Below are positions 1-64,000 of a stretch of DNA of 64,000 nucleotides, piece after piece. Within the stretch, counting starts at the first letter, position 1, and each line of letters opens with the position of its first letter. This DNA is from Paracoccaceae bacterium (GTDB taxonomy: Bacteria; Pseudomonadota; Alphaproteobacteria; Rhodobacterales; Rhodobacteraceae): the NCBI GenBank assembly GCA_020628545.1, contig JAHDEX010000011.1:1-64000 (forward strand), written 5' to 3'. The position numbers were made by a program, and so were the translations under genes. The notes beneath the pieces were generated by a model. That model was not told where the DNA came from, ran no database searches, and was given only the letters and a program-made list of their open reading frames with translations.

Positions 1-709
1 TCGCGGTGATAGCAGGCGATTGTGCTGCAATCGCGTGAGAGGGATGAGGCGGCGGGATCGTGGACCTTTGGACAGGGGGGGTGGGAGCTGGAATGTCAGC
101 CACGATCTTTCCGGCTGGCTGCGGTGCTGCAAACGTCTGGGCGGGGCCGTTATTCAAAGCCAAAATCTCCGGAGAGGGGATGGCTGGCTGGGTCGTACTA
201 GTGCTGAGAGGGGTTCTGCTTTGCGTCACGTCAGGCGCTACCCGGCTCGAAAGTGAAGGTTCTGGCGATGGTATTTTGGTTGGAATGACAGAATCAGTGG
301 GAGTTGGCTTTTGCGCCGTTCGGATCCCCATGGGATTCGCATGGAGTTCCGCAAGTTTTGACGCATCGCCTTGGGCTGGCAATGCACTTGGTGTAGGTTG
401 CAGCGCCACTGCGGGTCCTGCTGTTTTCGTCTCAGCAACTTCTGCGATCCTGACGGGAACATCGGAAAAGACTATCGCACCCTCAGGCGGTTCCGCTGCG
501 GTATCTGGCAAAGGTTCTGCGTTAGGCGTGACATTGGAAATTGATGATTCCCCCGCATCGGCCTTTTGCCCCGAATCTGTCGGCCTATCGCCCGTTGCCA
601 GCTCGTCCGCAAAAGAATTGCCGTTTTCGATGCTTGCGTCAGCCGCAGCGGGTTGGCCCGTGGTCTGGGCTGGTGGCGCCGCAACTGGCATGGGCGAATA
701 GGGTATCAT
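1..709 (-). CDS. fliK: Flagellar hook-length control protein FliK-like, N-terminal part (3' end outside window)
   Basis: Minus strand is open from ATG at 709..707 to the window edge: MIPYSPMPVAAPPAQTTGQPAAADASIENGNSFADELATGDRPTD..., Pro/Ala/Thr-rich, FliK-N-like. Absent from the ORF track because it runs off the edge. Flagellar context. Confidence 0.6.
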   Translation of the reverse strand, partial: MIPYSPMPVAAPPAQTTGQPAAADASIENGNSFADELATGDRPTDSGQKADAGESSISNVTPNAEPLPDTAAEPPEGAIVFSDVPVRIAEVAETKTAGPAVALQPTPSALPAQGDASKLAELHANPMGIRTAQKPTPTDSVIPTKIPSPEPSLSSRVAPDVTQSRTPLSTSTTQPAIPSPEILALNNGPAQTFAAPQPAGKIVADIPAPTPPVQRSTIPPPHPSHAIAAQSPAITA

Positions 710-811
710 CGGTTCTCCGATATTTGCGTGGGACTGATATCGCAGATGCGCCTTACCAATTCTTTACCGGGAGATGCGAAAGAGGGGTCGTCGCCAGAAG
801 GAGATATTGTT

Positions 812-1102
812 GTGACCCCGATGCCTGTTCTTCCTCCGCTTCATCAGTCGACCGTTGCATCTGCGCATGGTTCGGATGCACGCCTGCGCGAAGCTGCTGT
901 TCAGCTTGAAGCGACTTTCTTGTCAGAGATGCTGAAAGCAGCCGGGCTGGGTGAAACGCCAGATGGCTTTGGTGGGGGTGAAGGGGAAGAGCAGTTTGCG
1001 TCTTTCTTGCGGGATACTCAGGCGCTTGCCATGGCGCAGTCCGGCGGCATTGGGCTTGCCGAGGCGTTGTTTGAAGCGATGAAAGTGCGATTTGATGCCT
1101 AG
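812..1102 (+). CDS. FlgJ-type rod-binding protein (rod-binding domain only)
   Basis: LREAAVQLEATFLSEMLKAAGLG...FASFLRDTQALAMAQSGGIGLAEALFEAM; GTG start at 812 preceded by AAGGAG. Confidence 0.8.
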   Translation: MTPMPVLPPLHQSTVASAHGSDARLREAAVQLEATFLSEMLKAAGLGETPDGFGGGEGEEQFASFLRDTQALAMAQSGGIGLAEALFEAMKVRFDA

Positions 1103-1433
1103 GGCCCATGCACAGCTTCAAGCGTTGCTTGAGAAAGAGCGCGAGGCGCTTTTGTCCGGCGAGTTAAGCCGTATTGGCGCCTTGACCGAGGAGAAAGAAC
1201 GTTTGTTGCGCCTCCTGCCGTCATCGGGTGCGTCGGCGGCGGCTCTCTCTGATTTGTCTGGTCAAATCGCGCGGAACCAAGCGCTCTTGATGTCGGCGCA
1301 GAAAGGCGTTGCAGCCGCGGAAGACGCTATGAAAAGACTTGAAAAGGCGACGCAGGAATCTGCGGTCTACGATCGATCCGGCACGGTTTCTCATATGCGC
1401 AGCGCGTCTCCTGGCATGTCCCAAAAGCTTTGA
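1095..1433 (+). CDS. FlgN-like flagellar export chaperone
   Basis: Short coiled-coil protein LQALLEKEREALLSGELSRIGALTEEKERLLRLL; overlaps the flgJ end; upstream of flagellin. Confidence 0.6.
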   Translation: MPRAHAQLQALLEKEREALLSGELSRIGALTEEKERLLRLLPSSGASAAALSDLSGQIARNQALLMSAQKGVAAAEDAMKRLEKATQESAVYDRSGTVSHMRSASPGMSQKL

Positions 1434-1651
1434 ATGGATGCGAGTGCGTTTGCCTCAAATTTTCCTGAAAGGGGGGTATGGCATTAAGAATTTGTTTAAC
1501 TCCTGGCGGTCATAACGCCAGCGATCCCAGAAGGGACGAGCAACCCTCGCGGTGCTCGGCCTACCGTCAGAATGATGGTGTGAGCTGATCTTCCCAAGAT
1601 CCCAATCTTAACATCACGTGTAAAACGCACGCCAATAAAGGACCCTTCTTT

Positions 1652-2917
1652 ATGTCCAGTATTCTGACTAACAACAGCGCAATGGTGGCCCTTCAGACGT
1701 TGAAATCCATCAACTCTGATCTGGCGAAGACCCAGTCCATGATTTCGACGGGCAAGTCCGTTGCGTCTGCGAAAGACAACTCTGCCGTTTGGGCCATCTC
1801 GAAAGTGATGGAATCGGACGTGAAGGGTTTTAAAGCCATCTCTGAAAGCCTGTCTTTGGGGCAGTCAACGGTTGCTGTGGCCCGTAACGGGGCAGAGCGG
1901 ATCACTGATTTGCTGAACGATATCAAAGGTAAGGTTATCTCTGCAAACGAAGAGAACTTTGACGGCGACAAGCTGCAGGCGGACCTCGCGTCGCTGCGTG
2001 ACCAGATTTCTTCAATCACGGGTGCAGCGCAGTTCAACGGCCTGAACCTGCTCGGCAACAAGGAATCCGGTGCAACGACAGCTGCGATTGTCGCAAATGT
2101 CGGCAGTTCTCAGGTGAACATCCTGTCATCGCTGGACCGCGACGCAAACGGGAACGTTGCCTCATCCACCATTAACGCGCAAAAAGAAGACCTTGGTTTG
2201 CAAGAACTGACCTTTGGTGCGGGAACTGATATTGCGGCGACATCGCTTGCGGTGTCTGGCGCTGCTGCGGCCGCACTCGGAAGTACGGCGACCATCACGG
2301 TTGCGGGTGACACGGGTACCGCTGCGCGAAATGGTAATCAGGTTCTTGCGGGTGACAGCTACCGGATTACCGGTGCTTCGATTGGTGCCAGCGCTGATAT
2401 CGAATATGTGGCGCGCGATGGTGATACGATCACCGACATTGCAACAGCGTTGGAGGCACGCTTGTCTTTCCAGGCTGAGTCCGATGGCCTTGATCTGGAG
2501 TTCTCGCGTGCTGGCAACGTGATCACGTTGACCAACAATACCGGTGCTGCGGTGACAGCCGCCGGGGCGACGGCGACGGGCGGTACGGCTGGCGGCGGTC
2601 TTGAACTTTTGAGCAAGGTTGATGTGTCCACACTTGATGGGGCGAAGGCATCGCTTGCTGCGTTCGAAAGCCTTGTACAAACTTCGATTGATGCTGCTGC
2701 TTCCTTTGGTTCGACCGAAGGCCGGATCGAGATTCAGAGCGACTTTGTCTCTGCCTTGTCTGACAGCCTCAAGTCCGGGATCGGTGCCTTGGTTGACGCC
2801 AACATGGAAGAAGCTTCTGCCCGCCTGCAGGCGTTGCAGGTGCAACAGCAGTTGGGTGTGCAGTCCCTGTCGATCGCGAACCAAGCGCCGCAGTCGATCC
2901 TCTCGCTGTTCCGGTAA
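1652..2917 (+). CDS. Flagellin
   Basis: Canonical N-terminus MSSILTNNSAMVALQTLKSINSDLAKTQSMISTGKSVASAKDNSAVWAI and C-terminus QQQLGVQSLSIANQAPQSILSLFR. Confidence 0.97.
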   Translation: MSSILTNNSAMVALQTLKSINSDLAKTQSMISTGKSVASAKDNSAVWAISKVMESDVKGFKAISESLSLGQSTVAVARNGAERITDLLNDIKGKVISANEENFDGDKLQADLASLRDQISSITGAAQFNGLNLLGNKESGATTAAIVANVGSSQVNILSSLDRDANGNVASSTINAQKEDLGLQELTFGAGTDIAATSLAVSGAAAAALGSTATITVAGDTGTAARNGNQVLAGDSYRITGASIGASADIEYVARDGDTITDIATALEARLSFQAESDGLDLEFSRAGNVITLTNNTGAAVTAAGATATGGTAGGGLELLSKVDVSTLDGAKASLAAFESLVQTSIDAAASFGSTEGRIEIQSDFVSALSDSLKSGIGALVDANMEEASARLQALQVQQQLGVQSLSIANQAPQSILSLFR

Positions 2918-2925
2918 AATCGAAT

Positions 2926-2958
2926 GGGGGCGCCATGAATGTGGCGCCCCCTTTTCAG
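2926..2958 (+). terminator. Rho-independent terminator after flagellin
   Basis: GGGGGCGCCA-TGAATG-TGGCGCCCCC-TTTT hairpin. Confidence 0.9.
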
Positions 2959-3012
2959 TAATCACCGCGGTAAAACCGCGTCATGAAGAATTTCGTCCTG
3001 GAAGGACCTATC

Positions 3013-3390
3013 GTGAACGCTTCTCAACTGGCCCGCGCGGCTTACGCGCCAAAGAAGGCATTTACTCTCAAATCAGACCGCGCCGTCGAAGCGCAAATCG
3101 TTGGACAAGTCACCGCACGCCTGCGCAGCGCGGCACAATCAGCCGACACCGACTTTCCCACATTTGTTCAAGCCCTGCAGGACAACCGGCGCATGTGGCT
3201 GATCCTCGCCTCTGACGTTGCGGACTCGGACAATGGTTTGGCCAAGGAACTGCGCGCGCAAATTTTCTACCTTGCCGAATTCACGCAGCAGCATACAGGA
3301 AAAGTGCTGCGCAATCGGGCATCTGCTGATGCGCTAATTGAAATTAACACAGCGGTCTTGCGCGGATTAAATCCTGGAAAGGCCGCCTAG
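3013..3390 (+). CDS. flaF: Flagellar biosynthesis regulator FlaF
   Basis: NASQLARAAYAPKKAF...; immediately upstream of flbT. GTG start at 3013 is preferred to the ORF-track start at 2983. Confidence 0.85.
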   Translation: MNASQLARAAYAPKKAFTLKSDRAVEAQIVGQVTARLRSAAQSADTDFPTFVQALQDNRRMWLILASDVADSDNGLAKELRAQIFYLAEFTQQHTGKVLRNRASADALIEINTAVLRGLNPGKAA

Positions 3391-3795
3391 ATGTCGGGTC
3401 TGGTTCTCAAACTGAGCCCGAAAGAGCGTGTGCTGGTAAACGGCGCTGTCATTGAAAACGGGGATCGGCGGTCGCGTCTGTCCATCTTGACGCCCAAAGC
3501 CAACATTCTTCGGTTGCGCGACGCATTGCATCCGGAAGAGGTGACAACGCCTGTCCGTCGCGTTTGTTACATCGCGCAGCTGGTTTTGTCCGGCGATGTG
3601 ACGGAAGAGGATGCCAGCGCGCAGTTGTTGAACGGCATTGAACAATTGAGCCAGGTTTTGGTGGACCCCGATAGCCGCGCGCAGCTCTCCGCGGCAACTG
3701 AAGCCACCCGGCGCGCTGATTTTTACCGCGCCCTGAAATCGCTCCGTGCGCTGTTGCCAAGGGAGGCGCGACTTTTGTCGCTGCGCGAGCAATGA
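3391..3795 (+). CDS. flbT: Flagellin synthesis repressor FlbT
   Basis: MSGLVLKLSPKERVLVNGAVIENGDRRSRLSILTPKANILRLRDALHPEEVTTPVRRVCYIAQLVLSG is characteristic of FlbT. Confidence 0.95.
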   Translation: MSGLVLKLSPKERVLVNGAVIENGDRRSRLSILTPKANILRLRDALHPEEVTTPVRRVCYIAQLVLSGDVTEEDASAQLLNGIEQLSQVLVDPDSRAQLSAATEATRRADFYRALKSLRALLPREARLLSLREQ

Positions 3796-4580
3796 GTTTC
3801 CAGCCTATTGTACCCTTTGGCGGCTACACCGGTTGGCTGTTTATGCAGCGAACCATCGAAAACCAGCAGAAAGCTTTCGACGAGAGTTTTGCCGTTACAC
3901 GCGCAACTGATTACTTTCGCGAGAACATCTCGGCGATCGATACAGCGGAAGAGTTGATTGAGGATCGCCGGCTGCGTGAGGTCGCGCTGGGTGCCTTTGG
4001 TCTGGACGACGACATCGACAGCAATTTCTTCATCAAGACGATCCTGGAGGAAGGGACACTTGATGATGAGGCTTTGGCAAACCGTCTGGCAGATCCGCGA
4101 TATGCGAAATTTGCGGAAGCATTTGGTTTCGACCTCGGCGTTCCGCTAACGAAAACGAGCGTCGTCGTTGAAGATATCGTTGCACGATACGAGGACCGTC
4201 AGTTTGAACGTGCTGTTGGCAACGTCAACAATGAAATTCGTCTCGCATTGAACGTGTCCGTGGGCCTCGACGATGTGATCAGTACGGTTGAGGCGAATGA
4301 CTCGCGATGGTTTGCCGTGATGGGCAACTCGCCACTGCGGCAGGTGGTTCAGACGGCTTTTGGTTTGCCTACTGCGATTGCAGCTATCGATATCGATAAG
4401 CAGTTGGAGATCTTCAAGGAACGTTCGGAATCTATTCTTGGCACGAGCGAGGTCAGCGATTTGACAGATCCCGACATGCAAGACACGCTGATCCGCCTGT
4501 TTCTTATCCGTTCGGAAGCCGCCAGTCAGGCTGCTTCGTTCAGTAGCGGGTCTGTCGCGCTGACCTTGCTGCGGGCCTAA
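3792..4580 (+). CDS. DUF1217 family flagellar-locus protein
   Basis: MSFQPIVPFGGYTGWLFMQRTIENQQKAFDESFAVTRATDYFRENISAIDTAEELIEDRRLREVALGAFGLDDDI; downstream of flbT. Confidence 0.85.
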   Translation: MSFQPIVPFGGYTGWLFMQRTIENQQKAFDESFAVTRATDYFRENISAIDTAEELIEDRRLREVALGAFGLDDDIDSNFFIKTILEEGTLDDEALANRLADPRYAKFAEAFGFDLGVPLTKTSVVVEDIVARYEDRQFERAVGNVNNEIRLALNVSVGLDDVISTVEANDSRWFAVMGNSPLRQVVQTAFGLPTAIAAIDIDKQLEIFKERSESILGTSEVSDLTDPDMQDTLIRLFLIRSEAASQAASFSSGSVALTLLRA

Positions 4581-5896
4581 GATGCTTGCCCGATCACCTG
4601 GGTGAGGGCGGCGAAGTGGTCTTGAATGCACCTGCCATCACGAATTGTCAGAAACGCATCTAGTGGCTCTTGGACATCAATGGCCGCGTCAATCGCGGGG
4701 TCGGTGCCGCCGGTATAAAGGCCCGATTGGATCATCAATTCCGCGCTCGCATAGCGCCCCATAAGTGCGCGGGCCCTGCTGATAAGCGCGTTTTCGTCTT
4801 TGGCCGCGGCATCGGGAAGCGACCGCGAGACGGAACGCAAGACATCGACGGCCGGAAATCTGCCGCGCTCTGCAATCTCGCGGCTGAGGACGACATGCCC
4901 GTCCAGAACGCCGCGCAGCATATCGGCGACGGGTTCCTCCATATCTGAGCCCGCAACCAGCACGGAAAAGACCGCGGTAATGTCTCCGGCATTGTTGGGG
5001 CCCGGGCCCGCTCTTTCACACAGGTTCGCGATGGTTGGGGCGGTTGATGCCGGATAACCACGCAGCGCCGCACCTTCGCCCGCGGCAACCGCAATCTCTC
5101 GGTGGGCTTCACAAAAGCGCGTAACCGAGTCGACAAAGAGCATAACGCTCAGCCCCGCGTCGCGAAAATACTCGGCGACGGTCATAGCGGCGAAGGCGCA
5201 GCGTTTTCGCACTTGGGCCGCTCTGTCAGAGGTTGCCGCCACAACGACTGACCGTTTCATCCCGTCGGGACCCAAAACCTTATCGACAAAATGGCGTAAC
5301 TCGCGGCCTCTTTCCCCAACGAGCGCGATCACAATCACATCGGCGCTAATGCTGCGCGCGAGGTCGGCGATCAGCGTTGATTTCCCGACGCCTGACCCCG
5401 CGAATAGACCAATGCGCTGTCCGCGTACGATTGGAAGGAGCGTGTTGAATACTGCAATCCCCGTCTCAAGCCTGTCACCCATCGCGCGGCGTTCATGTGC
5501 GGCGGGCGGGCCGCATTGCACCTGGCGCGGATCAATGCCGGGCAGGATTGGTTTCCCATCGAGAGGCTGCCCGTTAGGGTCGATGACCCGCCCGATCCAA
5601 CTGTCGTCCGGCGCGAAATAAGTGCGATCAAGAAGTTTGACGGGATCGCCAAGCCGCACGCCCTCAGACGGCCCATCAAGAAGGACGTCAGTGGCATCAT
5701 TGGACAGGTAGACGACCTCCCCGGTCATGATCGTGTTGTCGCTTTGGATTTCCACGCTGTCGCCGAGGCGCGCCACGGTAGACAGACCCGACACGCGCAA
5801 TTGCGCGCTGCTGACACCTGACACACGTCCGATGCGATGGGAGGTCTGGATCTGGGCAACCGACGCTGCGGCTTTTTCAAAAATTTGAAGTGTCAT
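4577..5896 (-). CDS. fliI: Flagellum-specific ATP synthase FliI
   Basis: Walker A GLFAGSGVGKSTLIADLA; EFT type-III ATPase features throughout; start MTLQIFEKAAA at 5896. Confidence 0.97.
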   Translation of the reverse strand: MTLQIFEKAAASVAQIQTSHRIGRVSGVSSAQLRVSGLSTVARLGDSVEIQSDNTIMTGEVVYLSNDATDVLLDGPSEGVRLGDPVKLLDRTYFAPDDSWIGRVIDPNGQPLDGKPILPGIDPRQVQCGPPAAHERRAMGDRLETGIAVFNTLLPIVRGQRIGLFAGSGVGKSTLIADLARSISADVIVIALVGERGRELRHFVDKVLGPDGMKRSVVVAATSDRAAQVRKRCAFAAMTVAEYFRDAGLSVMLFVDSVTRFCEAHREIAVAAGEGAALRGYPASTAPTIANLCERAGPGPNNAGDITAVFSVLVAGSDMEEPVADMLRGVLDGHVVLSREIAERGRFPAVDVLRSVSRSLPDAAAKDENALISRARALMGRYASAELMIQSGLYTGGTDPAIDAAIDVQEPLDAFLTIRDGRCIQDHFAALTQVIGQAS

Positions 5897-5978
5897 GGTG
5901 AACTCCCGGGTAAACACAACGCCTTCTTAAGACTTCGCCCTTAAAGCTTCGTTTCAGTAAGCCGAGGGAGAAGCCCGG

Positions 5979-6365
5979 ATGTATCAAACATTGAACCTGT
6001 TTCAGGTTTCTGGCGCGATGGCGGAACATGCCGGGCAGCGTCAGGCCATTGTCGCCGCAAACGTGGCGAACGCAGACACCCCGCGATACCAAGCCATGCA
6101 GATGCCCTCCTTTCAGGAGGTTTTTGCACGCGACAGCTTCGGCGCGATGCAGGCGACACGCGCGGGTCATATTGGTGCGGGTGAAAACGCGCGCTTGCGG
6201 ACAGAGGCATCTTTGCGCCTCGCGGAACCCGCGCCGAATGGGAATACCGTTTCTTTGGAAGACGAAATGCTGGAGGCGGTTGCCGTATCGCGAGAGCACA
6301 ATCGCGCGCTTGCGATCTATCGACATAGTATGACTGTCCTGCGGACAACGGTGGGGCAGCGCTGA
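5979..6365 (+). CDS. flgB: Flagellar basal-body rod protein FlgB
   Basis: AIVAANVANADTPRYQAMQMPSFQEVF; first gene of flgB-flgC-fliE order. Confidence 0.93.
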   Translation: MYQTLNLFQVSGAMAEHAGQRQAIVAANVANADTPRYQAMQMPSFQEVFARDSFGAMQATRAGHIGAGENARLRTEASLRLAEPAPNGNTVSLEDEMLEAVAVSREHNRALAIYRHSMTVLRTTVGQR

Positions 6366-6757
6366 TGGAATATGACTTCTCGCAAGCGATGTCCGTGGCG
6401 TCCAGCGGCATGAAAGCGCAAGCCAATCGGTTGCGTTATACCTCTGAAAACATTGCGAATACCGATACACCGGGTTATCGGCGTAAGGCTGTCACGTTTG
6501 AGCAGATTTTACGTGGCGCCGATGAAGGCCAGGTGCAGACGGGACGGGTGCGGCTCGATCAGGCAGAGCTGCGCAAAGTTTTTGATCCAAGCCATCCGCT
6601 GGCGGATGAGGCGGGTTATTTCACTGGCTCTAATGTGAATCTTCTCCTCGAAGTGGCTGACGCCCGCGAGGCGCAGCGCAGCTACGAAGCAAATCTCAAG
6701 ATGTTTGATCAGGTCCGGCAGATGTCATCTGCATTGATGGATCTGCTCAGACGATAA
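6365..6757 (+). CDS. flgC: Flagellar basal-body rod protein FlgC
   Basis: MKAQANRLRYTSENIANTDTPGYRRKAVTFE...NLKMFDQVRQMSSALMDLLRR. Confidence 0.96.
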   Translation: MEYDFSQAMSVASSGMKAQANRLRYTSENIANTDTPGYRRKAVTFEQILRGADEGQVQTGRVRLDQAELRKVFDPSHPLADEAGYFTGSNVNLLLEVADAREAQRSYEANLKMFDQVRQMSSALMDLLRR

Positions 6758-6780
6758 CCCCGGTCAGGAGGACATCCAGA

Positions 6781-7071
6781 ATGGATATTCGTAATATTCT
6801 TGTCGCTCAGAATTATGCGGCCAGCAAAACCGCAACGGCCGCAGAGCCCAGTGAGACCGGCGCAATAGCAACGGCACAGCAGGCGGCGCGCAGTTTTGTG
6901 AGCACGCTGCAACAAAGTGAGCAGACGGCGATGGCCGCGATGACCACGGGCGCGGACCCACATGCCTTGGTGCAGGCGCTGGCGCAGACGGAACTCGCCG
7001 TCCAAACGACCGTTGCGGTGCGCGACCGCGTTGTGGAAGCCTATCAAGAGCTTTTGCGCATGCCGGTTTAA
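6781..7071 (+). CDS. fliE: Flagellar hook-basal body protein FliE
   Basis: Short protein after flgC; C-terminus QTELAVQTTVAVRDRVVEAYQELLRMPV matches FliE. Confidence 0.92.
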   Translation: MDIRNILVAQNYAASKTATAAEPSETGAIATAQQAARSFVSTLQQSEQTAMAAMTTGADPHALVQALAQTELAVQTTVAVRDRVVEAYQELLRMPV

Positions 7072-7076
7072 GCTGA

Positions 7077-7345
7077 TGTCACAAGCGCTATTCTACGACA
7101 TTCTGCGCGAAGGGCTCCGGATTGCCTTCGTGATCTCGATCCCGATCCTGTCGGTCGCATTGATTGCCGGTCTCGTGGTTGGTCTTTTCCAGGCGCTTAC
7201 ATCAATTCAGGAAATGACGCTGACGTTCGTGCCAAAACTGGCCGCGATTGTGGGTGTTTTCTGGCTGACGATGGGTTTCATGACCGAGACGCTCGTCAGC
7301 TTTTTTCAGGGCACACTGGTGCCAACAATTGTGGGGATTGGCTGA
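7077..7345 (+). CDS. fliQ: Flagellar export protein FliQ
   Basis: MSQALFYDILREGLRIAFVISIPILSVALIAGLVVGLFQALTSIQEMTLTFVPKL; start inside the ORF-track entry 6962..7345. Confidence 0.95.
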
Positions 7346-8061
7346 TGGATAATGCGACCTATGCCGCACTGACCCGTCAAACCGGGCTTTTGCAGGAAAT
7401 GCAGGTCATCGCCAACAACGTTGCGAATTCGGCCACAACGGGTTTTCGCGCAGAACAAGCGTTGTTTGCCGAACACGTCAGCAATCTTGGCGCGGATTTC
7501 CCGTCGCTGTCGATGGCCACTGCGCGCATTGCAAACACGCTGACGGCGCAGGGCGTTTTGCAGCAGACCGGGGCACCTCTAGACCTCGCAATTGAGGGTG
7601 AGGGTTTTTTTCTGATCCAGACCCCCCAAGGGGAACGCCTGACCCGCGCTGGGCATTTTGGGCCGAACCAGAATGGTGATCTCGTCAATGCCGATGGTCA
7701 TGCGGTCCTTGATGCAGGAGGTGCGCCCGTTTTTGTGCCGGTCGATGCTGGGCCAATCAAGATTGGCGCTGACGGCACGATTAGCGCAGGCAACCAGCTA
7801 GTGGGGCAGATTGGCGTGGTGGTTCCTGTCAATCCGTTGGGTCTGAGCCGTGAGGGTGGCACCGTGTTTGTAGCTGAGGATGGCGTAAATCCTGCTGAAA
7901 ACGCGCGAGTGCTGCAAGGGTATCTTGAGGCGTCTAACGTCAACCCAACGCTCGAAATCGCCCGCATGATCGAAGTGCAGCGTGCATACGAACTTGGGCA
8001 GAGTTTCCTCGACAAAGAAGATGAGCGGATCCGCACGGTGATGCGGACGCTTGGCCAATAA
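7345..8061 (+). CDS. flgF: Flagellar basal-body rod protein FlgF
   Basis: MDNATYAALTRQTGLLQEMQVIANNVANSATTGFRAEQ...EIARMIEVQRAYELGQ. Confidence 0.95.
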   Translation: MDNATYAALTRQTGLLQEMQVIANNVANSATTGFRAEQALFAEHVSNLGADFPSLSMATARIANTLTAQGVLQQTGAPLDLAIEGEGFFLIQTPQGERLTRAGHFGPNQNGDLVNADGHAVLDAGGAPVFVPVDAGPIKIGADGTISAGNQLVGQIGVVVPVNPLGLSREGGTVFVAEDGVNPAENARVLQGYLEASNVNPTLEIARMIEVQRAYELGQSFLDKEDERIRTVMRTLGQ

Positions 8062-8072
8062 AGGAGCAGGTG

Positions 8073-8858
8073 ATGCGGGCATTACAAATTGCAGCAGCCG
8101 GAATGGCGGCGCAACAGACGCGGGTTGAGGTGACGTCGAACAACCTCGCGAATATGAGCACGACAGGCTACAACGCCCGCAAGGCGGAGTTCGCGGATTT
8201 GCACTATCAGCAGGTCGCGCGTCCCGGCTCGATCAACGCCACCGATGGGACTGTCCTGCCAACCGGGATCCAACTTGGCCTTGGCGTGCGACCGACTGCG
8301 GTTTCGATGATCTTGCAACAGGGCACCTCTGCACAATCGGGCGGTGACCTTGATGTTGCGATTGAAGGGCGGGGTTATCTTGAGGTTGCATTGCCCAACG
8401 GCGCCGCTGCGTACACACGCGATGGTGGCCTGAAACGGACTGGTGACGGATTGGTGGTCACGTCAGATGGCTTTCCGATCGTGCCGAATATCACCGTGCC
8501 AGAGGATGCCACAGCGCTTTACATCAATCCGCAGGGCGAGGTGTTTGCGACGTTCAATGACCGTGTTGGGGATGAACAATTGGGCCAATTGACGTTGGCA
8601 GGCTTTGCTAACCCCAAAGGCCTGGAGGCGATCGGCAGCAACCTTTTCGTCGAAAGTGCGGCGTCGGGGCCGGCGGCAGTCGGCACGCCAGGGGAAAACG
8701 GCTTAGGCACCTTGCGGCAGGGTTATCTTGAAGAAAGCTCCGTCGATCCGGTGAAGGAAGTCACAGACCTCATTGCTGCCCAGCGGGGGTATGAGCTCAA
8801 CTCCAAGGTCATCACCGCAGCCGACCAGATGTTGGGCGCAACGGTTCAGATCCGATGA
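8073..8858 (+). CDS. flgG: Flagellar basal-body rod protein FlgG
   Basis: MRALQIAAAGMAAQQTRVEVTSNNLANMSTTGYNARKAEFADLHYQ...VKEVTDLIAAQRGYELNSKVITAADQML. Confidence 0.97.
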   Translation: MRALQIAAAGMAAQQTRVEVTSNNLANMSTTGYNARKAEFADLHYQQVARPGSINATDGTVLPTGIQLGLGVRPTAVSMILQQGTSAQSGGDLDVAIEGRGYLEVALPNGAAAYTRDGGLKRTGDGLVVTSDGFPIVPNITVPEDATALYINPQGEVFATFNDRVGDEQLGQLTLAGFANPKGLEAIGSNLFVESAASGPAAVGTPGENGLGTLRQGYLEESSVDPVKEVTDLIAAQRGYELNSKVITAADQMLGATVQIR

Positions 8859-9271
8859 TCCGCCTTGCAGCCTGTCTTGTCTTCTGGATGACCGCCGCAT
8901 CCGCCGACGTCATCGTTGCTGCGCGCACGATCCCCGCAAAAACGGTCATCGCCGCTGAGGACCTGTTGATGCGTGACATAAGCGCGCCCGGTGCGGCAAT
9001 TGATCCAGACCTCGTGATCGGAAAAGAAGCCCGCGTCGCGCTTTTTGCCGGGCGGCCGATTTATGATCGCGATGTGGGTGTACCTGCCGTTGTTGAACGC
9101 AACCAGGTTATTCCGCTGATCTACGAGGGCGCTGGTTTGATGATCAAAACCGAAGGACGCGCGTTGGAACGCGCGGGGCCGGGGGACGTCATTCGCGTGA
9201 TGAACACCCAGTCCCGAACAACCGTCAGTGCTTTGATTGATGAAGGGGGACTAGCCCATGTTGCGCGCTAG
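8855..9271 (+). CDS. flgA: Flagellar P-ring chaperone FlgA
   Basis: SAF-like domain VIVAARTIPAKTVIAAEDLLMRDI..., signal peptide, located between flgG and flgH. Confidence 0.9.
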   Translation: MIRLAACLVFWMTAASADVIVAARTIPAKTVIAAEDLLMRDISAPGAAIDPDLVIGKEARVALFAGRPIYDRDVGVPAVVERNQVIPLIYEGAGLMIKTEGRALERAGPGDVIRVMNTQSRTTVSALIDEGGLAHVAR

Positions 9272-9992
9272 ACTGATCTGGGTCATCTGCATATGCTGGC
9301 TTGCCAGCTGCGCGTCAACGCCAATTGGGCAGGCCCCGCCGCTGTCCACCACCCTCGACACAGCCGATCGCGCGGCCTTTCAGGCGTATCCGACCCCCGT
9401 AGCACTACCGCGGTCCGCGTTGCGGCCGGAAGCGGCCTCGTCACTTTGGACACAGCGCCGGGGGTCGTTGCTAGGTGATCGGCGTGCCGTAGATGTGGGC
9501 GATATCCTTACGGTTGTGATCGAGATCGATGAGAGCGCGGAAATCTCAAACGCAAGTGGCCGTTCGCGCAGTGGATCGCAAGACCTGGGTATTCCGCAAC
9601 TTTTGGGTTTGCCACAACGCTTTGATCGCAACGCAGTCGGTGATGCGTCTTTGGCGAACGCGGTCTCTGTTTCATCCTCAAGCGCATCCGATGGCAGCGG
9701 TACGGTCAGACGCAATGAGCGACTTGAATTACGCGTCGCGGTGACCATCACGGACGTGCTGCCAAATGGTGTTCTGAGCATCGCCGGAAATCAGGAAGTT
9801 CGCGTGAATTTCGAACTTCGGGAACTTTTGGTCAGCGGTTATGTCCGGCCAGAGGACATCACCCGCCTGAATGAGATCACCTACGACAAGATTGCTGCGG
9901 CACGCATTTCCTACGGTGGGCGGGGCCAAATCACGGACGTGCAACAACCGCGCTACGGCCAACAGGCGCTCGAAGCGATTTTGCCCTTCTAG
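9258..9992 (+). CDS. flgH: Flagellar L-ring protein FlgH
   Basis: Lipoprotein signal (LASCAS), RRGSLLGDRRAVDVGDILTVVIEIDESAEISNASGR, C-terminal ITYDKIAAARISYGGRGQITDVQQPRYGQQ. Confidence 0.95.
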   Translation: MLRARLIWVICICWLASCASTPIGQAPPLSTTLDTADRAAFQAYPTPVALPRSALRPEAASSLWTQRRGSLLGDRRAVDVGDILTVVIEIDESAEISNASGRSRSGSQDLGIPQLLGLPQRFDRNAVGDASLANAVSVSSSSASDGSGTVRRNERLELRVAVTITDVLPNGVLSIAGNQEVRVNFELRELLVSGYVRPEDITRLNEITYDKIAAARISYGGRGQITDVQQPRYGQQALEAILPF

Positions 9993-10010
9993 GGAAAGGA
10001 CACTGTACCG

Positions 10011-10544
10011 ATGAAGACCTTCCTGATCCCGATCTTTTTGCTTTTCGTTGGCGTCGGAGGAGGCGTTGGAGCCGGTATCATGCTGGGTCCATCAGCGGGG
10101 ACCGATGATGACACCCCAGCAGAGGCTGAGGCCGATGTGGGTTCTGACTCCGCGGAAGAGCCGCCTGCGATGGGTCAGGACATTGCGGCATCCTCAACAC
10201 CGGCTGAGAACGGTGCCCGGGGTGTTGAGTTCCTTAATATGACCAACCAGTTCGTCGTGCCTTTGGTTAAGGACGGGCAGGTGAATGGCATCATCGTAGT
10301 TGCGATCAGTCTTGAAGTTGTTGAGGGGACGATTGCGGATGTCCATCTGCGCGAACCCAAACTGCGCGACCGCTTTTTGCAGGTCCTGTTCAATCACGCC
10401 AACAATGGCGGATTTGAAGGCAACTTCACTGACTTTCGGTATATCAAAAGTCTTAAGGAAGAGCTTTTGCGGAATGCTCAGGTGGTAGCTGGGCGGGATG
10501 TGAAAGACGTTCTGATCCTCGATCTGGTCAGACAGGATCCCTGA
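10011..10544 (+). CDS. FliL-like membrane protein (first of two FliL-family proteins in the cluster)
   Basis: N-terminal TM, acidic linker, C-terminal FliL-like domain FVVPLVKDGQVNGIIVVAISLEV...LRDRFLQVLFNHANNGGFEGNFTD. Confidence 0.6.
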   Translation: MKTFLIPIFLLFVGVGGGVGAGIMLGPSAGTDDDTPAEAEADVGSDSAEEPPAMGQDIAASSTPAENGARGVEFLNMTNQFVVPLVKDGQVNGIIVVAISLEVVEGTIADVHLREPKLRDRFLQVLFNHANNGGFEGNFTDFRYIKSLKEELLRNAQVVAGRDVKDVLILDLVRQDP

Positions 10545-10550
10545 TAGGTC

Positions 10551-10934
10551 TTATTCGCCGTAATCATTGCGACGGCGTTCGATGCGCGCGTCCGTATCGC
10601 CTTGCCGGTCGATCAGTTTTTCTGTCGCAAGAGTGCGGGCAAAGTGCCAGGCAAGTTCCCTTTGTGCTTTCGCGATGCTCACACGCGCTTGCGCGAGTTC
10701 GGTGTTGACCGAGGCGCGCCTTTGGTCGGCCCATTGACGCAGTTGAATTTCATTCTGAAAATCCGCGATGGTTGCCGTCTCTTCGCATCGGGGCCGTGGT
10801 AAGAAATGCGCGTCAAGTTGCTCCAGTAGCTGCTGTAAATGCCTTTCGTGCTGTAAGACTTTGCGCAATCGCGCGCTGCTTGCATTCGACTGCATGTCCA
10901 TCAGAGCCGCAATTTTTGGTAACCGTTTATCCAT
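10551..10934 (-). CDS. Uncharacterised coiled-coil flagellar-locus protein (FliJ-like by position and size)
   Basis: MDKRLPKIAALMDMQSNASSARLRKVLQHERHLQQLLEQLDAHF...; ATG overlaps the flhB stop (translationally coupled). Confidence 0.55.
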   Translation of the reverse strand: MDKRLPKIAALMDMQSNASSARLRKVLQHERHLQQLLEQLDAHFLPRPRCEETATIADFQNEIQLRQWADQRRASVNTELAQARVSIAKAQRELAWHFARTLATEKLIDRQGDTDARIERRRNDYGE

Positions 10935-12006
10935 ATGTGGCGGCCCGTTGCTGGCGGATATTATCTGCAAAGCGGATGGCTGCGGCAACTGCTTCGTACA
11001 GTTCCGGAGGTACCGGCTGGCCGATGTCTGCTACGCCGTGCAGTGCGCGCGTCGCTGGTGGATTAGAATGGATCGGCACGCCCGCCTCTGCCGCGAGTGC
11101 CCGAATGCGAAGCGCCACTTCATCGGTACCTTTCGCCACAACAATTGGTGCAAGCGCCTCAGACGGGTCCCATCGCAGCGCCACAGCGTAGTGGGTCGGG
11201 TTCACCATCACGACACTGGAAGAGGGGACATCAGCCATTTGGCCTGCCGCGAGGGCGAGCGCCTTTTGGCGCCGGCGCTGCTTCATGTGCGGATCGCCTT
11301 CCGCGTTCTTAAGCTCGTCGTTGAGATCCTTGCGGCTCATCCGGTTTTTGCGATGATGCTCTGCCTGCTGGAACGTAAAATCAATGAGCCCGATAAATAG
11401 CGCGAGCCCGAAAATCACGCCAAGAAACAGTGTCATCAGGCTGCCCATGTTCACCAGCGCTGCCCCAGGTGACAAAAGCGATGCCATCGCGATCAGATCA
11501 AATTTGATCCACAGGAACACGGCGAGCACGGTCATGAACAACAAGAGCTTCACGGCGCTCTTGAGAAATTCAAACAAACCGGCGCGCCCAAACTTGTTTT
11601 TGATCCCGGTGATTGGTGAAATCCGGTTGAGCTTTGGCTGCACTTTTTCCGGGGCGACGGTAAAGCTGCGCTGCGCAATCACGGAGACCGCAACAAAGCC
11701 CGCCGGTACGACAAAGACCGGGATGAGGACACGCATCGCCTCTCCGACAAGGTCGCCCAGAATGCGACTTGCGCTTGCAATGTCGGTGACCCGATCTGCA
11801 AAGCTGCTCAACTCGATCAACGCGATAAAAATGTCGCCCAGGGTGGAGACGATATCGCCAAAGAAAAAGGTCGCGGTGGCGAGGAACCCGAGATAGGCGG
11901 CTGCTGTGTTCAGGTCGGTTGACTTTGCAACCTCACCTTTCCGTCGCGCCTCAAGCAGCTTTTGCGGTGTCGGTTCAAATTCCTTTTCTTCGCTGGTGTC
12001 CGCCAT
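10927..12006 (-). CDS. flhB: Flagellar export switch protein FlhB
   Basis: NPTH autocleavage motif (VVMVNPTHYAVALRWD); DTSEEKEFEPTPQKLLEARRKGEVAKSTDLN. Confidence 0.97.
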   Translation of the reverse strand: MADTSEEKEFEPTPQKLLEARRKGEVAKSTDLNTAAAYLGFLATATFFFGDIVSTLGDIFIALIELSSFADRVTDIASASRILGDLVGEAMRVLIPVFVVPAGFVAVSVIAQRSFTVAPEKVQPKLNRISPITGIKNKFGRAGLFEFLKSAVKLLLFMTVLAVFLWIKFDLIAMASLLSPGAALVNMGSLMTLFLGVIFGLALFIGLIDFTFQQAEHHRKNRMSRKDLNDELKNAEGDPHMKQRRRQKALALAAGQMADVPSSSVVMVNPTHYAVALRWDPSEALAPIVVAKGTDEVALRIRALAAEAGVPIHSNPPATRALHGVADIGQPVPPELYEAVAAAIRFADNIRQQRAATYG

Positions 12007-12776
12007 CAGATGACGTCCTCAATTGCGATGACGTCGGACACAAATGCCAGCCAGATGTCGAGCATTGTGGGCGCCATTAAGTACAACAAAAGCAGTCCCC
12101 CTGCGGTGATCGCTGGCGCACCGACGAAGGAGACAAGCAGTTGGGGCATCGCACGGTTAATGACACCAAGGATGATGTTGTATAGCAGAGTTGCCGTCAG
12201 CGCGGCGGCTGCCAGTTGGAATGCAAGTGCAAACGCCTTGCCAATGTGCCGGCTGCTGTAATCCGCGACGTCAGCGCCCCCGAGGATGATGCCAGCAGGC
12301 GTGACGGCATAGGTGTTCAGAATATACACGAGATAGGTTTCGTGCAGACCCAGCAAGCTGATGAGGCCGAGGCCGCTGACGACCAGGATATGGCCCATGG
12401 CCGGTTGCGCATCCATGTTCACCGTGCCGCCGAAGATCTGTGCGAGTGATGTTGCCTGCGAAATGATTGCACCCGCGATCTGCAACACATGGATAATGAG
12501 CCGGATCACGGCCCCCCAAAACACACCGGAAATTGCTTCCGTCGCAACCAGACGAAAGACATCGTTTTGAGATGTCGGATCAACGGCGATCTGCGGTCCG
12601 ACGATGGGAAACACGAGGGCGGCAAGGCCGAACGCTAAGACCAGCTTTAACCGGACGGGGACATAGTTTTCGCCAAAGCCGGGCAGGAAGAAAACCATCG
12701 CGCCGATACGGACGAAGACGAGAAAGTATTGCGTACCAGCAAGGGCAATCGCCCCAGTCGGGATGGCCAGTTCCAT
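12006..12776 (-). CDS. fliR: Flagellar export protein FliR
   Basis: Polytopic; FVRIGAMVFFLPGFGENYVPVRLKLVLAFGLA; adjacent to flhB and flhA. Confidence 0.95.
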   Translation of the reverse strand: MELAIPTGAIALAGTQYFLVFVRIGAMVFFLPGFGENYVPVRLKLVLAFGLAALVFPIVGPQIAVDPTSQNDVFRLVATEAISGVFWGAVIRLIIHVLQIAGAIISQATSLAQIFGGTVNMDAQPAMGHILVVSGLGLISLLGLHETYLVYILNTYAVTPAGIILGGADVADYSSRHIGKAFALAFQLAAAALTATLLYNIILGVINRAMPQLLVSFVGAPAITAGGLLLLYLMAPTMLDIWLAFVSDVIAIEDVI

Positions 12777-14861
12777 CTAAGTCGCGATGACGCCGACGAG
12801 GGCGGGTCGCGCCTCCATGCCAATCTCTTCATAAGACAGGACCGGTACACTGATCCCTTTGGCGGCAAGGAGGGTTCGGATGAAGCGCCGCCGCTTGATG
12901 TTGGTGACAACGGCGGCGCTTGTGTTTAGCCCGGCAGCTTTCTCAATCTCCTGCGTTGTGTTGTCGATCAGCTTGTTGAAGTCATCGGGCGGAAGCGCCA
13001 CATCGTTGCTCTTGGATACGTCGTTGCGAACTTCGTGGTTTCGGAAGATATCTTCCCACTCATTCGACACTTGGATCAGTGGGATCGTGCCGTCTTGCCG
13101 CTTGAGTTGCGCGATGATCTGAAACCCAAGGCGTTGCCGGACATGCTCGTAAATATCTTCGGTCGACTGATACATGCCGCGCGCCTCCGCGATGGCTTCA
13201 AGGATCATGGCGAGATTGCGAATCGAGACGCGTTCATCCAGCAGAGAGCGACAGATCGTCAGAAGCATATCGATCGGGACGCGATCCGGGATCAGCTCAT
13301 CCAGAAGTTTTTTATTTGCCGCACTCCGGCCTTCGTGGGCCAGTTGTGTCATCTCTTTTAGTCGCTTTTGAAGGGCTGACATTGTCAAAAGCCTTGAAAA
13401 ATTGGCCTTGACGACTTCAAGCAAGTGCGTAGCGAGCACTTCAGCGGGTTGGATGACGGTGAGACCCAGAAGCGACGCTTCCTCTTGCTGGTCTGGGCTA
13501 AGCCACTTTGCCGGGGCACCGTAGACCGGTTCCTCCACCCGAAGACCCTCGATATCCGCACCGGTATCATCGGACAAGAGCGCGAGACACTGGTCGGAAT
13601 AGAGCGTGTCGCGGGCTTGCTCTACCCCGAGGATGTGGATGATGTAGGTGCCGGTGTCGAGGACATCGCTGTCTGTCAATCGCACCTCGGGTAGGAGTAC
13701 ACCAAATTCCTTTGCCAGATAGGTCCGCATATTTGCGATGCGGGCATCCAAGCCATTCATCGGGTCCAGCGCCATCGGCACCAGATCTCGCGCGAATTCC
13801 AGATGGATGTCTTCGAGGTCAAGAATGTCGCCAAGTGTTTCTTGCCGTGGCGTCTCTTGCTCCGTTGCCTCGACAGTGGACGAGGACACGTCGCGTATTT
13901 TTGCCTGCTGATAGGCATAGTAGGTGACCGCCCCAAGGGCGAGCGAACCGCCGAAGAAAGGAACAAATGGGAGTCCTGGCACGAAGCCGAAAATCAGGAG
14001 CAGCAGTGCGACAGTTCCGAGCGCGCCGGGGTAACGCCCCAGCTGTTCAGTCAGCGTTTGATCCGTCGCACCTTCTTGGCCGCCTCGCGCGAGCAAGAGG
14101 GCGGATGCAATGGAAATCAGGACTGCCGGTATCTGAGAGACGAGCCCGTCGCCGACTGTGAGAATCGAATATGTTTCAAAGGCTTGCCCGGCCGGCATAT
14201 CGTGCCCGATAATGCCGATCAGGAAGCCAACGATCAGATTGAGCGCGGTGATCAAAAGCCCGGCGACGGCGTCGCCTTTTACAAATTTGGACGTCCCATC
14301 AAGTGAGCCGAAAAAGGTCGTTTCTGCTTGCTCCAACTCTCGGCGGTCGCGGGCCTGATCATGGTTGATCGCACCTGCGGCCACGTCACTGTCGATGGCC
14401 ATTTGTTTGCCAGGCATCGCGTCTAACGCGAAACGCGCGCCGACCTCCGCCATACGGGTGGCACCTTTATTGATGACTACAAAATTAACGATGAGCAGGA
14501 CTGAAAAGACAATCAAACCTATGATCACATTGCCGCCCATGATGAACATGGCGAAGCCTTCGATGACCTCTCCAGCAGCACTTGTCCCGGTATGACCTTC
14601 CCCGATGATCAATTTGGTCGACGCCACATTCAAAGCGAGCCGGAGCATGAGCGATGCGAGAAGTATTGTGGGAAAGGCAGAAAAATCGAGCGGACGTTCG
14701 ATAAAAAGCGTGATGGTAAACATCAGAATGGCCAACGCGAAAGACATCGCAAGTCCGGCGTCAAGAAGCCAGGTCGGAACGGGGAGGATCATCATGCAGA
14801 TGACACCCATCAGGAGCATCGCAAGAAGAACCGTCGGAGGGAAAATTGCAAACCGCGACAC
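12777..14861 (-). CDS. flhA: Flagellar export protein FlhA
   Basis: LLIVNFVVINKGATRMAEVGARFALDAMPGKQMAIDSD (FHIPEP region) and full-length architecture. Confidence 0.97.
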   Translation of the reverse strand: MSRFAIFPPTVLLAMLLMGVICMMILPVPTWLLDAGLAMSFALAILMFTITLFIERPLDFSAFPTILLASLMLRLALNVASTKLIIGEGHTGTSAAGEVIEGFAMFIMGGNVIIGLIVFSVLLIVNFVVINKGATRMAEVGARFALDAMPGKQMAIDSDVAAGAINHDQARDRRELEQAETTFFGSLDGTSKFVKGDAVAGLLITALNLIVGFLIGIIGHDMPAGQAFETYSILTVGDGLVSQIPAVLISIASALLLARGGQEGATDQTLTEQLGRYPGALGTVALLLLIFGFVPGLPFVPFFGGSLALGAVTYYAYQQAKIRDVSSSTVEATEQETPRQETLGDILDLEDIHLEFARDLVPMALDPMNGLDARIANMRTYLAKEFGVLLPEVRLTDSDVLDTGTYIIHILGVEQARDTLYSDQCLALLSDDTGADIEGLRVEEPVYGAPAKWLSPDQQEEASLLGLTVIQPAEVLATHLLEVVKANFSRLLTMSALQKRLKEMTQLAHEGRSAANKKLLDELIPDRVPIDMLLTICRSLLDERVSIRNLAMILEAIAEARGMYQSTEDIYEHVRQRLGFQIIAQLKRQDGTIPLIQVSNEWEDIFRNHEVRNDVSKSNDVALPPDDFNKLIDNTTQEIEKAAGLNTSAAVVTNIKRRRFIRTLLAAKGISVPVLSYEEIGMEARPALVGVIAT

Positions 14862-14954
14862 GCGTTTATCGTATCCATCTGAGCTACGAGGGCATTTTGC
14901 CGCTCTGGTTTCGGGTCCTGTACAGCGTTCTGCCGTCCGGCTCAGGACTTCTTG

Positions 14955-16814
14955 TCAGTCTGTATCCGCAATCAGGGTTTCGATTGCGTTACGAATGGCG
15001 GTCGATCCGGCCAAAAGAGCCTCAGTCTCGGCAAAGCTGGGCATGCTTTCTGACGGCGCCTCGACCAGAAGTGGGAGCACAAAGGAATTGTCGCTTTGCC
15101 TTGACGCGACAGGTATCGGCCCATTGACGGTCTCCGGTTCCGTGCTCGCGAACTGATTGGGTGGCTGAATTTGAAGTTCCAATAGTCGGTCAGAGACCGT
15201 GGACCGCAATTCATCAGGAAAGTCGGGTAAATCACTGCGAAATGCGAAGGCAACAAGTTCCGAGTCTTTCATCCGATTCAGGCTCTGACCAACGTATTGG
15301 CGCAGGAGTTTTTGATAGTCTTCTGCTGCGATGCGCGGTTCGGCCTCTGCCAGAAGACTGAGCACCGAAACGAATTCGTCTTCCCGCACGCGAAGGTCTA
15401 AAACTGCGTCAAGCAATGCAACTTCTGACGGGGTGTTACGCCGTTCGACCCGCAAACTATCGAGGACGTCAATCGGCAACCGAGTTGGATCAAGTGGTGT
15501 GGCGTTGTCCGGATTGAGATCCCGTTCGGTAAGATTGGTGCGCAGGATGTCTCTCGGGGGTGCAGGCTCAACAAAATCGAATGTTTGCGGCGTCGTGTCA
15601 GAACCGATCAGATAGGACGCCAAGGTCGTATTCTTGTAGTCCTGCAACTCCTCATGGAAGTGCGCGAGACCAGCGACGGCCAGCGCTTCGCCGAACAAAA
15701 TCACCGTGCGGGCCTGGAGTGGTGGTGGGAGTTGCTTGAACGTGAGCATCAGGCGCCCGGGATCAGTTGTTGAGGACGCGACACCTTTGCCGGTATTGAG
15801 AAAGGCCCAAAATGCGAGGTCTTCCGGGCAATATTCAAGGCCGATTTGCTCTGGCTGCTTCGGCTGGTCGAGCAATTGTGCGATAAAACGGAGGGTGCGT
15901 ATGAAGTCGTCATCGTCGGACATGCTGTTGAGCACCTCCAAAGCTTCAAACCCAAAACCGTGACCAACGAGGAGCGTTGCAAGATCAATCGCCGCGTCAG
16001 CGTTCATCTTCGATTGCGCTTCATCTGTAATGAGTCTGCTTTGCGCCAGTCCTTTTGCGATACTGAACGAATGCTGGAAGCGCCATTTCTCGACCAATCG
16101 GGCGCCAATATCGCTACAATTCAGGGTCTTATCTCCGGAAGGCGCCTGCAAGTCCGGAGTAATTGTACTGAGTTCTGATTGAACGCCGATGGTGATGTTA
16201 TTGAGCAGTTCGGTCGAGATTTCAGGGCTCACCTGCAGAGCATTGCGGCCCGCTTGGATGTCCAAAAGTCCTTGATAGTTTGCTCGCGCAAGACCGCGCG
16301 AAATTGCGGCATCCAAGGCACCCAATGTTGAAAAGACCTCACTCCGGTTTTGTATAGCAAGGTCGCTTGTCTCAGGCGCGCGGGAGAGGTTCTGCAGAAC
16401 TTGAGTATGCCATGGGCGCGAGAGGCCATCTGTTGGGTTAAAGGACGCCGATGCGGTGGTTTGGTCTACGGGGCTTGCAATATCGATCGCTAAAAGACGA
16501 TCCTCCAAAAGGTAGCTGGACGCAGTGCAGTCGCATTTGAGTGTTATCAACAGCGTTTCGCTCGGCTCTGGCGACTGTATGTCCGCGATTCGCGTGATGT
16601 CGGGTTGTGTTGGAGGGAGTTCAAATGCGGTCGCATTTGGGATCGTGACCGCAATTTCGCGGCCTCCCGCTGAAACTGACCATCCGTCACGGGCGGGCAG
16701 CGTCAGAACCAAACGGGTGGCGTCGCCCAATTCGCCGATGCGCACCGGCACCGTCTCCGCCGCTGCAGCAAGTGGCATGAGCGCCGAGAAAACAGCGGTG
16801 AAGAGGCGGATCAT
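14955..16814 (-). CDS. Uncharacterised ~620-aa secreted motility-locus protein, AMIN-like N-terminal segment
   Basis: Signal peptide MIRLFTAVFSALMPLAAAAETVPVRIGELGDATRLVLTLPARDGWSVSAGGREIAVTIPNA; ATG overlaps the motA stop (ATGA). Confidence 0.75.
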   Translation of the reverse strand: MIRLFTAVFSALMPLAAAAETVPVRIGELGDATRLVLTLPARDGWSVSAGGREIAVTIPNATAFELPPTQPDITRIADIQSPEPSETLLITLKCDCTASSYLLEDRLLAIDIASPVDQTTASASFNPTDGLSRPWHTQVLQNLSRAPETSDLAIQNRSEVFSTLGALDAAISRGLARANYQGLLDIQAGRNALQVSPEISTELLNNITIGVQSELSTITPDLQAPSGDKTLNCSDIGARLVEKWRFQHSFSIAKGLAQSRLITDEAQSKMNADAAIDLATLLVGHGFGFEALEVLNSMSDDDDFIRTLRFIAQLLDQPKQPEQIGLEYCPEDLAFWAFLNTGKGVASSTTDPGRLMLTFKQLPPPLQARTVILFGEALAVAGLAHFHEELQDYKNTTLASYLIGSDTTPQTFDFVEPAPPRDILRTNLTERDLNPDNATPLDPTRLPIDVLDSLRVERRNTPSEVALLDAVLDLRVREDEFVSVLSLLAEAEPRIAAEDYQKLLRQYVGQSLNRMKDSELVAFAFRSDLPDFPDELRSTVSDRLLELQIQPPNQFASTEPETVNGPIPVASRQSDNSFVLPLLVEAPSESMPSFAETEALLAGSTAIRNAIETLIADTD

Positions 16815-17680
16815 GCCGCCTCCTTCTTCAACGATTTCAGTTGGTCTTCGAGTTCTGTGAAGCTGGGGCGCACATGCGCTGGTGTGTTCTGGCGGCCGAC
16901 CTCGATACAAATGTTTGGTGCATGCTGATGCAAGTTGGCGACCAAGACTTCGCGGATGAGGGCGTAGAAATGCGAGTCTTCTTCTACAACGGCTTTTACG
17001 CGTCCCGCAAAGGGACCAACGATGCCGTAGGCCAGAAAGACGCCCAGGAACGTGCCAACCAACGCGCCGCCAATAAGTTTTCCTAGCACTTCTGGCGGCT
17101 GATCAATCGACCCCATCGTTTTGATCACGCCCAGAACCGCTGCAACAATACCCAAGGCAGGAAGGCCGTCTGCCATGGTTTGTAGCGCATGGGAGGAATG
17201 CATGTTGTGATGGTTGGTCGCCTCAATACGTTTTTCCAAGACATCCTCAACCTGATGAGGATCGTCGAAGTTCATTGAGCCGGACCGAAGGGTGTCGCAG
17301 ATAAGCGAAAGCGCCTCTTTGTCTGATGCAATTTTAGCGTAGCGCTGAAAAATGGCGGAGCTTTCCGGGTCTTCAATGTGCCCCTCAAGTTCAACCGGAT
17401 TTGTTCTGACGATGCGCAGGAGTTCGAACAAAAGGCACAAAAGTTCGCGATAATCTTCGGCCTTCCACTTCGGCCCTTTGAAGACTTTGCCGACATCCTT
17501 CAGCGTATGCTTAATGCCAGCGGCGTCGTTGCTGATAACAAAGGCCCCGATGGCGGCGCCGCCGATCATGATCATCTCAAAAGGCAGCGCCTTGAGAATG
17601 ATCCCGAATTTTCCCCCGGCCAGAAGGTAGCCGCCAAAAACCATGACGAAGACAATTAAAACCCCGATAATACCAACCAT
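16811..17680 (-). CDS. motA: Flagellar motor stator protein MotA
   Basis: MVGIIGVLIVFVMVFGGYLLAGGKFGIILKALPFEMIMIGGAAIGAFVI...HSSHALQTMADGLPALGIVAAVLGVIKTMG. Confidence 0.96.
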   Translation of the reverse strand: MVGIIGVLIVFVMVFGGYLLAGGKFGIILKALPFEMIMIGGAAIGAFVISNDAAGIKHTLKDVGKVFKGPKWKAEDYRELLCLLFELLRIVRTNPVELEGHIEDPESSAIFQRYAKIASDKEALSLICDTLRSGSMNFDDPHQVEDVLEKRIEATNHHNMHSSHALQTMADGLPALGIVAAVLGVIKTMGSIDQPPEVLGKLIGGALVGTFLGVFLAYGIVGPFAGRVKAVVEEDSHFYALIREVLVANLHQHAPNICIEVGRQNTPAHVRPSFTELEDQLKSLKKEAA

Positions 17681-17753
17681 GGGTGCCTTCCTGACGACCA
17701 ATAAACAAATGACCAAGCTGAACTCTGATTACATCGTCCGCCTTAACAAATGA

Positions 17754-18365
17754 CTATTCCCGCTGTGGTCCCCCCGCGTTTCTGCCCGCCAGCATGATGG
17801 AAATCAGATGCGCGGTTTCAGGCTCAAGTTGTGTCATGATGGCTGCTGCGGGCTCTGGCTTCATGAGGCCGAGAAAGCCGGCGGCAAACCCCGGTTCCAT
17901 TGTCGTAAAGAGCGCGGCCGCATCCTGTGGCTTCATGTTTTCATAAACGGTTGCAAGGCGTTCGAGATCTGCAGTGGCAGCTTCATCCGTTCGCGCCAGA
18001 GTACTGGCAAGTCTCTCCTCTGCTGCCGCAAGTTCAGCCAGCTGTGCTGCGATAGCGTCTGCAGATTCCGCAAGTGCAGCTTCCATTTCGGCAGCTTCTA
18101 TTTCGGCTTCACGCAGGCGCGACTCTCTTTCCTGGAACATTTCCAAGATTTGTGGGAGGGTTTGATCGTCGAGCGGCATGCCAAGGACCCGTTCCGCGCG
18201 GGTGACATTCGCGTCGGCGGTGGCCTCCGTCTGAGCGGCAAAAGCGACGCCCACCTGATCAGAAATGCGTAGGACGCCCGACGTCGTAAGAACAACCGCC
18301 ATCAGCCAAAGAACATTCGACCGCCGCTGCGCGCGCGGCGGGAAGTGGCGCTTTGGCGCGATCAT
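17754..18365 (-). CDS. MotE-like periplasmic protein (MgtE-N-like domain)
   Basis: N-terminal TM, coiled coil, C-terminal YENMKPQDAAALFTTMEPGFAAGFLGLMKPEPAAAIMTQLEPETA. Confidence 0.8.
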   Translation of the reverse strand: MIAPKRHFPPRAQRRSNVLWLMAVVLTTSGVLRISDQVGVAFAAQTEATADANVTRAERVLGMPLDDQTLPQILEMFQERESRLREAEIEAAEMEAALAESADAIAAQLAELAAAEERLASTLARTDEAATADLERLATVYENMKPQDAAALFTTMEPGFAAGFLGLMKPEPAAAIMTQLEPETAHLISIMLAGRNAGGPQRE

Positions 18366-18727
18366 GCGTGTTCTTCCTTCATCCCAGCGGCGCGTTTCGC
18401 CTGAAACGGGTTATCAGGTTTCGCCCGTGGCATTGCCTTTTGGTCTGGCAGACTGTGCAAGGACGCGACGAGGAGTTCGAGGTGCCGGGCGGCTGCTTCT
18501 GCCCGCTCGCTCACGTCTTCCAGAGTTGTCACCGAGGTCTTCGCAGAAGTCTGCGCCGCGCGGAGCGTTCGATGAAGATCATCCGCTTTTGCGGCAAGCA
18601 ACGCGACGGCGCCGCCAACGCCTTTTTCGAGGTCGGTGAACTTGCGCAAACGTCGGGATAAAATCAGGCAGTAGAGCGCCGAAAGCAGCGCGCCTCCGGC
18701 CAATAATGCATCAGCAATCAGGGTCAT
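18362..18727 (-). CDS. DUF6468-like flagellar-locus membrane protein
   Basis: MTLIADALLAGGALLSALYCLILSRRLRKFTDLEKGVGGAVALLAAKADDLHRTLRAA; between fliL and motE. Confidence 0.6.
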   Translation of the reverse strand: MTLIADALLAGGALLSALYCLILSRRLRKFTDLEKGVGGAVALLAAKADDLHRTLRAAQTSAKTSVTTLEDVSERAEAAARHLELLVASLHSLPDQKAMPRAKPDNPFQAKRAAGMKEEHA

Positions 18728-18738
18728 GTTCTGTCCAG

Positions 18739-19248
18739 TCAATTGAGGATGAATTCTGTCACAAGCAGATCGCGTACGACGCCGGGGCCCGCCACGACCT
18801 GAACGCGATGCAGCATTTGGCTGCGCAACCACAGCAATGCAGTGGGCGATTCTAGGTCAGATATTTCGATCGCCCGTAAATATGTGTTGAGGATATCGAC
18901 GATCCTTGGCTTGATTGCTTCGACGGCGTCCTGATTTTGCGGTGCGACGTCGAGCTGAAGTTGCAGGCGAAGCAGGGAGCGTTCCGAACCTGGCGGGAGC
19001 GTCACATTAATGGGGTCGAGCCGCACGAAACTGACCTCTTCCGTGACGATCTGCTGTCTATCTGCGGGGTCGTCCTGACTTAGCTCAGCTTGAGAATCGA
19101 ACGGGAAGAGCCCCATCTGCGTCAGGAAAAACCCGCCGCCTGCACCAATCAAAGCAAGCACAAGCCCGATAATCAGGGGGAGTTTACCCCACTTTTTTGG
19201 CGTGCTGGCGTCTTCATCTGGCCCATCAATCTCGGTGGCAGCGGACAT
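18739..19248 (-). CDS. fliL: Flagellar basal body-associated protein FliL
   Basis: KWGKLPLIIGLVLALIGAGGGFFL...VSFVRLDPINVTLPPGSERSLLRLQLQLDV...VVRDLLVTEFILN. Confidence 0.92.
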   Translation of the reverse strand: MSAATEIDGPDEDASTPKKWGKLPLIIGLVLALIGAGGGFFLTQMGLFPFDSQAELSQDDPADRQQIVTEEVSFVRLDPINVTLPPGSERSLLRLQLQLDVAPQNQDAVEAIKPRIVDILNTYLRAIEISDLESPTALLWLRSQMLHRVQVVAGPGVVRDLLVTEFILN

Positions 19249-19298
19249 AACTGATTCCTGCGACTGTTGATCTTTGGATTGAATGAAGCAGAGAAGGT

Positions 19299-19314
19299 CT
19301 AACCGATTGTTAAG
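19299..19314. promoter_or_regulatory. Candidate CtrA-like site between divergent fliL and fliF
   Basis: CTAACCGATTGTTAAG, i.e. reverse complement TTAA-N7-TTAG, near the CtrA TTAA-N7-TTAA pattern. Confidence 0.4.
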
Positions 19315-21002
19315 TGGTTTCTGAAATCCTTTCACAAAAGCCGGGCAGAAGGCCGGGTGTGAGTCGGAGAACTGATGTGCAAAACTTTGCGGCGACCTGG
19401 GGGAAATTAAGTGTGGGGCGCCAGCTTGTCGTAGTTGTCGCTACATTTGCCGTTTTTCTCGCGGTGTTCTTGATGACGCGCGGCGTTGGTGAACGCAACA
19501 TGACTCTCCTCTATGGCGGCCTTGATGCGCCATCAGCGGCGGAGATTCTGGCGACGCTGGAGCAACAGGGCGTTCCGCATGACGTGCGCGGAAATGCGAT
19601 TTATGTGGAAGAGACCCAGCGCGATGCGCTGCGCTTATCACTTGCCGGACAAGGTCTGCCGGCGACGGGCGGTCAAGGATATGAACTCCTTGATAGTTTA
19701 AGTGGATTCTCGACAACGTCGCAGATGTTTGATGCGGCTTATTGGCGTGCCAAGGAGGGTGAGTTGGCGCGCACGATTGTTGCAAACCCCAAGTTTCGAA
19801 CGGCACGCGTTCATATCTCTGCGGCTGGCACCCAACCGTTCCAAAGAACGCAGCGCCCCACCGCTGCCGTCACGGTTCATGCAAATCTGGGCAGCGTATC
19901 GCCGTCTCAAGTGAAGGCTCTGCAATTTCTGGTGGGATCCGCCGTCAGTGGTCTAGATCCGAACGACGTCGCTGTGATCGACCATAATGGGGGTTTGCTG
20001 TCCACGCCGGATGGCGAAGCGGCGACACCTGGCAACGATGATCGCGCGGATATTCTGCGGGCCCGGGCAGAACGCGTACTTGCCGCACGGGTCGGGCCGG
20101 GAAATGCGGTTGTCGAAGTCACGATGGAGACCGTGACGGACACTGAGACAATTTCAGAGCGCCTTTTTGATCCGGAAAGCCGCGTTGCGATCAGCACCGA
20201 CATACAGGAAAGCGCCGGGAAATCAGAGGATTCGCGTGGAGGCGATGTGACCGTCGCCTCTAACGTGCCCGATGGAGATGCTGGCGCTGGAAACGGGGCA
20301 GCGGCAAACGAAAATTCCGAAACGCGTGCGCTGACAAACTACGAAGTCTCACAGACTCAGCGCGAGGTGTTGCGCGGCCCCGGGGCGATCAGGCGGCTCA
20401 CCGTAGCGGTCTTGATTAATGAGCAGACGGAGGTGGACGCAAATGGTGCGACGGTCACAACACCGCGCACCCCCGAAGAGCTTGCAGATCTTGAGGAACT
20501 GGTGACGGCCGCCGTTGGCTTTGATGCTGAGCGCGGGGATCAGATCACGCTGCGGGCTATGTCATTCGAACCGATTGCTGATGTCGGGACGGAAGCGGTA
20601 ACCGAAGCCGCCAGTGCTTTGCCTCTCGATGCGATGACGCTGATCCAGATTGCGGCTTTGGCTGCGGTGGCCCTCGTGCTGGGTCTGTTTGTATTGCGAC
20701 CAATCCTCAGCGGGCCCCCGGCGAATTTGCCAGCGCTGCCAGCACCCGGTGATGATTTAGCAGCCGCTGACGCGATCAGTTTTGAGGCGCAAGATGATGG
20801 CCCGCAGATCATGTCAGGTTTTCCAGACATGATGGCCATTGACGGCCCCGAGATGGGCATGGGGGACATGGCGCTGGGCGGTGGCGGCGAGGAGAACGAA
20901 TCCGTCAGCCGTTTGCGCCAGATGATCGCGGATCGTGAAGATGAAACCCTGCAAATCCTTGAAAACTGGATGGATGAAACGTCCGAGACGGAGAGCGTAT
21001 AG
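19314..21002 (+). CDS. fliF: Flagellar M-ring protein FliF
   Basis: LLYGGLDAPSAAEILATLEQQGVPHDV...GGQGYELLDSLSGFSTTSQMFDAAYWRAKEGELARTI. Confidence 0.96.
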   Translation: MVSEILSQKPGRRPGVSRRTDVQNFAATWGKLSVGRQLVVVVATFAVFLAVFLMTRGVGERNMTLLYGGLDAPSAAEILATLEQQGVPHDVRGNAIYVEETQRDALRLSLAGQGLPATGGQGYELLDSLSGFSTTSQMFDAAYWRAKEGELARTIVANPKFRTARVHISAAGTQPFQRTQRPTAAVTVHANLGSVSPSQVKALQFLVGSAVSGLDPNDVAVIDHNGGLLSTPDGEAATPGNDDRADILRARAERVLAARVGPGNAVVEVTMETVTDTETISERLFDPESRVAISTDIQESAGKSEDSRGGDVTVASNVPDGDAGAGNGAAANENSETRALTNYEVSQTQREVLRGPGAIRRLTVAVLINEQTEVDANGATVTTPRTPEELADLEELVTAAVGFDAERGDQITLRAMSFEPIADVGTEAVTEAASALPLDAMTLIQIAALAAVALVLGLFVLRPILSGPPANLPALPAPGDDLAAADAISFEAQDDGPQIMSGFPDMMAIDGPEMGMGDMALGGGGEENESVSRLRQMIADREDETLQILENWMDETSETESV

Positions 21003-21580
21003 TGTCATCAATCCTTGAACTCGAATCCTTCGACCTAGGCGCAAACGCGCTGCCGCCGTCTACTCAGAATCAGCCGGATAAGGGCTATGAGGCAGGCTAT
21101 GTCGCAGGCGTTGCAGCAGCGGAGGCCAGTCTGATCGCGGCACAAACCAAGGCGCTTGAGGACATCCTCCAGTCCATCCAGTTGCAACAGCAAACGCTTG
21201 AAGCAGCTCAAGCAGAGGTCGTTCGCGGCGTGACGCCACTTTTGCACGTGATGATCGAGACCCTTCTGCCGGAGGCTTTGGTACCTGCCTTGCACGCGCG
21301 ATTGCGGGATCTCGTTGAGGACGCTTTGAATCAGGATGTGGGTGCAGAGCTTCTCCTCAAAGTGGCAGCAGACCAAGTGGACATGGTGACGGCATTACTT
21401 GCTGACACCTGTGCGGAACGTGTGCGGATCATTGCTGAACCAAGCCTTTCGCAAGGTGCTGCGTGGATCGTCTCTCCGAAAGGTGAAACTTCGCTCGACC
21501 TGCACGGCGCACGCGATGCCATCGCTGAGACAGTCGCCGCCACGATTTCGCTGCAGAACCAGACCTCGGAGGTATCCTAG
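21002..21580 (+). CDS. FliH-like stator/export regulator
   Basis: YEAGYVAGVAAAEASLIAAQ... between fliF and fliN; GTG start overlapping the fliF end. Confidence 0.75.
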   Translation: MSSILELESFDLGANALPPSTQNQPDKGYEAGYVAGVAAAEASLIAAQTKALEDILQSIQLQQQTLEAAQAEVVRGVTPLLHVMIETLLPEALVPALHARLRDLVEDALNQDVGAELLLKVAADQVDMVTALLADTCAERVRIIAEPSLSQGAAWIVSPKGETSLDLHGARDAIAETVAATISLQNQTSEVS

Positions 21581-21880
21581 ATGGAAGAGACATTGGCCCA
21601 GGCAACGGGTGGGTCAGGGAAAACTGCGCACCCGCTGCAACGGATACCGATCGAGATCACCGTGTCGGTCGGGACGGCTAAGCCGCTTGTGTCTGACTTG
21701 CTCAAGCTGACTGAAAACGCCGTCTTGCCACTGGACAAACGGGTTGATGAGCCGGTCGAACTCTATGTCGGCGATCGATTGATCGCACGTGGTGAGCTGC
21801 AGGAATGGGAAGGTGGAGAGCCGGGGCAACTTGCCGTGCGCCTGACGGAAGTGGCGGTGCAACAGGATGATCTGGTTTAG
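21581..21880 (+). CDS. fliN: Flagellar switch protein FliN
   Basis: IPIEITVSVGTAKPLVSDLLKLTENAVLPLDKRVDEPVELYVGDRLIARGELQ (SpoA domain). Confidence 0.93.
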   Translation: MEETLAQATGGSGKTAHPLQRIPIEITVSVGTAKPLVSDLLKLTENAVLPLDKRVDEPVELYVGDRLIARGELQEWEGGEPGQLAVRLTEVAVQQDDLV

Positions 21881-22606
21881 GTGCGCCTGACTTTTCCACT
21901 CCTTGCGCTGTTGTTGGTGCTGGCGTCGCCTGCGACAGCGCAGGAATTTTCGTTTTCGTTAGGCGAAGATGGGTCGCTGGCCGGGCGATCCGTTCAGCTT
22001 CTGATCCTGCTGACGGTTCTCAGTCTTGTGCCGGGGATCGCCATCACGGTCACGTGCTTTCCCTTTATCGTCACTGTCTTTGCCATTCTGCGACAGGCAA
22101 TCGGGTTGCAGCAGTCGCCGCCCAATATGCTGATGGTAAGCCTCGCGTTGTTTCTCACTTACTACGTTATGGAACCGGTTTTTGCGGAGGCATGGGCCGC
22201 TGGTGTGGCGCCCGCCCTGGACGGAACTGTCGACCTTGAGACTGGCTTCTTCCTCGCGATGGAGCCTTTGCGGGTTTTCATGACGAGCCGCATCGACGCG
22301 GACACGTTTTTGACCCTTGCCGAACTGCGGCCCGACTTGGAATCGTCGGCGTCGATTGCGGACGCAGGCTTTGGCGTCATCATTCCTTCATTCATGATCA
22401 GCGAATTGGAACGTGCCTTTCAGATTGGCTTTCTCATTTTCCTGCCGTTCCTGGTGATCGATCTGGTGGTTGCCGCCGTGTTGATGTCCATGGGGATGAT
22501 GATGGTCCCGCCTGCGATCGTGTCATTGCCGTTCAAGCTGGCATTTTTTGTGGTCGCGGATGGATGGAGCCTTCTCGCCGCGAGCCTTGTGCGGGGGTAT
22601 GGGTAG
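21881..22606 (+). CDS. fliP: Flagellar export protein FliP
   Basis: SLVPGIAITVTCFPFIVTVFAILRQAIGLQQSPPNMLMVSLALFLTYYVM...IPSFMISELERAFQIGFLIFLPFLVIDLVVAAVLMSMGMMMVPPAIVSLPFKLAFFVVADGW. Confidence 0.97.
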   Translation: MRLTFPLLALLLVLASPATAQEFSFSLGEDGSLAGRSVQLLILLTVLSLVPGIAITVTCFPFIVTVFAILRQAIGLQQSPPNMLMVSLALFLTYYVMEPVFAEAWAAGVAPALDGTVDLETGFFLAMEPLRVFMTSRIDADTFLTLAELRPDLESSASIADAGFGVIIPSFMISELERAFQIGFLIFLPFLVIDLVVAAVLMSMGMMMVPPAIVSLPFKLAFFVVADGWSLLAASLVRGYG

Positions 22607-22644
22607 CACAGAATCTGTGGTGGCCCGTTTGACATGACCCCGTT

Positions 22645-22900
22645 GATTGGGGCCGTTATCTGCAAAGCACCTGCGCGTGAGGATGTAGGCCCCCGGGATT
22701 GGGTGACGGAGGGTCTTCCAACCTTCCTTTGTGGTTGATCTGGTAGTGGCTGCGGTTTGGATGTGGATCAGGGTAATGATGGTTCCGCGCACAATTGTGT
22801 TGTTGCCATTCGAACTGGCATTGGTCGTGGTCGCAAATGGTTGGAGCAATTTCGTCGCGAGTTTTGTGAGGGGGTATGAGTGGCGCAGTACTTGTATCCG
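22645..22900 (+). pseudogene. fliP C-terminal relic, copy 2
   Basis: Starts around GATTGGGGCCGTTATC (equivalent of FliP GFGVII at 22371) and runs to GRVRGYE-equivalent FVRGYE; no fliP N-terminus. Confidence 0.88.
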
Positions 22901-22954
22901 TTTGCTTGGCGTGACCGCCTTTTTTCGGCCCGGCAGCTGAACGGCATCGGCGCG

Positions 22955-23205
22955 TAACCTTGGTGCCATTATCCCGGCGAGGCTTTCTGTTTGTTCCTGC
23001 CGTTTCTGGAGATCAAACTGGTAGTGGCGCCGAATAGATGTCGGTGGGAATGATGATGGTTCCGTCCGCGATGGTGTCGTTGCCGTCCAAGCTCGCTCTT
23101 CCTTGGTTGCAGATGAATGAATCCTTCTCACCGCGCGTCGTGTGAGAGGATACGCGTTTTGCAGGATTTGCCACCGTTTGTTTGGCACGATCCGTCCGCT
23201 CTCCC
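22955..23205 (+). pseudogene. fliP C-terminal relic, copy 3 (internal deletion, frameshift, stop)
   Basis: CTTGGTGCCATTATCC = FliP GVIIP; ~34-bp deletion, then GGCTTTCTGTTTGTTCCTGCCG; LPFLEIKLVVAPN*MSVGMMMVPSAMVSLPSKLAL. Confidence 0.85.
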
Positions 23206-23351
23206 GCAATACCTCGACCGCACTGCGCAACAGGTGTTTGGACGCCCCGATTGCCCTTCTCTAGGTTCATGACAGACATTTTGAACATACGAGGGATCAC
23301 TTCTTGGGCGCCCGGTATTTGAATTGCCCCCTCTCTCTCGTGACCCGAGAA

Positions 23352-24851
23352 TTATTGCGATGAGTGTTCGAGGCCAGCGCGGGTCTTTGCGGAAAACGGG
23401 GCGGCGGGGGGTGCCAGGCGCGCGTTGATGGGGAAACGCAAGAGCTCTGGCCAGAGGCGTCCGACAATCGCGCGCCCTAGCGCGCGGCCCTGTTTCCACT
23501 CTGGTGGAAGGGCCTGCATCATTTTGACGTTGTCGTAGGTCAGGAAGGGCGCATATCGGACCAGCCCGGGCGCTGCGCAATATTGTGCCATCGCCCATGG
23601 CCCCAGCCGAAGTTCCAAGTACGCAAGATCAAGGATCCGATCATTGGGGTGGTCCGCCAATGCATCCCGCCACCACGACAAATAACGCAAAGTCTTTTCG
23701 TGTTGGGGCAGTCCGAGGCGTGCGAGCAGAACCTTCGGTGAGATATGCGAGTTTAACGTGTCATCGTCGTACCAATAGGGCGCTTGGGCGATATCCGCAC
23801 CGATACCGCCGATAAAGGCGTGGCCTGCGTTCAGTTTTGCGACGCTCGCGTGGTGATGCATGTTGCTGTCTGCGCAACTATGGCCAGAGCGGCGCAAATA
23901 AACTTCTTGCGCGGTGCGGTCCGCATTCACATTGGGAAGAATCTCGTGCTTGAGCTGCAGCGTTTCGGCAATGTCACGCGCCACGCGGGTGTCACGATGC
24001 CCCATATTCTCTGGCGCGATGGTCACACACTTAAGGTCCGCGACATTATCGCGAGCGCAAGCCAGGATTGTGCGTGAATCAAGGCCACCTGTTAGTGCGA
24101 GTAAGGGTTTGCGCACGCCGTTTAACAGCGCTTCAATCTGCTGGGAGATTGACGCGATCATACTGTCCACAACGTCATTAGGCGCAAGGGTGGTTGTCTC
24201 AAACCGTGCGGTGTTCCAGCGATGTGCGGTCCATGTATTCAGGTCCAAGTAGTGGTTTGGCAGGAGCCGGTGGACCCCGCTGTGTGCGGTCAGACCAGCG
24301 GTTAGCCAACTGATCGAACCATGACCGAGTGTTGCGAACATGCTGTGATCAAACCGGGCTGCGTAGGCCGCATCGTCAAGTATCGCCATTGCAGTGGCCC
24401 CGGCCGCTTTGGCGTCATGGTCCCAGACGCAGCTAATCTGCGTGGCTGCATCAGGGTAGATGCGATTGAGTCTTGGGGTCTGACAGATCCACAAGAAGCG
24501 CCCGCCAAGTTTGCCAAGTGCGGCGTGAACGCCGCTTTCTGTTGTTAGATCGACGTCGTCTGGAACTGTCCATTTCTGGTCTGGAATTTCACGCCGATCT
24601 AGATCAATCGGGAAGCCGATCAAGGCGCCAAATGTGCCGCCCTTGGCATCGACGACCTCAACAACCGGTAGGTCTGCTGCATGTGAAAGCCAGACGTCGC
24701 CGCATCTGGTTGCACCCGGATGTGGTGTTGACGTAATACGGTATTGCCAAGGTTCCAACGTGATGGACGGATGCGTGGGAAAATTGGAATTGGCTGGCTC
24801 CGGATCCGGCCATAACTGCCCTTGGAGCTTCTCCGACTGTTGCAGGGTCAT
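23352..24851 (-). CDS. Asparagine-synthase-like protein, paralogue 1 (PP-loop retained)
   Basis: LLALTGGLDSRTILACARD (PP-loop), AFIGGIGADIAQAPYW, RIYPDAATQISCVWD; no Cys2 nucleophile; GGGAGG RBS before ATG 24851. Confidence 0.85.
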   Translation of the reverse strand: MTLQQSEKLQGQLWPDPEPANSNFPTHPSITLEPWQYRITSTPHPGATRCGDVWLSHAADLPVVEVVDAKGGTFGALIGFPIDLDRREIPDQKWTVPDDVDLTTESGVHAALGKLGGRFLWICQTPRLNRIYPDAATQISCVWDHDAKAAGATAMAILDDAAYAARFDHSMFATLGHGSISWLTAGLTAHSGVHRLLPNHYLDLNTWTAHRWNTARFETTTLAPNDVVDSMIASISQQIEALLNGVRKPLLALTGGLDSRTILACARDNVADLKCVTIAPENMGHRDTRVARDIAETLQLKHEILPNVNADRTAQEVYLRRSGHSCADSNMHHHASVAKLNAGHAFIGGIGADIAQAPYWYDDDTLNSHISPKVLLARLGLPQHEKTLRYLSWWRDALADHPNDRILDLAYLELRLGPWAMAQYCAAPGLVRYAPFLTYDNVKMMQALPPEWKQGRALGRAIVGRLWPELLRFPINARLAPPAAPFSAKTRAGLEHSSQ

Positions 24852-24905
24852 CCTCTGTCCTCCCTCACGCTGAGGACAGTTTGGATGTGAGCAGTTGCGA
24901 AACAT

Positions 24906-26402
24906 TTAATGAGTTTGTCGAGACAAGTTCCGGTGTGAAACATTTCTTGATGGGCCGAGATTTTGAACGAAGCTTTGAAGCCTTTTGGTCAGGCGCGACC
25001 GCAGCCGAAGTGTCTCATACGGGAACGTGTCAATTGCTGGCCAATGCCGCGTGACCAGCGCCCTGCTTAGCTGCCCATTCCGCCGCAATGCTTTTGGGAG
25101 TGACTGCATCATTTGAACAGTTCTGTATGTGATAAAGGGTGAGATCCGCAGCATGCTTGGATCTGCGCAAAAGCGCGCAGCGTTGCCGGCGCCCATGCCA
25201 AGTTCGAGATAAGCCAGATCGAAGGCATGGCGTGGTTGGATGCCGTCAGGCAGATTGTCGATCCAGTGTGACAGCGCCTTTTCCAAAGCAGTTGAGGATT
25301 TCAGGCCAAGTCGATCGGCCAAAAGGGCAGGCGTAATTGAAAACTCTTGCGGGTCTTGCTCCGTCCAGAGAGGGCAATCTGCGATGTCGTAGCCGTTGCT
25401 GTCGATGAGGCAGTGCCGATCTGCCCAAGACGCGAAAGTGGCTGGATCACTCTGATCGGTCATCGCAGTGCAATGTCCGCTGCGCTTGAGAAACCGCTGA
25501 TGCGTTTCATTGTCTGACCTCATTGCTCCCTGGACGCTGTGCCGGAGATTGAAGGCGGCCACCAATTGTTTGACGCGGGCTGCACGGTGCCGTCCTTTCA
25601 CCGTTACCCATTGAAGATTGCGTACGTGGCCCTTGAGACAGGCCATCAAGCCCGTCGATGCAGGGTCATGGTTTAGCGTGACGACAGGTTGATGTGACCC
25701 CTGCCGCAGCGCGGTCAGCTGCGCATTGACGATGTCGCGGAAGCCATCAAGGCAGACTGCCTGCGACGGATGAGAGATCGTGGGGATCGCGAAGCGATGG
25801 GCCGTAAGGCTACGGAGGTCAAGGTAGTGGTTCGGAAGCAGTCGCGCGACACCGTCATGTGCGGTCAACCCGCCGGGAAACCAGCCACCGTTTGTGATGT
25901 CGAGTTGATCAAAGAGTTTTCTGTCGAACCGGCGTTCGTACTCCGACGGCTGAAGAATTGCGCCTGCTGTCGAGCCAACCTCATCCGTTGAGGCATCCCA
26001 GACACAACTGATCTGCGCCGCGGCGTCGGGGTAGATGCGCATGCCATTACGATGCGGGACGATCCAGATGTAGCGCCCGCCAAGCGCATTTAGAACATTG
26101 GCAATCGCTGCATCATCTCTGGCGTCCCTTTCGGGTGGAGTTGTCCATGTACCCCGCACAAGGGCGGCCGCGTTCAGGTCGATCGGAAAACCGAGCAGGA
26201 TACCGAGATCCTTACCCTGCGGAGATCGCACGATTGTTTGTGGTAACCCTTCACCCAACGAAAGCCAGTAAGACCCAAGAGGTTGCGACCAGGGGTGCGG
26301 CGTTGACGAGAGGCGATATTGCCAGCGGTCCAGGATGATCGGAGGTCGGGCATATGCGGCCGGAGTTGCATCGGTTTTTTGGATTTGCTTGAGGAAAGAC
26401 AA
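24906..26402 (-). CDS. Asparagine-synthase-like protein, paralogue 2 (PP-loop degenerate; probable pseudoenzyme)
   Basis: Paralogous along its length, but the PP-loop position reads VTLNHDPASTGLMACLKGH and the second ATP-site motif reads LIDSNGYDIADC; TTG start after AAGGAGG. Confidence 0.82.
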   Translation of the reverse strand: MSFLKQIQKTDATPAAYARPPIILDRWQYRLSSTPHPWSQPLGSYWLSLGEGLPQTIVRSPQGKDLGILLGFPIDLNAAALVRGTWTTPPERDARDDAAIANVLNALGGRYIWIVPHRNGMRIYPDAAAQISCVWDASTDEVGSTAGAILQPSEYERRFDRKLFDQLDITNGGWFPGGLTAHDGVARLLPNHYLDLRSLTAHRFAIPTISHPSQAVCLDGFRDIVNAQLTALRQGSHQPVVTLNHDPASTGLMACLKGHVRNLQWVTVKGRHRAARVKQLVAAFNLRHSVQGAMRSDNETHQRFLKRSGHCTAMTDQSDPATFASWADRHCLIDSNGYDIADCPLWTEQDPQEFSITPALLADRLGLKSSTALEKALSHWIDNLPDGIQPRHAFDLAYLELGMGAGNAARFCADPSMLRISPFITYRTVQMMQSLPKALRRNGQLSRALVTRHWPAIDTFPYETLRLRSRLTKRLQSFVQNLGPSRNVSHRNLSRQTH

Positions 26403-26458
26403 ATGTCACCTCCTTTTCAGGGTCACCTTCACTGAAGCAAATCATGGTTTCGAAACTG

Positions 26459-27955
26459 TTAACCGAACCGCTGCCGGAGCTTTTTCGCGATCAAGGAGGG
26501 GTTTTCCAGCACGCGTTGGGCCTTGATCCATCGATCCCGCCATGGGCCCAAAGTGTTGTAGGGGTGATCGTTCAGTTCTGGCCACAAACGTTGGACGATT
26601 GCTTCGTTCAGGCGATCGTCCACTTTCCAGTCGTGCTGCAGGTCAAGCAAAAGGCGCACCGCGTCATAGCTGATCATTGGGGAATAGCGTTGCAACGTGG
26701 GGTCCGTACAAAACTGCGCCATTGCCCATGGTCCAAGCCGTAGCTCGACATAGGCAAGGTCCAGAATATCTCGGGCGTCGTCCATCGGTGGAAGGCTATC
26801 AAGCCAATCCGACAGCGCATCTTCGACAGTTGGTGAAGGGCGCAGGCCGAAGCGTTTCATCAGCAGTGCTGGCGTCACTTCAAGCGACGGCAGATCATCT
26901 TTTGTCCAATAGAAAGCGCGTGCGATCTCACCGCCGAGCCCTCCGATAAACACATAATCATCTGCAAGTGGCGCGATGCTCGGATGGAACCGCGTATTGC
27001 TGTCTGCATAGCAGTGTCCGCCACGTCGGATGAAACGCGCCTGTGCAGTCTCGTCCGCTGTCTTTCGTGGAAGAGTCTGGTGAGAGAGATCAAAAGCGTC
27101 CGTTAGTCTGCTTGCAATGATACTATCGACTTGGTGGCGGTCGCCGCCGGTTACCGTGACGAACGTGAGGTCTTGGGCCATATCGCGCAGGCAGGCTAAA
27201 ATCGCGCGGCTGTCGCGTCCCGCGGTGAGGGCCGCAGCGACGGCTTTCTCATCGGTTAACAAGGCTTTGGCCTGAAGACGGACGATGTCGCTGATACCGT
27301 CGATCACCTCATTGGGTTTTGGGTTCGATGGTGTCGTTGCTGCAAAGCGATGTGCGGTCCATGTTGTCAGATCAAGGTAATGATTGGGGAGCAGACGCTG
27401 CACGCCATGATGCGCGGTGAGACCTGCCGGAAACCAACCTTCGCGCCTTATGCCAAGTTCGTCAAAGAGCCGCGCACGAAAGCGTTTCTGATAGTCAGAC
27501 TGTTCTAAGATGGCCCCGGCGGTTGATCCTGCCTCTTTGCCTGCGGCATCCCAGACGCATGTGACCTGTGCTGCTGCATCGGGATAGATACGCGTGCCTG
27601 AAGGGTGCGGCGCTATCCAGACGAAGCGGCCACCAAGAGCGCGCAGTGTCGTGTGAATGGCGTCGTCGGTTCTGACGCCGCATCCGTGCGGAAGATGCCA
27701 AAGGCCGCGTATGAGGCAGGCGGCCCTCAGGTCGATGGGGAAACCAAGCAGCATACCGCAGGGCAGACCGTTGCGATCCACGACCTCTGCAATGGATAAG
27801 CCTTCGCCGACTGAGAGCCAGTACGCGCCGCATCGCCGCCCGCCGGGATGAGGTGCCGCCGTGAGGCGATATTGCCATCGATCAAGCTGGATTTCTGGGC
27901 GCGGGAGACTGGGTGGAACGTGAATCCTTTGCGGCACGTACTGGATGTGGAGCAT
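26459..27955 (-). CDS. Asparagine-synthase-like protein, paralogue 3 (PP-loop retained)
   Basis: AALTAGRDSRAILACLRD, VFIGGLGGEIARAFYW, RIYPDAAAQVTCVWD; start ATG 27955 after GAGGGAGG (ORF-track start at 28171 is too far upstream). Confidence 0.85.
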   Translation of the reverse strand: MLHIQYVPQRIHVPPSLPRPEIQLDRWQYRLTAAPHPGGRRCGAYWLSVGEGLSIAEVVDRNGLPCGMLLGFPIDLRAACLIRGLWHLPHGCGVRTDDAIHTTLRALGGRFVWIAPHPSGTRIYPDAAAQVTCVWDAAGKEAGSTAGAILEQSDYQKRFRARLFDELGIRREGWFPAGLTAHHGVQRLLPNHYLDLTTWTAHRFAATTPSNPKPNEVIDGISDIVRLQAKALLTDEKAVAAALTAGRDSRAILACLRDMAQDLTFVTVTGGDRHQVDSIIASRLTDAFDLSHQTLPRKTADETAQARFIRRGGHCYADSNTRFHPSIAPLADDYVFIGGLGGEIARAFYWTKDDLPSLEVTPALLMKRFGLRPSPTVEDALSDWLDSLPPMDDARDILDLAYVELRLGPWAMAQFCTDPTLQRYSPMISYDAVRLLLDLQHDWKVDDRLNEAIVQRLWPELNDHPYNTLGPWRDRWIKAQRVLENPSLIAKKLRQRFG

Positions 27956-28200
27956 GAGACGCCTCCCTCGTGATGCCTCACCTTGGTGCAAAGATGGTTT
28001 CCATGTTGTTAACGTGCGCAGGCGGCGATCAATGTCGTTGCGACAATTCCATAACCCTTTCCAAACACGGCGTTCCCGTGTATGGCCCGCGCATCTTGGA
28101 AGCACGGCGCCCGCAATCCAGCGCCGATCAAAGAAGATACCGGATTGAGGGGGAATACGCCCCCTACGCAAAAGACCCGCTGGGTCAAAAGGAAAACATG

Positions 28201-30333
28201 ATGTTTAACGAAGTGAAAAAATCGATGCAGTGGGGCGAAGAAACGCTCACTCTCGAAACCGGCAAGGTTGCGCGTCAGGCAGACGGCACCGTGATTGCTA
28301 CCCTTGGTGAAACCTCTGTCATGGCCAACGTGACATTCGCCAAAGCCCCCAAGCCCGGTCAGGACTTCTTTCCCCTGACAGTGCACTATCAAGAGAAATA
28401 CTACGCCGCCGGTAAAGTCCCCGGTGGTTTCTTCAAGCGCGAAGCACGTCCAACTGAAAAAGAGACGCTGACTGCCCGCTTGATCGACCGTCCCATTCGC
28501 CCGCTGTTCGTTCCTGGCTTCAAGCATGAAGTGCTCGTGATGTGCACCGTGCTGTCCCACGATCTGGTCAACGACCCTGATATGGTCGCCATGATCGCGG
28601 CCTCTGCCGCGCTGACAATTTCTGGCGCACCGTTCATGGGCCCGATTGCTGCGGCCCGTGTTGGTTTTGTGGATGGCGAGTACATCCTCAACCCAGAAAT
28701 CGACGACATGCACGATCTGCGCAACAACCCAGAGCAGCGTCTGGACCTGGTTGTCGCTGGCACCAAAGACGCCGTCATGATGGTTGAGTCTGAGGCGTAC
28801 GAGCTGACCGAAGACGAAATGCTCGGCGCTGTGACCTTCGCTCACGAACAGATCCAGCCGGTGATCGACCTGATCATTGATCTGGCCGAAGAGACTGCGA
28901 AAGAGCCATTTGATTTCACACCGCCAGACTATTCCGACCTTTACGAAGTCGTGAAGAAAGCAGGCGAGAAAGATATGGCTGCTGCCTATGCGATCCTCGA
29001 CAAGCAAGAGCGTACCGCCGCTGTTGCCGCTGCGAAGGAAGCGATCAAAGGGGGCCTGACCGAAGAGCAGCTTGAAGATGCGAACCTTGGGTCCGCGCTG
29101 AAGAAGCTCGAAAGCTCCATCTTGCGCGGCGCTGTTGTGAAAGACGGCAAGCGTATTGATGGCCGTGCGCTGAACGAGATCCGCGACATCGTCTCGGAAA
29201 CCGGTGTTCTGCCTCGGACGCACGGGTCTGCCCTGTTCACACGGGGTGAGACGCAAGGTTTGGTCGTGACCACCCTTGGTACCGGCGACGACGAGCAGAT
29301 GATCGACGCGCTGACCGGTATGTATAAGTCAAACTTCATGCTGCACTATAACTTCCCACCCTATTCGGTTGGTGAAGTGGGCCGTGTAGGTTCCCCCGGT
29401 CGCCGTGAGATCGGCCACGGGAAACTGGCATGGCGCGCCCTACAGGCGGTTCTGCCAGCGGCAACCGACTTCCCATACACCGTTCGGGTTGTGTCTGAGA
29501 TCACCGAATCTAATGGCTCGTCTTCGATGGCCTCCGTCTGTGGTGGCTCCTTGTCGATGATGGACGCAGGTGTGCCGTTGAAGGCTGCCGTGGCTGGCGT
29601 GGCAATGGGCCTCGTGATGGAAGAAGACGGCTCTTACGCTATTCTGTCCGACATCCTTGGCGACGAAGACCACCTCGGCGACATGGACTTCAAAGTGGCC
29701 GGTACCGAGAACGGTATCACGTCGTTGCAGATGGACATCAAGATCGCCGGCATCACGCCAGAGATCATGTCCAAGGCGCTTGCGCAGGCCAAAGAAGGCC
29801 GGATGCACATCCTCGGTGAAATGGCGAAAGCGCTGAACACCGCCAACGATCTGGGCGTGCACGCACCCAAGATCGAGACGATGCAGATTGCGACCGACAA
29901 GATCCGCGAAGTCATCGGCTCCGGTGGTAAGGTCATCCGCGAGATCGTGGAAACCTCCGGTGCCAAGGTCGACATCAACGACGACGGCGTGATCAAGATC
30001 GCGTCCAACGACGCGGATGCGATCAAAAAGGCCTACGATATGATCCATTCGATCGTGGCAGAGCCTGAGGAAGGCGTGATCTACAAAGGTAAAGTCGTGA
30101 AGCTCGTCGATTTCGGCGCCTTCGTGAACTTCTTTGGTAAGCGCGACGGGTTGGTGCACGTCAGCCAGATCGAAAACCGCCGCCTGAACCACCCATCCGA
30201 CGTTCTGAAAGAGGGTCAGGAAGTCTGGGTCAAGTTGCTGGGCTTCGACGATCGCGGCAAGGTCCGGTTGGCCATGAAAATGGTTGACCAGGAAACTGGC
30301 GAAGAGATCAAGAAAGAGGAAGCTGCAGAGTAA
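28201..30333 (+). CDS. pnp: Polyribonucleotide nucleotidyltransferase (PNPase)
   Basis: [90 protein letters not shown] and S1 domains at the C-terminus. Confidence 0.99.
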
Positions 30334-30357
30334 TTTCTCGGCCGTCTTGAAAACAGG

Positions 30358-30390
30358 AAACCCCGTCTGCGAAGGCGGGGTTTTTTCTTT
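30358..30390 (+). terminator. Rho-independent terminator after pnp
   Basis: AACCCCGTC-TGCGAA-GGCGGGGTTTTTTC. Confidence 0.92.
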
Positions 30391-30460
30391 GGCGTCCGCG
30401 CTTCCTTAACTTCTGTGATTTATGCCCGGGGTGTCGATTTTCGGTGAAAGGGCCACCCTT

Positions 30461-31120
30461 ATGGTACGTTTACGTTCGGTAGTTTCCGCGTTTGTTGTCG
30501 TCGGTTTGGGCGGCGCTGCATCCGCGCAAGATGTTGGTGAAACCATTTTGGCCAATGGCTTCTCAGTCCTTGGGGCGACATTGGAGGGCAGTTATCAGAT
30601 TGAACCTGATGCGCGGGTCCGGGGTGTTCTAATTGGCGGGTTGTCATACGATCAGACTGAGGAAGATGATGACGGCAACAGTTATGAGATCGATGCATCA
30701 TTGACGGCAGCTGCGGTTTTGGTGGACTTTTTCCCCACTGGCCCGGGCTGGCGCTTGTCTGGCGGCGTTCTGTTCAATGCATCAGATCTTGAAGCCTTGG
30801 GAACGGGCGGTCCGTCGGAACCGTTTGAGATCAATGGCCAGACCTTTGTTGGTGGTGTCGTCGAAGCAGACGTCCGTTTCAATAATCAAATCGCGCCGAT
30901 GATCACGACGGGCTATGACTACCCCATTAATGAAAATTGGATTCTGAGTGGCGAAATTGGCGCGATTTTCACAGGCGGTTTCGACATTGATGTGACAGCG
31001 AACAGCGATGCCTTGCAGACTGAGATCGACAATGACCCGGACTATCAGGAACTACGCTCTGACGCAGATGATCTGACGATCTTGCCGTATATCAGTGTTT
31101 CAGTTGGATATCGGTTCTAG
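30461..31120 (+). CDS. Outer-membrane beta-barrel protein
   Basis: Signal peptide MVRLRSVVSAFVVVGLGGAASAQ, alternating beta pattern, C-terminal VSVGYRF. Confidence 0.75.
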   Translation: MVRLRSVVSAFVVVGLGGAASAQDVGETILANGFSVLGATLEGSYQIEPDARVRGVLIGGLSYDQTEEDDDGNSYEIDASLTAAAVLVDFFPTGPGWRLSGGVLFNASDLEALGTGGPSEPFEINGQTFVGGVVEADVRFNNQIAPMITTGYDYPINENWILSGEIGAIFTGGFDIDVTANSDALQTEIDNDPDYQELRSDADDLTILPYISVSVGYRF

Positions 31121-31254
31121 GCGAGGGCCTGCGACAATTTGGCATGTGTGGTCGCTATGCATCACCGCATCAACCTCACTCTTTTTTGAACGGTGTCTTG
31201 ACCGTCGATTGCATATTATCTCATGAACCCAGTGCGATTCTGAGGACCTTTAAG

Positions 31255-31845
31255 ATGTTAACAAGACGCCATTTTATTGCGACTGGTGCTGCCGTCACCA
31301 CCCTTGCTGCCCATCCTGCGTTTGCACAGGACGTTGAGGGGCCCGCTGCACCCGTCGAACCAGCCGATCCGCTTGCCCCTACACTGGTCACGTTGGCCGG
31401 GGTTGTCGGGGCGAATGAGATCCACATGGATCCGAATATTTTCCGCCTGTACCTGACCCTCGGTGGTGACCAGGCGATACGCTACGCTGTCGGTGTTGGA
31501 CGGCCAGGGCTTTACGAGCCGGGGACGTTTTTCGTCGGCGCAAAGAAAGAGTGGCCAAGCTGGACACCCACGCCAGAGATGATCGAACGTGAGCCGGAGC
31601 AATATGAACAATACAAGGATGGTGTCCCTGGCGGACCGGATAATCCCCTTGGTGCGCGTGCGCTCTATCTGTTCCAGCCGGGACGTGGCGATACATTCTT
31701 GCGAATCCACGGCACGAATGCGCCGCGTACGATCGGCACCGCCGTGTCCAATGGCTGCGCGCGCCTGACAAATGAGTATGTGAAAGACCTTTATGCACGC
31801 ACTCCGATGCGGGCGAAGGTTTTCCTCTACCCACGGGATGTGTAA
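31255..31845 (+). CDS. L,D-transpeptidase (YkuD family), paralogue 1
   Basis: MLTRRHFIATGAAVTTLAAHPAFAQ signal; catalytic IHGTN...SNGCARL. Confidence 0.9.
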   Translation: MLTRRHFIATGAAVTTLAAHPAFAQDVEGPAAPVEPADPLAPTLVTLAGVVGANEIHMDPNIFRLYLTLGGDQAIRYAVGVGRPGLYEPGTFFVGAKKEWPSWTPTPEMIEREPEQYEQYKDGVPGGPDNPLGARALYLFQPGRGDTFLRIHGTNAPRTIGTAVSNGCARLTNEYVKDLYARTPMRAKVFLYPRDV

Positions 31846-31976
31846 CGCGGCGAACTTGCAACAGGATTTCGAAAAAGGGTTAGGATTAGCGCAGTGTTGT
31901 TTTGTGAAGCAAGCGACATTTGCGGTAACGATTTCCCGGCCTAGCCACTCAGACAAAAAGACGACCCGGGACACCA

Positions 31977-32534
31977 ATGCTCACACGCCGTAACTTTGTA
32001 CTTTCCGCTGCTGCGACAACTGTTGCCGCGCCTGCCCTCGCGGCGCCGACTATTGTACGCCTGCCGCGGAAATTTTGGCCTCAAGAGGTCAATGTAAATC
32101 CTGATTTGCCAGCTGGTCAGATCCATGTCGTGAAAGACGACTATTATCTGTACTGGACCTTGGGCAACGGTCGGGCGCGCCGGTACGGCATTGCCTTGGG
32201 GGATCAGGGGCGGAACTATACGGGTGTTTTGACGATCCGCCGGAAGGCCGAGTGGCCAAGCTGGATCCCGACGCAGAATATGATCAACCTGGAGCCAGAG
32301 CTTTACGGTCCTTACCGCAATGGTCTTCCTGGTGGCCACCCGCAAAACCCGATGGGTGCCCGCGCGCTTTACCTCTATGAGGGTGGTCGCGACACCTACT
32401 ACCGGATTCACGGTACGCCGCAGCCCTGGACGATTGGTCAAAGCTTTTCGTCCGGATGCGTACGCTTGATCAACCAGCATGTTGAAGAGCTTTACAGCCT
32501 CGTACCAGTCAATACGCAGGTCTTTATCTTTTAG
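31977..32534 (+). CDS. L,D-transpeptidase (YkuD family), paralogue 2
   Basis: MLTRRNFVLSAAATTVAAPALAAP signal; catalytic IHGTP...SSGCVRL. Confidence 0.9.
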   Translation: MLTRRNFVLSAAATTVAAPALAAPTIVRLPRKFWPQEVNVNPDLPAGQIHVVKDDYYLYWTLGNGRARRYGIALGDQGRNYTGVLTIRRKAEWPSWIPTQNMINLEPELYGPYRNGLPGGHPQNPMGARALYLYEGGRDTYYRIHGTPQPWTIGQSFSSGCVRLINQHVEELYSLVPVNTQVFIF

Positions 32535-32556
32535 GTGTCTTAGGCATCAGAAATAC

Positions 32557-32592
32557 AAAGGGCCCGTGATACTTATCCCGGGCCCTTTTCAT
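32557..32592. terminator. Bidirectional terminator between convergent L,D-transpeptidase and peroxiredoxin genes
   Basis: AAAGGGCCCGTGATACTTATCCCGGGCCCTTTTC. Confidence 0.85.
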
Positions 32593-32605
32593 TCGTAACA
32601 CGTCA

Positions 32606-33259
32606 TCAATCTTTCAAAGATGTCTTTCGCAGATACGGCAGAACTTTTTTAAAATCGCCGAACTTCGCCTTTGCATCTTCGTCGCTGACAGTGGCTGGAA
32701 TAATGACGTCATCGCCGACGTTCCAGTTGGCAGGTGTTGCCACACCGCGCCCGGTTGACGTTTGCAGACCGTCCAAGGCGCGCAGGACTTCCGCGAAGTT
32801 GCGCCCGACCGTCATGGGATAGGTCATCGACAGCTTCAGTTGCTTGTCCGGGCCGATAATGAAGACGGAGCGCACCGTTGCACTGTCGGCAGGCGTGCGG
32901 CCATCGGGCAAGTACGCTTCGGCGGGCAACATGTCGAAAGCCTTGGACACTTCAAGGCCGTCGTCAGCGATGATCGGGAATCCGGCTGGCGCACCACCAA
33001 CGAGTTCAATGTCATTCTTCCACTTCTTGTGATCTTCGACGCCGTCAACAGAAACGCCGATCACTTTGGTGCCGCGTTTTTCCCATTCATCCGCAAGCTG
33101 CGCGACCGCGCCAAATTCTGTCGTGCACACGGGTGTAAAGTCTTTCGGATGCGAAAACAGGATCGCCCAGCTGTCGCCGATCCAGTCGTGCAGCGCGAAG
33201 CTGCCTTGGTCGGTGGTGACGGTGAGGTTTGGAATCGTATCGTTAATGCGTAGACCCAT
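32606..33259 (-). CDS. Peroxiredoxin (Prx6 / 1-Cys type)
   Basis: MGLRINDTIPNLTVTTDQGSFALHDWIGDSWAILFSHPKDFTPVCTTEFGAVAQL. Confidence 0.95.
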   Translation of the reverse strand: MGLRINDTIPNLTVTTDQGSFALHDWIGDSWAILFSHPKDFTPVCTTEFGAVAQLADEWEKRGTKVIGVSVDGVEDHKKWKNDIELVGGAPAGFPIIADDGLEVSKAFDMLPAEAYLPDGRTPADSATVRSVFIIGPDKQLKLSMTYPMTVGRNFAEVLRALDGLQTSTGRGVATPANWNVGDDVIIPATVSDEDAKAKFGDFKKVLPYLRKTSLKD

Positions 33260-33333
33260 GGCGAATCCCCCTGAATGTGATTGTCGTCAGATAGTAAGCG
33301 GGCCCTGCGTTAAGGTCACCCCTGCCAGCGGGC

Positions 33334-33981
33334 CTAGAACGGCGCTTTCGTGGTGATGCGGATGCTGCGACCGCCATCGGGGTGCCGAAATTGCAGCGTT
33401 TCGGAGTGTAGCATCAAGCGCGGGTGCGCGCGCGCCGGCCCGTCTGCATAAAACGGGTCACCCAGTATGGGGTGGCCGATGGCAAGCATGTGAACCCTCA
33501 GCTGGTGGGATCGTCCCGTCTTTGGCATCAGGCGCACGCGCGTTTCATCCTCGCTTGTGCGTACAACGCGCCAATCCGTAACCGCCTGCTTGCCATTCTC
33601 GTGATCCACCATTTGCCGAGGCCGGTTTGGCCAGTCGACAATCAAAGGCAGGTCCACTGTGCCGGTCTTTTCGGAGAGTTTCCCATGCACCCGCGCCACA
33701 TATGTCTTCTTCGTTTGGCGCTTTTCGAATTGTAGCCCCAGGTGCCGCTGGGCGTGAGGCGTAAGGGCAAAGATCATCACGCCGGAGGTGTCCCGGTCGA
33801 GGCGATGAACCAGAAGGGCCTGCGGAAAGATGGCTTGTACGCGGGTGAGCAGGCAGTCCGCCAAGTGTTCACCCTTACCGGGGACAGATAGTAGACCGCT
33901 TGGTTTGTCGACCAAAACCACTTCATGGTCGTCGTGCACTATAATAAGGGGGTCTTTAGGTGGCGTGTATTCGCTACTCAT
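33334..33981 (-). CDS. RluA-family pseudouridine synthase
   Basis: HRLDRDTSGVMIFALTPHAQRHLGLQFEKRQTKKTYVARVHG. Confidence 0.93.
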   Translation of the reverse strand: MSSEYTPPKDPLIIVHDDHEVVLVDKPSGLLSVPGKGEHLADCLLTRVQAIFPQALLVHRLDRDTSGVMIFALTPHAQRHLGLQFEKRQTKKTYVARVHGKLSEKTGTVDLPLIVDWPNRPRQMVDHENGKQAVTDWRVVRTSEDETRVRLMPKTGRSHQLRVHMLAIGHPILGDPFYADGPARAHPRLMLHSETLQFRHPDGGRSIRITTKAPF

Positions 33982-34627
33982 AAACGCGGTCACCAAAAAT
34001 GGCTGATCCGACCCGCACATGCGTCGCCCCCAAAGCGATGGCACTTTCGAAATCGCTGCTCATACCCATTGAAAGACCGGATAGGCCATTTCGTTCAGCG
34101 ATTTTGGCGAGCAATGCAAAGTGCAGGCTTGGTTCCTCATCAATCGGCGGGATGCACATCAATCCTTTGACAGGAAGATCAAGCGCACGCGCCTCGGCAA
34201 TGAAGGCATCACTGTCTTGTGGTAAGACTCCGGACTTTTGTGGTTCTTCCCCGGTATTCACTTGGATGAAAAGGTCCGGGCAGCTGCCAATCTCCTGTGC
34301 GAGACGCGCAAGGGTGTTTGCCAGTTTTGGTCTGTCGAGCGTGTGGATGGATTGTGCAAGCTCCATCGCCAGGCGGGCCTTGTTGGTTTGCAACGGTCCG
34401 ATGAGGTGGAGATCGATCGCGTCAAACTGCTGTCGAAAAGCGGGCCATTTGCCCGCGGCTTCCTGGACCTTGTTTTCGCCAAAGACGCGATGGCCAGCCT
34501 GAAGAATCGATTCCACCCGTTCGTTTGGTTGCACTTTTGAAACTGCAATGAGGGTGACGGCATCTTTTTGGCGATGAGCGGCTTTTGCAGCTTTCGCGAT
34601 ACGATCCTGAATGTCCTGCAGGCCCAT
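33974..34627 (-). CDS. YggS-family PLP homeostasis protein
   Basis: VTLIAVSKVQPNERVESILQAGHRVFGENKVQEAAGKW...HLIGPLQTNKA...IHTLDRPKLA. Confidence 0.95.
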   Translation of the reverse strand: MGLQDIQDRIAKAAKAAHRQKDAVTLIAVSKVQPNERVESILQAGHRVFGENKVQEAAGKWPAFRQQFDAIDLHLIGPLQTNKARLAMELAQSIHTLDRPKLANTLARLAQEIGSCPDLFIQVNTGEEPQKSGVLPQDSDAFIAEARALDLPVKGLMCIPPIDEEPSLHFALLAKIAERNGLSGLSMGMSSDFESAIALGATHVRVGSAIFGDRVYE

Positions 34628-34860
34628 GCGTTATTACCTATTGTTAAGCATCTTGCGGTTAAGACCAGTGAAATAGGGTGTTTGCCGCGGATTGTCAGTC
34701 TTCAATCGCGTGGAAAGTGTGTGTGTCCTGAGTGCATCATTTTAGACTGAGTGCCATGAACATGTTCTGAGGGACTTGAGTGTTTGGCGTGTTAGGCGCA
34801 TTCACACTGCCAATGCTAGACGATCTGGCATCTTGGGAATGCAAACACGAGGGAATATCC

Positions 34861-35943
34861 ATGAAACGCATCCTTCTTACCTCGACTGCCCTGGTCGCCT
34901 TTGCAGGCGCAGCAGCAGCCGACGGCCACGCAGGTATCTCTTACGCGCTGTCCGGCACACTCGGCTTCAACTCTGAAGACGACGGCATCGGTAACGACGG
35001 TTTCTTCTGGGAAGGTAACCTGAAGACAACTGCAACAGCTGCACTCGACAACGGTGTGACTGCAGGCGCGTACTTCGAAATTACAGTTGCTGAAGAAAAC
35101 GACGACATTAACGATGATTCCGGCCAAGACTTGGCGTCTTCGGACTTCGTTCTGTCTCTGGAATCTGACACAGCTTCCATCTTCTTCGGTGATACAGGTC
35201 CAGCAGCTGACAAGCACTGGGTTGGCGCTGGCAACATGGAGCAAGACGGCTTCACATCCGGCACAGACTCAAACGTTCTGCGCGGCGACGTCGCATTCGG
35301 TTCCGTTGACGCTTCGATCTCTGTGATCGCTGACGACGCAAACGACTCTGCTGAGCAGCTGTCCTTCGGTGCAGCAGCATCTTTCGGCATCGTTGACCTG
35401 TCTCTGGCCTACCAGGAAGAGTCTGACTTCGCTGACTCCAACGGCGACTTCAACGGCGACGAAATCCTCGGTGTATCCGCTGCGGCTTCTGTCATCGGCG
35501 CAACAATCACAGTTGCTTACGCTGACAACTCCACAACTGGTGAGACATCAACAGGTATCGCACTTGCATACCCAGTTGGCCCAGTCACGCTGAGCGCTTC
35601 TTACGTTGAAGAAAGCAACGGCGATCCAAACTTTGAAGTTGGTGCTAAGTACGCAGACGGCCCAATCACTGTTTCTGCTGAGTACGAAGACAACGGTGAA
35701 GCAGGTATCGACTGGACGCTGGAAGGCACATACGATGCTGGCAACGGCCTGACACTTCTTGCTGGTGCTCTGAACGAGAACGAAGAAGACGTCGACTTCT
35801 ATGTTGGCGCTGACTACGACCTCGGCGGTGGCACAACAGTTACCTTCGCTTACGCACAAGACGACGACGGTGACCAGGGCGACGAAATCGGTTCTCCTGA
35901 GTACGATCCAGGTGCAACCATCCAAGTTTCCTTCTCCTTCTAA
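34861..35943 (+). CDS. Porin
   Basis: MKRILLTSTALVAFAGAAAADGHAGISYALSGTLGFN...; Asp-rich porin ending in IQVSFSF. Confidence 0.92.
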   Translation: MKRILLTSTALVAFAGAAAADGHAGISYALSGTLGFNSEDDGIGNDGFFWEGNLKTTATAALDNGVTAGAYFEITVAEENDDINDDSGQDLASSDFVLSLESDTASIFFGDTGPAADKHWVGAGNMEQDGFTSGTDSNVLRGDVAFGSVDASISVIADDANDSAEQLSFGAAASFGIVDLSLAYQEESDFADSNGDFNGDEILGVSAAASVIGATITVAYADNSTTGETSTGIALAYPVGPVTLSASYVEESNGDPNFEVGAKYADGPITVSAEYEDNGEAGIDWTLEGTYDAGNGLTLLAGALNENEEDVDFYVGADYDLGGGTTVTFAYAQDDDGDQGDEIGSPEYDPGATIQVSFSF

Positions 35944-35963
35944 GGTTGACGGATACGCATACG

Positions 35964-35996
35964 GAAGAGCCGCCCAACGGGCGGCTCTTTCATTTT
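35964..35996 (+). terminator. Rho-independent terminator after porin
   Basis: GAGCCGCCC-AAC-GGGCGGCTCTTTCATTTT. Confidence 0.88.
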
Positions 35997-36098
35997 GGGG
36001 CTGCTGTACCCGCTGCAGCTTCTGGTCTTTCGCCCCACCGCGCAGTATGCACATTCCCAAAGCGCGATGCGCAATGATGTGCCTGGAAAGACCTGAAA

Positions 36099-38633
36099 AT
36101 GACGACCTATGCCCCGTCTGAAATCGAAGCTAAATGGCAGGCCGCATGGGCCGATGCGGAGACGTTCAAAGCCGTCCGCAGCGAGGACAAGCCGAAGTAT
36201 TACGTGCTTGAGATGTTCCCCTATCCCTCAGGGAATCTGCACATTGGGCACGTGCGCAACTACACGATGGGTGACGTGATTGCCCGCTATAAGCTGGCAA
36301 CCGGGCATAATGTGCTGCACCCGATGGGCTGGGACGCCTTTGGGATGCCGGCCGAAAACGCGGCGATGGCTTCTGGCGGTCATCCCAAGGATTGGACCTA
36401 CGCCAACATCGCCCACATGAAATCGCAGATGCTGCCTCTGGGCCTGTCGCTCGATTGGACGCGGGAGTTCGCGACCTGTGACCCGGAATACTATGGCCAG
36501 CAGCAGGCGTTGTTCATCGATTTTCTGGAAAAGGGCCTCATTTACCGCAAGAAAGCGACGGTGAACTGGGATCCGGTTGACATGACCGTCTTGGCCAATG
36601 AGCAGGTGATTGACGGTAAAGGCTGGCGGTCCGGCGCGGAGGTTGAGCGACGCGAATTGGTGCAGTGGTTCTTCAAGATTTCGGACTATTCCGAAGAGTT
36701 GCTGAACGCGCTGGATGGTTTGGATGACTGGCCTGCTAAGGTGAAACTTATGCAGTCCAACTGGATCGGTATGTCGCGCGGGATCGAGATCAATTTTGAG
36801 CGGACGGATGGCGGCGACCCTATTGTCTGCTATTCCACGCGTCCTGATACGATGCGTGGGGCGTCATTTATTGCTGTTGCACCTGACCACCCGGTGTCCA
36901 AGGCCTTAGCTGATGACAATCCGGAGCTTGCGGCGTTTGTTGATGAATGTCGCAAGATGGATACCACCGAAGTCGCGATGGAAAAGGCTGAAAAGAAAGG
37001 GATCGATACGGGCATTCGTGTGAAGCACCCCGTATATCCTGATCAGGAACTCCCTGTTTGGATCGGTAATTTCGTCTTGATGGACTACGGGACGGGTGCG
37101 GTTTTTGGTTGCCCGGCGCATGACCAGCGGGATCTGGATTTTGCGCGCAAGTACGACTTGCCGGTGCGCAATGCGTTCTACATGCCCGGCGAAGAGGTTG
37201 AGGTTGCGAACGAAGCGCTGGTGCCAGCCAAGTCAGAGCAAGTTGTCTTCATCGATCACTTTGCAGGCATCGAGAAGGTGACGAGCCAGGAAGCTATTGA
37301 CGCGACCATCGACTATTTTGAGGCGAATGGCCTTGGGAAAGGCCAAACTAAGTTCCGCCTGCGCGATTGGGGCTTGAGCCGACAGCGCTATTGGGGCTGC
37401 CCAATCCCGATTGTCCATTGCGACGATTGTGGTGTGGTGCCTGAGGCCAAAGAGAAACTGCCTGTCCAGCTTCCCGACGATGTCAGCTTTGACATTCCCG
37501 GCAATCCGCTCGACCGCCATCCGACGTGGCGTGACTGTGCCTGCCCGTCTTGCGGCAAACCCGCAAAGCGCGAGACCGATACGATGGATACTTTCGTTGA
37601 CAGCTCTTGGTACTTTGCGCGGTTCACAGCGCCACGTGCGAGTACGCCGACTGACATTGACGATGCGGCTTATTGGATGAACGTGGACCAATACATTGGT
37701 GGGATTGAACACGCGATCCTTCATTTGTTGTATTCGCGTTTCTTCGCGCGCGCGATGCAGATGACCGGTCATTTGCCGCAAGGCACAGAAGAACCTTTCA
37801 ATGCCTTGTTCACGCAAGGAATGGTGACCCATGAGATCTATAAGACGACAGACAAAGACGGTCGTCCGGTCTATCACTTCCCGTCTGAGGTCACCGACGG
37901 GAAGCTTGCTGACGGCACAAAAGTGGACATTATCCCGTCCGCAAAGATGTCAAAATCAAAAAAGAATGTTGTCGATCCTGATGAAATCCTTGCAAAGTAC
38001 GGTGCCGATACTGCGCGTTGGTTTGTTCTTTCTGATAGCCCGCCTGAGCGTGATGTAGAATGGACCGCCTCTGGCGCTGAGGCCGCCTACAAGCACTTAG
38101 GCCGTGTGTGGCGGATAGCTCACGAGATTTCGACGTCGGATGGCGGAGATGCTGCACAGGACGAAGACCTGCTGCGCGCGATGCACAAGACGATCATGGA
38201 TGCGACAAACGGCATCGAAAGTTTTGGTTTCAACGCAGCGATTGCAAAGCTGTACGGCTTCACTGCAACGCTCGCGAAATCAAAAGCGAGCGTTGGCGCG
38301 AAGCGCGAGGCGGCAAAGGTCCTAGCGCAATTGATGTCGCCCATGACGCCGCACTTGTCAGAAGAGGTGTGGTCGCTGCTTGGCGAGGAGGGCTTGATCG
38401 CGAATGCACCGTGGCCTGTTGCGGACGAGTCCATGCTTGTCGAAGACACCATCACCTTGCCCGTTCAGGTCAATGGCAAGCGCAAGTCGGAAATCGCGGT
38501 TGCTGCCGATGCGGCAAAAGACGTTGTAGAGTCGATAGCTCTATCGGATGAGGCAATCCAGAAGCATCTGGATGGAGCGACGCCCAAGAAGGTCATCGTT
38601 GTGCCTGGTCGGATCGTGAACATTGTCATCTGA
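36099..38633 (+). CDS. leuS: Leucyl-tRNA synthetase
   Basis: [21 protein letters not shown] (HIGH) and [17 protein letters not shown] (KMSKS). Confidence 0.99.
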
Positions 38634-38634
38634 T

Positions 38635-39102
38635 GTGACCTCTCGCCGGGCAGCTCTTATTGGGCTGTTTTGTGTGGCAGGATGCGGTTTCACGCCAGCC
38701 TATGGACCTGGCGGTGCTGCGGGACGATGGCAGGATGCCGTTGCGGTCGACGCGCCGAGCACCGCTTTTGGCTTTCGCATGCGCCAGCGTTTGGTTGATA
38801 CGTTCGGCGTGGCCGACGTCCCGCGTTACACCTTGGCTGTCGTCTCGCGCACGGCGCCGGTTGCTGCGACAGTCACGGAAGCGGGCGACATTACAAGGAT
38901 CAATCTTACCGGGAATGCGCAATGGTCTTTGACGGATATTCAGACCGAGGCCGTTGTGCAGGAAGGCTTGGTTCAGACGTTCACCAGCTACTCCGCCACC
39001 GGATCGACCGTTGCGACGCAGGCTGCGGAAGGTGATGCACGAGATCGGCTTGCTGCTGCGTTGGCAGATTTGATTGTTCAACAGATGTTGACAGCCCCAT
39101 GA
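38635..39102 (+). CDS. lptE: LPS-assembly lipoprotein LptE-like
   Basis: Lipobox VAGCGFTPAYG; between leuS and holA. Confidence 0.85.
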   Translation: MTSRRAALIGLFCVAGCGFTPAYGPGGAAGRWQDAVAVDAPSTAFGFRMRQRLVDTFGVADVPRYTLAVVSRTAPVAATVTEAGDITRINLTGNAQWSLTDIQTEAVVQEGLVQTFTSYSATGSTVATQAAEGDARDRLAAALADLIVQQMLTAP

Positions 39103-40121
39103 AACTGACCGGTGCAGCGGCGCAAGGATATCTTCGTGCGCCGGACAAATCTCATAGCGGGGTCCTGATTTTTGGTGCTGACGCGATGCGCGTTGCGACG
39201 AAACGCCAAGAAGCCATCCTCGCACTTGTTGGGCCGAACGGTGATGAAGAAATGCGCCTGACGCGTATTGCGGCGGCTGATTTGCGTAAGGACCCTGCTT
39301 TGCTCACTGATGCGATCAAGGCTCAGGGGTTCTTTCCTGGGCATCGCGTTGCTTTTGTGGAAGATGCCACCGATGGGTTGTCAAAAGTGATCGATACAGC
39401 GCTGGCTGATTGGCAGGCGGGTGATGCGCAGGTTGTCGTGACAGCCGGTCAGCTGCCCGCGAAGTCTGCGCTGCGCAAGGTCTTTGAAGGGCACCAGAAC
39501 GCTGTTGGGATCGGCATCTATGATGATCCGCCTGGTCGCGATGAGATTGAACATCTTCTTCAAAGCGCCGGACTTCAGACCGGCAGCCAAGATGTAATGA
39601 ACCAGTTGTTTTCACTGGCGGCCAGTCTTGAGCCCGGTGACTTTCGCCAAACGGTCGAGAAGCTAGGGTTGTACAAGCGCGGCGACCATGAGCCGCTGAC
39701 TATCAGGGATATTCTGGCATGCGCGCCGCAATCGGCTGAGGTCGATGTGGATGACGTTTTGGAGGTTGTAGCGACGGGGCAGGCCGATCAGCTTGGTCCG
39801 GTCTTGCGCAATCTCTATGCCCAAGGCGTGGCACCCGTCACGCTGTGTATCGGCGCGATGCGGTACTTTCGTCAGCTTCACACCGTTGCCAGCGACCCGG
39901 GTGGTGCGTCTGCGGGGGCAGGGCGCTTGCGTCCGCCGGTTTTTGGGCCGCGTCGGGACAAGATTGTTCGACAGGCCAGTACATGGGGGCGGGATCGTCT
40001 TGAAAAGGCGCTTACGGCTTTGACGGATACTGATCTACAGATGCGATCTGCCGGCGCGACGCCCGATCAGGCATTGATGGAACGCGCGCTGATCCGCTTG
40101 GCCATGATGGCACGGCGCTAG
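39099..40121 (+). CDS. holA: DNA polymerase III delta subunit
   Basis: GVLIFGADAMRVATKRQEAILALVGPNGDEEMRLTRIAAADLRKDPALLTDAIKAQGFFPGHRVAFVEDATDG. Confidence 0.93.
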   Translation: MKLTGAAAQGYLRAPDKSHSGVLIFGADAMRVATKRQEAILALVGPNGDEEMRLTRIAAADLRKDPALLTDAIKAQGFFPGHRVAFVEDATDGLSKVIDTALADWQAGDAQVVVTAGQLPAKSALRKVFEGHQNAVGIGIYDDPPGRDEIEHLLQSAGLQTGSQDVMNQLFSLAASLEPGDFRQTVEKLGLYKRGDHEPLTIRDILACAPQSAEVDVDDVLEVVATGQADQLGPVLRNLYAQGVAPVTLCIGAMRYFRQLHTVASDPGGASAGAGRLRPPVFGPRRDKIVRQASTWGRDRLEKALTALTDTDLQMRSAGATPDQALMERALIRLAMMARR

Positions 40122-40136
40122 ACCTGCGCGACAAAG

Positions 40137-40166
40137 AAAAGGCGCGCCCAGAGGCGCGCCCGATTC
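40137..40166. terminator. Terminator hairpin between convergent holA and 66-aa protein gene
   Basis: AAAAGGCGCGCCCAGAGGCGCGCCCGATTC; the minus strand reads GGGCGCGCCTCTGGGCGCGCCTTTTC. Confidence 0.8.
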
Positions 40167-40188
40167 ACACTTCATTAAGCGCTATAGC

Positions 40189-40389
40189 TTAGAAAGAAGC
40201 AGAAGCTGCAACCAATGCGGCCAGAACGCCGAGCACGATGAAGCCGGAGTTGATGGAACCTGTTGGTGCTGGCTCGTCAACGATCACGACTGGTGCTTCA
40301 GGAATTACTGGGGCCAGGCCGCCAGCGTTTGCTGTTGCAGCTGTAGTGGACAGGATTGCAGCAGCAGCTACGATTTTCAAAGTACGCAT
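40189..40389 (-). CDS. 66-aa secreted/TM mini-protein, copy A
   Basis: MRTLKIVAAAAILSTTAATANAGGLAPVIPEAPVVIVDEPAPTGSINSGFIVLGVLAALVAASASF; RBS GGAGA upstream. Confidence 0.85.
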   Translation of the reverse strand: MRTLKIVAAAAILSTTAATANAGGLAPVIPEAPVVIVDEPAPTGSINSGFIVLGVLAALVAASASF

Positions 40390-40410
40390 AGGGGGTCTCC
40401 TTAAATGGTG

Positions 40411-40436
40411 AAGGGGCTAGCAGCGGCCAGCCCCTT
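40411..40436 (-). promoter_or_regulatory. Intercistronic hairpin between the two 66-aa genes
   Basis: AAGGGGCTAGCAGCGGCCAGCCCCTT; strong stem without U-tract. Confidence 0.6.
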
Positions 40437-40457
40437 AATAATTCGTCTAATCAGAGA

Positions 40458-40658
40458 TTAGAAGGATGCGGAAGCCGCAACCAGAGCAGCCAGAACGCCG
40501 AGCACGATGAAGCCGGAGTTGATGGAACCTGTTGGCTCTGGTGTGTCAACGATGACAACAGGAGCTTCAGGGATCACTGGGGCCAGGCCACCAGCGTTTG
40601 CAGCAGCACCGGCTACTGCGATTGCAGCTGCGGCAGCGAGAGTAGTTGTGAGGCGCAT
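40458..40658 (-). CDS. 66-aa secreted/TM mini-protein, copy B
   Basis: MRLTTTLAAAAAIAVAGAAANAGGLAPVIPEAPVVIVDTPEPTGSINSGFIVLGVLAALVAASASF. Confidence 0.85.
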   Translation of the reverse strand: MRLTTTLAAAAAIAVAGAAANAGGLAPVIPEAPVVIVDTPEPTGSINSGFIVLGVLAALVAASASF

Positions 40659-40843
40659 GTCGGTACTCCAATTAATGCACTTGTTTTTGGACGATCACGG
40701 ATTTTCTACTCACCGCCATCGTGTAAAACAAGTGATTAAATCAGAACATGATGTGACCCAAGTCATTCTTGCGCCGTATGATTTTCTTTCTTGCGGGCCT
40801 TGGAACGGCAGATTTCCGCGATTTTTCCGATCGATATACCTGC

Positions 40844-40870
40844 AAACCCTGAATTTTCTGGGTTTTTTGC
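40844..40870 (+). terminator. Orphan terminator-like hairpin in intergenic region
   Basis: AAACCCTGAATTTTCTGGGTTTTTTGC on +, with no + strand gene directly upstream. Confidence 0.35.
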
Positions 40871-41099
40871 TGCTTTCCTTGTCTTCTGAGCGTTGCTGTA
40901 CCGCTGACAACCCCTCATTCTGAGGCCGGATTGTTTCCGACAAAAGCTTCGGACCGATGCGATGGCGCAACAGTTTGGACATGACTCGTGCACCAAAAAC
41001 GAGCGAAAGTTGGCCAAAAACCGCTGAAATGTACCAAGTTTTTGCAACAAATGATGAATCGCAACCGGGGATTGTACGCAATCGATGCGAGTCACTTTG

Positions 41100-42275
41100 C
41101 TATTTTGATTTCTTGAGCCAGCCCAATGCCCCGACACCTGCAGCATGCCCCATCGCGAGGCATCCGGTGATCAGATACCCGCCGGTCGGTGCTTCCCAAT
41201 CCAACATCTCGCCAGCGGCAAAGACACCTGGATGTGCGCGCAGCATGAAATGATCGTCAATAGCAGCCCACCGCAGCCCACCTGCAGTTGAGATCGCGCC
41301 ATCCATCGGAAGTGGACCTGAATGATGTGCGCGAAGCGACTTGACGGATGAGATGACTTTCGCGGTATCTGAGATGTCCTGCAAATCGCCCCATTCATTG
41401 ATCAAGGCTATTTTCGCGGGGGATAGGCGGAGGGTCTTCTGGAGGACTTCTTTCCGCGAATATTTCGCTGGTCGCTTTGCAAGTTTTTCACGCAAGTCTG
41501 GTGGATCAACATCCGGTAGAAGGTCGATGTGGAGGTTTGCACCATCCCTGACCGCGGCGCTGACACTGTAGATGCCGCCGCCTTCCATGCCGCGTGATGT
41601 GATCACCCACTCGCCGCGCGAAACGAGCTCTCCCGCTCTCAGTCTTGTCCCTTTCACTGGCGTTCCAAAGTAGCGTTCCATATGACTGCTCCACTCGACC
41701 ATGAAGCCGCAATTCGCGGGGGTAAAGGGGGCGGTGTCCGGGAGGAATTCCGCCCAAGCGCCATCCGATCCCAGTCGGGGCCAACTTTTTCCGCCGACCG
41801 CAAGTATGACCGCGTCCGCCTCAATGACGCGTTTGCCATCTGGCGTCGCGAAGACCGGCTTGCCGCCATCCCACCCGGTCCAGTGCCAGCGCCTTTGGAA
41901 AGTCACGCCGGCGTTGTCCAACCTTGCGAGCCAGGCTCTCAAGAGCGGCGAGGCTTTCATCACATCCGGAAAGACACGCCCGGTCGACCCAGTGAAAACT
42001 GTTTGTCCCAAACTGCGCGCCCAGCTTTGCACTTTGGCAGGATCAAATTCCCAGATCGCATCCTTGGCGTGCTGGGGGATGTCGCCAAATGCCGCAAGAA
42101 AAAGGTCTGTTGGTTCGTCTTTGGTAAGGTTGAGGCCAGACTTACCCGCCATCAGAAATTTGCGCCCGACAGAGGGCATCTGATCGGCAACTGTTACCGC
42201 GTGTCCCGCTTGCGACACGACATCCGCGGCCATCAGCCCTGCTGGCCCGCCGCCAATCACAAGCGCGTGGCTCAT
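41100..42275 (-). CDS. HI0933-like NAD(P)/FAD-dependent flavoprotein
   Basis: ALVIGGGPAGLMAADVVSQAGHAVTVADQMPSVGRKFLMAGKSGLNLT; C-terminal GVFAAGEMLDWEAPTGGYLITGCLAMG. Confidence 0.93.
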   Translation of the reverse strand: MSHALVIGGGPAGLMAADVVSQAGHAVTVADQMPSVGRKFLMAGKSGLNLTKDEPTDLFLAAFGDIPQHAKDAIWEFDPAKVQSWARSLGQTVFTGSTGRVFPDVMKASPLLRAWLARLDNAGVTFQRRWHWTGWDGGKPVFATPDGKRVIEADAVILAVGGKSWPRLGSDGAWAEFLPDTAPFTPANCGFMVEWSSHMERYFGTPVKGTRLRAGELVSRGEWVITSRGMEGGGIYSVSAAVRDGANLHIDLLPDVDPPDLREKLAKRPAKYSRKEVLQKTLRLSPAKIALINEWGDLQDISDTAKVISSVKSLRAHHSGPLPMDGAISTAGGLRWAAIDDHFMLRAHPGVFAAGEMLDWEAPTGGYLITGCLAMGHAAGVGALGWLKKSK

Positions 42276-43579
42276 GCAGGAAGGGTGCCTTTTACTTCGA
42301 CCACGCGATGCGGATATGGGATTTCGATATCGTGCTTTTTTAGTGCGTTCCAGATGATGAAGAGAACATCGGAGGTGTATTTGTTCTTGCCGTCATCGAT
42401 CCCTTCGACCCAAAATTCGACCGCGAAATCAATGCCGGAGTCGCCGAAACCGCGCAATTCGCAGTCTGGGGGCTCCGGCGATTGCAAGACACCTGGGTGC
42501 GTGCTCACGGCCCTTTCGATGATGTCCGGGATAATGTTGATGTCAGTGTCATAGCTGACGGAAAATTCTGCCTCCAGGCGGTTTGCCGACCCCTGATCAG
42601 AGTAGTTGACGACACGAGTTGTTATGAAATCTTCATTCGGGACAACGATCCAGCGACCATCAAATGTCTCAAGAAAGGTCGCGCGGGCGGTCATCTTGAT
42701 AATTGTGCCAGCTTCTCCTCCGTCGAGTTCCACATAATCACCGACAGTGGCCTGTCCTTCCAAAAGGAGGATCACACCAGAAATGAAGTTTGACGCGATT
42801 TTCTGAAGGCCAAAGCCAAGGCCGACACCAATCGCCCCCCCGAGAACGGCAAGTGTGCTGAGGTTGATGCCCATGATGTTCATCAACAGCAGGAACGCGA
42901 CACCAAAGATCGTAAATTCAGCAGCTTTTGCCGTGAGTTGGCGGATGGCAGGCCGCATTTCCTGTTTTTCGATGAATGTTGTCGACTGGCCATTCGACCA
43001 TTGCCCGAGCCAGAACAACAGAGAACCGGCAATGATCCCGCGGACGAGCGCCAAGGCGCTAAAGCTGATGTTGCCGATGTTGACTTGTGCGGCAGCAAGA
43101 CCTGCGATGGCAGGGTCGAGTAAGCCCAGCGCGTAGAGCGCGCCTGCCGGGATCAGGACGAATTTTCCCAAAAGCGCAAGGAACGGATCTGTCAGAATGT
43201 CGCGCGCAAATGCGCGGATAGCGAGGAACAGAAACACGCGTTTGCCGAAGGCAATCACGGGGCCGGAACCAAACATCGCGGTCACTGCCGCCTCGCCCAT
43301 TGCGGTGAAAGCGTAGGCCAGCAACGGCATCAAAAGTGGGAGAAACTGCAGCGTGAACCGCCGCGCTGTGGCGAAAATGCTTTCGTTCTCGGGCGCCGGC
43401 GTCAGCACGCTTCCGATCTTTGGTGTAACAATGCGATTGACAAGCCGTGCAAGAAGATACGCTGCGACCAGAAGGGCGAATTGGGACCACGCGGCAGGGG
43501 ACAGCACCCAGTTCATGGCAATGTCTAATCCAAGGTCGAGATAGACCAATGCCTGATCAAGCAAAGCCTGTGGATCCAT
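42272..43579 (-). CDS. MscS-family mechanosensitive ion channel
   Basis: LSTLAVLGGAIGVGLGFGLQKIASNFISGVILLLEGQATVGDYVEL. Confidence 0.93.
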   Translation of the reverse strand: MDPQALLDQALVYLDLGLDIAMNWVLSPAAWSQFALLVAAYLLARLVNRIVTPKIGSVLTPAPENESIFATARRFTLQFLPLLMPLLAYAFTAMGEAAVTAMFGSGPVIAFGKRVFLFLAIRAFARDILTDPFLALLGKFVLIPAGALYALGLLDPAIAGLAAAQVNIGNISFSALALVRGIIAGSLLFWLGQWSNGQSTTFIEKQEMRPAIRQLTAKAAEFTIFGVAFLLLMNIMGINLSTLAVLGGAIGVGLGFGLQKIASNFISGVILLLEGQATVGDYVELDGGEAGTIIKMTARATFLETFDGRWIVVPNEDFITTRVVNYSDQGSANRLEAEFSVSYDTDINIIPDIIERAVSTHPGVLQSPEPPDCELRGFGDSGIDFAVEFWVEGIDDGKNKYTSDVLFIIWNALKKHDIEIPYPHRVVEVKGTLPA

Positions 43580-43630
43580 ATTTGCCCCCGCCGGATAACG
43601 TTTTCGGTGTCCTACGCGAAATCAGGTCGA

Positions 43631-44242
43631 TCAGACAGCATTTTTGATGGTTTTCACGTGCGAAAGGTTGGCAGTTTGCATTGTGTTCGCCAATGCATGC
43701 GCGCGGTGCATAAGTTGCTCGGTTTGCTGGATTTCATCGAACAATCCCCACGCGAGTGCGGTCTCGGCCGCGACCTTTTCGCCTGCAAGAAGAATCATCT
43801 TTGTGCGTGCGGGGCCGATGAGTTTGGCCATGCGCCCGGGATCAGACGGTTGGGGCAGCACCCCGACGCGCATCACAGGATAGAACGCCTTTGCATGAGG
43901 GGTCGCAATGCGCAGATCACACGCGAGCATCATACCCATTGCGCCACCCGCGACCGTCCCGTTCAGTGCCGCGATTGTTAGACCGTTGATCCGGATGATG
44001 TTCGCGGAGATTTGCTCCCACGCGGGGTGGGTTGCGAGGTTTTCAACATCCTCCAGATCTGCGCCAGCGCTAAAGATTTTTCCGCTGCCCGTCAGAATGA
44101 GTGCGCGTGCGTCGCGTGCCTCTTCTGTGATCTTGGCAAGCCGGTCGAGCATGACGCCGGTCAATGCATTCGCTTTGTCAGGACGGTTGAGCGTAACGGT
44201 CCAGATGTCCCCGTCTTTGGCGACCCGTATGCTTTCGGTCAT
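43631..44242 (-). CDS. Enoyl-CoA hydratase/isomerase family protein
   Basis: VTLNRPDKANALTGVMLDRL...LTGSGKIFSAGADL...AALNGTVAGGAMGMMLACDLRIA. Confidence 0.92.
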   Translation of the reverse strand: MTESIRVAKDGDIWTVTLNRPDKANALTGVMLDRLAKITEEARDARALILTGSGKIFSAGADLEDVENLATHPAWEQISANIIRINGLTIAALNGTVAGGAMGMMLACDLRIATPHAKAFYPVMRVGVLPQPSDPGRMAKLIGPARTKMILLAGEKVAAETALAWGLFDEIQQTEQLMHRAHALANTMQTANLSHVKTIKNAV

Positions 44243-44997
44243 ATGAGCCCCACGGCCTTCCGAATGCTTTCGTCGCGAAGGGAAACATCGTCTCCGAGAT
44301 GGTCATCTGCGGCAGGGGTGCACATCCACATCAGTGCTTGGGCAGGCCATTCAGGCGGAATATGATCAGACCAGTCGAGTTGGCTGACAGGGTTGATCCC
44401 GGACGCCTTGATGTCGCGCTGCATCTGCGTCGCGACTGTGCCCGGTGATAGGCCCAACACTCGGACGCCCTTGTCACGATTTTCTTTATCCGCGACGCGC
44501 GTCAACATGTATGCGCCCGCTTTCGCAGAACAATATGCGGACCAACCTTCCACCGGGCCATGCGCTGCGCCGGACGAGATGGTGATGATGGTTCCGTGCC
44601 CTTGCGCGATCATCGGTGGAAGTGCGGCGCGCATGCCGTAGAAAACACCTTTCAGGTTCACGTCGATGGTTCTGCCGTAGGCCTCGGCATCGGTTTCCGC
44701 GAGGTGCGAGATAGGGTCGATCATTCCGGCGTTGCCGATGAAAATATCCATACTTCCAATGCGCTCGATAGTCTGGTCGACAACCGATTGGATCGCACCT
44801 GGGCCAGAGACGTCGCAGGGCAGGGCGAGCGCTTTGTCGCCAAGTTCTGCCGCCAGCGCATTCAGCGCATCAGTACTGCGCGCGGTCAGGACAACATTGG
44901 CTCCGGCGGCGGCGAAAGCCCGCGCGGCGGCTTCACCGATGCCGCGGCTTGCGCCGGTGATCACAACTGTCTTCTCCTTAAAAGTAAGATTCACCAC
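44239..44997 (-). CDS. Short-chain dehydrogenase/reductase
   Basis: VVITGASRGIGEAAARAFAAAGANVVLTAR; YCSAK catalytic motif. Confidence 0.93.
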   Translation of the reverse strand: MVNLTFKEKTVVITGASRGIGEAAARAFAAAGANVVLTARSTDALNALAAELGDKALALPCDVSGPGAIQSVVDQTIERIGSMDIFIGNAGMIDPISHLAETDAEAYGRTIDVNLKGVFYGMRAALPPMIAQGHGTIITISSGAAHGPVEGWSAYCSAKAGAYMLTRVADKENRDKGVRVLGLSPGTVATQMQRDIKASGINPVSQLDWSDHIPPEWPAQALMWMCTPAADDHLGDDVSLRDESIRKAVGLI

Positions 44998-45093
44998 ACT
45001 ATTTCCTCAATTTATTGGTGTTGTCCCGCGCAAGGACAGGATTCCCGACCTTGACCCGGGCTGCAACCCGTTGGACTGTCCGTCCGAAAATTA

Positions 45094-46605
45094 ATGAAAG
45101 GTGTTCTCATGACCTCCCAATTTGCCCTTCGAAGCGCGGTTTGTGCCGCTGCATTGTTGTCTGCTAGCGCAGCCCTTGCCGATGTCACCGCAGCTGAGGT
45201 TTGGGACAACTGGAAGGCGAATCTGTCGCTTTACGGCGCTGATGGCGTGTCGATTGGCAGCGAGGACGTCAGTGGTGGCACAGTGACTGTGTCGGACCTG
45301 ATTCTGACGATGACCGATGAGGATGTCACGATCACGACATCGGTCGGCACGCTCGTGTTTGAAGAGCAGGGCGATGGTACAGTTGCGGTGACGATGCCCG
45401 AAAGCTACCCCATCGAAATTGTCGATCCAGGTGAAGGTGTCGATGTCTCGCTTCTGCTGACGCAAGACAACATGAACATGATCGTCAGTGGCGAGCCGGA
45501 CGCGATGAATTACGACTTCACCGCAGACAGCTACGAATTTCGCGTGGCTGACATCCGGAGTGATGAAAACTTCGACGGTGATATTGTCATGACGGCTCAG
45601 GGCCTTTCGGGGTCTTATCAGACAGACATCTCCGACGGATTGAACACTAGCTTTGCAATGGCGGCGTCGTCGCTTGATGTTCTGGTTGATGTGAAGGAAC
45701 CGGGCGGCGACGGCTATGTCGTTCTGAGCGGTCAGATGGCTGATCTTGTCACGGACGGCACAATCATGCTGCCGGAAGGGGCCGATCTGAACGATCCGGA
45801 CTCATTCGCAGGTGATTTTACCTTTGATACAGACACCAGCTTTGGCCAGACCGGGTTTGTTTTTGACGTTGATGCCGACGGTGATGCGGCAAAAGGCAGC
45901 TTTCAGGCGGCCAGCCTTGGTGTGAATGCAAGCTTGTCGCCCGACGGGATCCTCTACGAAACTGACCTAAGCAGCGCCGCAATAGATGTAACGGCCGCTG
46001 CCATGCCAATTCCTGTTCAGATTTCGATGGCCGGTTTGTCGAACAGGTTTGAAATGCCCACGTCGGCAAGTGAAGAACCTGCGCCGTTTGGATATCGCCT
46101 CGCGCTGCTTGATCTAGTTGTCAACGATGAGATCTGGGCGATGGGTGACCCGGCAGGCGCACTACCGCGGGATCCGGCGAGCATTATTCTTGATGTGTCG
46201 GGCATGGCGACGTTGTTCTTTGACCTGCTTGATCCAGAGCAGGAAGCTGCGATTGCCCAGGCCGGTGTGCCGGGCGAACTGATCTCATTCGCTGTGAATG
46301 AGATTCTGGTGTCCGCTGTCGGGACTGAGATTACGGCAAACGGAGACTTCACCTTTGACAATACCGATCTCGAAACATTCGATGGGCTTCCCCGTCCGAT
46401 GGGCGAGCTGAACATCAGTATTGCTGGCGCGAACGCGCTGATTGATACGCTCGTCAGCATGGGACTGTTGCCGCAAGAGCAGGCCACCATGGGTCGTATG
46501 ATGATGGGCATGTTCACGCAGCCTGCCGGGGATGACGTGCTTTCGTCCAAAATTGAGATCAATGAACAGGGCCATGTGCTGGCCAATGGTCAGCGTATCC
46601 AGTAA
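45094..46605 (+). CDS. DUF2125-family protein, paralogue 1
   Basis: Signal peptide plus ADVTAAEVWDNWKANLSLYGADGV; C-terminal GANALIDTLVSMGLLPQEQATMGRMMMGMF...NGQRIQ. Confidence 0.85.
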   Translation: MKGVLMTSQFALRSAVCAAALLSASAALADVTAAEVWDNWKANLSLYGADGVSIGSEDVSGGTVTVSDLILTMTDEDVTITTSVGTLVFEEQGDGTVAVTMPESYPIEIVDPGEGVDVSLLLTQDNMNMIVSGEPDAMNYDFTADSYEFRVADIRSDENFDGDIVMTAQGLSGSYQTDISDGLNTSFAMAASSLDVLVDVKEPGGDGYVVLSGQMADLVTDGTIMLPEGADLNDPDSFAGDFTFDTDTSFGQTGFVFDVDADGDAAKGSFQAASLGVNASLSPDGILYETDLSSAAIDVTAAAMPIPVQISMAGLSNRFEMPTSASEEPAPFGYRLALLDLVVNDEIWAMGDPAGALPRDPASIILDVSGMATLFFDLLDPEQEAAIAQAGVPGELISFAVNEILVSAVGTEITANGDFTFDNTDLETFDGLPRPMGELNISIAGANALIDTLVSMGLLPQEQATMGRMMMGMFTQPAGDDVLSSKIEINEQGHVLANGQRIQ

Positions 46606-46620
46606 TCTATTCACAACATG

Positions 46621-46655
46621 GGGGCGCGGCAGAGTATGGCCGCGCCCTTTTCTAT
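46621..46655 (+). terminator. Rho-independent terminator between the DUF2125 paralogues
   Basis: GGGGCGCGGCAGAGTATGGCCGCGCCCTTTTC. Confidence 0.85.
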
Positions 46656-46672
46656 TCAAAGCTGAGGAATTC

Positions 46673-48199
46673 ATGATGCTTTCATTCCGTCTTCTTGGTT
46701 CAACGTCCGCTGCCGCCGTGCTGTTGGCGGCGCAACCCGCCTTCGCAGACGTCACCGGCCCTGATGTGTGGGCGGCATACATTAGCTTCTATGAAGCAAC
46801 CGGGGCGCAGGTGATCGGCGATGTCACAACGACAGGCACCGAAACCGTCGTATCTGATCCCGCATTGCTGTATCGGTTCCCTTTTGGGATCGCGACAGTG
46901 CGCATGGGCATCCCCGAAATGCGTTTGACCGATCAATCCGATGGGACAGTAACGCTTGCCTATCGAGACACTTTTGATGTCACGATTGATGTCGATGTGC
47001 CCGACCAAGGGTCAGGATCCGGCGTCTTTAGTGTGACCCAGTCAGGTTTCACAAGCACTGTCAGTGGTGATCCCGATGCGATGAGCATCACGTACGCAGC
47101 CGACACAATGGCGCTCGAGGTCAAGGAAGTTACCCTGGATGGGGAGCCATTTGACGTGCAAGGCAAGCTCCTGTCTGAGGGGTACAGCGGCACCTCGACT
47201 ATGGCGCTGGGTGAAGAGCTGATTACTGTCACAAGCGATCAAAGCATTGGCGCGGCGGAGCTTGCCTACATCATGACGTCCCCGTTTGGCGACGTGACTT
47301 CACAGACGGGAACATACGCGCCGTCCTCCTATCAGTCGGAAATGGCGTTACCCGCCGGCGGCAGCAGCCTGTTTACGCTTTCGCAGACTTTGCGAGATGG
47401 TGCGTTCGTGCAGGTCGCTTCGAAGACTGAAGGAAGCACGACAGAAAGCGTCTCGTCCATTGATGGTGATGTCTTTTATGAGGACAAGGTCACAACCGGA
47501 CCGGCGCAGACGGATATGCGTATTGATGCTTCGGGTGTGAAGATCTCTGGCGAAGCAGGGGCGAGCAACTTCCGCGTTAATGCCGTGGACATGGCCCCGT
47601 TCCCGCTTGAAGGTGGCATCGAATCTGTCAGCGCAAACTATGCGTTTCCCCTTTTGCCGAGCGAAGACCCACAAGAAATTGTCTTCAAGATGGGATTGAA
47701 AAACCTGAGTGTCAGTGAAGAGCTTTGGGCATTGGTTGATCCGACAGCCGCCTTGCCGCGTGATCCAGCTTCATTGAACATCGACCTCTTGGCGAGTGTA
47801 ATTTCCGAAATCGACTGGCTTGATTTTGCAAACCTTGAAGCGCAACTGGATCAGCCAATTCCGCCTATCTCGCTTGAACGCCTGATGATCAATGACGTCT
47901 CGGTCAGCGCGGTTGGTGCAGCGGCTGAGGCGAACGGGACGTTTACGCTCGACTTCGATGACCTGGACACGTTTGACGGTTTCCCGCGGCCCGAAGGCGA
48001 AGGGTATCTGGCGGTTACCGGTGCGAATGCTTTGATCGACCGTCTGACGACCATGGGGCTGATCGGGCCAGAAGAAGCCGGAATGGCCCGCCTTGGCATG
48101 GGCTTTATCGCGCGTGCGACCGGTGACGATGCTTTTGAAACCGCCGTTGAGATCAATGAGGCGGGTGAGGTCTATGTGAACGGTCAACGGATGCGTTGA
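46673..48199 (+). CDS. DUF2125-family protein, paralogue 2
   Basis: MMLSFRLLGSTSAAAVLLAAQPAFADVTGPDVWAAYISFYEATGAQV; C-terminal GANALIDRLTTMGLIGPEEAGMARLGMGF...VNGQRMR. Confidence 0.85.
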   Translation: MMLSFRLLGSTSAAAVLLAAQPAFADVTGPDVWAAYISFYEATGAQVIGDVTTTGTETVVSDPALLYRFPFGIATVRMGIPEMRLTDQSDGTVTLAYRDTFDVTIDVDVPDQGSGSGVFSVTQSGFTSTVSGDPDAMSITYAADTMALEVKEVTLDGEPFDVQGKLLSEGYSGTSTMALGEELITVTSDQSIGAAELAYIMTSPFGDVTSQTGTYAPSSYQSEMALPAGGSSLFTLSQTLRDGAFVQVASKTEGSTTESVSSIDGDVFYEDKVTTGPAQTDMRIDASGVKISGEAGASNFRVNAVDMAPFPLEGGIESVSANYAFPLLPSEDPQEIVFKMGLKNLSVSEELWALVDPTAALPRDPASLNIDLLASVISEIDWLDFANLEAQLDQPIPPISLERLMINDVSVSAVGAAAEANGTFTLDFDDLDTFDGFPRPEGEGYLAVTGANALIDRLTTMGLIGPEEAGMARLGMGFIARATGDDAFETAVEINEAGEVYVNGQRMR

Positions 48200-48264
48200 C
48201 ACCCCTTGCGGCGGGTCCGCCCGCCGCATACCTCTGCGACATCGTTTCTCAACCCGGAGCCGCC

Positions 48265-49611
48265 ATGACCCGCGACCTTGCCAGCCTAACCGATCAGATG
48301 ATCTCCATCGCAAAGCGGTCAGGGGCAGATGCAGCGGACGCCTTGGCGGTGAACGGTACGTCGATCTCAATTGATGTGCGCAACGGTGCGTTGGAACAGG
48401 CGGAACGATCCGAAGGGATCGATATCGGCTTGCGCGTTTTTGTTGGACAACGGCAAGCTTGCGTATCGTCGTCTGATGCGAGCGAAGCGACTCTTCAACA
48501 GATGGCCGAACGGGCCGTTGCAATGGCCAAGGAAGCGCCGGAAGACCCTTACGCGGGTCTCGCTGACCCCGCGCAATTGGCCAAAGAGCGCGACAGTGAC
48601 GCGCTGCAACTCTTTGATCCAACCGAGGAGCCTGATCCGGCGACGCTGCAAGACGATGCCGCGCGGTGCGAAGCAGCAGCTATGGCTATTGATGGGGTCA
48701 GCCAAGTTCAGGCTGCCTCGGCAGGATATACCCACAACGCGATCCACATCGCGGCGACAAACGGGTTTGCCGGTGGCTATCAACGGACGCGGCGTGGGAT
48801 GTCTTGCCAGGCCATCAGTGGCACCGGCACGGACATGCAGCGAGAGTTCGACTATGATGGTCGGATTTTCCAAGTTGATTTGCGGAAGCCGGAGGACATT
48901 GGACGCACCGCAGGCGAGCGCGCGGTCGCCCTTGCCGGAGCGCGCAAGCCTAAGACGGGAAGCTATCCTGTTGTTTACGATGAACGGATCGCGAGCAGTC
49001 TGATTGGACATCTCACATCGGCCATCAATGGAGCGGCCATCGCCCGTGGTTCAAGTTGGCTGCGCGAGGCGCTGGGCGAACAAGTGTTGCCCGCTGGACT
49101 GTCATTAATCGAAGATCCGCGCCGGGTGAAATCCTTCGCCTCGAAAATGTTCGACGCGGAAGGTTTGCAGACACGACAGCGCGCGATTGTTGATGACGGC
49201 GTCCTGACGGGTTGGACGCTTGACCTTGCGAATGCGCGCAAACTTGAGATGGAAAGCACTGCAAGCGCCAGCCGGGGCACCGCTGGCCCGCCGTCGCCTA
49301 GCACGTCGAACCTTGCTTTGACTCAAGGTGAAAAAAGTCGCGATGATCTTTTGAAAGATATGGGCACCGGATTGCTGATTACGTCGATGATCGGTTCGAC
49401 GATTAACGGCAATACCGGGGACTATTCCCGTGGCGCATCTGGCTTTTGGGTCGAAAACGGCGAAATCGCTTATCCGGTGAATGAATGCACGGTTGCTGGC
49501 AATCTGCGCGACATGCTGAAGCGAATTATCCCCGCAAACGATGCGCGGCCCTATCTCAGTACGGTTGTTCCTTCCTTGCTGGTCGAAGGTTTGACGCTTG
49601 CAGGCGACTGA
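48265..49611 (+). CDS. pmbA: TldD/PmbA (TldE) family metallopeptidase
   Basis: MTRDLASLTDQMISIAKRSGADAADALAVNGTSISIDVRNGALEQAERSEGIDIGLRVFVG...SIGSTINGNTGDYSRGASGFWVENGEIAYPVNE-like C-terminus. Confidence 0.93.
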   Translation: MTRDLASLTDQMISIAKRSGADAADALAVNGTSISIDVRNGALEQAERSEGIDIGLRVFVGQRQACVSSSDASEATLQQMAERAVAMAKEAPEDPYAGLADPAQLAKERDSDALQLFDPTEEPDPATLQDDAARCEAAAMAIDGVSQVQAASAGYTHNAIHIAATNGFAGGYQRTRRGMSCQAISGTGTDMQREFDYDGRIFQVDLRKPEDIGRTAGERAVALAGARKPKTGSYPVVYDERIASSLIGHLTSAINGAAIARGSSWLREALGEQVLPAGLSLIEDPRRVKSFASKMFDAEGLQTRQRAIVDDGVLTGWTLDLANARKLEMESTASASRGTAGPPSPSTSNLALTQGEKSRDDLLKDMGTGLLITSMIGSTINGNTGDYSRGASGFWVENGEIAYPVNECTVAGNLRDMLKRIIPANDARPYLSTVVPSLLVEGLTLAGD

Positions 49612-50386
49612 TCTCGACCTTCTGATAGAGGTGGCACGCGGTTCGGGCGAGATCGCGAGAAGCTATTTCCAGGATGATCCGCAGATCTGGGACAAGGGCG
49701 GCGGCGCAGGTCCCGTGACAGAGGCGGACCTGGCAGTGAACGAGCATATGGCGCTGCATCTTGGCCGTGCGCGTCCAGATTATGGCTGGTTGTCGGAAGA
49801 AACCGAGGATGGCACCTCACGACTAAGAACAAAGCGTCAGTTTGTCGTCGATCCTATCGACGGGACCCGCGCGTTTATTGAGGGGTCTCGCAATTGGGCA
49901 CATGCTTTGGCGGTGGTCGAAGAGGGCAGGCCCGTTGCCGCGGTCGTTTACCTGCCCGTCCGTGATCTGCTTTTTGCGGCAACTGAAGGGCTGGGGGCCA
50001 CTTTGAATGGCGCCACCATTTCCGTGACGGACACTGCCGACCTTTTTGGCGCAACGGTGCTATCCAACAAGGCCAGCTTTTCCGATGATCGCTGGGAGGC
50101 GGGTGAGCCGCCGAAAGGCCTCACACGACACTTCAGGTCCTCGCTGGCTTATCGGCTGTGTCTTGTCGCGCAAGGCAGGTTCGATGCGATGATGACCCTG
50201 CGCCCCTCTTGGGAGTGGGACATCGCTGCCGGTGCATTGATCGTAGCCGAGGCAGGTGGTGTTGTAACGGATCAGGACGGAGTGGATTTGCAGTTCAATA
50301 ATGCACATCCGCAGGTAAATGGCGTGATCGCCGGAGCACCCGTTGTCCAAAAAATCAGGGCAGCCTTGTCGCGCAAGGCATCTTGA
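49598..50386 (+). CDS. Inositol monophosphatase / CysQ-like phosphatase
   Basis: GPVTEADLAVNEHM...FVVDPIDGTRAFIEG...WEWDIAAGALIVAEAGG. Confidence 0.93.
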   Translation: MQATDLDLLIEVARGSGEIARSYFQDDPQIWDKGGGAGPVTEADLAVNEHMALHLGRARPDYGWLSEETEDGTSRLRTKRQFVVDPIDGTRAFIEGSRNWAHALAVVEEGRPVAAVVYLPVRDLLFAATEGLGATLNGATISVTDTADLFGATVLSNKASFSDDRWEAGEPPKGLTRHFRSSLAYRLCLVAQGRFDAMMTLRPSWEWDIAAGALIVAEAGGVVTDQDGVDLQFNNAHPQVNGVIAGAPVVQKIRAALSRKAS

Positions 50387-50447
50387 GAGAGACACGCCAT
50401 CAGCATAGTGTGCGGCAAGGCGTGACACGACGATGAAGGGGTTCGGC

Positions 50448-50693
50448 ATGACTCAGCGACTGCATCTTGTTTTCGGAGGAGAACTTGTCGATCCGACGAA
50501 AAGTGCATTCAAAGATGTTGATGCGATTGATATCGTCGGCATCTTTCCCGACTACGCGACGGCCTATGACGCCTGGAAGGATGCAGCGCACCGCACGGTC
50601 GACAATGCACATATGCGCTACTACATCGCGCATCTGCACCGCCTGCGCGACGAGGAAACGGCTGCCTCCGCAACGGAGGAGCTTGGCGCGTAA
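50448..50693 (+). CDS. DUF4170-family small protein
   Basis: MTQRLHLVFGGELVDPTKSAFKDVDAIDIVGIFPDYATAYDAWKDAAHRTVDNAHMRYYIAHLHRL; between phosphatase and kdtA. Confidence 0.85.
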   Translation: MTQRLHLVFGGELVDPTKSAFKDVDAIDIVGIFPDYATAYDAWKDAAHRTVDNAHMRYYIAHLHRLRDEETAASATEELGA

Positions 50694-50709
50694 ACCCGCC
50701 TGAAGATCC

Positions 50710-51912
50710 ATGTCCAGTAGCCCCAGATTCTCACTTGCGACCTACTTTGCGCGTCGTACCAGTGAAATCGCCGGGCCCTATAGCGGCAAGCTGCCGAAGC
50801 GGCCGGAAGGGACGGTCATCTGGGTTTGGGCGACCGACGTCGATCAAATTGCGCCATTGCGCGGTTTGGAAGAACAGATGACTGCGGAGGGTGATCAGAT
50901 CACGGTTGTGATCACGCTGCCGAAGGTTGCTGAGACCGCTACGAATGATGCGTTCATTGCTCCTGTTAATCGGTCACAGACGAATACATTCCTGACGCAT
51001 TGGCGACCTGACCTTGTTGTATGGATGCGCGAAGGTTTGGAGCCATCAGTTTTGGTCGAAGTCTCTGACCATGGTATCCCGTGCACGTTGCTTGAAGCGA
51101 CCGAAGCCGTTTTGCAGCCAGAGCATGGCGGGTGGGTGCCCGGCATGGCGCGTGCGCTCTTGCAGCAATTTGATCGAATTCTGACAATTGATGCCAGGGT
51201 CAGCAATGCGCTCATCAGGGCAGGGGCGAACCCCGCAAAGGTCGAACCGCTCGGGCAGATGGAAACGGCACCACCAGCGCTTTCGCATTTTGAAGATGAG
51301 CGGCAGCAAACCTCAAAACAGCTTGGCGCACGACCGGTGTGGCTCGCCGCTGACACCAGTCTGGCCGAGGCTGATCTTCTTGCTGACGCGCACCATCATG
51401 CGGCGTTGAGGTCTCATCGTCTTCTCTTGATCGCGGCGTTACGTGACGAAGACGAGGGGCCAGCCATGGCCGCGCGACTGCGTGAGCATGGCTTTCTTGT
51501 TGCACTACGCTCCGCCGAAGAAGACCCAGACGATGCAACGCAAATCTACGTTGCCGATTTCGAAGGGGAATTGGGGCTGTGGTATCGCATTGCCCCGGTC
51601 ACCTACATGGGCGGAAGCCTCACCGGTGCGCAGGTGCGCAATCCGTACGAGGCGGCAACACTGGGAAGTGCGGTAATTCACGGCCCCTGCACGGCACCTT
51701 ACCACACAGAGTTTAGGTGCCTTGCTGAGTCTGATGCGTCAGTCAGCGTTGCGATGCCCGACGATCTTGGTCCTCAGGTCGAACGGTTGCTCGCGCCCGA
51801 CGTGGCCGCGCTGACGGTTCATGCAGCATGGGAGGTGACATCGCGCGGGGCAGAGGTGACGGCCCGCGTTGCCGAAGTCATCTTTGCACAACTCGACGCC
51901 GCAGGGGTCTAG
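50710..51912 (+). CDS. 3-deoxy-D-manno-octulosonic-acid transferase-like protein
   Basis: Directly upstream of lpxK; YMGGSLTGAQVRNPYEAATLGSAVIHGP is the KdtA-like C-terminal motif. Confidence 0.85.
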   Translation: MSSSPRFSLATYFARRTSEIAGPYSGKLPKRPEGTVIWVWATDVDQIAPLRGLEEQMTAEGDQITVVITLPKVAETATNDAFIAPVNRSQTNTFLTHWRPDLVVWMREGLEPSVLVEVSDHGIPCTLLEATEAVLQPEHGGWVPGMARALLQQFDRILTIDARVSNALIRAGANPAKVEPLGQMETAPPALSHFEDERQQTSKQLGARPVWLAADTSLAEADLLADAHHHAALRSHRLLLIAALRDEDEGPAMAARLREHGFLVALRSAEEDPDDATQIYVADFEGELGLWYRIAPVTYMGGSLTGAQVRNPYEAATLGSAVIHGPCTAPYHTEFRCLAESDASVSVAMPDDLGPQVERLLAPDVAALTVHAAWEVTSRGAEVTARVAEVIFAQLDAAGV

Positions 51913-51915
51913 TCT

Positions 51916-52899
51916 GTGCGCGCGCCGTTGTTCTGGAGCACGCCACCGCAAAAGCCCGCATGGCAAGCGCGGCTACTGTCGCCGCTAGGGGCACTCTACG
52001 CAGCTGCGACGGCGCGTAGGGTCGCGCGTGACGGGTGGAAAGCGGACGTCCCAGTTATCTGTATCGGCAACATCAATGCAGGCGGGACCGGCAAGACACC
52101 AACTGCGATGGCGCTAGCGGAACGCCTGATTGCGCGTGGTCGTGTGCCACATATCGTCTCGCGCGGATATGGTGGTGAGCTGGAAGGACCGGTACAGGTC
52201 AATCCCAAGATCCACGATGCGAAAGCGGTGGGGGATGAACCGCTGCTACTGGCAGCTTTCACGACGACTTGGGTGTCGAAAGATCGCGCTGCGGGCGCGC
52301 GGGCCGCGCAGAGTGCTGGTGCGGATGTGATCCTCCTCGACGACGGATTTCAAAACCCTTCTGTGGTCAAAGACTTATCTATCGTCGTGGTTGATGCATT
52401 CAGGGGTTTTGGCAATGGGCGCGTTATTCCGGCAGGGCCATTGCGTGAGCCGGTCACGGTCGGGTTGAAACGCGCTGATCTTCTTTTGTCGATTGGTGAT
52501 GACCAAGCGCAGGCAAAGTTCAGTACGACTTGGCCGACTTCTGTTCCGCAGATGTCGGGACAATTGAAACCGCTGCCAACAGGCATGCCATGGGAGAACC
52601 TGCCGGTTCTTGCATTTGCGGGGATCGGTCACCCCGAAAAGTTTTTCGCAACCTTGCACGCACTCGGCGTCAATCTCATCCACGCGGAAGCCTTAGCGGA
52701 CCATCAAACACTTTCCACAGGCCTCATGGCGCGGCTCGAGGCGGAAGCGCGGCTCAAGAACGCTCAGATGGTCACAACAGAGAAGGATGCGGTGCGCCTT
52801 CCGGACGCGTTTCGAACCAAAGTGTTGACCTTGCCGGTCCGGCTCGAAGTTGAGGATTGGGGGCCGCTTGATGCGGCCCTCCAGGAAGTCGGGCTTTAG
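51916..52899 (+). CDS. lpxK: Tetraacyldisaccharide 4'-kinase
   Basis: [23 protein letters not shown]...HIVSRGYGG...[11 protein letters not shown]. Confidence 0.97.
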
Positions 52900-53513
52900 G
52901 CGTCGGCAAGCTTTGCGTCGAGGATCGACTTCATTTCCTCGTAGGACATGTTGCTGTACTTCTCACCGTCGATCATGAACGAGGGGGTAGAGTTTACGCC
53001 ATCACGCTCTGCATTGGTTTGGTACCAACCGACGAGTGCCTCTGCTTTTGCAGCGTCGGACATGCAAGCGTCGAGCGTCTCGTCGTTCATCCCGGCTGTT
53101 TTCGCAAGCGTGCGAAGGTTGCCGATGACTTCTGCGGGATCCTGGCTTCCTGCCCAGCTGCGCTGTTCTGCATAGAGCAAGTCGGTGAACGCAAAGTAGC
53201 GTTCCGCACCTGCACATCGTGCGATCATCGACGCCCAAAGGCCGAAGCGATCAAAGTAAACTTCGCGATAAACGAATTTCACTTTGCCGGTGTCGATATA
53301 GTCGGCCTTCAACTGCGGATAGACGTCCGCATGGAAGCGCGCGCAGTGCGGGCAGGTAAAGGATGCATATTCAATCATCTCTACCGGTGCATTAGCATCA
53401 CCCAGCACCATCTCTTCGATTTCAATCGCATCTTGTGCCCAAGCGTTGCCAGCAAATCCACTGGTCAAGGCCAGCGCGGCCACGCCCGATTTCAATAGCT
53501 CTCTGCGTTTCAT
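52896..53513 (-). CDS. DsbA-family thiol:disulfide oxidoreductase
   Basis: [43 protein letters not shown]; signal peptide. Confidence 0.93.
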
Positions 53514-53516
53514 TTC

Positions 53517-54041
53517 CTATCCTTTGATCGGTGTTCTTTTCTTTGACATGACTTTGGCACCCAGTTGGGCCAGAGCCTGTCGGAGTTCAGGATTGCTGAC
53601 GTCACGTGACATCTGCGTTGCTGTCTTCTCTGCCTCGGGAGAGACTTGGATGTTCGGTTTTGGCGATGCTTTGAACTGGACTTGACCCTCGGCAAATCCG
53701 ATGGGCGCAGTTTGCGTGATGCGCACCCGTGAAATCGCGCGATACCCGTAGCATGCGTTCACTTTGTCACGGATTTGGTCCTTCTGCATCTCAAGAATGG
53801 GTGCCTGCGGCCCTGTGGTCAGAACCGTGAGGGTCGCCCCGATTCCGCCTTTGCCGTAGCTGACATTCACGGGTGTCGCGACACTTGCTGTCGCGTCCCC
53901 CACGATCTCAGCCCAATGCGTCAACAGCCGCGAGACCGCGAAACCGCGGTCTTCGCTGACTTTCCGAATACGGTTTTGCATCAGGCCTGACGCCTGAGCG
54001 AAGCCATAGGTAGAGCTTTTGCGGTGTGGCTGTTTCATCAT
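53517..54041 (-). CDS. DUF721 (DciA-like) protein
   Basis: FAQASGLMQNRIRKVSEDRGFAVSRLLTHWAEIVGDATASVATPVNV; adjacent to mutY and dsbA. Confidence 0.85.
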   Translation of the reverse strand: MMKQPHRKSSTYGFAQASGLMQNRIRKVSEDRGFAVSRLLTHWAEIVGDATASVATPVNVSYGKGGIGATLTVLTTGPQAPILEMQKDQIRDKVNACYGYRAISRVRITQTAPIGFAEGQVQFKASPKPNIQVSPEAEKTATQMSRDVSNPELRQALAQLGAKVMSKKRTPIKG

Positions 54042-54104
54042 TTCAATCTAATCTATGCTCTGGGTCGCGCCAAGCTACCCCGGATGCAAAAGGACGAATA
54101 AAGA

Positions 54105-55145
54105 TTGCGTGAACTGAGCGATGAATTGCTCGCCTGGTATGATGTGCATGCCCGGGTGATGCCGTGGCGGGTTTCGCCAGACGACCGTGCGCGGGGCGTG
54201 CGCCCCGATCCTTACTTCATCTGGATGTCCGAGGTGATGTTGCAGCAGACCACTGTGGCGGCAGTAAAAGACTACTTTCGCAAGTTCACGACGATCTGGC
54301 CCACGGTCTCTGATCTTGCGGCGGCGGAAGACGCAGATGTCATGGCAGCTTGGGCGGGGCTTGGATACTACGCTCGTGCGCGTAACCTCTTGAAATGTGC
54401 ACGTGTTATCGTGACAGAGCATCAAGGCCAGTTTCCAGAAACATATGACGAATTGCTAACCTTGCCCGGCGTTGGGCCTTACACGGCAGCGGCGATTTCT
54501 GCGATCGCGTTTGATGCGCCGTCCACGGTGCTTGATGGAAATGTCGAGCGTGTGATGGCGCGGATGTACGATATTCACGAACCGCTTCCGGGCGTGAAAC
54601 CGGTGCTGATGGAGCGCGCCGCGGTGCTGACGCCGCACGCGCGCCCCGGTGACTATGCACAGGCCGTGATGGATCTTGGTGCGACGATTTGCACACCACG
54701 CAATCCGGCCTGTGGCATCTGCCCATGGCGGGAACCCTGTCGAGCCCGTGCTGCGGGTACTGCATCAGAGTTGCCGAAGAAGACGCCGAAGAAAAAGACG
54801 CCGACGCGTAAGGGTTTCGTTTACGTCGCACGCCGTGCCGACGGTGCCTGGCTGATGGAAGTGCGGCCGGAGAGCGGTTTGCTCGGTGGGATGTTGGCAT
54901 TCCCCAGTTCAGACTGGAATGAGGACCCGGTCGGCGACCCTCCGATAACGGCTGAGTGGGCGAACCTGGGGTTGGAAGCCCGACACACGTTTACGCATTT
55001 TCATCTGCGTCTGCAGATCATGGCCGCAACCTTGTCCGAGGATGCGGTACCTGACCGTGGCCACTTTGTGGGCAAGCACGAATTTCGCCCGTCGGCGCTG
55101 CCTACAGCAATGCGAAAGGTCTTTGATCTAGTGTCTGCGACGTAA
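54105..55145 (+). CDS. mutY: A/G-specific adenine glycosylase
   Basis: VMLQQTTVAAVKDYFRKFTTIWPTVSDLAAA...LPGVGPYTAAAISAIAF; FeS cluster C-terminus CTPRNPACGICPWREPC. Confidence 0.97.
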   Translation: MRELSDELLAWYDVHARVMPWRVSPDDRARGVRPDPYFIWMSEVMLQQTTVAAVKDYFRKFTTIWPTVSDLAAAEDADVMAAWAGLGYYARARNLLKCARVIVTEHQGQFPETYDELLTLPGVGPYTAAAISAIAFDAPSTVLDGNVERVMARMYDIHEPLPGVKPVLMERAAVLTPHARPGDYAQAVMDLGATICTPRNPACGICPWREPCRARAAGTASELPKKTPKKKTPTRKGFVYVARRADGAWLMEVRPESGLLGGMLAFPSSDWNEDPVGDPPITAEWANLGLEARHTFTHFHLRLQIMAATLSEDAVPDRGHFVGKHEFRPSALPTAMRKVFDLVSAT

Positions 55146-55188
55146 CGCTCCATTTGTCGGAGAAGGGCGGCTTCGCTAGACTTTGACC

Positions 55189-56331
55189 ATGACGACTGTG
55201 CCAACAACTCCGCCTTTCGCCCGCCTCAGTGCGGCGCTTCCATTCTGGCTTTCGCTGGGCCTCGTGCCGGTTGCGATCATCGCCGCTGTGTATGGTGGAT
55301 GGATGTTGCTGCTGCTACCGGCGAGCACGTGGTATCTGTTTTCGCTTCTTGATCTCTTCACAGGTCTGAACGAAGAAAATGTCGATCCTCAAACACCAGA
55401 GGATCAGCTTTATTGGTATCGGTTGATTACGCTGATTTGGGCCCCCGTTCAGGTCGCCACGATCTTTGGCATTCTGATCTATGTCGTACAGACCGATCAC
55501 CTCAGCTGGTGGGAAGAATGGACTCTGTTCGCCTTTCTGGGGATCTTGTCTGGCACTGTCGGGATCAACTATTCGCATGAACTGATGCACCAGCGCCCGA
55601 AAGTGGAGCGATGGATGGCGGATATACTACTGGCATCTGTGCTTTACTCTCATTTCCGGTCAGAACACCTGTTGGTTCATCACCGCTATGTGGCCACACC
55701 GCGGGATCCGGTGACAGCACGCTACAATGAGCACTTTTGGCGCTTCTTTCCGCGGGTTTTGCGTGAGTGCTACGTCTCTGCATTCAACGCTGAAAAGGCG
55801 ATGCTCGCGCGTAAGAACAAGCCGTGGACCGATCTGTCCAATCCGTTTTTCCGCTACTGGGCGCTGCAGGTAGGCTTCGTTTTGGCCGCATTCCTGATAG
55901 GTGGTTTCTGGGGGGGGTTCCTATTCGTCGTGCAGGCCTTCTGGGCGGTGTTTCAGCTTGAGCTGGTCAACTATGTTGAACACTACGGCCTGACGCGGAA
56001 GCATCTGGGTAACGGGAAATATGAGCATGTCCTGCCGCGCCATTCATGGAATGCGGCACACCGCGCTTCAAACTGGCTTTTGATCAATCTTCAGCGTCAC
56101 TCCGACCATCACTACAAACCCGATCGGCGTTTTCCACTTCTGCAAACCTACAGTGACGACGATGCTCCGCAGTTGCCTTATGGATATCCGGTCATGACAA
56201 TGGTTGCGTTGTTTCCGCGTGTTTGGCGAAAGGTGATGAACCCACGCGTCGCGGATTGGCGCGCGCGTTACTACCCCGAGATTGACGATTGGGCGCCTTA
56301 CAAGGCCGCGACAAACCCGTTGCCACGATAG
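55189..56331 (+). CDS. AlkB-like alkane 1-monooxygenase / membrane fatty-acid hydroxylase
   Basis: Histidine boxes HELMH, HLLVHHRY, LQRHSDHHYKP; multiple TMs. Confidence 0.92.
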   Translation: MTTVPTTPPFARLSAALPFWLSLGLVPVAIIAAVYGGWMLLLLPASTWYLFSLLDLFTGLNEENVDPQTPEDQLYWYRLITLIWAPVQVATIFGILIYVVQTDHLSWWEEWTLFAFLGILSGTVGINYSHELMHQRPKVERWMADILLASVLYSHFRSEHLLVHHRYVATPRDPVTARYNEHFWRFFPRVLRECYVSAFNAEKAMLARKNKPWTDLSNPFFRYWALQVGFVLAAFLIGGFWGGFLFVVQAFWAVFQLELVNYVEHYGLTRKHLGNGKYEHVLPRHSWNAAHRASNWLLINLQRHSDHHYKPDRRFPLLQTYSDDDAPQLPYGYPVMTMVALFPRVWRKVMNPRVADWRARYYPEIDDWAPYKAATNPLPR

Positions 56332-56575
56332 GTCTCACCATCTTTGCGTAGCCTTCCGCTTTTGCACGAGCGGAAAGAAGCGTCATTGTGTGCGGTTCAC
56401 CGCCAAAAGACCGCGAAACAATCTGTTTCCAAGGCCTCAGCCGCTTCGCCCATCTTGAGCCTCATATTCGCCCCGTTTGACGGGCCCTTTAGCGCCATGT
56501 GCCCCAACGGCGCGCGTGTGTCTCTGCTCGACCACGCGCGCCACCTTCTCGGGGCTCAACGCTGGAGGAGACGTC

Positions 56576-57109
56576 ATGCTGTCATTGAAACCCCTCGCCG
56601 CCGTTGCTGCTTTTGGTGTACTCGCCGCGTGCGGTGGATCGGGAAGCCCTACGACGACCGACGTCACCGATCTTCTCGCCGACGGCGCGCTCGACTTTTC
56701 ATCTGGTCCAGCAGCTTCCGCTGATCCCGGTGACCGAGACGTTGACTTTGCGACGATCCTGAATGGTCTGCGCGAAATAAGGGGGTTGCCTGATGTTACT
56801 TATGACTCGCGCCTCGACGCCGCCGCCCAGAAACATGCCCAAGACCTTGTTGATAATGACTATTTCAGTCATACGAGTCTGAACGGCGATCAGGTCCGGG
56901 ACCGGATCCAAGCTGAAGGCTACGACCCGCGCGGATGGGCGGAAAACCTCGCGCGTGGTTACCAAACGCAAGGCGCGACGCTTCAGGCGTGGATCGACTC
57001 GCCGGGGCACAACGACAACCTCAACGCAACACTTGAGGAGTTTGCGTTGGGGGTTGCCGGGTCAGGGAATGACCTGACCTGGGTTCTTGTCCTTGCGACT
57101 GAACGCTAA
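56576..57109 (+). CDS. CAP (SCP/PR1) domain lipoprotein
   Basis: Lipobox VLAACGG; LDAAAQKHAQDLVDNDYFSHTSLNGDQVRDRIQAEGYDPRGWAENLARG...WIDSPGHNDNL. Confidence 0.92.
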   Translation: MLSLKPLAAVAAFGVLAACGGSGSPTTTDVTDLLADGALDFSSGPAASADPGDRDVDFATILNGLREIRGLPDVTYDSRLDAAAQKHAQDLVDNDYFSHTSLNGDQVRDRIQAEGYDPRGWAENLARGYQTQGATLQAWIDSPGHNDNLNATLEEFALGVAGSGNDLTWVLVLATER

Positions 57110-58074
57110 GTCCACACCAAAACCGTCAAATGATAGAAGACGGGTGCTGCGAAGATCACGCTGTCAAGCTGGTCGACAAAGCCACCCTGACCTGGGATTA
57201 AGTGCGACCAGTCTTTGACGCCCCGGTCCCGTTTGATCGCGGCAAATACGATATTGCCAAGCATCCCGACGAGGCTGATGATCCCGGCGATGACCATCGC
57301 ACCGAAGACACCGAATGGTGTAATCCAGCTGAGCAGTCCCCCTATCAGCATGGCGCTGATGACGCCGCAGATCATCCCTTCGCGGGTTTTGGGTGACAAT
57401 TTTGGCGCGACCTTTGTTTTGCCAATGCGGCGTCCGAAGAAGTATTCCAGCAGATCGCCAAACTGCACGACCAGCACAAGAAACGCGATCAGAAGCGTGG
57501 TGCGCCCTTCGTAGCCCGCGATCTCGACAGTGATCAAAGCAGGGACGTGGCTGAGGCAGTAGACAGCAATCATCAGGCCCCATTGGGTTTCCGCGATCCG
57601 GATCAGGAAGCGATCGGTATCGCCGCGCAGCGCGGACACAATTGGCAACAGCAGGAAAGCGTACACGGGGATGAAGAGCGTAAACAGCTCTGCCCAGTCC
57701 ATCCAGACAAAGACGTATTGCAGCGGCAGGACCGCAAAGAAGCCCAAAGCCAGCGACATGTGGTCGGCCTGGGCTTTGGTCGTGAGCGTCAAAAATTCGC
57801 GCAGCGCTGAAAAACTTGCAAAGAGAAATAGGATGATAACGCCCACTTGGCCCGAAATCAGGGCAAGCCCGACGAGGATGACAATCGCCCACCAGCTTTG
57901 CACCCGAGTGATGTAGGTGTCGAGAATCGGGCTTTGCTCTCCGGCGGTCTGACGTGAGCGCAGGAATTCACCCAGCAAGGTCAACGCCAGCATGATCCCC
58001 ATCACGCCCAGTACCAGCAAAAGCAAGTCTGCCGTGGTGGAATCCATCGGGATGTCAGGAACGTTCGGGGTCAT
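57106..58074 (-). CDS. Phosphatidate cytidylyltransferase (CdsA-like)
   Basis: Polytopic; VAPKLSPKTREGMICGVISAMLIGG...AAIKRDRGVKDWSHLIPGQGGFVDQLDSVIFAAPVFYH. Confidence 0.93.
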   Translation of the reverse strand: MTPNVPDIPMDSTTADLLLLVLGVMGIMLALTLLGEFLRSRQTAGEQSPILDTYITRVQSWWAIVILVGLALISGQVGVIILFLFASFSALREFLTLTTKAQADHMSLALGFFAVLPLQYVFVWMDWAELFTLFIPVYAFLLLPIVSALRGDTDRFLIRIAETQWGLMIAVYCLSHVPALITVEIAGYEGRTTLLIAFLVLVVQFGDLLEYFFGRRIGKTKVAPKLSPKTREGMICGVISAMLIGGLLSWITPFGVFGAMVIAGIISLVGMLGNIVFAAIKRDRGVKDWSHLIPGQGGFVDQLDSVIFAAPVFYHLTVLVWT

Positions 58075-58757
58075 TCTGCAGGCTCAGGCTTGGGCTTTGG
58101 GGTGGCCGACCAATCACTCTTATGCGCGTCTGGCCTCAGTGCTGCGAGCGCGTTGGCAGCGCGGACAAGAAAGTCATCTTTGCTCTCTCCCTCTTCTACG
58201 TGGATCGGCGCGCCGAAAGTGACTGTGCAAATGAGTGGGAGGGGGATCACCTCACCTTTTGGCATGATGCTGTTGAGGTTCGCGATCCAGGTCGGCACCA
58301 GATCAACCTCTGGACGGGCGAGGCCCATGTTATAAAGCCCAGCTTTGAACGGGATCAGCGGGTCTTCGGTCATATTGCGCCCACCTTCTGGAAAGATGAT
58401 GAGCGATGCGCCGTCGTCGAGCGCTTCGATGATCTTGTCCATTGGCTTGTCGTTCACTTCCGGTCGCCGGTCGATCAGAACACAGTTGAAAACCTCTGGT
58501 CCCACGAACGCCCTAACAGGGTTAGCCAGCCAATAGTCTGCTGCGGCGACGGGTCTGACGGTGCGCCGCAATGCAGGCGGCAATACCGACCAAATCATGG
58601 GCATGTCACCGTTAGAGACGTGGTTAGCGAAATAGACGCGTTGGCGCGGGACCGGTTCAATGCCGCGCCAATCAGCGCGCACGGCAGTCAGAAACCGCAC
58701 AAACAAGCGGAGCACATGTCCGGTTAAGCGCGCAGCGAAGTAACGAAGTGTCTTCAT
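58071..58757 (-). CDS. 1-acyl-sn-glycerol-3-phosphate acyltransferase (PlsC-like)
   Basis: YFANHVSNGDMPMIW (NHxxxxD-type) and IIFPEGGRN. Confidence 0.92.
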   Translation of the reverse strand: MKTLRYFAARLTGHVLRLFVRFLTAVRADWRGIEPVPRQRVYFANHVSNGDMPMIWSVLPPALRRTVRPVAAADYWLANPVRAFVGPEVFNCVLIDRRPEVNDKPMDKIIEALDDGASLIIFPEGGRNMTEDPLIPFKAGLYNMGLARPEVDLVPTWIANLNSIMPKGEVIPLPLICTVTFGAPIHVEEGESKDDFLVRAANALAALRPDAHKSDWSATPKPKPEPAE

Positions 58758-58829
58758 AGCAGAACCTTGGACGTAAGCAGTTCATTTGTGAAGTGTGAAG
58801 GGCGGGCCCGCGGCCCGCCCATTGAGTGC

Positions 58830-59108
58830 TTAGTCGTTGGTGTCGCCAACAAATTCGCTGAGTAGCTTCTCGTTCTTGGCATCTTCCAACCGCTGGATGC
58901 GGTCTTCGGACAGACGATCATCAAAGCGATATTTGACGAAGTTTACCAAGGCGAGCGTTAGCATCAGAACCCCGATGCCCCAGTAGCCTTTCGTTGACAG
59001 CGGCACGTCGGGTGAAAGGTAAAGCGAGAGGCCAAGCATCCCGTAAGCCACCACAACTGCGATGCCGTTAAAGAACATAATGAGTGTATTGTCAGAGCGG
59101 TTCCACAT
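58830..59108 (-). CDS. YiaA/YiaB-like two-TM inner-membrane protein
   Basis: FNGIAVVVAYGMLGLSLYLSPDVPLSTKGYWGIGVLMLTLALVNFVKYRFDD; upstream of pspA-like gene on the opposite side. Confidence 0.75.
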   Translation of the reverse strand: MWNRSDNTLIMFFNGIAVVVAYGMLGLSLYLSPDVPLSTKGYWGIGVLMLTLALVNFVKYRFDDRLSEDRIQRLEDAKNEKLLSEFVGDTND

Positions 59109-59129
59109 GGTTTTAGTCCTTCCTATTGA

Positions 59130-59810
59130 TTATTTCTTTGCCTTTAGACGTGCGATCACGTCCTTGGCGGTTGATCGTGTTGCGGGTCCGAAGCCCGCGT
59201 CGGCCATCCGGTCTTCGAGTGTGCTGTGCGACAGATCCGCGTTGATTTCAGCGAGGATCTGGCTGTGTTCAAACGGGTCGTCCTTGCCGATCACACTCGC
59301 GATCAGCTCTTCCGCTTCCTCGACGCTTCCCGCGCCGTGGTTGCTAGCGCCTGCCATGCGGGCCTGAATTGTCTGTTCGCGACGCACCGCGCGGGCCTGA
59401 ATAGCGCCCTGCTTGAGGTCCACGATCCGGCGTTGGCCTGTCTCGATGGAATTACGCAAGCGCAGGATCTTTTGATCCAGCCGGGCGAGTGTTTGGTCGC
59501 GAATAACCAGTTCGTTCTCCATTTGGGCAATCGCGCCGGCAGCTTCTTCGGCAAGGGCCATGTTATCTGACTCGAGTGCCTTCTTCGCGCGATTGGTCAG
59601 CGCCGTGATGCGGGTTTGAAGCCCTTGGCGATGCTGATCCTCGCTGCGCTGGCGCTGGATCAGGCTGGCGAGCGTGGTTTTGGCTGCTTTCAACTGACCT
59701 TCGGCTTCGCGAATTTTTTGGTCAATCAATTCAATGGCAAAGGCATCGCGCACGCGGTCTTCAGCGCGGGCATTGGCCCCTGCAAACAGTGTGGTGAGCG
59801 TTCGAAACAT
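59130..59810 (-). CDS. PspA/IM30 family protein
   Basis: MFRTLTTLFAGANARAEDRVRDAFAIELIDQKIREAEGQLKAAKTTLASLIQRQ; extended coiled coil. Confidence 0.88.
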   Translation of the reverse strand: MFRTLTTLFAGANARAEDRVRDAFAIELIDQKIREAEGQLKAAKTTLASLIQRQRSEDQHRQGLQTRITALTNRAKKALESDNMALAEEAAGAIAQMENELVIRDQTLARLDQKILRLRNSIETGQRRIVDLKQGAIQARAVRREQTIQARMAGASNHGAGSVEEAEELIASVIGKDDPFEHSQILAEINADLSHSTLEDRMADAGFGPATRSTAKDVIARLKAKK

Positions 59811-59900
59811 CTTTCCTCCAATTTTTGAACATCGTTCATGAAGTAGACATAGGGAGGAAAAAAGAGTCGCGCAAGTAAAAAATGAACGAAGTTCAAAAAA

Positions 59901-60500
59901 TTATGATAGCGGACGAACGGCATGCGTCAGCAGCAGTTTGATCATCGTTTCGATTGCGTCGCTTTGAACGGCGGCACTCGTGTCGTCGAGACCCAACATC
60001 ACAATCCCATGAACTGAGGTGAAAAGCGTGCGCGTAAAGAGCTGCCGTTCCATTGGGTCCATATCCGGGAGTGCGATGGACAGGGGGCCGTCGATGATCC
60101 CGAACAGATGTGCAAGCTCTTGCAAGTACCAGTCCGGCGGTGGGGTTGATGGGTCGCGCTCTACGTCAAAGATCGCGCGCCACGCATTGTAGTCCGACTT
60201 TGCGAACTGATGGTAGGATAGGCCCATCGCGACAAGCTGATCGAGCGCGACGTCGGGTGCTTTATCCAATGCCGCAGTCACGTCTGCTGCCAATCGGTGG
60301 AACGTCCGTGCGTTTACGGTCAGGATGAGATCCGTGAGATCGTCGAAGACATTGTAGATCGCGCCGGTTGCGCACCCTGCCTCTTTCGCGAGGTCGCGCG
60401 CGCGCAAGGATGACAGCCCATTCTGTGTGATTTGCCGCTCAGCAAGAACGATCAGGTTCTCTCGAAGTGCTTTGCGTTTCTCTGCGACTTTGCCTGCCAT
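59901..60500 (-). CDS. TetR/AcrR family transcriptional regulator
   Basis: LIVLAERQITQNGLSSLRARDLAKEAGCATGAIYNVFDDLTDLIL HTH. Confidence 0.93.
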   Translation of the reverse strand: MAGKVAEKRKALRENLIVLAERQITQNGLSSLRARDLAKEAGCATGAIYNVFDDLTDLILTVNARTFHRLAADVTAALDKAPDVALDQLVAMGLSYHQFAKSDYNAWRAIFDVERDPSTPPPDWYLQELAHLFGIIDGPLSIALPDMDPMERQLFTRTLFTSVHGIVMLGLDDTSAAVQSDAIETMIKLLLTHAVRPLS

Positions 60501-60560
60501 GGTGCCCTCTTGCCTGAACGGTGTTCACCTTAACGCCGCGTTAGGTGCGAGGAAAGGGGA

Positions 60561-60598
60561 GGATGCCTCCGGCGGAGGTATTTTTAGCAAGAAGAAGA
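60561..60598 (+). terminator. Terminator-like intergenic hairpin (CCTCC-GGC-GGAGG, T-tract on +)
   Basis: GGATGCCTCCGGCGGAGGTATTTTTAGCAAGAAGAAG. Confidence 0.55.
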
Positions 60599-60607
60599 GG
60601 TGGGGCG

Positions 60608-61837
60608 CTACAACTTGACCGGTGCACCACCTTCGAAGGTATTCACCCCGTGATAGCTGATCGGGTCTTCCTGCATCTGCAAATGCAGCCCGTCGCCTCT
60701 ATAGGGGTGCGCGCGGGCAAGGTTTTCATCGACCTCAATGCCGAGTCCGGGTGCGGTTGGCACTGGAATGTAGCCATTCTCCACCGACAACGTGTTCTTG
60801 ATCAGCGCATAGTGAAACGGGGTCTCTATCGTCTCGGCCATCAGGATGTTCGGGATTGCGGCCGCAAGCTGAACATTGGCGGCCCATTCGATGGGGCCCG
60901 CATAAAGGTGCGGCGCCATCTGCGCGTTGTAAGCTTGCGCAAGCACGGCGATCTTGCGCGCCTCCCAAATACCACCTGCTCGTCCCAACGCGGGCTGCAC
61001 GATGCTGACATGACCGTCGCGCAGCGCCGGCGCAAACTCTGCAGTGGTGCACAGGCGCTCGCCCGTCGCGATTGGGATGCTCGTCGCGGCAGCAACTTTG
61101 GACAAAGCACCGACGTTGTCGGGCGGCACAGGTTCTTCGTACCAAAGTGGGTCGTAGGGCGCGATGGCTTGCGCCAGTCGGATCGCACCACTGGTCGAGA
61201 ATTGCCCGTGTGTTCCGAAAAGCAGATCGGCCTTGTCTCCGGCGGCGCCGCGGATCGCTTTGCAAAATGCGGCGGACAGAGAGATGTCATACATCGATGG
61301 CATATGCCCGCCGCGGATCGTATAGGGGCCCGCAGGGTCGAATTTGACGGCTGTATAGCCTTTTTCGACCATGGCCACCGCAGCTTCTGCGGCCATCTCA
61401 GGTGACGCCCAAAACGTGGGCAGCGGATGCTCGGCCTGGGGATAAAGATAGGTGTAGGCGCGAATGCGATCATTCATGCGACCACCTATCAGCGCATGGA
61501 TGGGGCGACCTTTGTCCTTCCCAAGAATATCCCAACATGCGATTTCCAGCCCAGAGAATGCACCGATAACGCTGAGGTCAGGTCGCTGCGTGAAGCCAGC
61601 AGAATAGGCGCGACGGAACATTAGTTCGACATTCTCGGGGTTTTCGCCCAGCACATGACGCTCAAAAACATCCCGGATCACGGACTTCATCGCATCAGGG
61701 CCGACCGAAGAGGCATAGCACTCGCCCCAGCCCGTGATCCCGGTATCAGTCGTGACCTTTACCAAGATCCAATACCGCCCACCCCAACCCGGTGCAGGTG
61801 GAGCCGTGACAATGATGTCGAGGTCTTGCAGTTTCAT
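60608..61837 (-). CDS. Mandelate racemase/muconate lactonizing enzyme (enolase superfamily) protein
   Basis: MKLQDLDIIVTAPPAPGWGGRYWILVKVTTDTGITGWGECY...GAFSGLEIACWDILGKDKGRPIHALIGG; start ATG 61837. Confidence 0.92.
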   Translation of the reverse strand: MKLQDLDIIVTAPPAPGWGGRYWILVKVTTDTGITGWGECYASSVGPDAMKSVIRDVFERHVLGENPENVELMFRRAYSAGFTQRPDLSVIGAFSGLEIACWDILGKDKGRPIHALIGGRMNDRIRAYTYLYPQAEHPLPTFWASPEMAAEAAVAMVEKGYTAVKFDPAGPYTIRGGHMPSMYDISLSAAFCKAIRGAAGDKADLLFGTHGQFSTSGAIRLAQAIAPYDPLWYEEPVPPDNVGALSKVAAATSIPIATGERLCTTAEFAPALRDGHVSIVQPALGRAGGIWEARKIAVLAQAYNAQMAPHLYAGPIEWAANVQLAAAIPNILMAETIETPFHYALIKNTLSVENGYIPVPTAPGLGIEVDENLARAHPYRGDGLHLQMQEDPISYHGVNTFEGGAPVKL

Positions 61838-61868
61838 GTCTAAGCCCTTTTTGACCGGGAGATAGTTT

Positions 61869-62294
61869 ATGGATATGACCTTGAAGGTTCTTGGGACAGA
61901 AGACCATGCGCTGCTTAGTAATGTACCTGCCGGATTGTTCGACAATCCTATCGATCCGGTGGAGGCGACGCGGTTCCTGACGGATCCCCTTCATCACATC
62001 GTCCTTGCCTTTGTAGACGAACTAGCTGTCGGCATGGGGAGTGGGACGGTTCTCTACCACCCCGACAAGAAGCCGTCTTTCTTCATCAACGAAGTTGGCA
62101 CCCGCGATGGATGGACACGCCAAGGGATCGCGACTGCTGTTTGCAATCGGCTCTTCACCCTCGCCCGGAGCCTAGGTTGCGAGGGCATCTGGCTTGGTAC
62201 GGAAGCCGACAACGATGCTGCAATCGGTCTCTATCGCGCACTCGAAGGCGTCGAACTGCGTGGTGTATACTTTGGCTGGGATGATGCGCTTTAG
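61869..62294 (+). CDS. GNAT family N-acetyltransferase
   Basis: FINEVGTRDGWTRQGIATAVCNRLFTLARSLGCEGIWLGTEADNDAAIGLYRALEG. Confidence 0.92.
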   Translation: MDMTLKVLGTEDHALLSNVPAGLFDNPIDPVEATRFLTDPLHHIVLAFVDELAVGMGSGTVLYHPDKKPSFFINEVGTRDGWTRQGIATAVCNRLFTLARSLGCEGIWLGTEADNDAAIGLYRALEGVELRGVYFGWDDAL

Positions 62295-62297
62295 ATG

Positions 62298-63383
62298 CTA
62301 GTCAAAGACGATGACATTACGGCGGGCTGATCCGCCTTTTGTGTCGGCAATGGCCTCATTGATCTGATCGAGTTTCCAGCGGCCTGAGATTAACTCATCC
62401 AGCTTGAGCCGTCCTTGCCCATAAAGGTCAGCCATCCAAGGAATGTCTCGTTTGATGACCACGTCGCCCATTTTGGAGCCGACCATGCTTTGCCCGACGG
62501 CGGCAAAATTGGCTGCTTCGTATTTGGATTCTGCACCGGTGGCGGGCATGCCAACCATGACCACCTTCCCACCATAGGCGAGGTAGCGCGGCGCGGTATC
62601 GTAAACCGGGGCAACACCTACGGTAACGAAGACCGCATCCGCGCCCCGGCCCATTGCGGCTTTCGCTGCCTTCCAAGGCTCAGGGTCTGATGCGAGAACC
62701 CCGTCAGTTGCGCCAAATTCCTTCGCCACCTCCAGCTTACCAGCTGACATATCGACTGCCACGATCCGTCTCGCGCCCGCGATCCGCGCGCCCTGGATGG
62801 CATTCAGACCAACGCCCCCTGCGCCAATGACAACCACGTCCTGGCCCGCACGTAAGTTGGCTGCGTTGACGACAGCACCTACCCCCGTGATCACACCACA
62901 TGCCAACAGGCTGGCGGACTCCATGGGAATGTCGGCAGGCAATTGAACGACCTGACTATGGTGGACAACAACCTTCTCGGCAAAAGCGCCAGAGGCCATG
63001 GCTTGGTGCAGCTTCCCGCCATCAGCAGTTTTCAGGGGCCCATGATCGCCGTCATAGGGTGTCTGGCAGATCGTCGGCGCACCGCTTGCACAAGAAGGGC
63101 ATCCGCCGCAGGCGCGAATGAGCGTGACGACAACGTTGTCGCCGATAGAGAGCCCAGCTACACCGTCGCCAACGGCAGTGACATGGCCAGCCGCTTCGTG
63201 ACCGTAGACTGCGGGAAGTGAGCCGCCCCAAGCGCCGTCGGCGTAAGAAATGTCGGAATGGCAGATCGCGACCGCTTTTACGGTGACCTCAACTTCGCCC
63301 GCAATTGGCGCGCGCAAGTCGACGTTCTCGACCTTCAGTGGTTCTCCAAAAGCGTGGCAAACAGCGGCTTTGATTGCGGGCAT
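62298..63383 (-). CDS. Zn-dependent alcohol dehydrogenase
   Basis: GHEAAGHVTAVGDGVAGLSIGDNVVVTLIRACGGCPSC...VVIGAGGVGLNAIQGARIAGARRIVAVD. Confidence 0.93.
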   Translation of the reverse strand: MPAIKAAVCHAFGEPLKVENVDLRAPIAGEVEVTVKAVAICHSDISYADGAWGGSLPAVYGHEAAGHVTAVGDGVAGLSIGDNVVVTLIRACGGCPSCASGAPTICQTPYDGDHGPLKTADGGKLHQAMASGAFAEKVVVHHSQVVQLPADIPMESASLLACGVITGVGAVVNAANLRAGQDVVVIGAGGVGLNAIQGARIAGARRIVAVDMSAGKLEVAKEFGATDGVLASDPEPWKAAKAAMGRGADAVFVTVGVAPVYDTAPRYLAYGGKVVMVGMPATGAESKYEAANFAAVGQSMVGSKMGDVVIKRDIPWMADLYGQGRLKLDELISGRWKLDQINEAIADTKGGSARRNVIVFD

Positions 63384-63446
63384 AAACGCCTCCCTTATTC
63401 TGCCCGCTCACCAAACGGGCCGGGCGGGCGTCGCGCAAGCGTTTTC

Positions 63447-64000
63447 TTAGGTTGGCGCGGACGTTGTGCTGTCTTTTCGTGACATGAAAAGGGCCACACA
63501 GCCGATGGTGAGTATTGCCGAAAGCAGGAAGGGCGCCCCGGGTAGGAAGATCGGTGCCTGATCATTGGTAAAATAGAAGAACGTCTGCGTCACAATCAGT
63601 GGTGCGATAATCGTTGCGACGGCATTGATCGACGCGACCAATCCTTGCAATTCCCCTTGTTGATTGTCGTCGACCGACCGGGACATGATGCCCTGCAACG
63701 CTGGTCCCGCGACGGATCCGAGTGCCGTCAATGGGGTCAAAGCCAGCGCAACCCAGCCGTTTGTGACAAAGCCAAGGAGCACGAAGGCCAGCACGTCAAT
63801 CGACAGACCAAAGATCACCGCGTTGCGTTCACCCATCCAGCCGAGGATCGGTTTCATCAGCAAACCCTGCACGATTGCGATCCCGACGCCAAAGACCCCG
63901 AGTGACAGGCCAATCATGCCGGGTGACCATCCAAACTGCAGCGCGCCGAAGTACGCCCAGACGCCCGGGTAAACAAAGAAGGCGACTGCATAGACAAAGG
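63447..64000 (-). CDS. MFS transporter, TetA-like (5' end outside window)
   Basis: Polytopic C-terminal half: LGVFGVGIAIVQGLLMKPILGWMGERNAVIFGLSIDVLAFVLLGFVTNGWVALALTPLTALGSVAGPALQGIMSRSVDDNQQGELQG; frame open to window end. Confidence 0.88.
   Translation of the reverse strand, partial: FVYAVAFFVYPGVWAYFGALQFGWSPGMIGLSLGVFGVGIAIVQGLLMKPILGWMGERNAVIFGLSIDVLAFVLLGFVTNGWVALALTPLTALGSVAGPALQGIMSRSVDDNQQGELQGLVASINAVATIIAPLIVTQTFFYFTNDQAPIFLPGAPFLLSAILTIGCVALFMSRKDSTTSAPT

Follow-up and report, generated by a model that had tools for sequence, protein, structure and literature searches.

Enzymes of the asparagine synthetase B (AsnB) superfamily convert a carboxylate into an acyl-AMP, which is then attacked by a nitrogen; this chemistry is established for AsnB, beta-lactam synthetase and the lasso cyclases. 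The products of AsnB-like enzymes include beta-lactams, lasso peptides, peptide nitriles and sugar amides. Several described systems can be compared with the locus considered here. One is the pair of beta-lactam synthetase (BLS) and carbapenam synthetase (CarA), in which the two-domain AsnB fold comprises a glutaminase half without the Cys and a PP-loop ATP domain. Another is AsnB itself, which is alike in the overall fold. The lasso and macrolactam cyclases (NF033535 and NF033561) belong to the same superfamily and have an inactive glutaminase half. The last are AsnB-like enzymes found at glycan loci, namely WbpS, WbqG and the exosortase-associated amidotransferase (TIGR03108); WbpS and WbqG make uronamides and provide a sugar-amide precedent for the tailoring of bacterial glycans (PMC7468200).

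In the window (the whole 64,000-nucleotide stretch of DNA that was analysed, from a marine bacterium), three consecutive paralogues, referred to as g1, g2 and g3 hereafter, lie between fliP and pnp. The features of this region are as follows.

21881..22606, plus strand: fliP, convergent with the array; left border of the insertion
22607..23351, no strand: spacer from fliP to g1, containing two decayed tandem copies of the fliP 3' end
23352..24851, minus strand: g1, predicted ligase paralogue, 499 aa (517 aa from ATG 24905)
24906..26402, minus strand: g2, putative pseudoenzyme paralogue, 498 aa; TTG start with a strong Shine-Dalgarno sequence
26459..27955, minus strand: g3, first gene of the array, predicted AsnB/beta-lactam-synthetase-like ligase, 498 aa (from the reading frame, the Shine-Dalgarno sequence judged by eye, the alignment and homologues)
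27956..28197, no strand: divergent intergenic region between g3 and pnp, common to both genes
28198..30333, plus strand: pnp (polynucleotide phosphorylase), divergent from the array; right border

Three full minus-strand open reading frames (23352-24905, 24906-26402 and 26459-28171) each contain the shared motifs quoted in the initial annotation, and the proteins are 37% (g1-g2), 44% (g1-g3) and 43% (g2-g3) identical, far above chance, which confirms the paralogy claimed there. The placement of the array between a flagellar gene and pnp also holds, with fliP on the left and pnp on the right. The likely start codons are ATG 24851 (or ATG 24905) for g1, TTG 26402 for g2 and ATG 27955 for g3; Shine-Dalgarno-like sequences were recognised by eye for the g2 TTG 26402 (AAGGAGGTGA) and the g3 ATG 27955 (GAGGGAGG). 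No sigma-70 consensus promoter was found in the g3/pnp intergenic region (27956-28197). When the genome (142 contigs, 94% complete) was searched with g1 by tblastn, the other two paralogues were found at 5e-125 and 2e-92, and no further significant copy was detected. A periodicity of about 1.55 kb, marked by TTAA motifs, had also been noted. The spacing (1550 and 1553 bp) is real, each gene being about 1497 bp long and separated from the next by about 55 bp. In reverse orientation, the motifs at 24906 and 26459 are the stops of g2 and g3, respectively, and the motif at 28009 is the stop of a shadow open reading frame antisense to pnp. Since the TTAA motifs are stop codons and the period is the gene length, they do not define a separate repeat unit.

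We examined the fold with AlphaFold (AF2) models of g1 and g2, whose mean pLDDT values were 85.5 and 85.1. The top Foldseek matches of both models were BLS, CarA, TsnB9 and AsnB, over about 500 columns, with BLS at 1.3e-13; since the TM-scores are about 0.5 with a large rmsd, they indicate the same fold with diverged domains and no close match. With a profile of 28 relatives, BLS was first (5.6e-8; HMM match 1jgt) and CarA third (6.4e-5), while asparagine synthetases appeared only at about 0.6. The models, Foldseek and HMM searches agree on a class II amidotransferase fold at the N-terminus followed by a C-terminal PP-loop domain, which bears out the two-domain AsnB-like architecture first proposed. 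From the two models and the profile searches, g1-g3 are predicted members of the AsnB superfamily, with BLS and CarA as the nearest described enzymes. As had been observed, no chain opens with the Cys2 nucleophile; neither g1-g3 nor any of the 28 aligned relatives has it. Among the library models, the Pfam Asn_synthase cut-off was passed by g1 only (31 bits), and g2 and g3 passed none. A contig scan with g1 as the sole query gave no match, and the alignment of 28 sequences was too diverse to serve as its query.

The relatives, which occur in bacteria and archaea, share the same length, an N-terminal QF-LS start and the G-R-Y, Y-x-D and P-N-H-x-L-D-L motifs, while the C-terminal tail varies. 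Members of this TAGxDSR/SGGxDSR family are usually present in a single copy, often at polysaccharide loci; the array differs from them in being tripled, in lying at the fliP-pnp junction and in its apparently dead middle copy. It differs from BLS and CarA in the low identity (about 15%), the lack of an antibiotic cluster, the altered PP-loops in its clade and the g2 copy without a PP-loop. Unlike WbpS, WbqG and TIGR03108, its family has no glutaminase nucleophile, and the TIGR03108 model matched none of the 28 family members.

The family PP-loop motif is S/T-G/A-G-x-D-S-R. It is kept in g3 (LTAGRDSRA, with TAGRDS; GLGGEIARAFYW) and in g1 (LTGGLDSRT, with TGGLDS; GIGADIAQAPYW). In g2, the loop is replaced by LNHDPASTG (NHDPAS), and the GGE motif is also replaced (DSNGYDIADCPLW). 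The synthase C-domain had been taken as common to all three genes; as regards the PP-loop, this is correct for g1 and g3, but its loss from the middle gene was overlooked. The PP-loop Asp is retained in 24 of the 28 aligned family members, and the Asp or Ser has drifted in near relatives (TAGYETR in the genus genome G424, TAGHETR in locus L096, TAGNETR in Sedimentitalea and G105, and TAGTNTR in Pseudorhodobacter). With the PP-loops of several near relatives altered, some parts of the clade may have a changed ATP chemistry or none. At the position that we take to correspond to Tyr348 of beta-lactam synthetase, which has a Tyr/Glu catalytic dyad (GYGADI vs. GIGADI/GLGGEI), the residue is Ile or Leu; the region of the catalytic lysine is not confidently alignable.

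A clear contrast is seen between the two halves of g2. Conserved sites were defined as positions identical across g3, G424, L096, L097 and G105, and the boundary between the N- and C-domains was chosen by us at 18 columns ahead of the PP-loop. The g2 protein retains all 35 conserved sites in the N-domain and 24 of the 49 in the C-domain (Fisher, 6e-8); given some dependence among the sites and the analyst-set boundary, this p value is only a guide, although the contrast is still large. In g1, no such split was found (30 of 35 and 37 of 46, respectively; Fisher p 0.57). Recent gene conversion was considered as the source of the conserved N-domain of g2 and rejected: four-fold sites between g2 and g3 differ at 0.71 in the N-domain and 0.68 in the C-domain, i.e., silent sites are saturated in both halves. 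The g2 reading frame is intact with a codon-position bias, and its eroded C-terminal half is still open and predicted to fold. From these sequence features, we read g2 as a maintained pseudoenzyme. Standard ATP binding appears to be lost in g2, so its conservation pattern would best fit an N-domain that acts as a partner or a regulator, and g2 may now serve as a helper part.

The gene neighbourhoods of the relatives provide a clue to the function. The nearest homologue outside the genus (46% to g3; annotated as hypothetical) is encoded on a plasmid of Pseudorhodobacter turbinis, where the cluster around it includes genes for polysaccharide export, a sugar transferase, Wzz, CpsD, an O-antigen ligase and glycosyltransferases. 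The homologues in L096 (44%), Sedimentitalea, Rhizobium, Phenylobacterium and Natrinema have similar surroundings, with flippase and beta-helix proteins among the neighbours; in L042, L096, L097, L098, L102 and L167, a family member has a right-handed beta-helix protein of the polysaccharide lyase/epimerase-like kind as its neighbour. Among 117 neighbour proteins from 36 loci of the wider family, the commonest Pfam families were glycosyltransferases and polysaccharide flippases (4 each), a modest enrichment in which the counts are uncontrolled top-of-list values and many distant members have other neighbours. Because the near relatives examined outside the genus are located in exopolysaccharide clusters, amide-bond tailoring of a polysaccharide is the likeliest role. 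In two unrelated genomes, a second, different PP-loop protein was found beside the family member (L096:9434-10930, SSGYDST; L111:1-1131, SSGYDSP). That of L096 has no Pfam match and a weak profile match to the family (E 0.009), and no significant homologue of it was found in the present genome.

No polysaccharide genes were found beside the array itself. Contig C16 of the same genome carries a cluster syntenic with that of Pseudorhodobacter and without the ligase-like gene (AAA, 67% identity; Wzz, 59%; sugar transferase, 57%; GT2, 51%; CpsD, 50%; O-antigen ligase, 47%), and it is plausible that the array acts in trans on the product of this cluster. Co-occurrence in the genus gives no support to this link, because G424 and G433 each carry just one partner: close homologues of the C16 O-antigen ligase occur in this genome and G433 only, and those of the array gene in this genome and G424 only. 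No homologue of the companion beta-helix protein of the Pseudorhodobacter locus was found in this genome, an empty result of limited weight.

Based on the neighbours of the relatives and the WbpS/WbqG precedent, the family's function is most likely the amide tailoring of surface polysaccharide. For the array, we favour, with moderate confidence, a glutamine-independent set of amide ligases of this kind, in which g2 would be retained as a pseudoenzyme. ATP-driven activation of a carboxylate (acyl-adenylation) would take place in the C-terminal PP-loop domain, and the amine of a second substrate, or of the same molecule, would attack the activated carboxylate. Because a glutaminase site is absent, the amine would have to come from the substrate or from free ammonia. 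The N-terminal domain, a glutaminase fold without its nucleophile, would be kept for structure or binding. The target would be a cell-surface polysaccharide, e.g., one in which an amino acid or other amine is coupled to a uronic acid. Of the three proteins, g3 is probably the working enzyme and g1 is probably active or specialised; the N-domain of g2 probably still matters, for example in the role of a regulator or partner subunit.

The cluster is restricted to a single lineage. In a comparison of 57 genomes of the genus, a close homologue was found in one other, G424, where one gene occupies the same fliP-pnp junction; it overlaps the fliP stop by 4 bp and has pnp on its other side. Far more divergent members of the family (25-32% identity) occur at other loci in a few further genomes of the genus. 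In G403 and G442, about 220 bp of gene-free sequence separate fliP from pnp. The pnp-proximal stretch of about 130 bp is conserved in all four genomes compared, including those without the array; the array thus lies upstream (on the fliP side) of this stretch, and, together with the two gene-less junctions, this places the gain or loss exactly between the fliP end and the pnp leader. Of the three paralogues, g3 is the closest to the G424 gene (49%). In the tree, g1, g2, g3 and the G424 gene group together (98/97) and g2 pairs with g3 (93/78), while the node that joins g1-g3 without G424 has weak support (80/23). The simplest reading is an insertion followed by tandem duplication on the spot; one gene would have been inserted between fliP and pnp in this lineage and then duplicated twice.

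The spacer of about 745 bp between fliP and g1 contains two decayed copies of the last 170 bp or so of fliP, at about 22717-22885 and 22995-23162, with a 277-bp unit (repeat region noted at 22396-23226); the initial annotation had passed over them. At 5 of 7 and 6 of 7 diagnostic sites, the copies carry the private bases of the resident fliP, and none of 28 other fliP genes of the genus resembles them as closely, so they are local tandem duplications; their origin as traces of outside site-specific integration was rejected on the same grounds. They are judged younger than the array duplications because their silent divergence is lower. Their differences from the resident fliP are mostly at third codon positions, as expected for a functional fliP with dead copies. 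In another genome, which has no full fliP match, a 59-codon remnant of the fliP 3' end was found beside TRAP-transporter genes (G447:C9:84224-84403, L086).

The polysaccharide-tailoring reading has to be weighed against alternatives. A horizontally acquired polysaccharide-tailoring gene may have been duplicated beside fliP and now be a decaying insertion without function, with g2 eroding and g1 and g3 to follow. The patchy distribution (2 of the 57 genus genomes), the separation of the array from polysaccharide genes, the lost active site of g2, the altered PP-loops of several relatives and the decay of the fliP 3' copies nearby are all consistent with this. However, the three reading frames of about 500 codons are intact with good ribosome sites while silent sites are saturated (0.6-0.7), which indicates long persistence of the array; moreover, change is far rarer at non-synonymous than at third positions, and every deeply conserved site is kept in the N-domain of g2. 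We consider decay unlikely.

A bolder form of the tailoring reading, which we regard as a rather long shot, is a single hetero-oligomeric ligase, a split-role machine derived from tandem duplication of a beta-lactam-synthetase-like enzyme. Here, g2 would contribute only its glutaminase-fold domain (for binding, targeting or allostery), and g1 and g3 would catalyse successive amide couplings on the surface polysaccharide. Tandem family copies in other lineages may be parallels: three copies in L114:6429-10819 and two each in L104:6101-9146, L105:7563-11019 and L160:5958-9014. These belong to Chloroflexota, Sphingomonadales and Syntrophaceae and, as far as seen, are not near flagellar genes. In L129, two family copies are located 1 kb apart.

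A role in flagellin modification or together with the flagellum is suggested by position, since both the array and the single G424 gene adjoin fliP. Nevertheless, G403 and G442 have the junction without the gene, most flagellate members of the genus lack it altogether, and the other near homologues examined are in polysaccharide clusters. A conserved flagellar association, which had been raised for checking, was thus found in one relative only, and a flagellar function, very improbable in our view, was rejected on the absence of the gene from most flagellate relatives.

We also give little credence to the idea that the array closes macrolactams in a ribosomal peptide, as a lasso-type or other RiPP-type cyclase set would. 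The superfamily is shared, and the best NCBIfam match of g1, a weak one, is an albusnodin/ikarugamycin-type macrolactam cyclase (9e-8; 31 bits vs. a cut-off of 300). Against this, the array scores about one-tenth of the cyclase cut-offs (NF033535 and NF033561) and has no partner genes, a search of the genome for the B2-type transglutaminase-like peptidase (PF13471) gave nothing above cut-off, no precursor, PqqD-like or transporter gene was recognised beside the array, and the homologues are neighboured by polysaccharide genes. On the missing B2 homologue and precursor and the low scores, this candidate was rejected. Of the relatives named in the initial annotation, beta-lactam synthetase thus stands as the top profile and Foldseek match, whereas the lasso cyclases do not; the statement that no biosynthetic partner or precursor peptide is evident was upheld.

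Least probable is an ordinary glutamine-dependent asparagine synthetase set, which we rejected because Cys2 is missing and model scores are low (TIGR01536, 21.7 bits vs. a cut-off of 267.1); one copy also lacks the ATP loop, and the proteins are not glutamine-dependent by sequence. In its favour are the superfamily membership and the PF00733 search of the 94%-complete genome, in which no other gene was a convincing AsnB (31 bits or less). Asparagine is probably made another way in this genome. Anti-phage defence was set aside, as g1-g3 matched no PADLOC model and no homologue was found in phage records or viral contigs.

The array had been put forward as an undescribed system. It is a real, uncharacterised variant, but not a categorically new system: it belongs to one branch of a widespread family that recurs at polysaccharide loci within a known superfamily. 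No paper on the TAGxDSR/SGGxDSR family was found in the literature. The family is a large AsnB-like branch with a dead glutaminase half, recurrent at exopolysaccharide loci, for which no assigned chemistry was found and to which library models are nearly blind. One apparent operon that combines an active, an altered and a dead form of the enzyme would offer a direct route to the role of the glutaminase-fold domain once it no longer feeds ammonia.

Two further paralogous pairs were observed in the window. Between pnp and a peroxiredoxin gene (31144-32534), two adjacent genes encode paralogous secreted proteins that are L,D-transpeptidase-like by eye. Another adjacent pair of paralogous secreted proteins, with no function assigned, occurs at 45094-48199 and has a common ADVT..VWxxW start.
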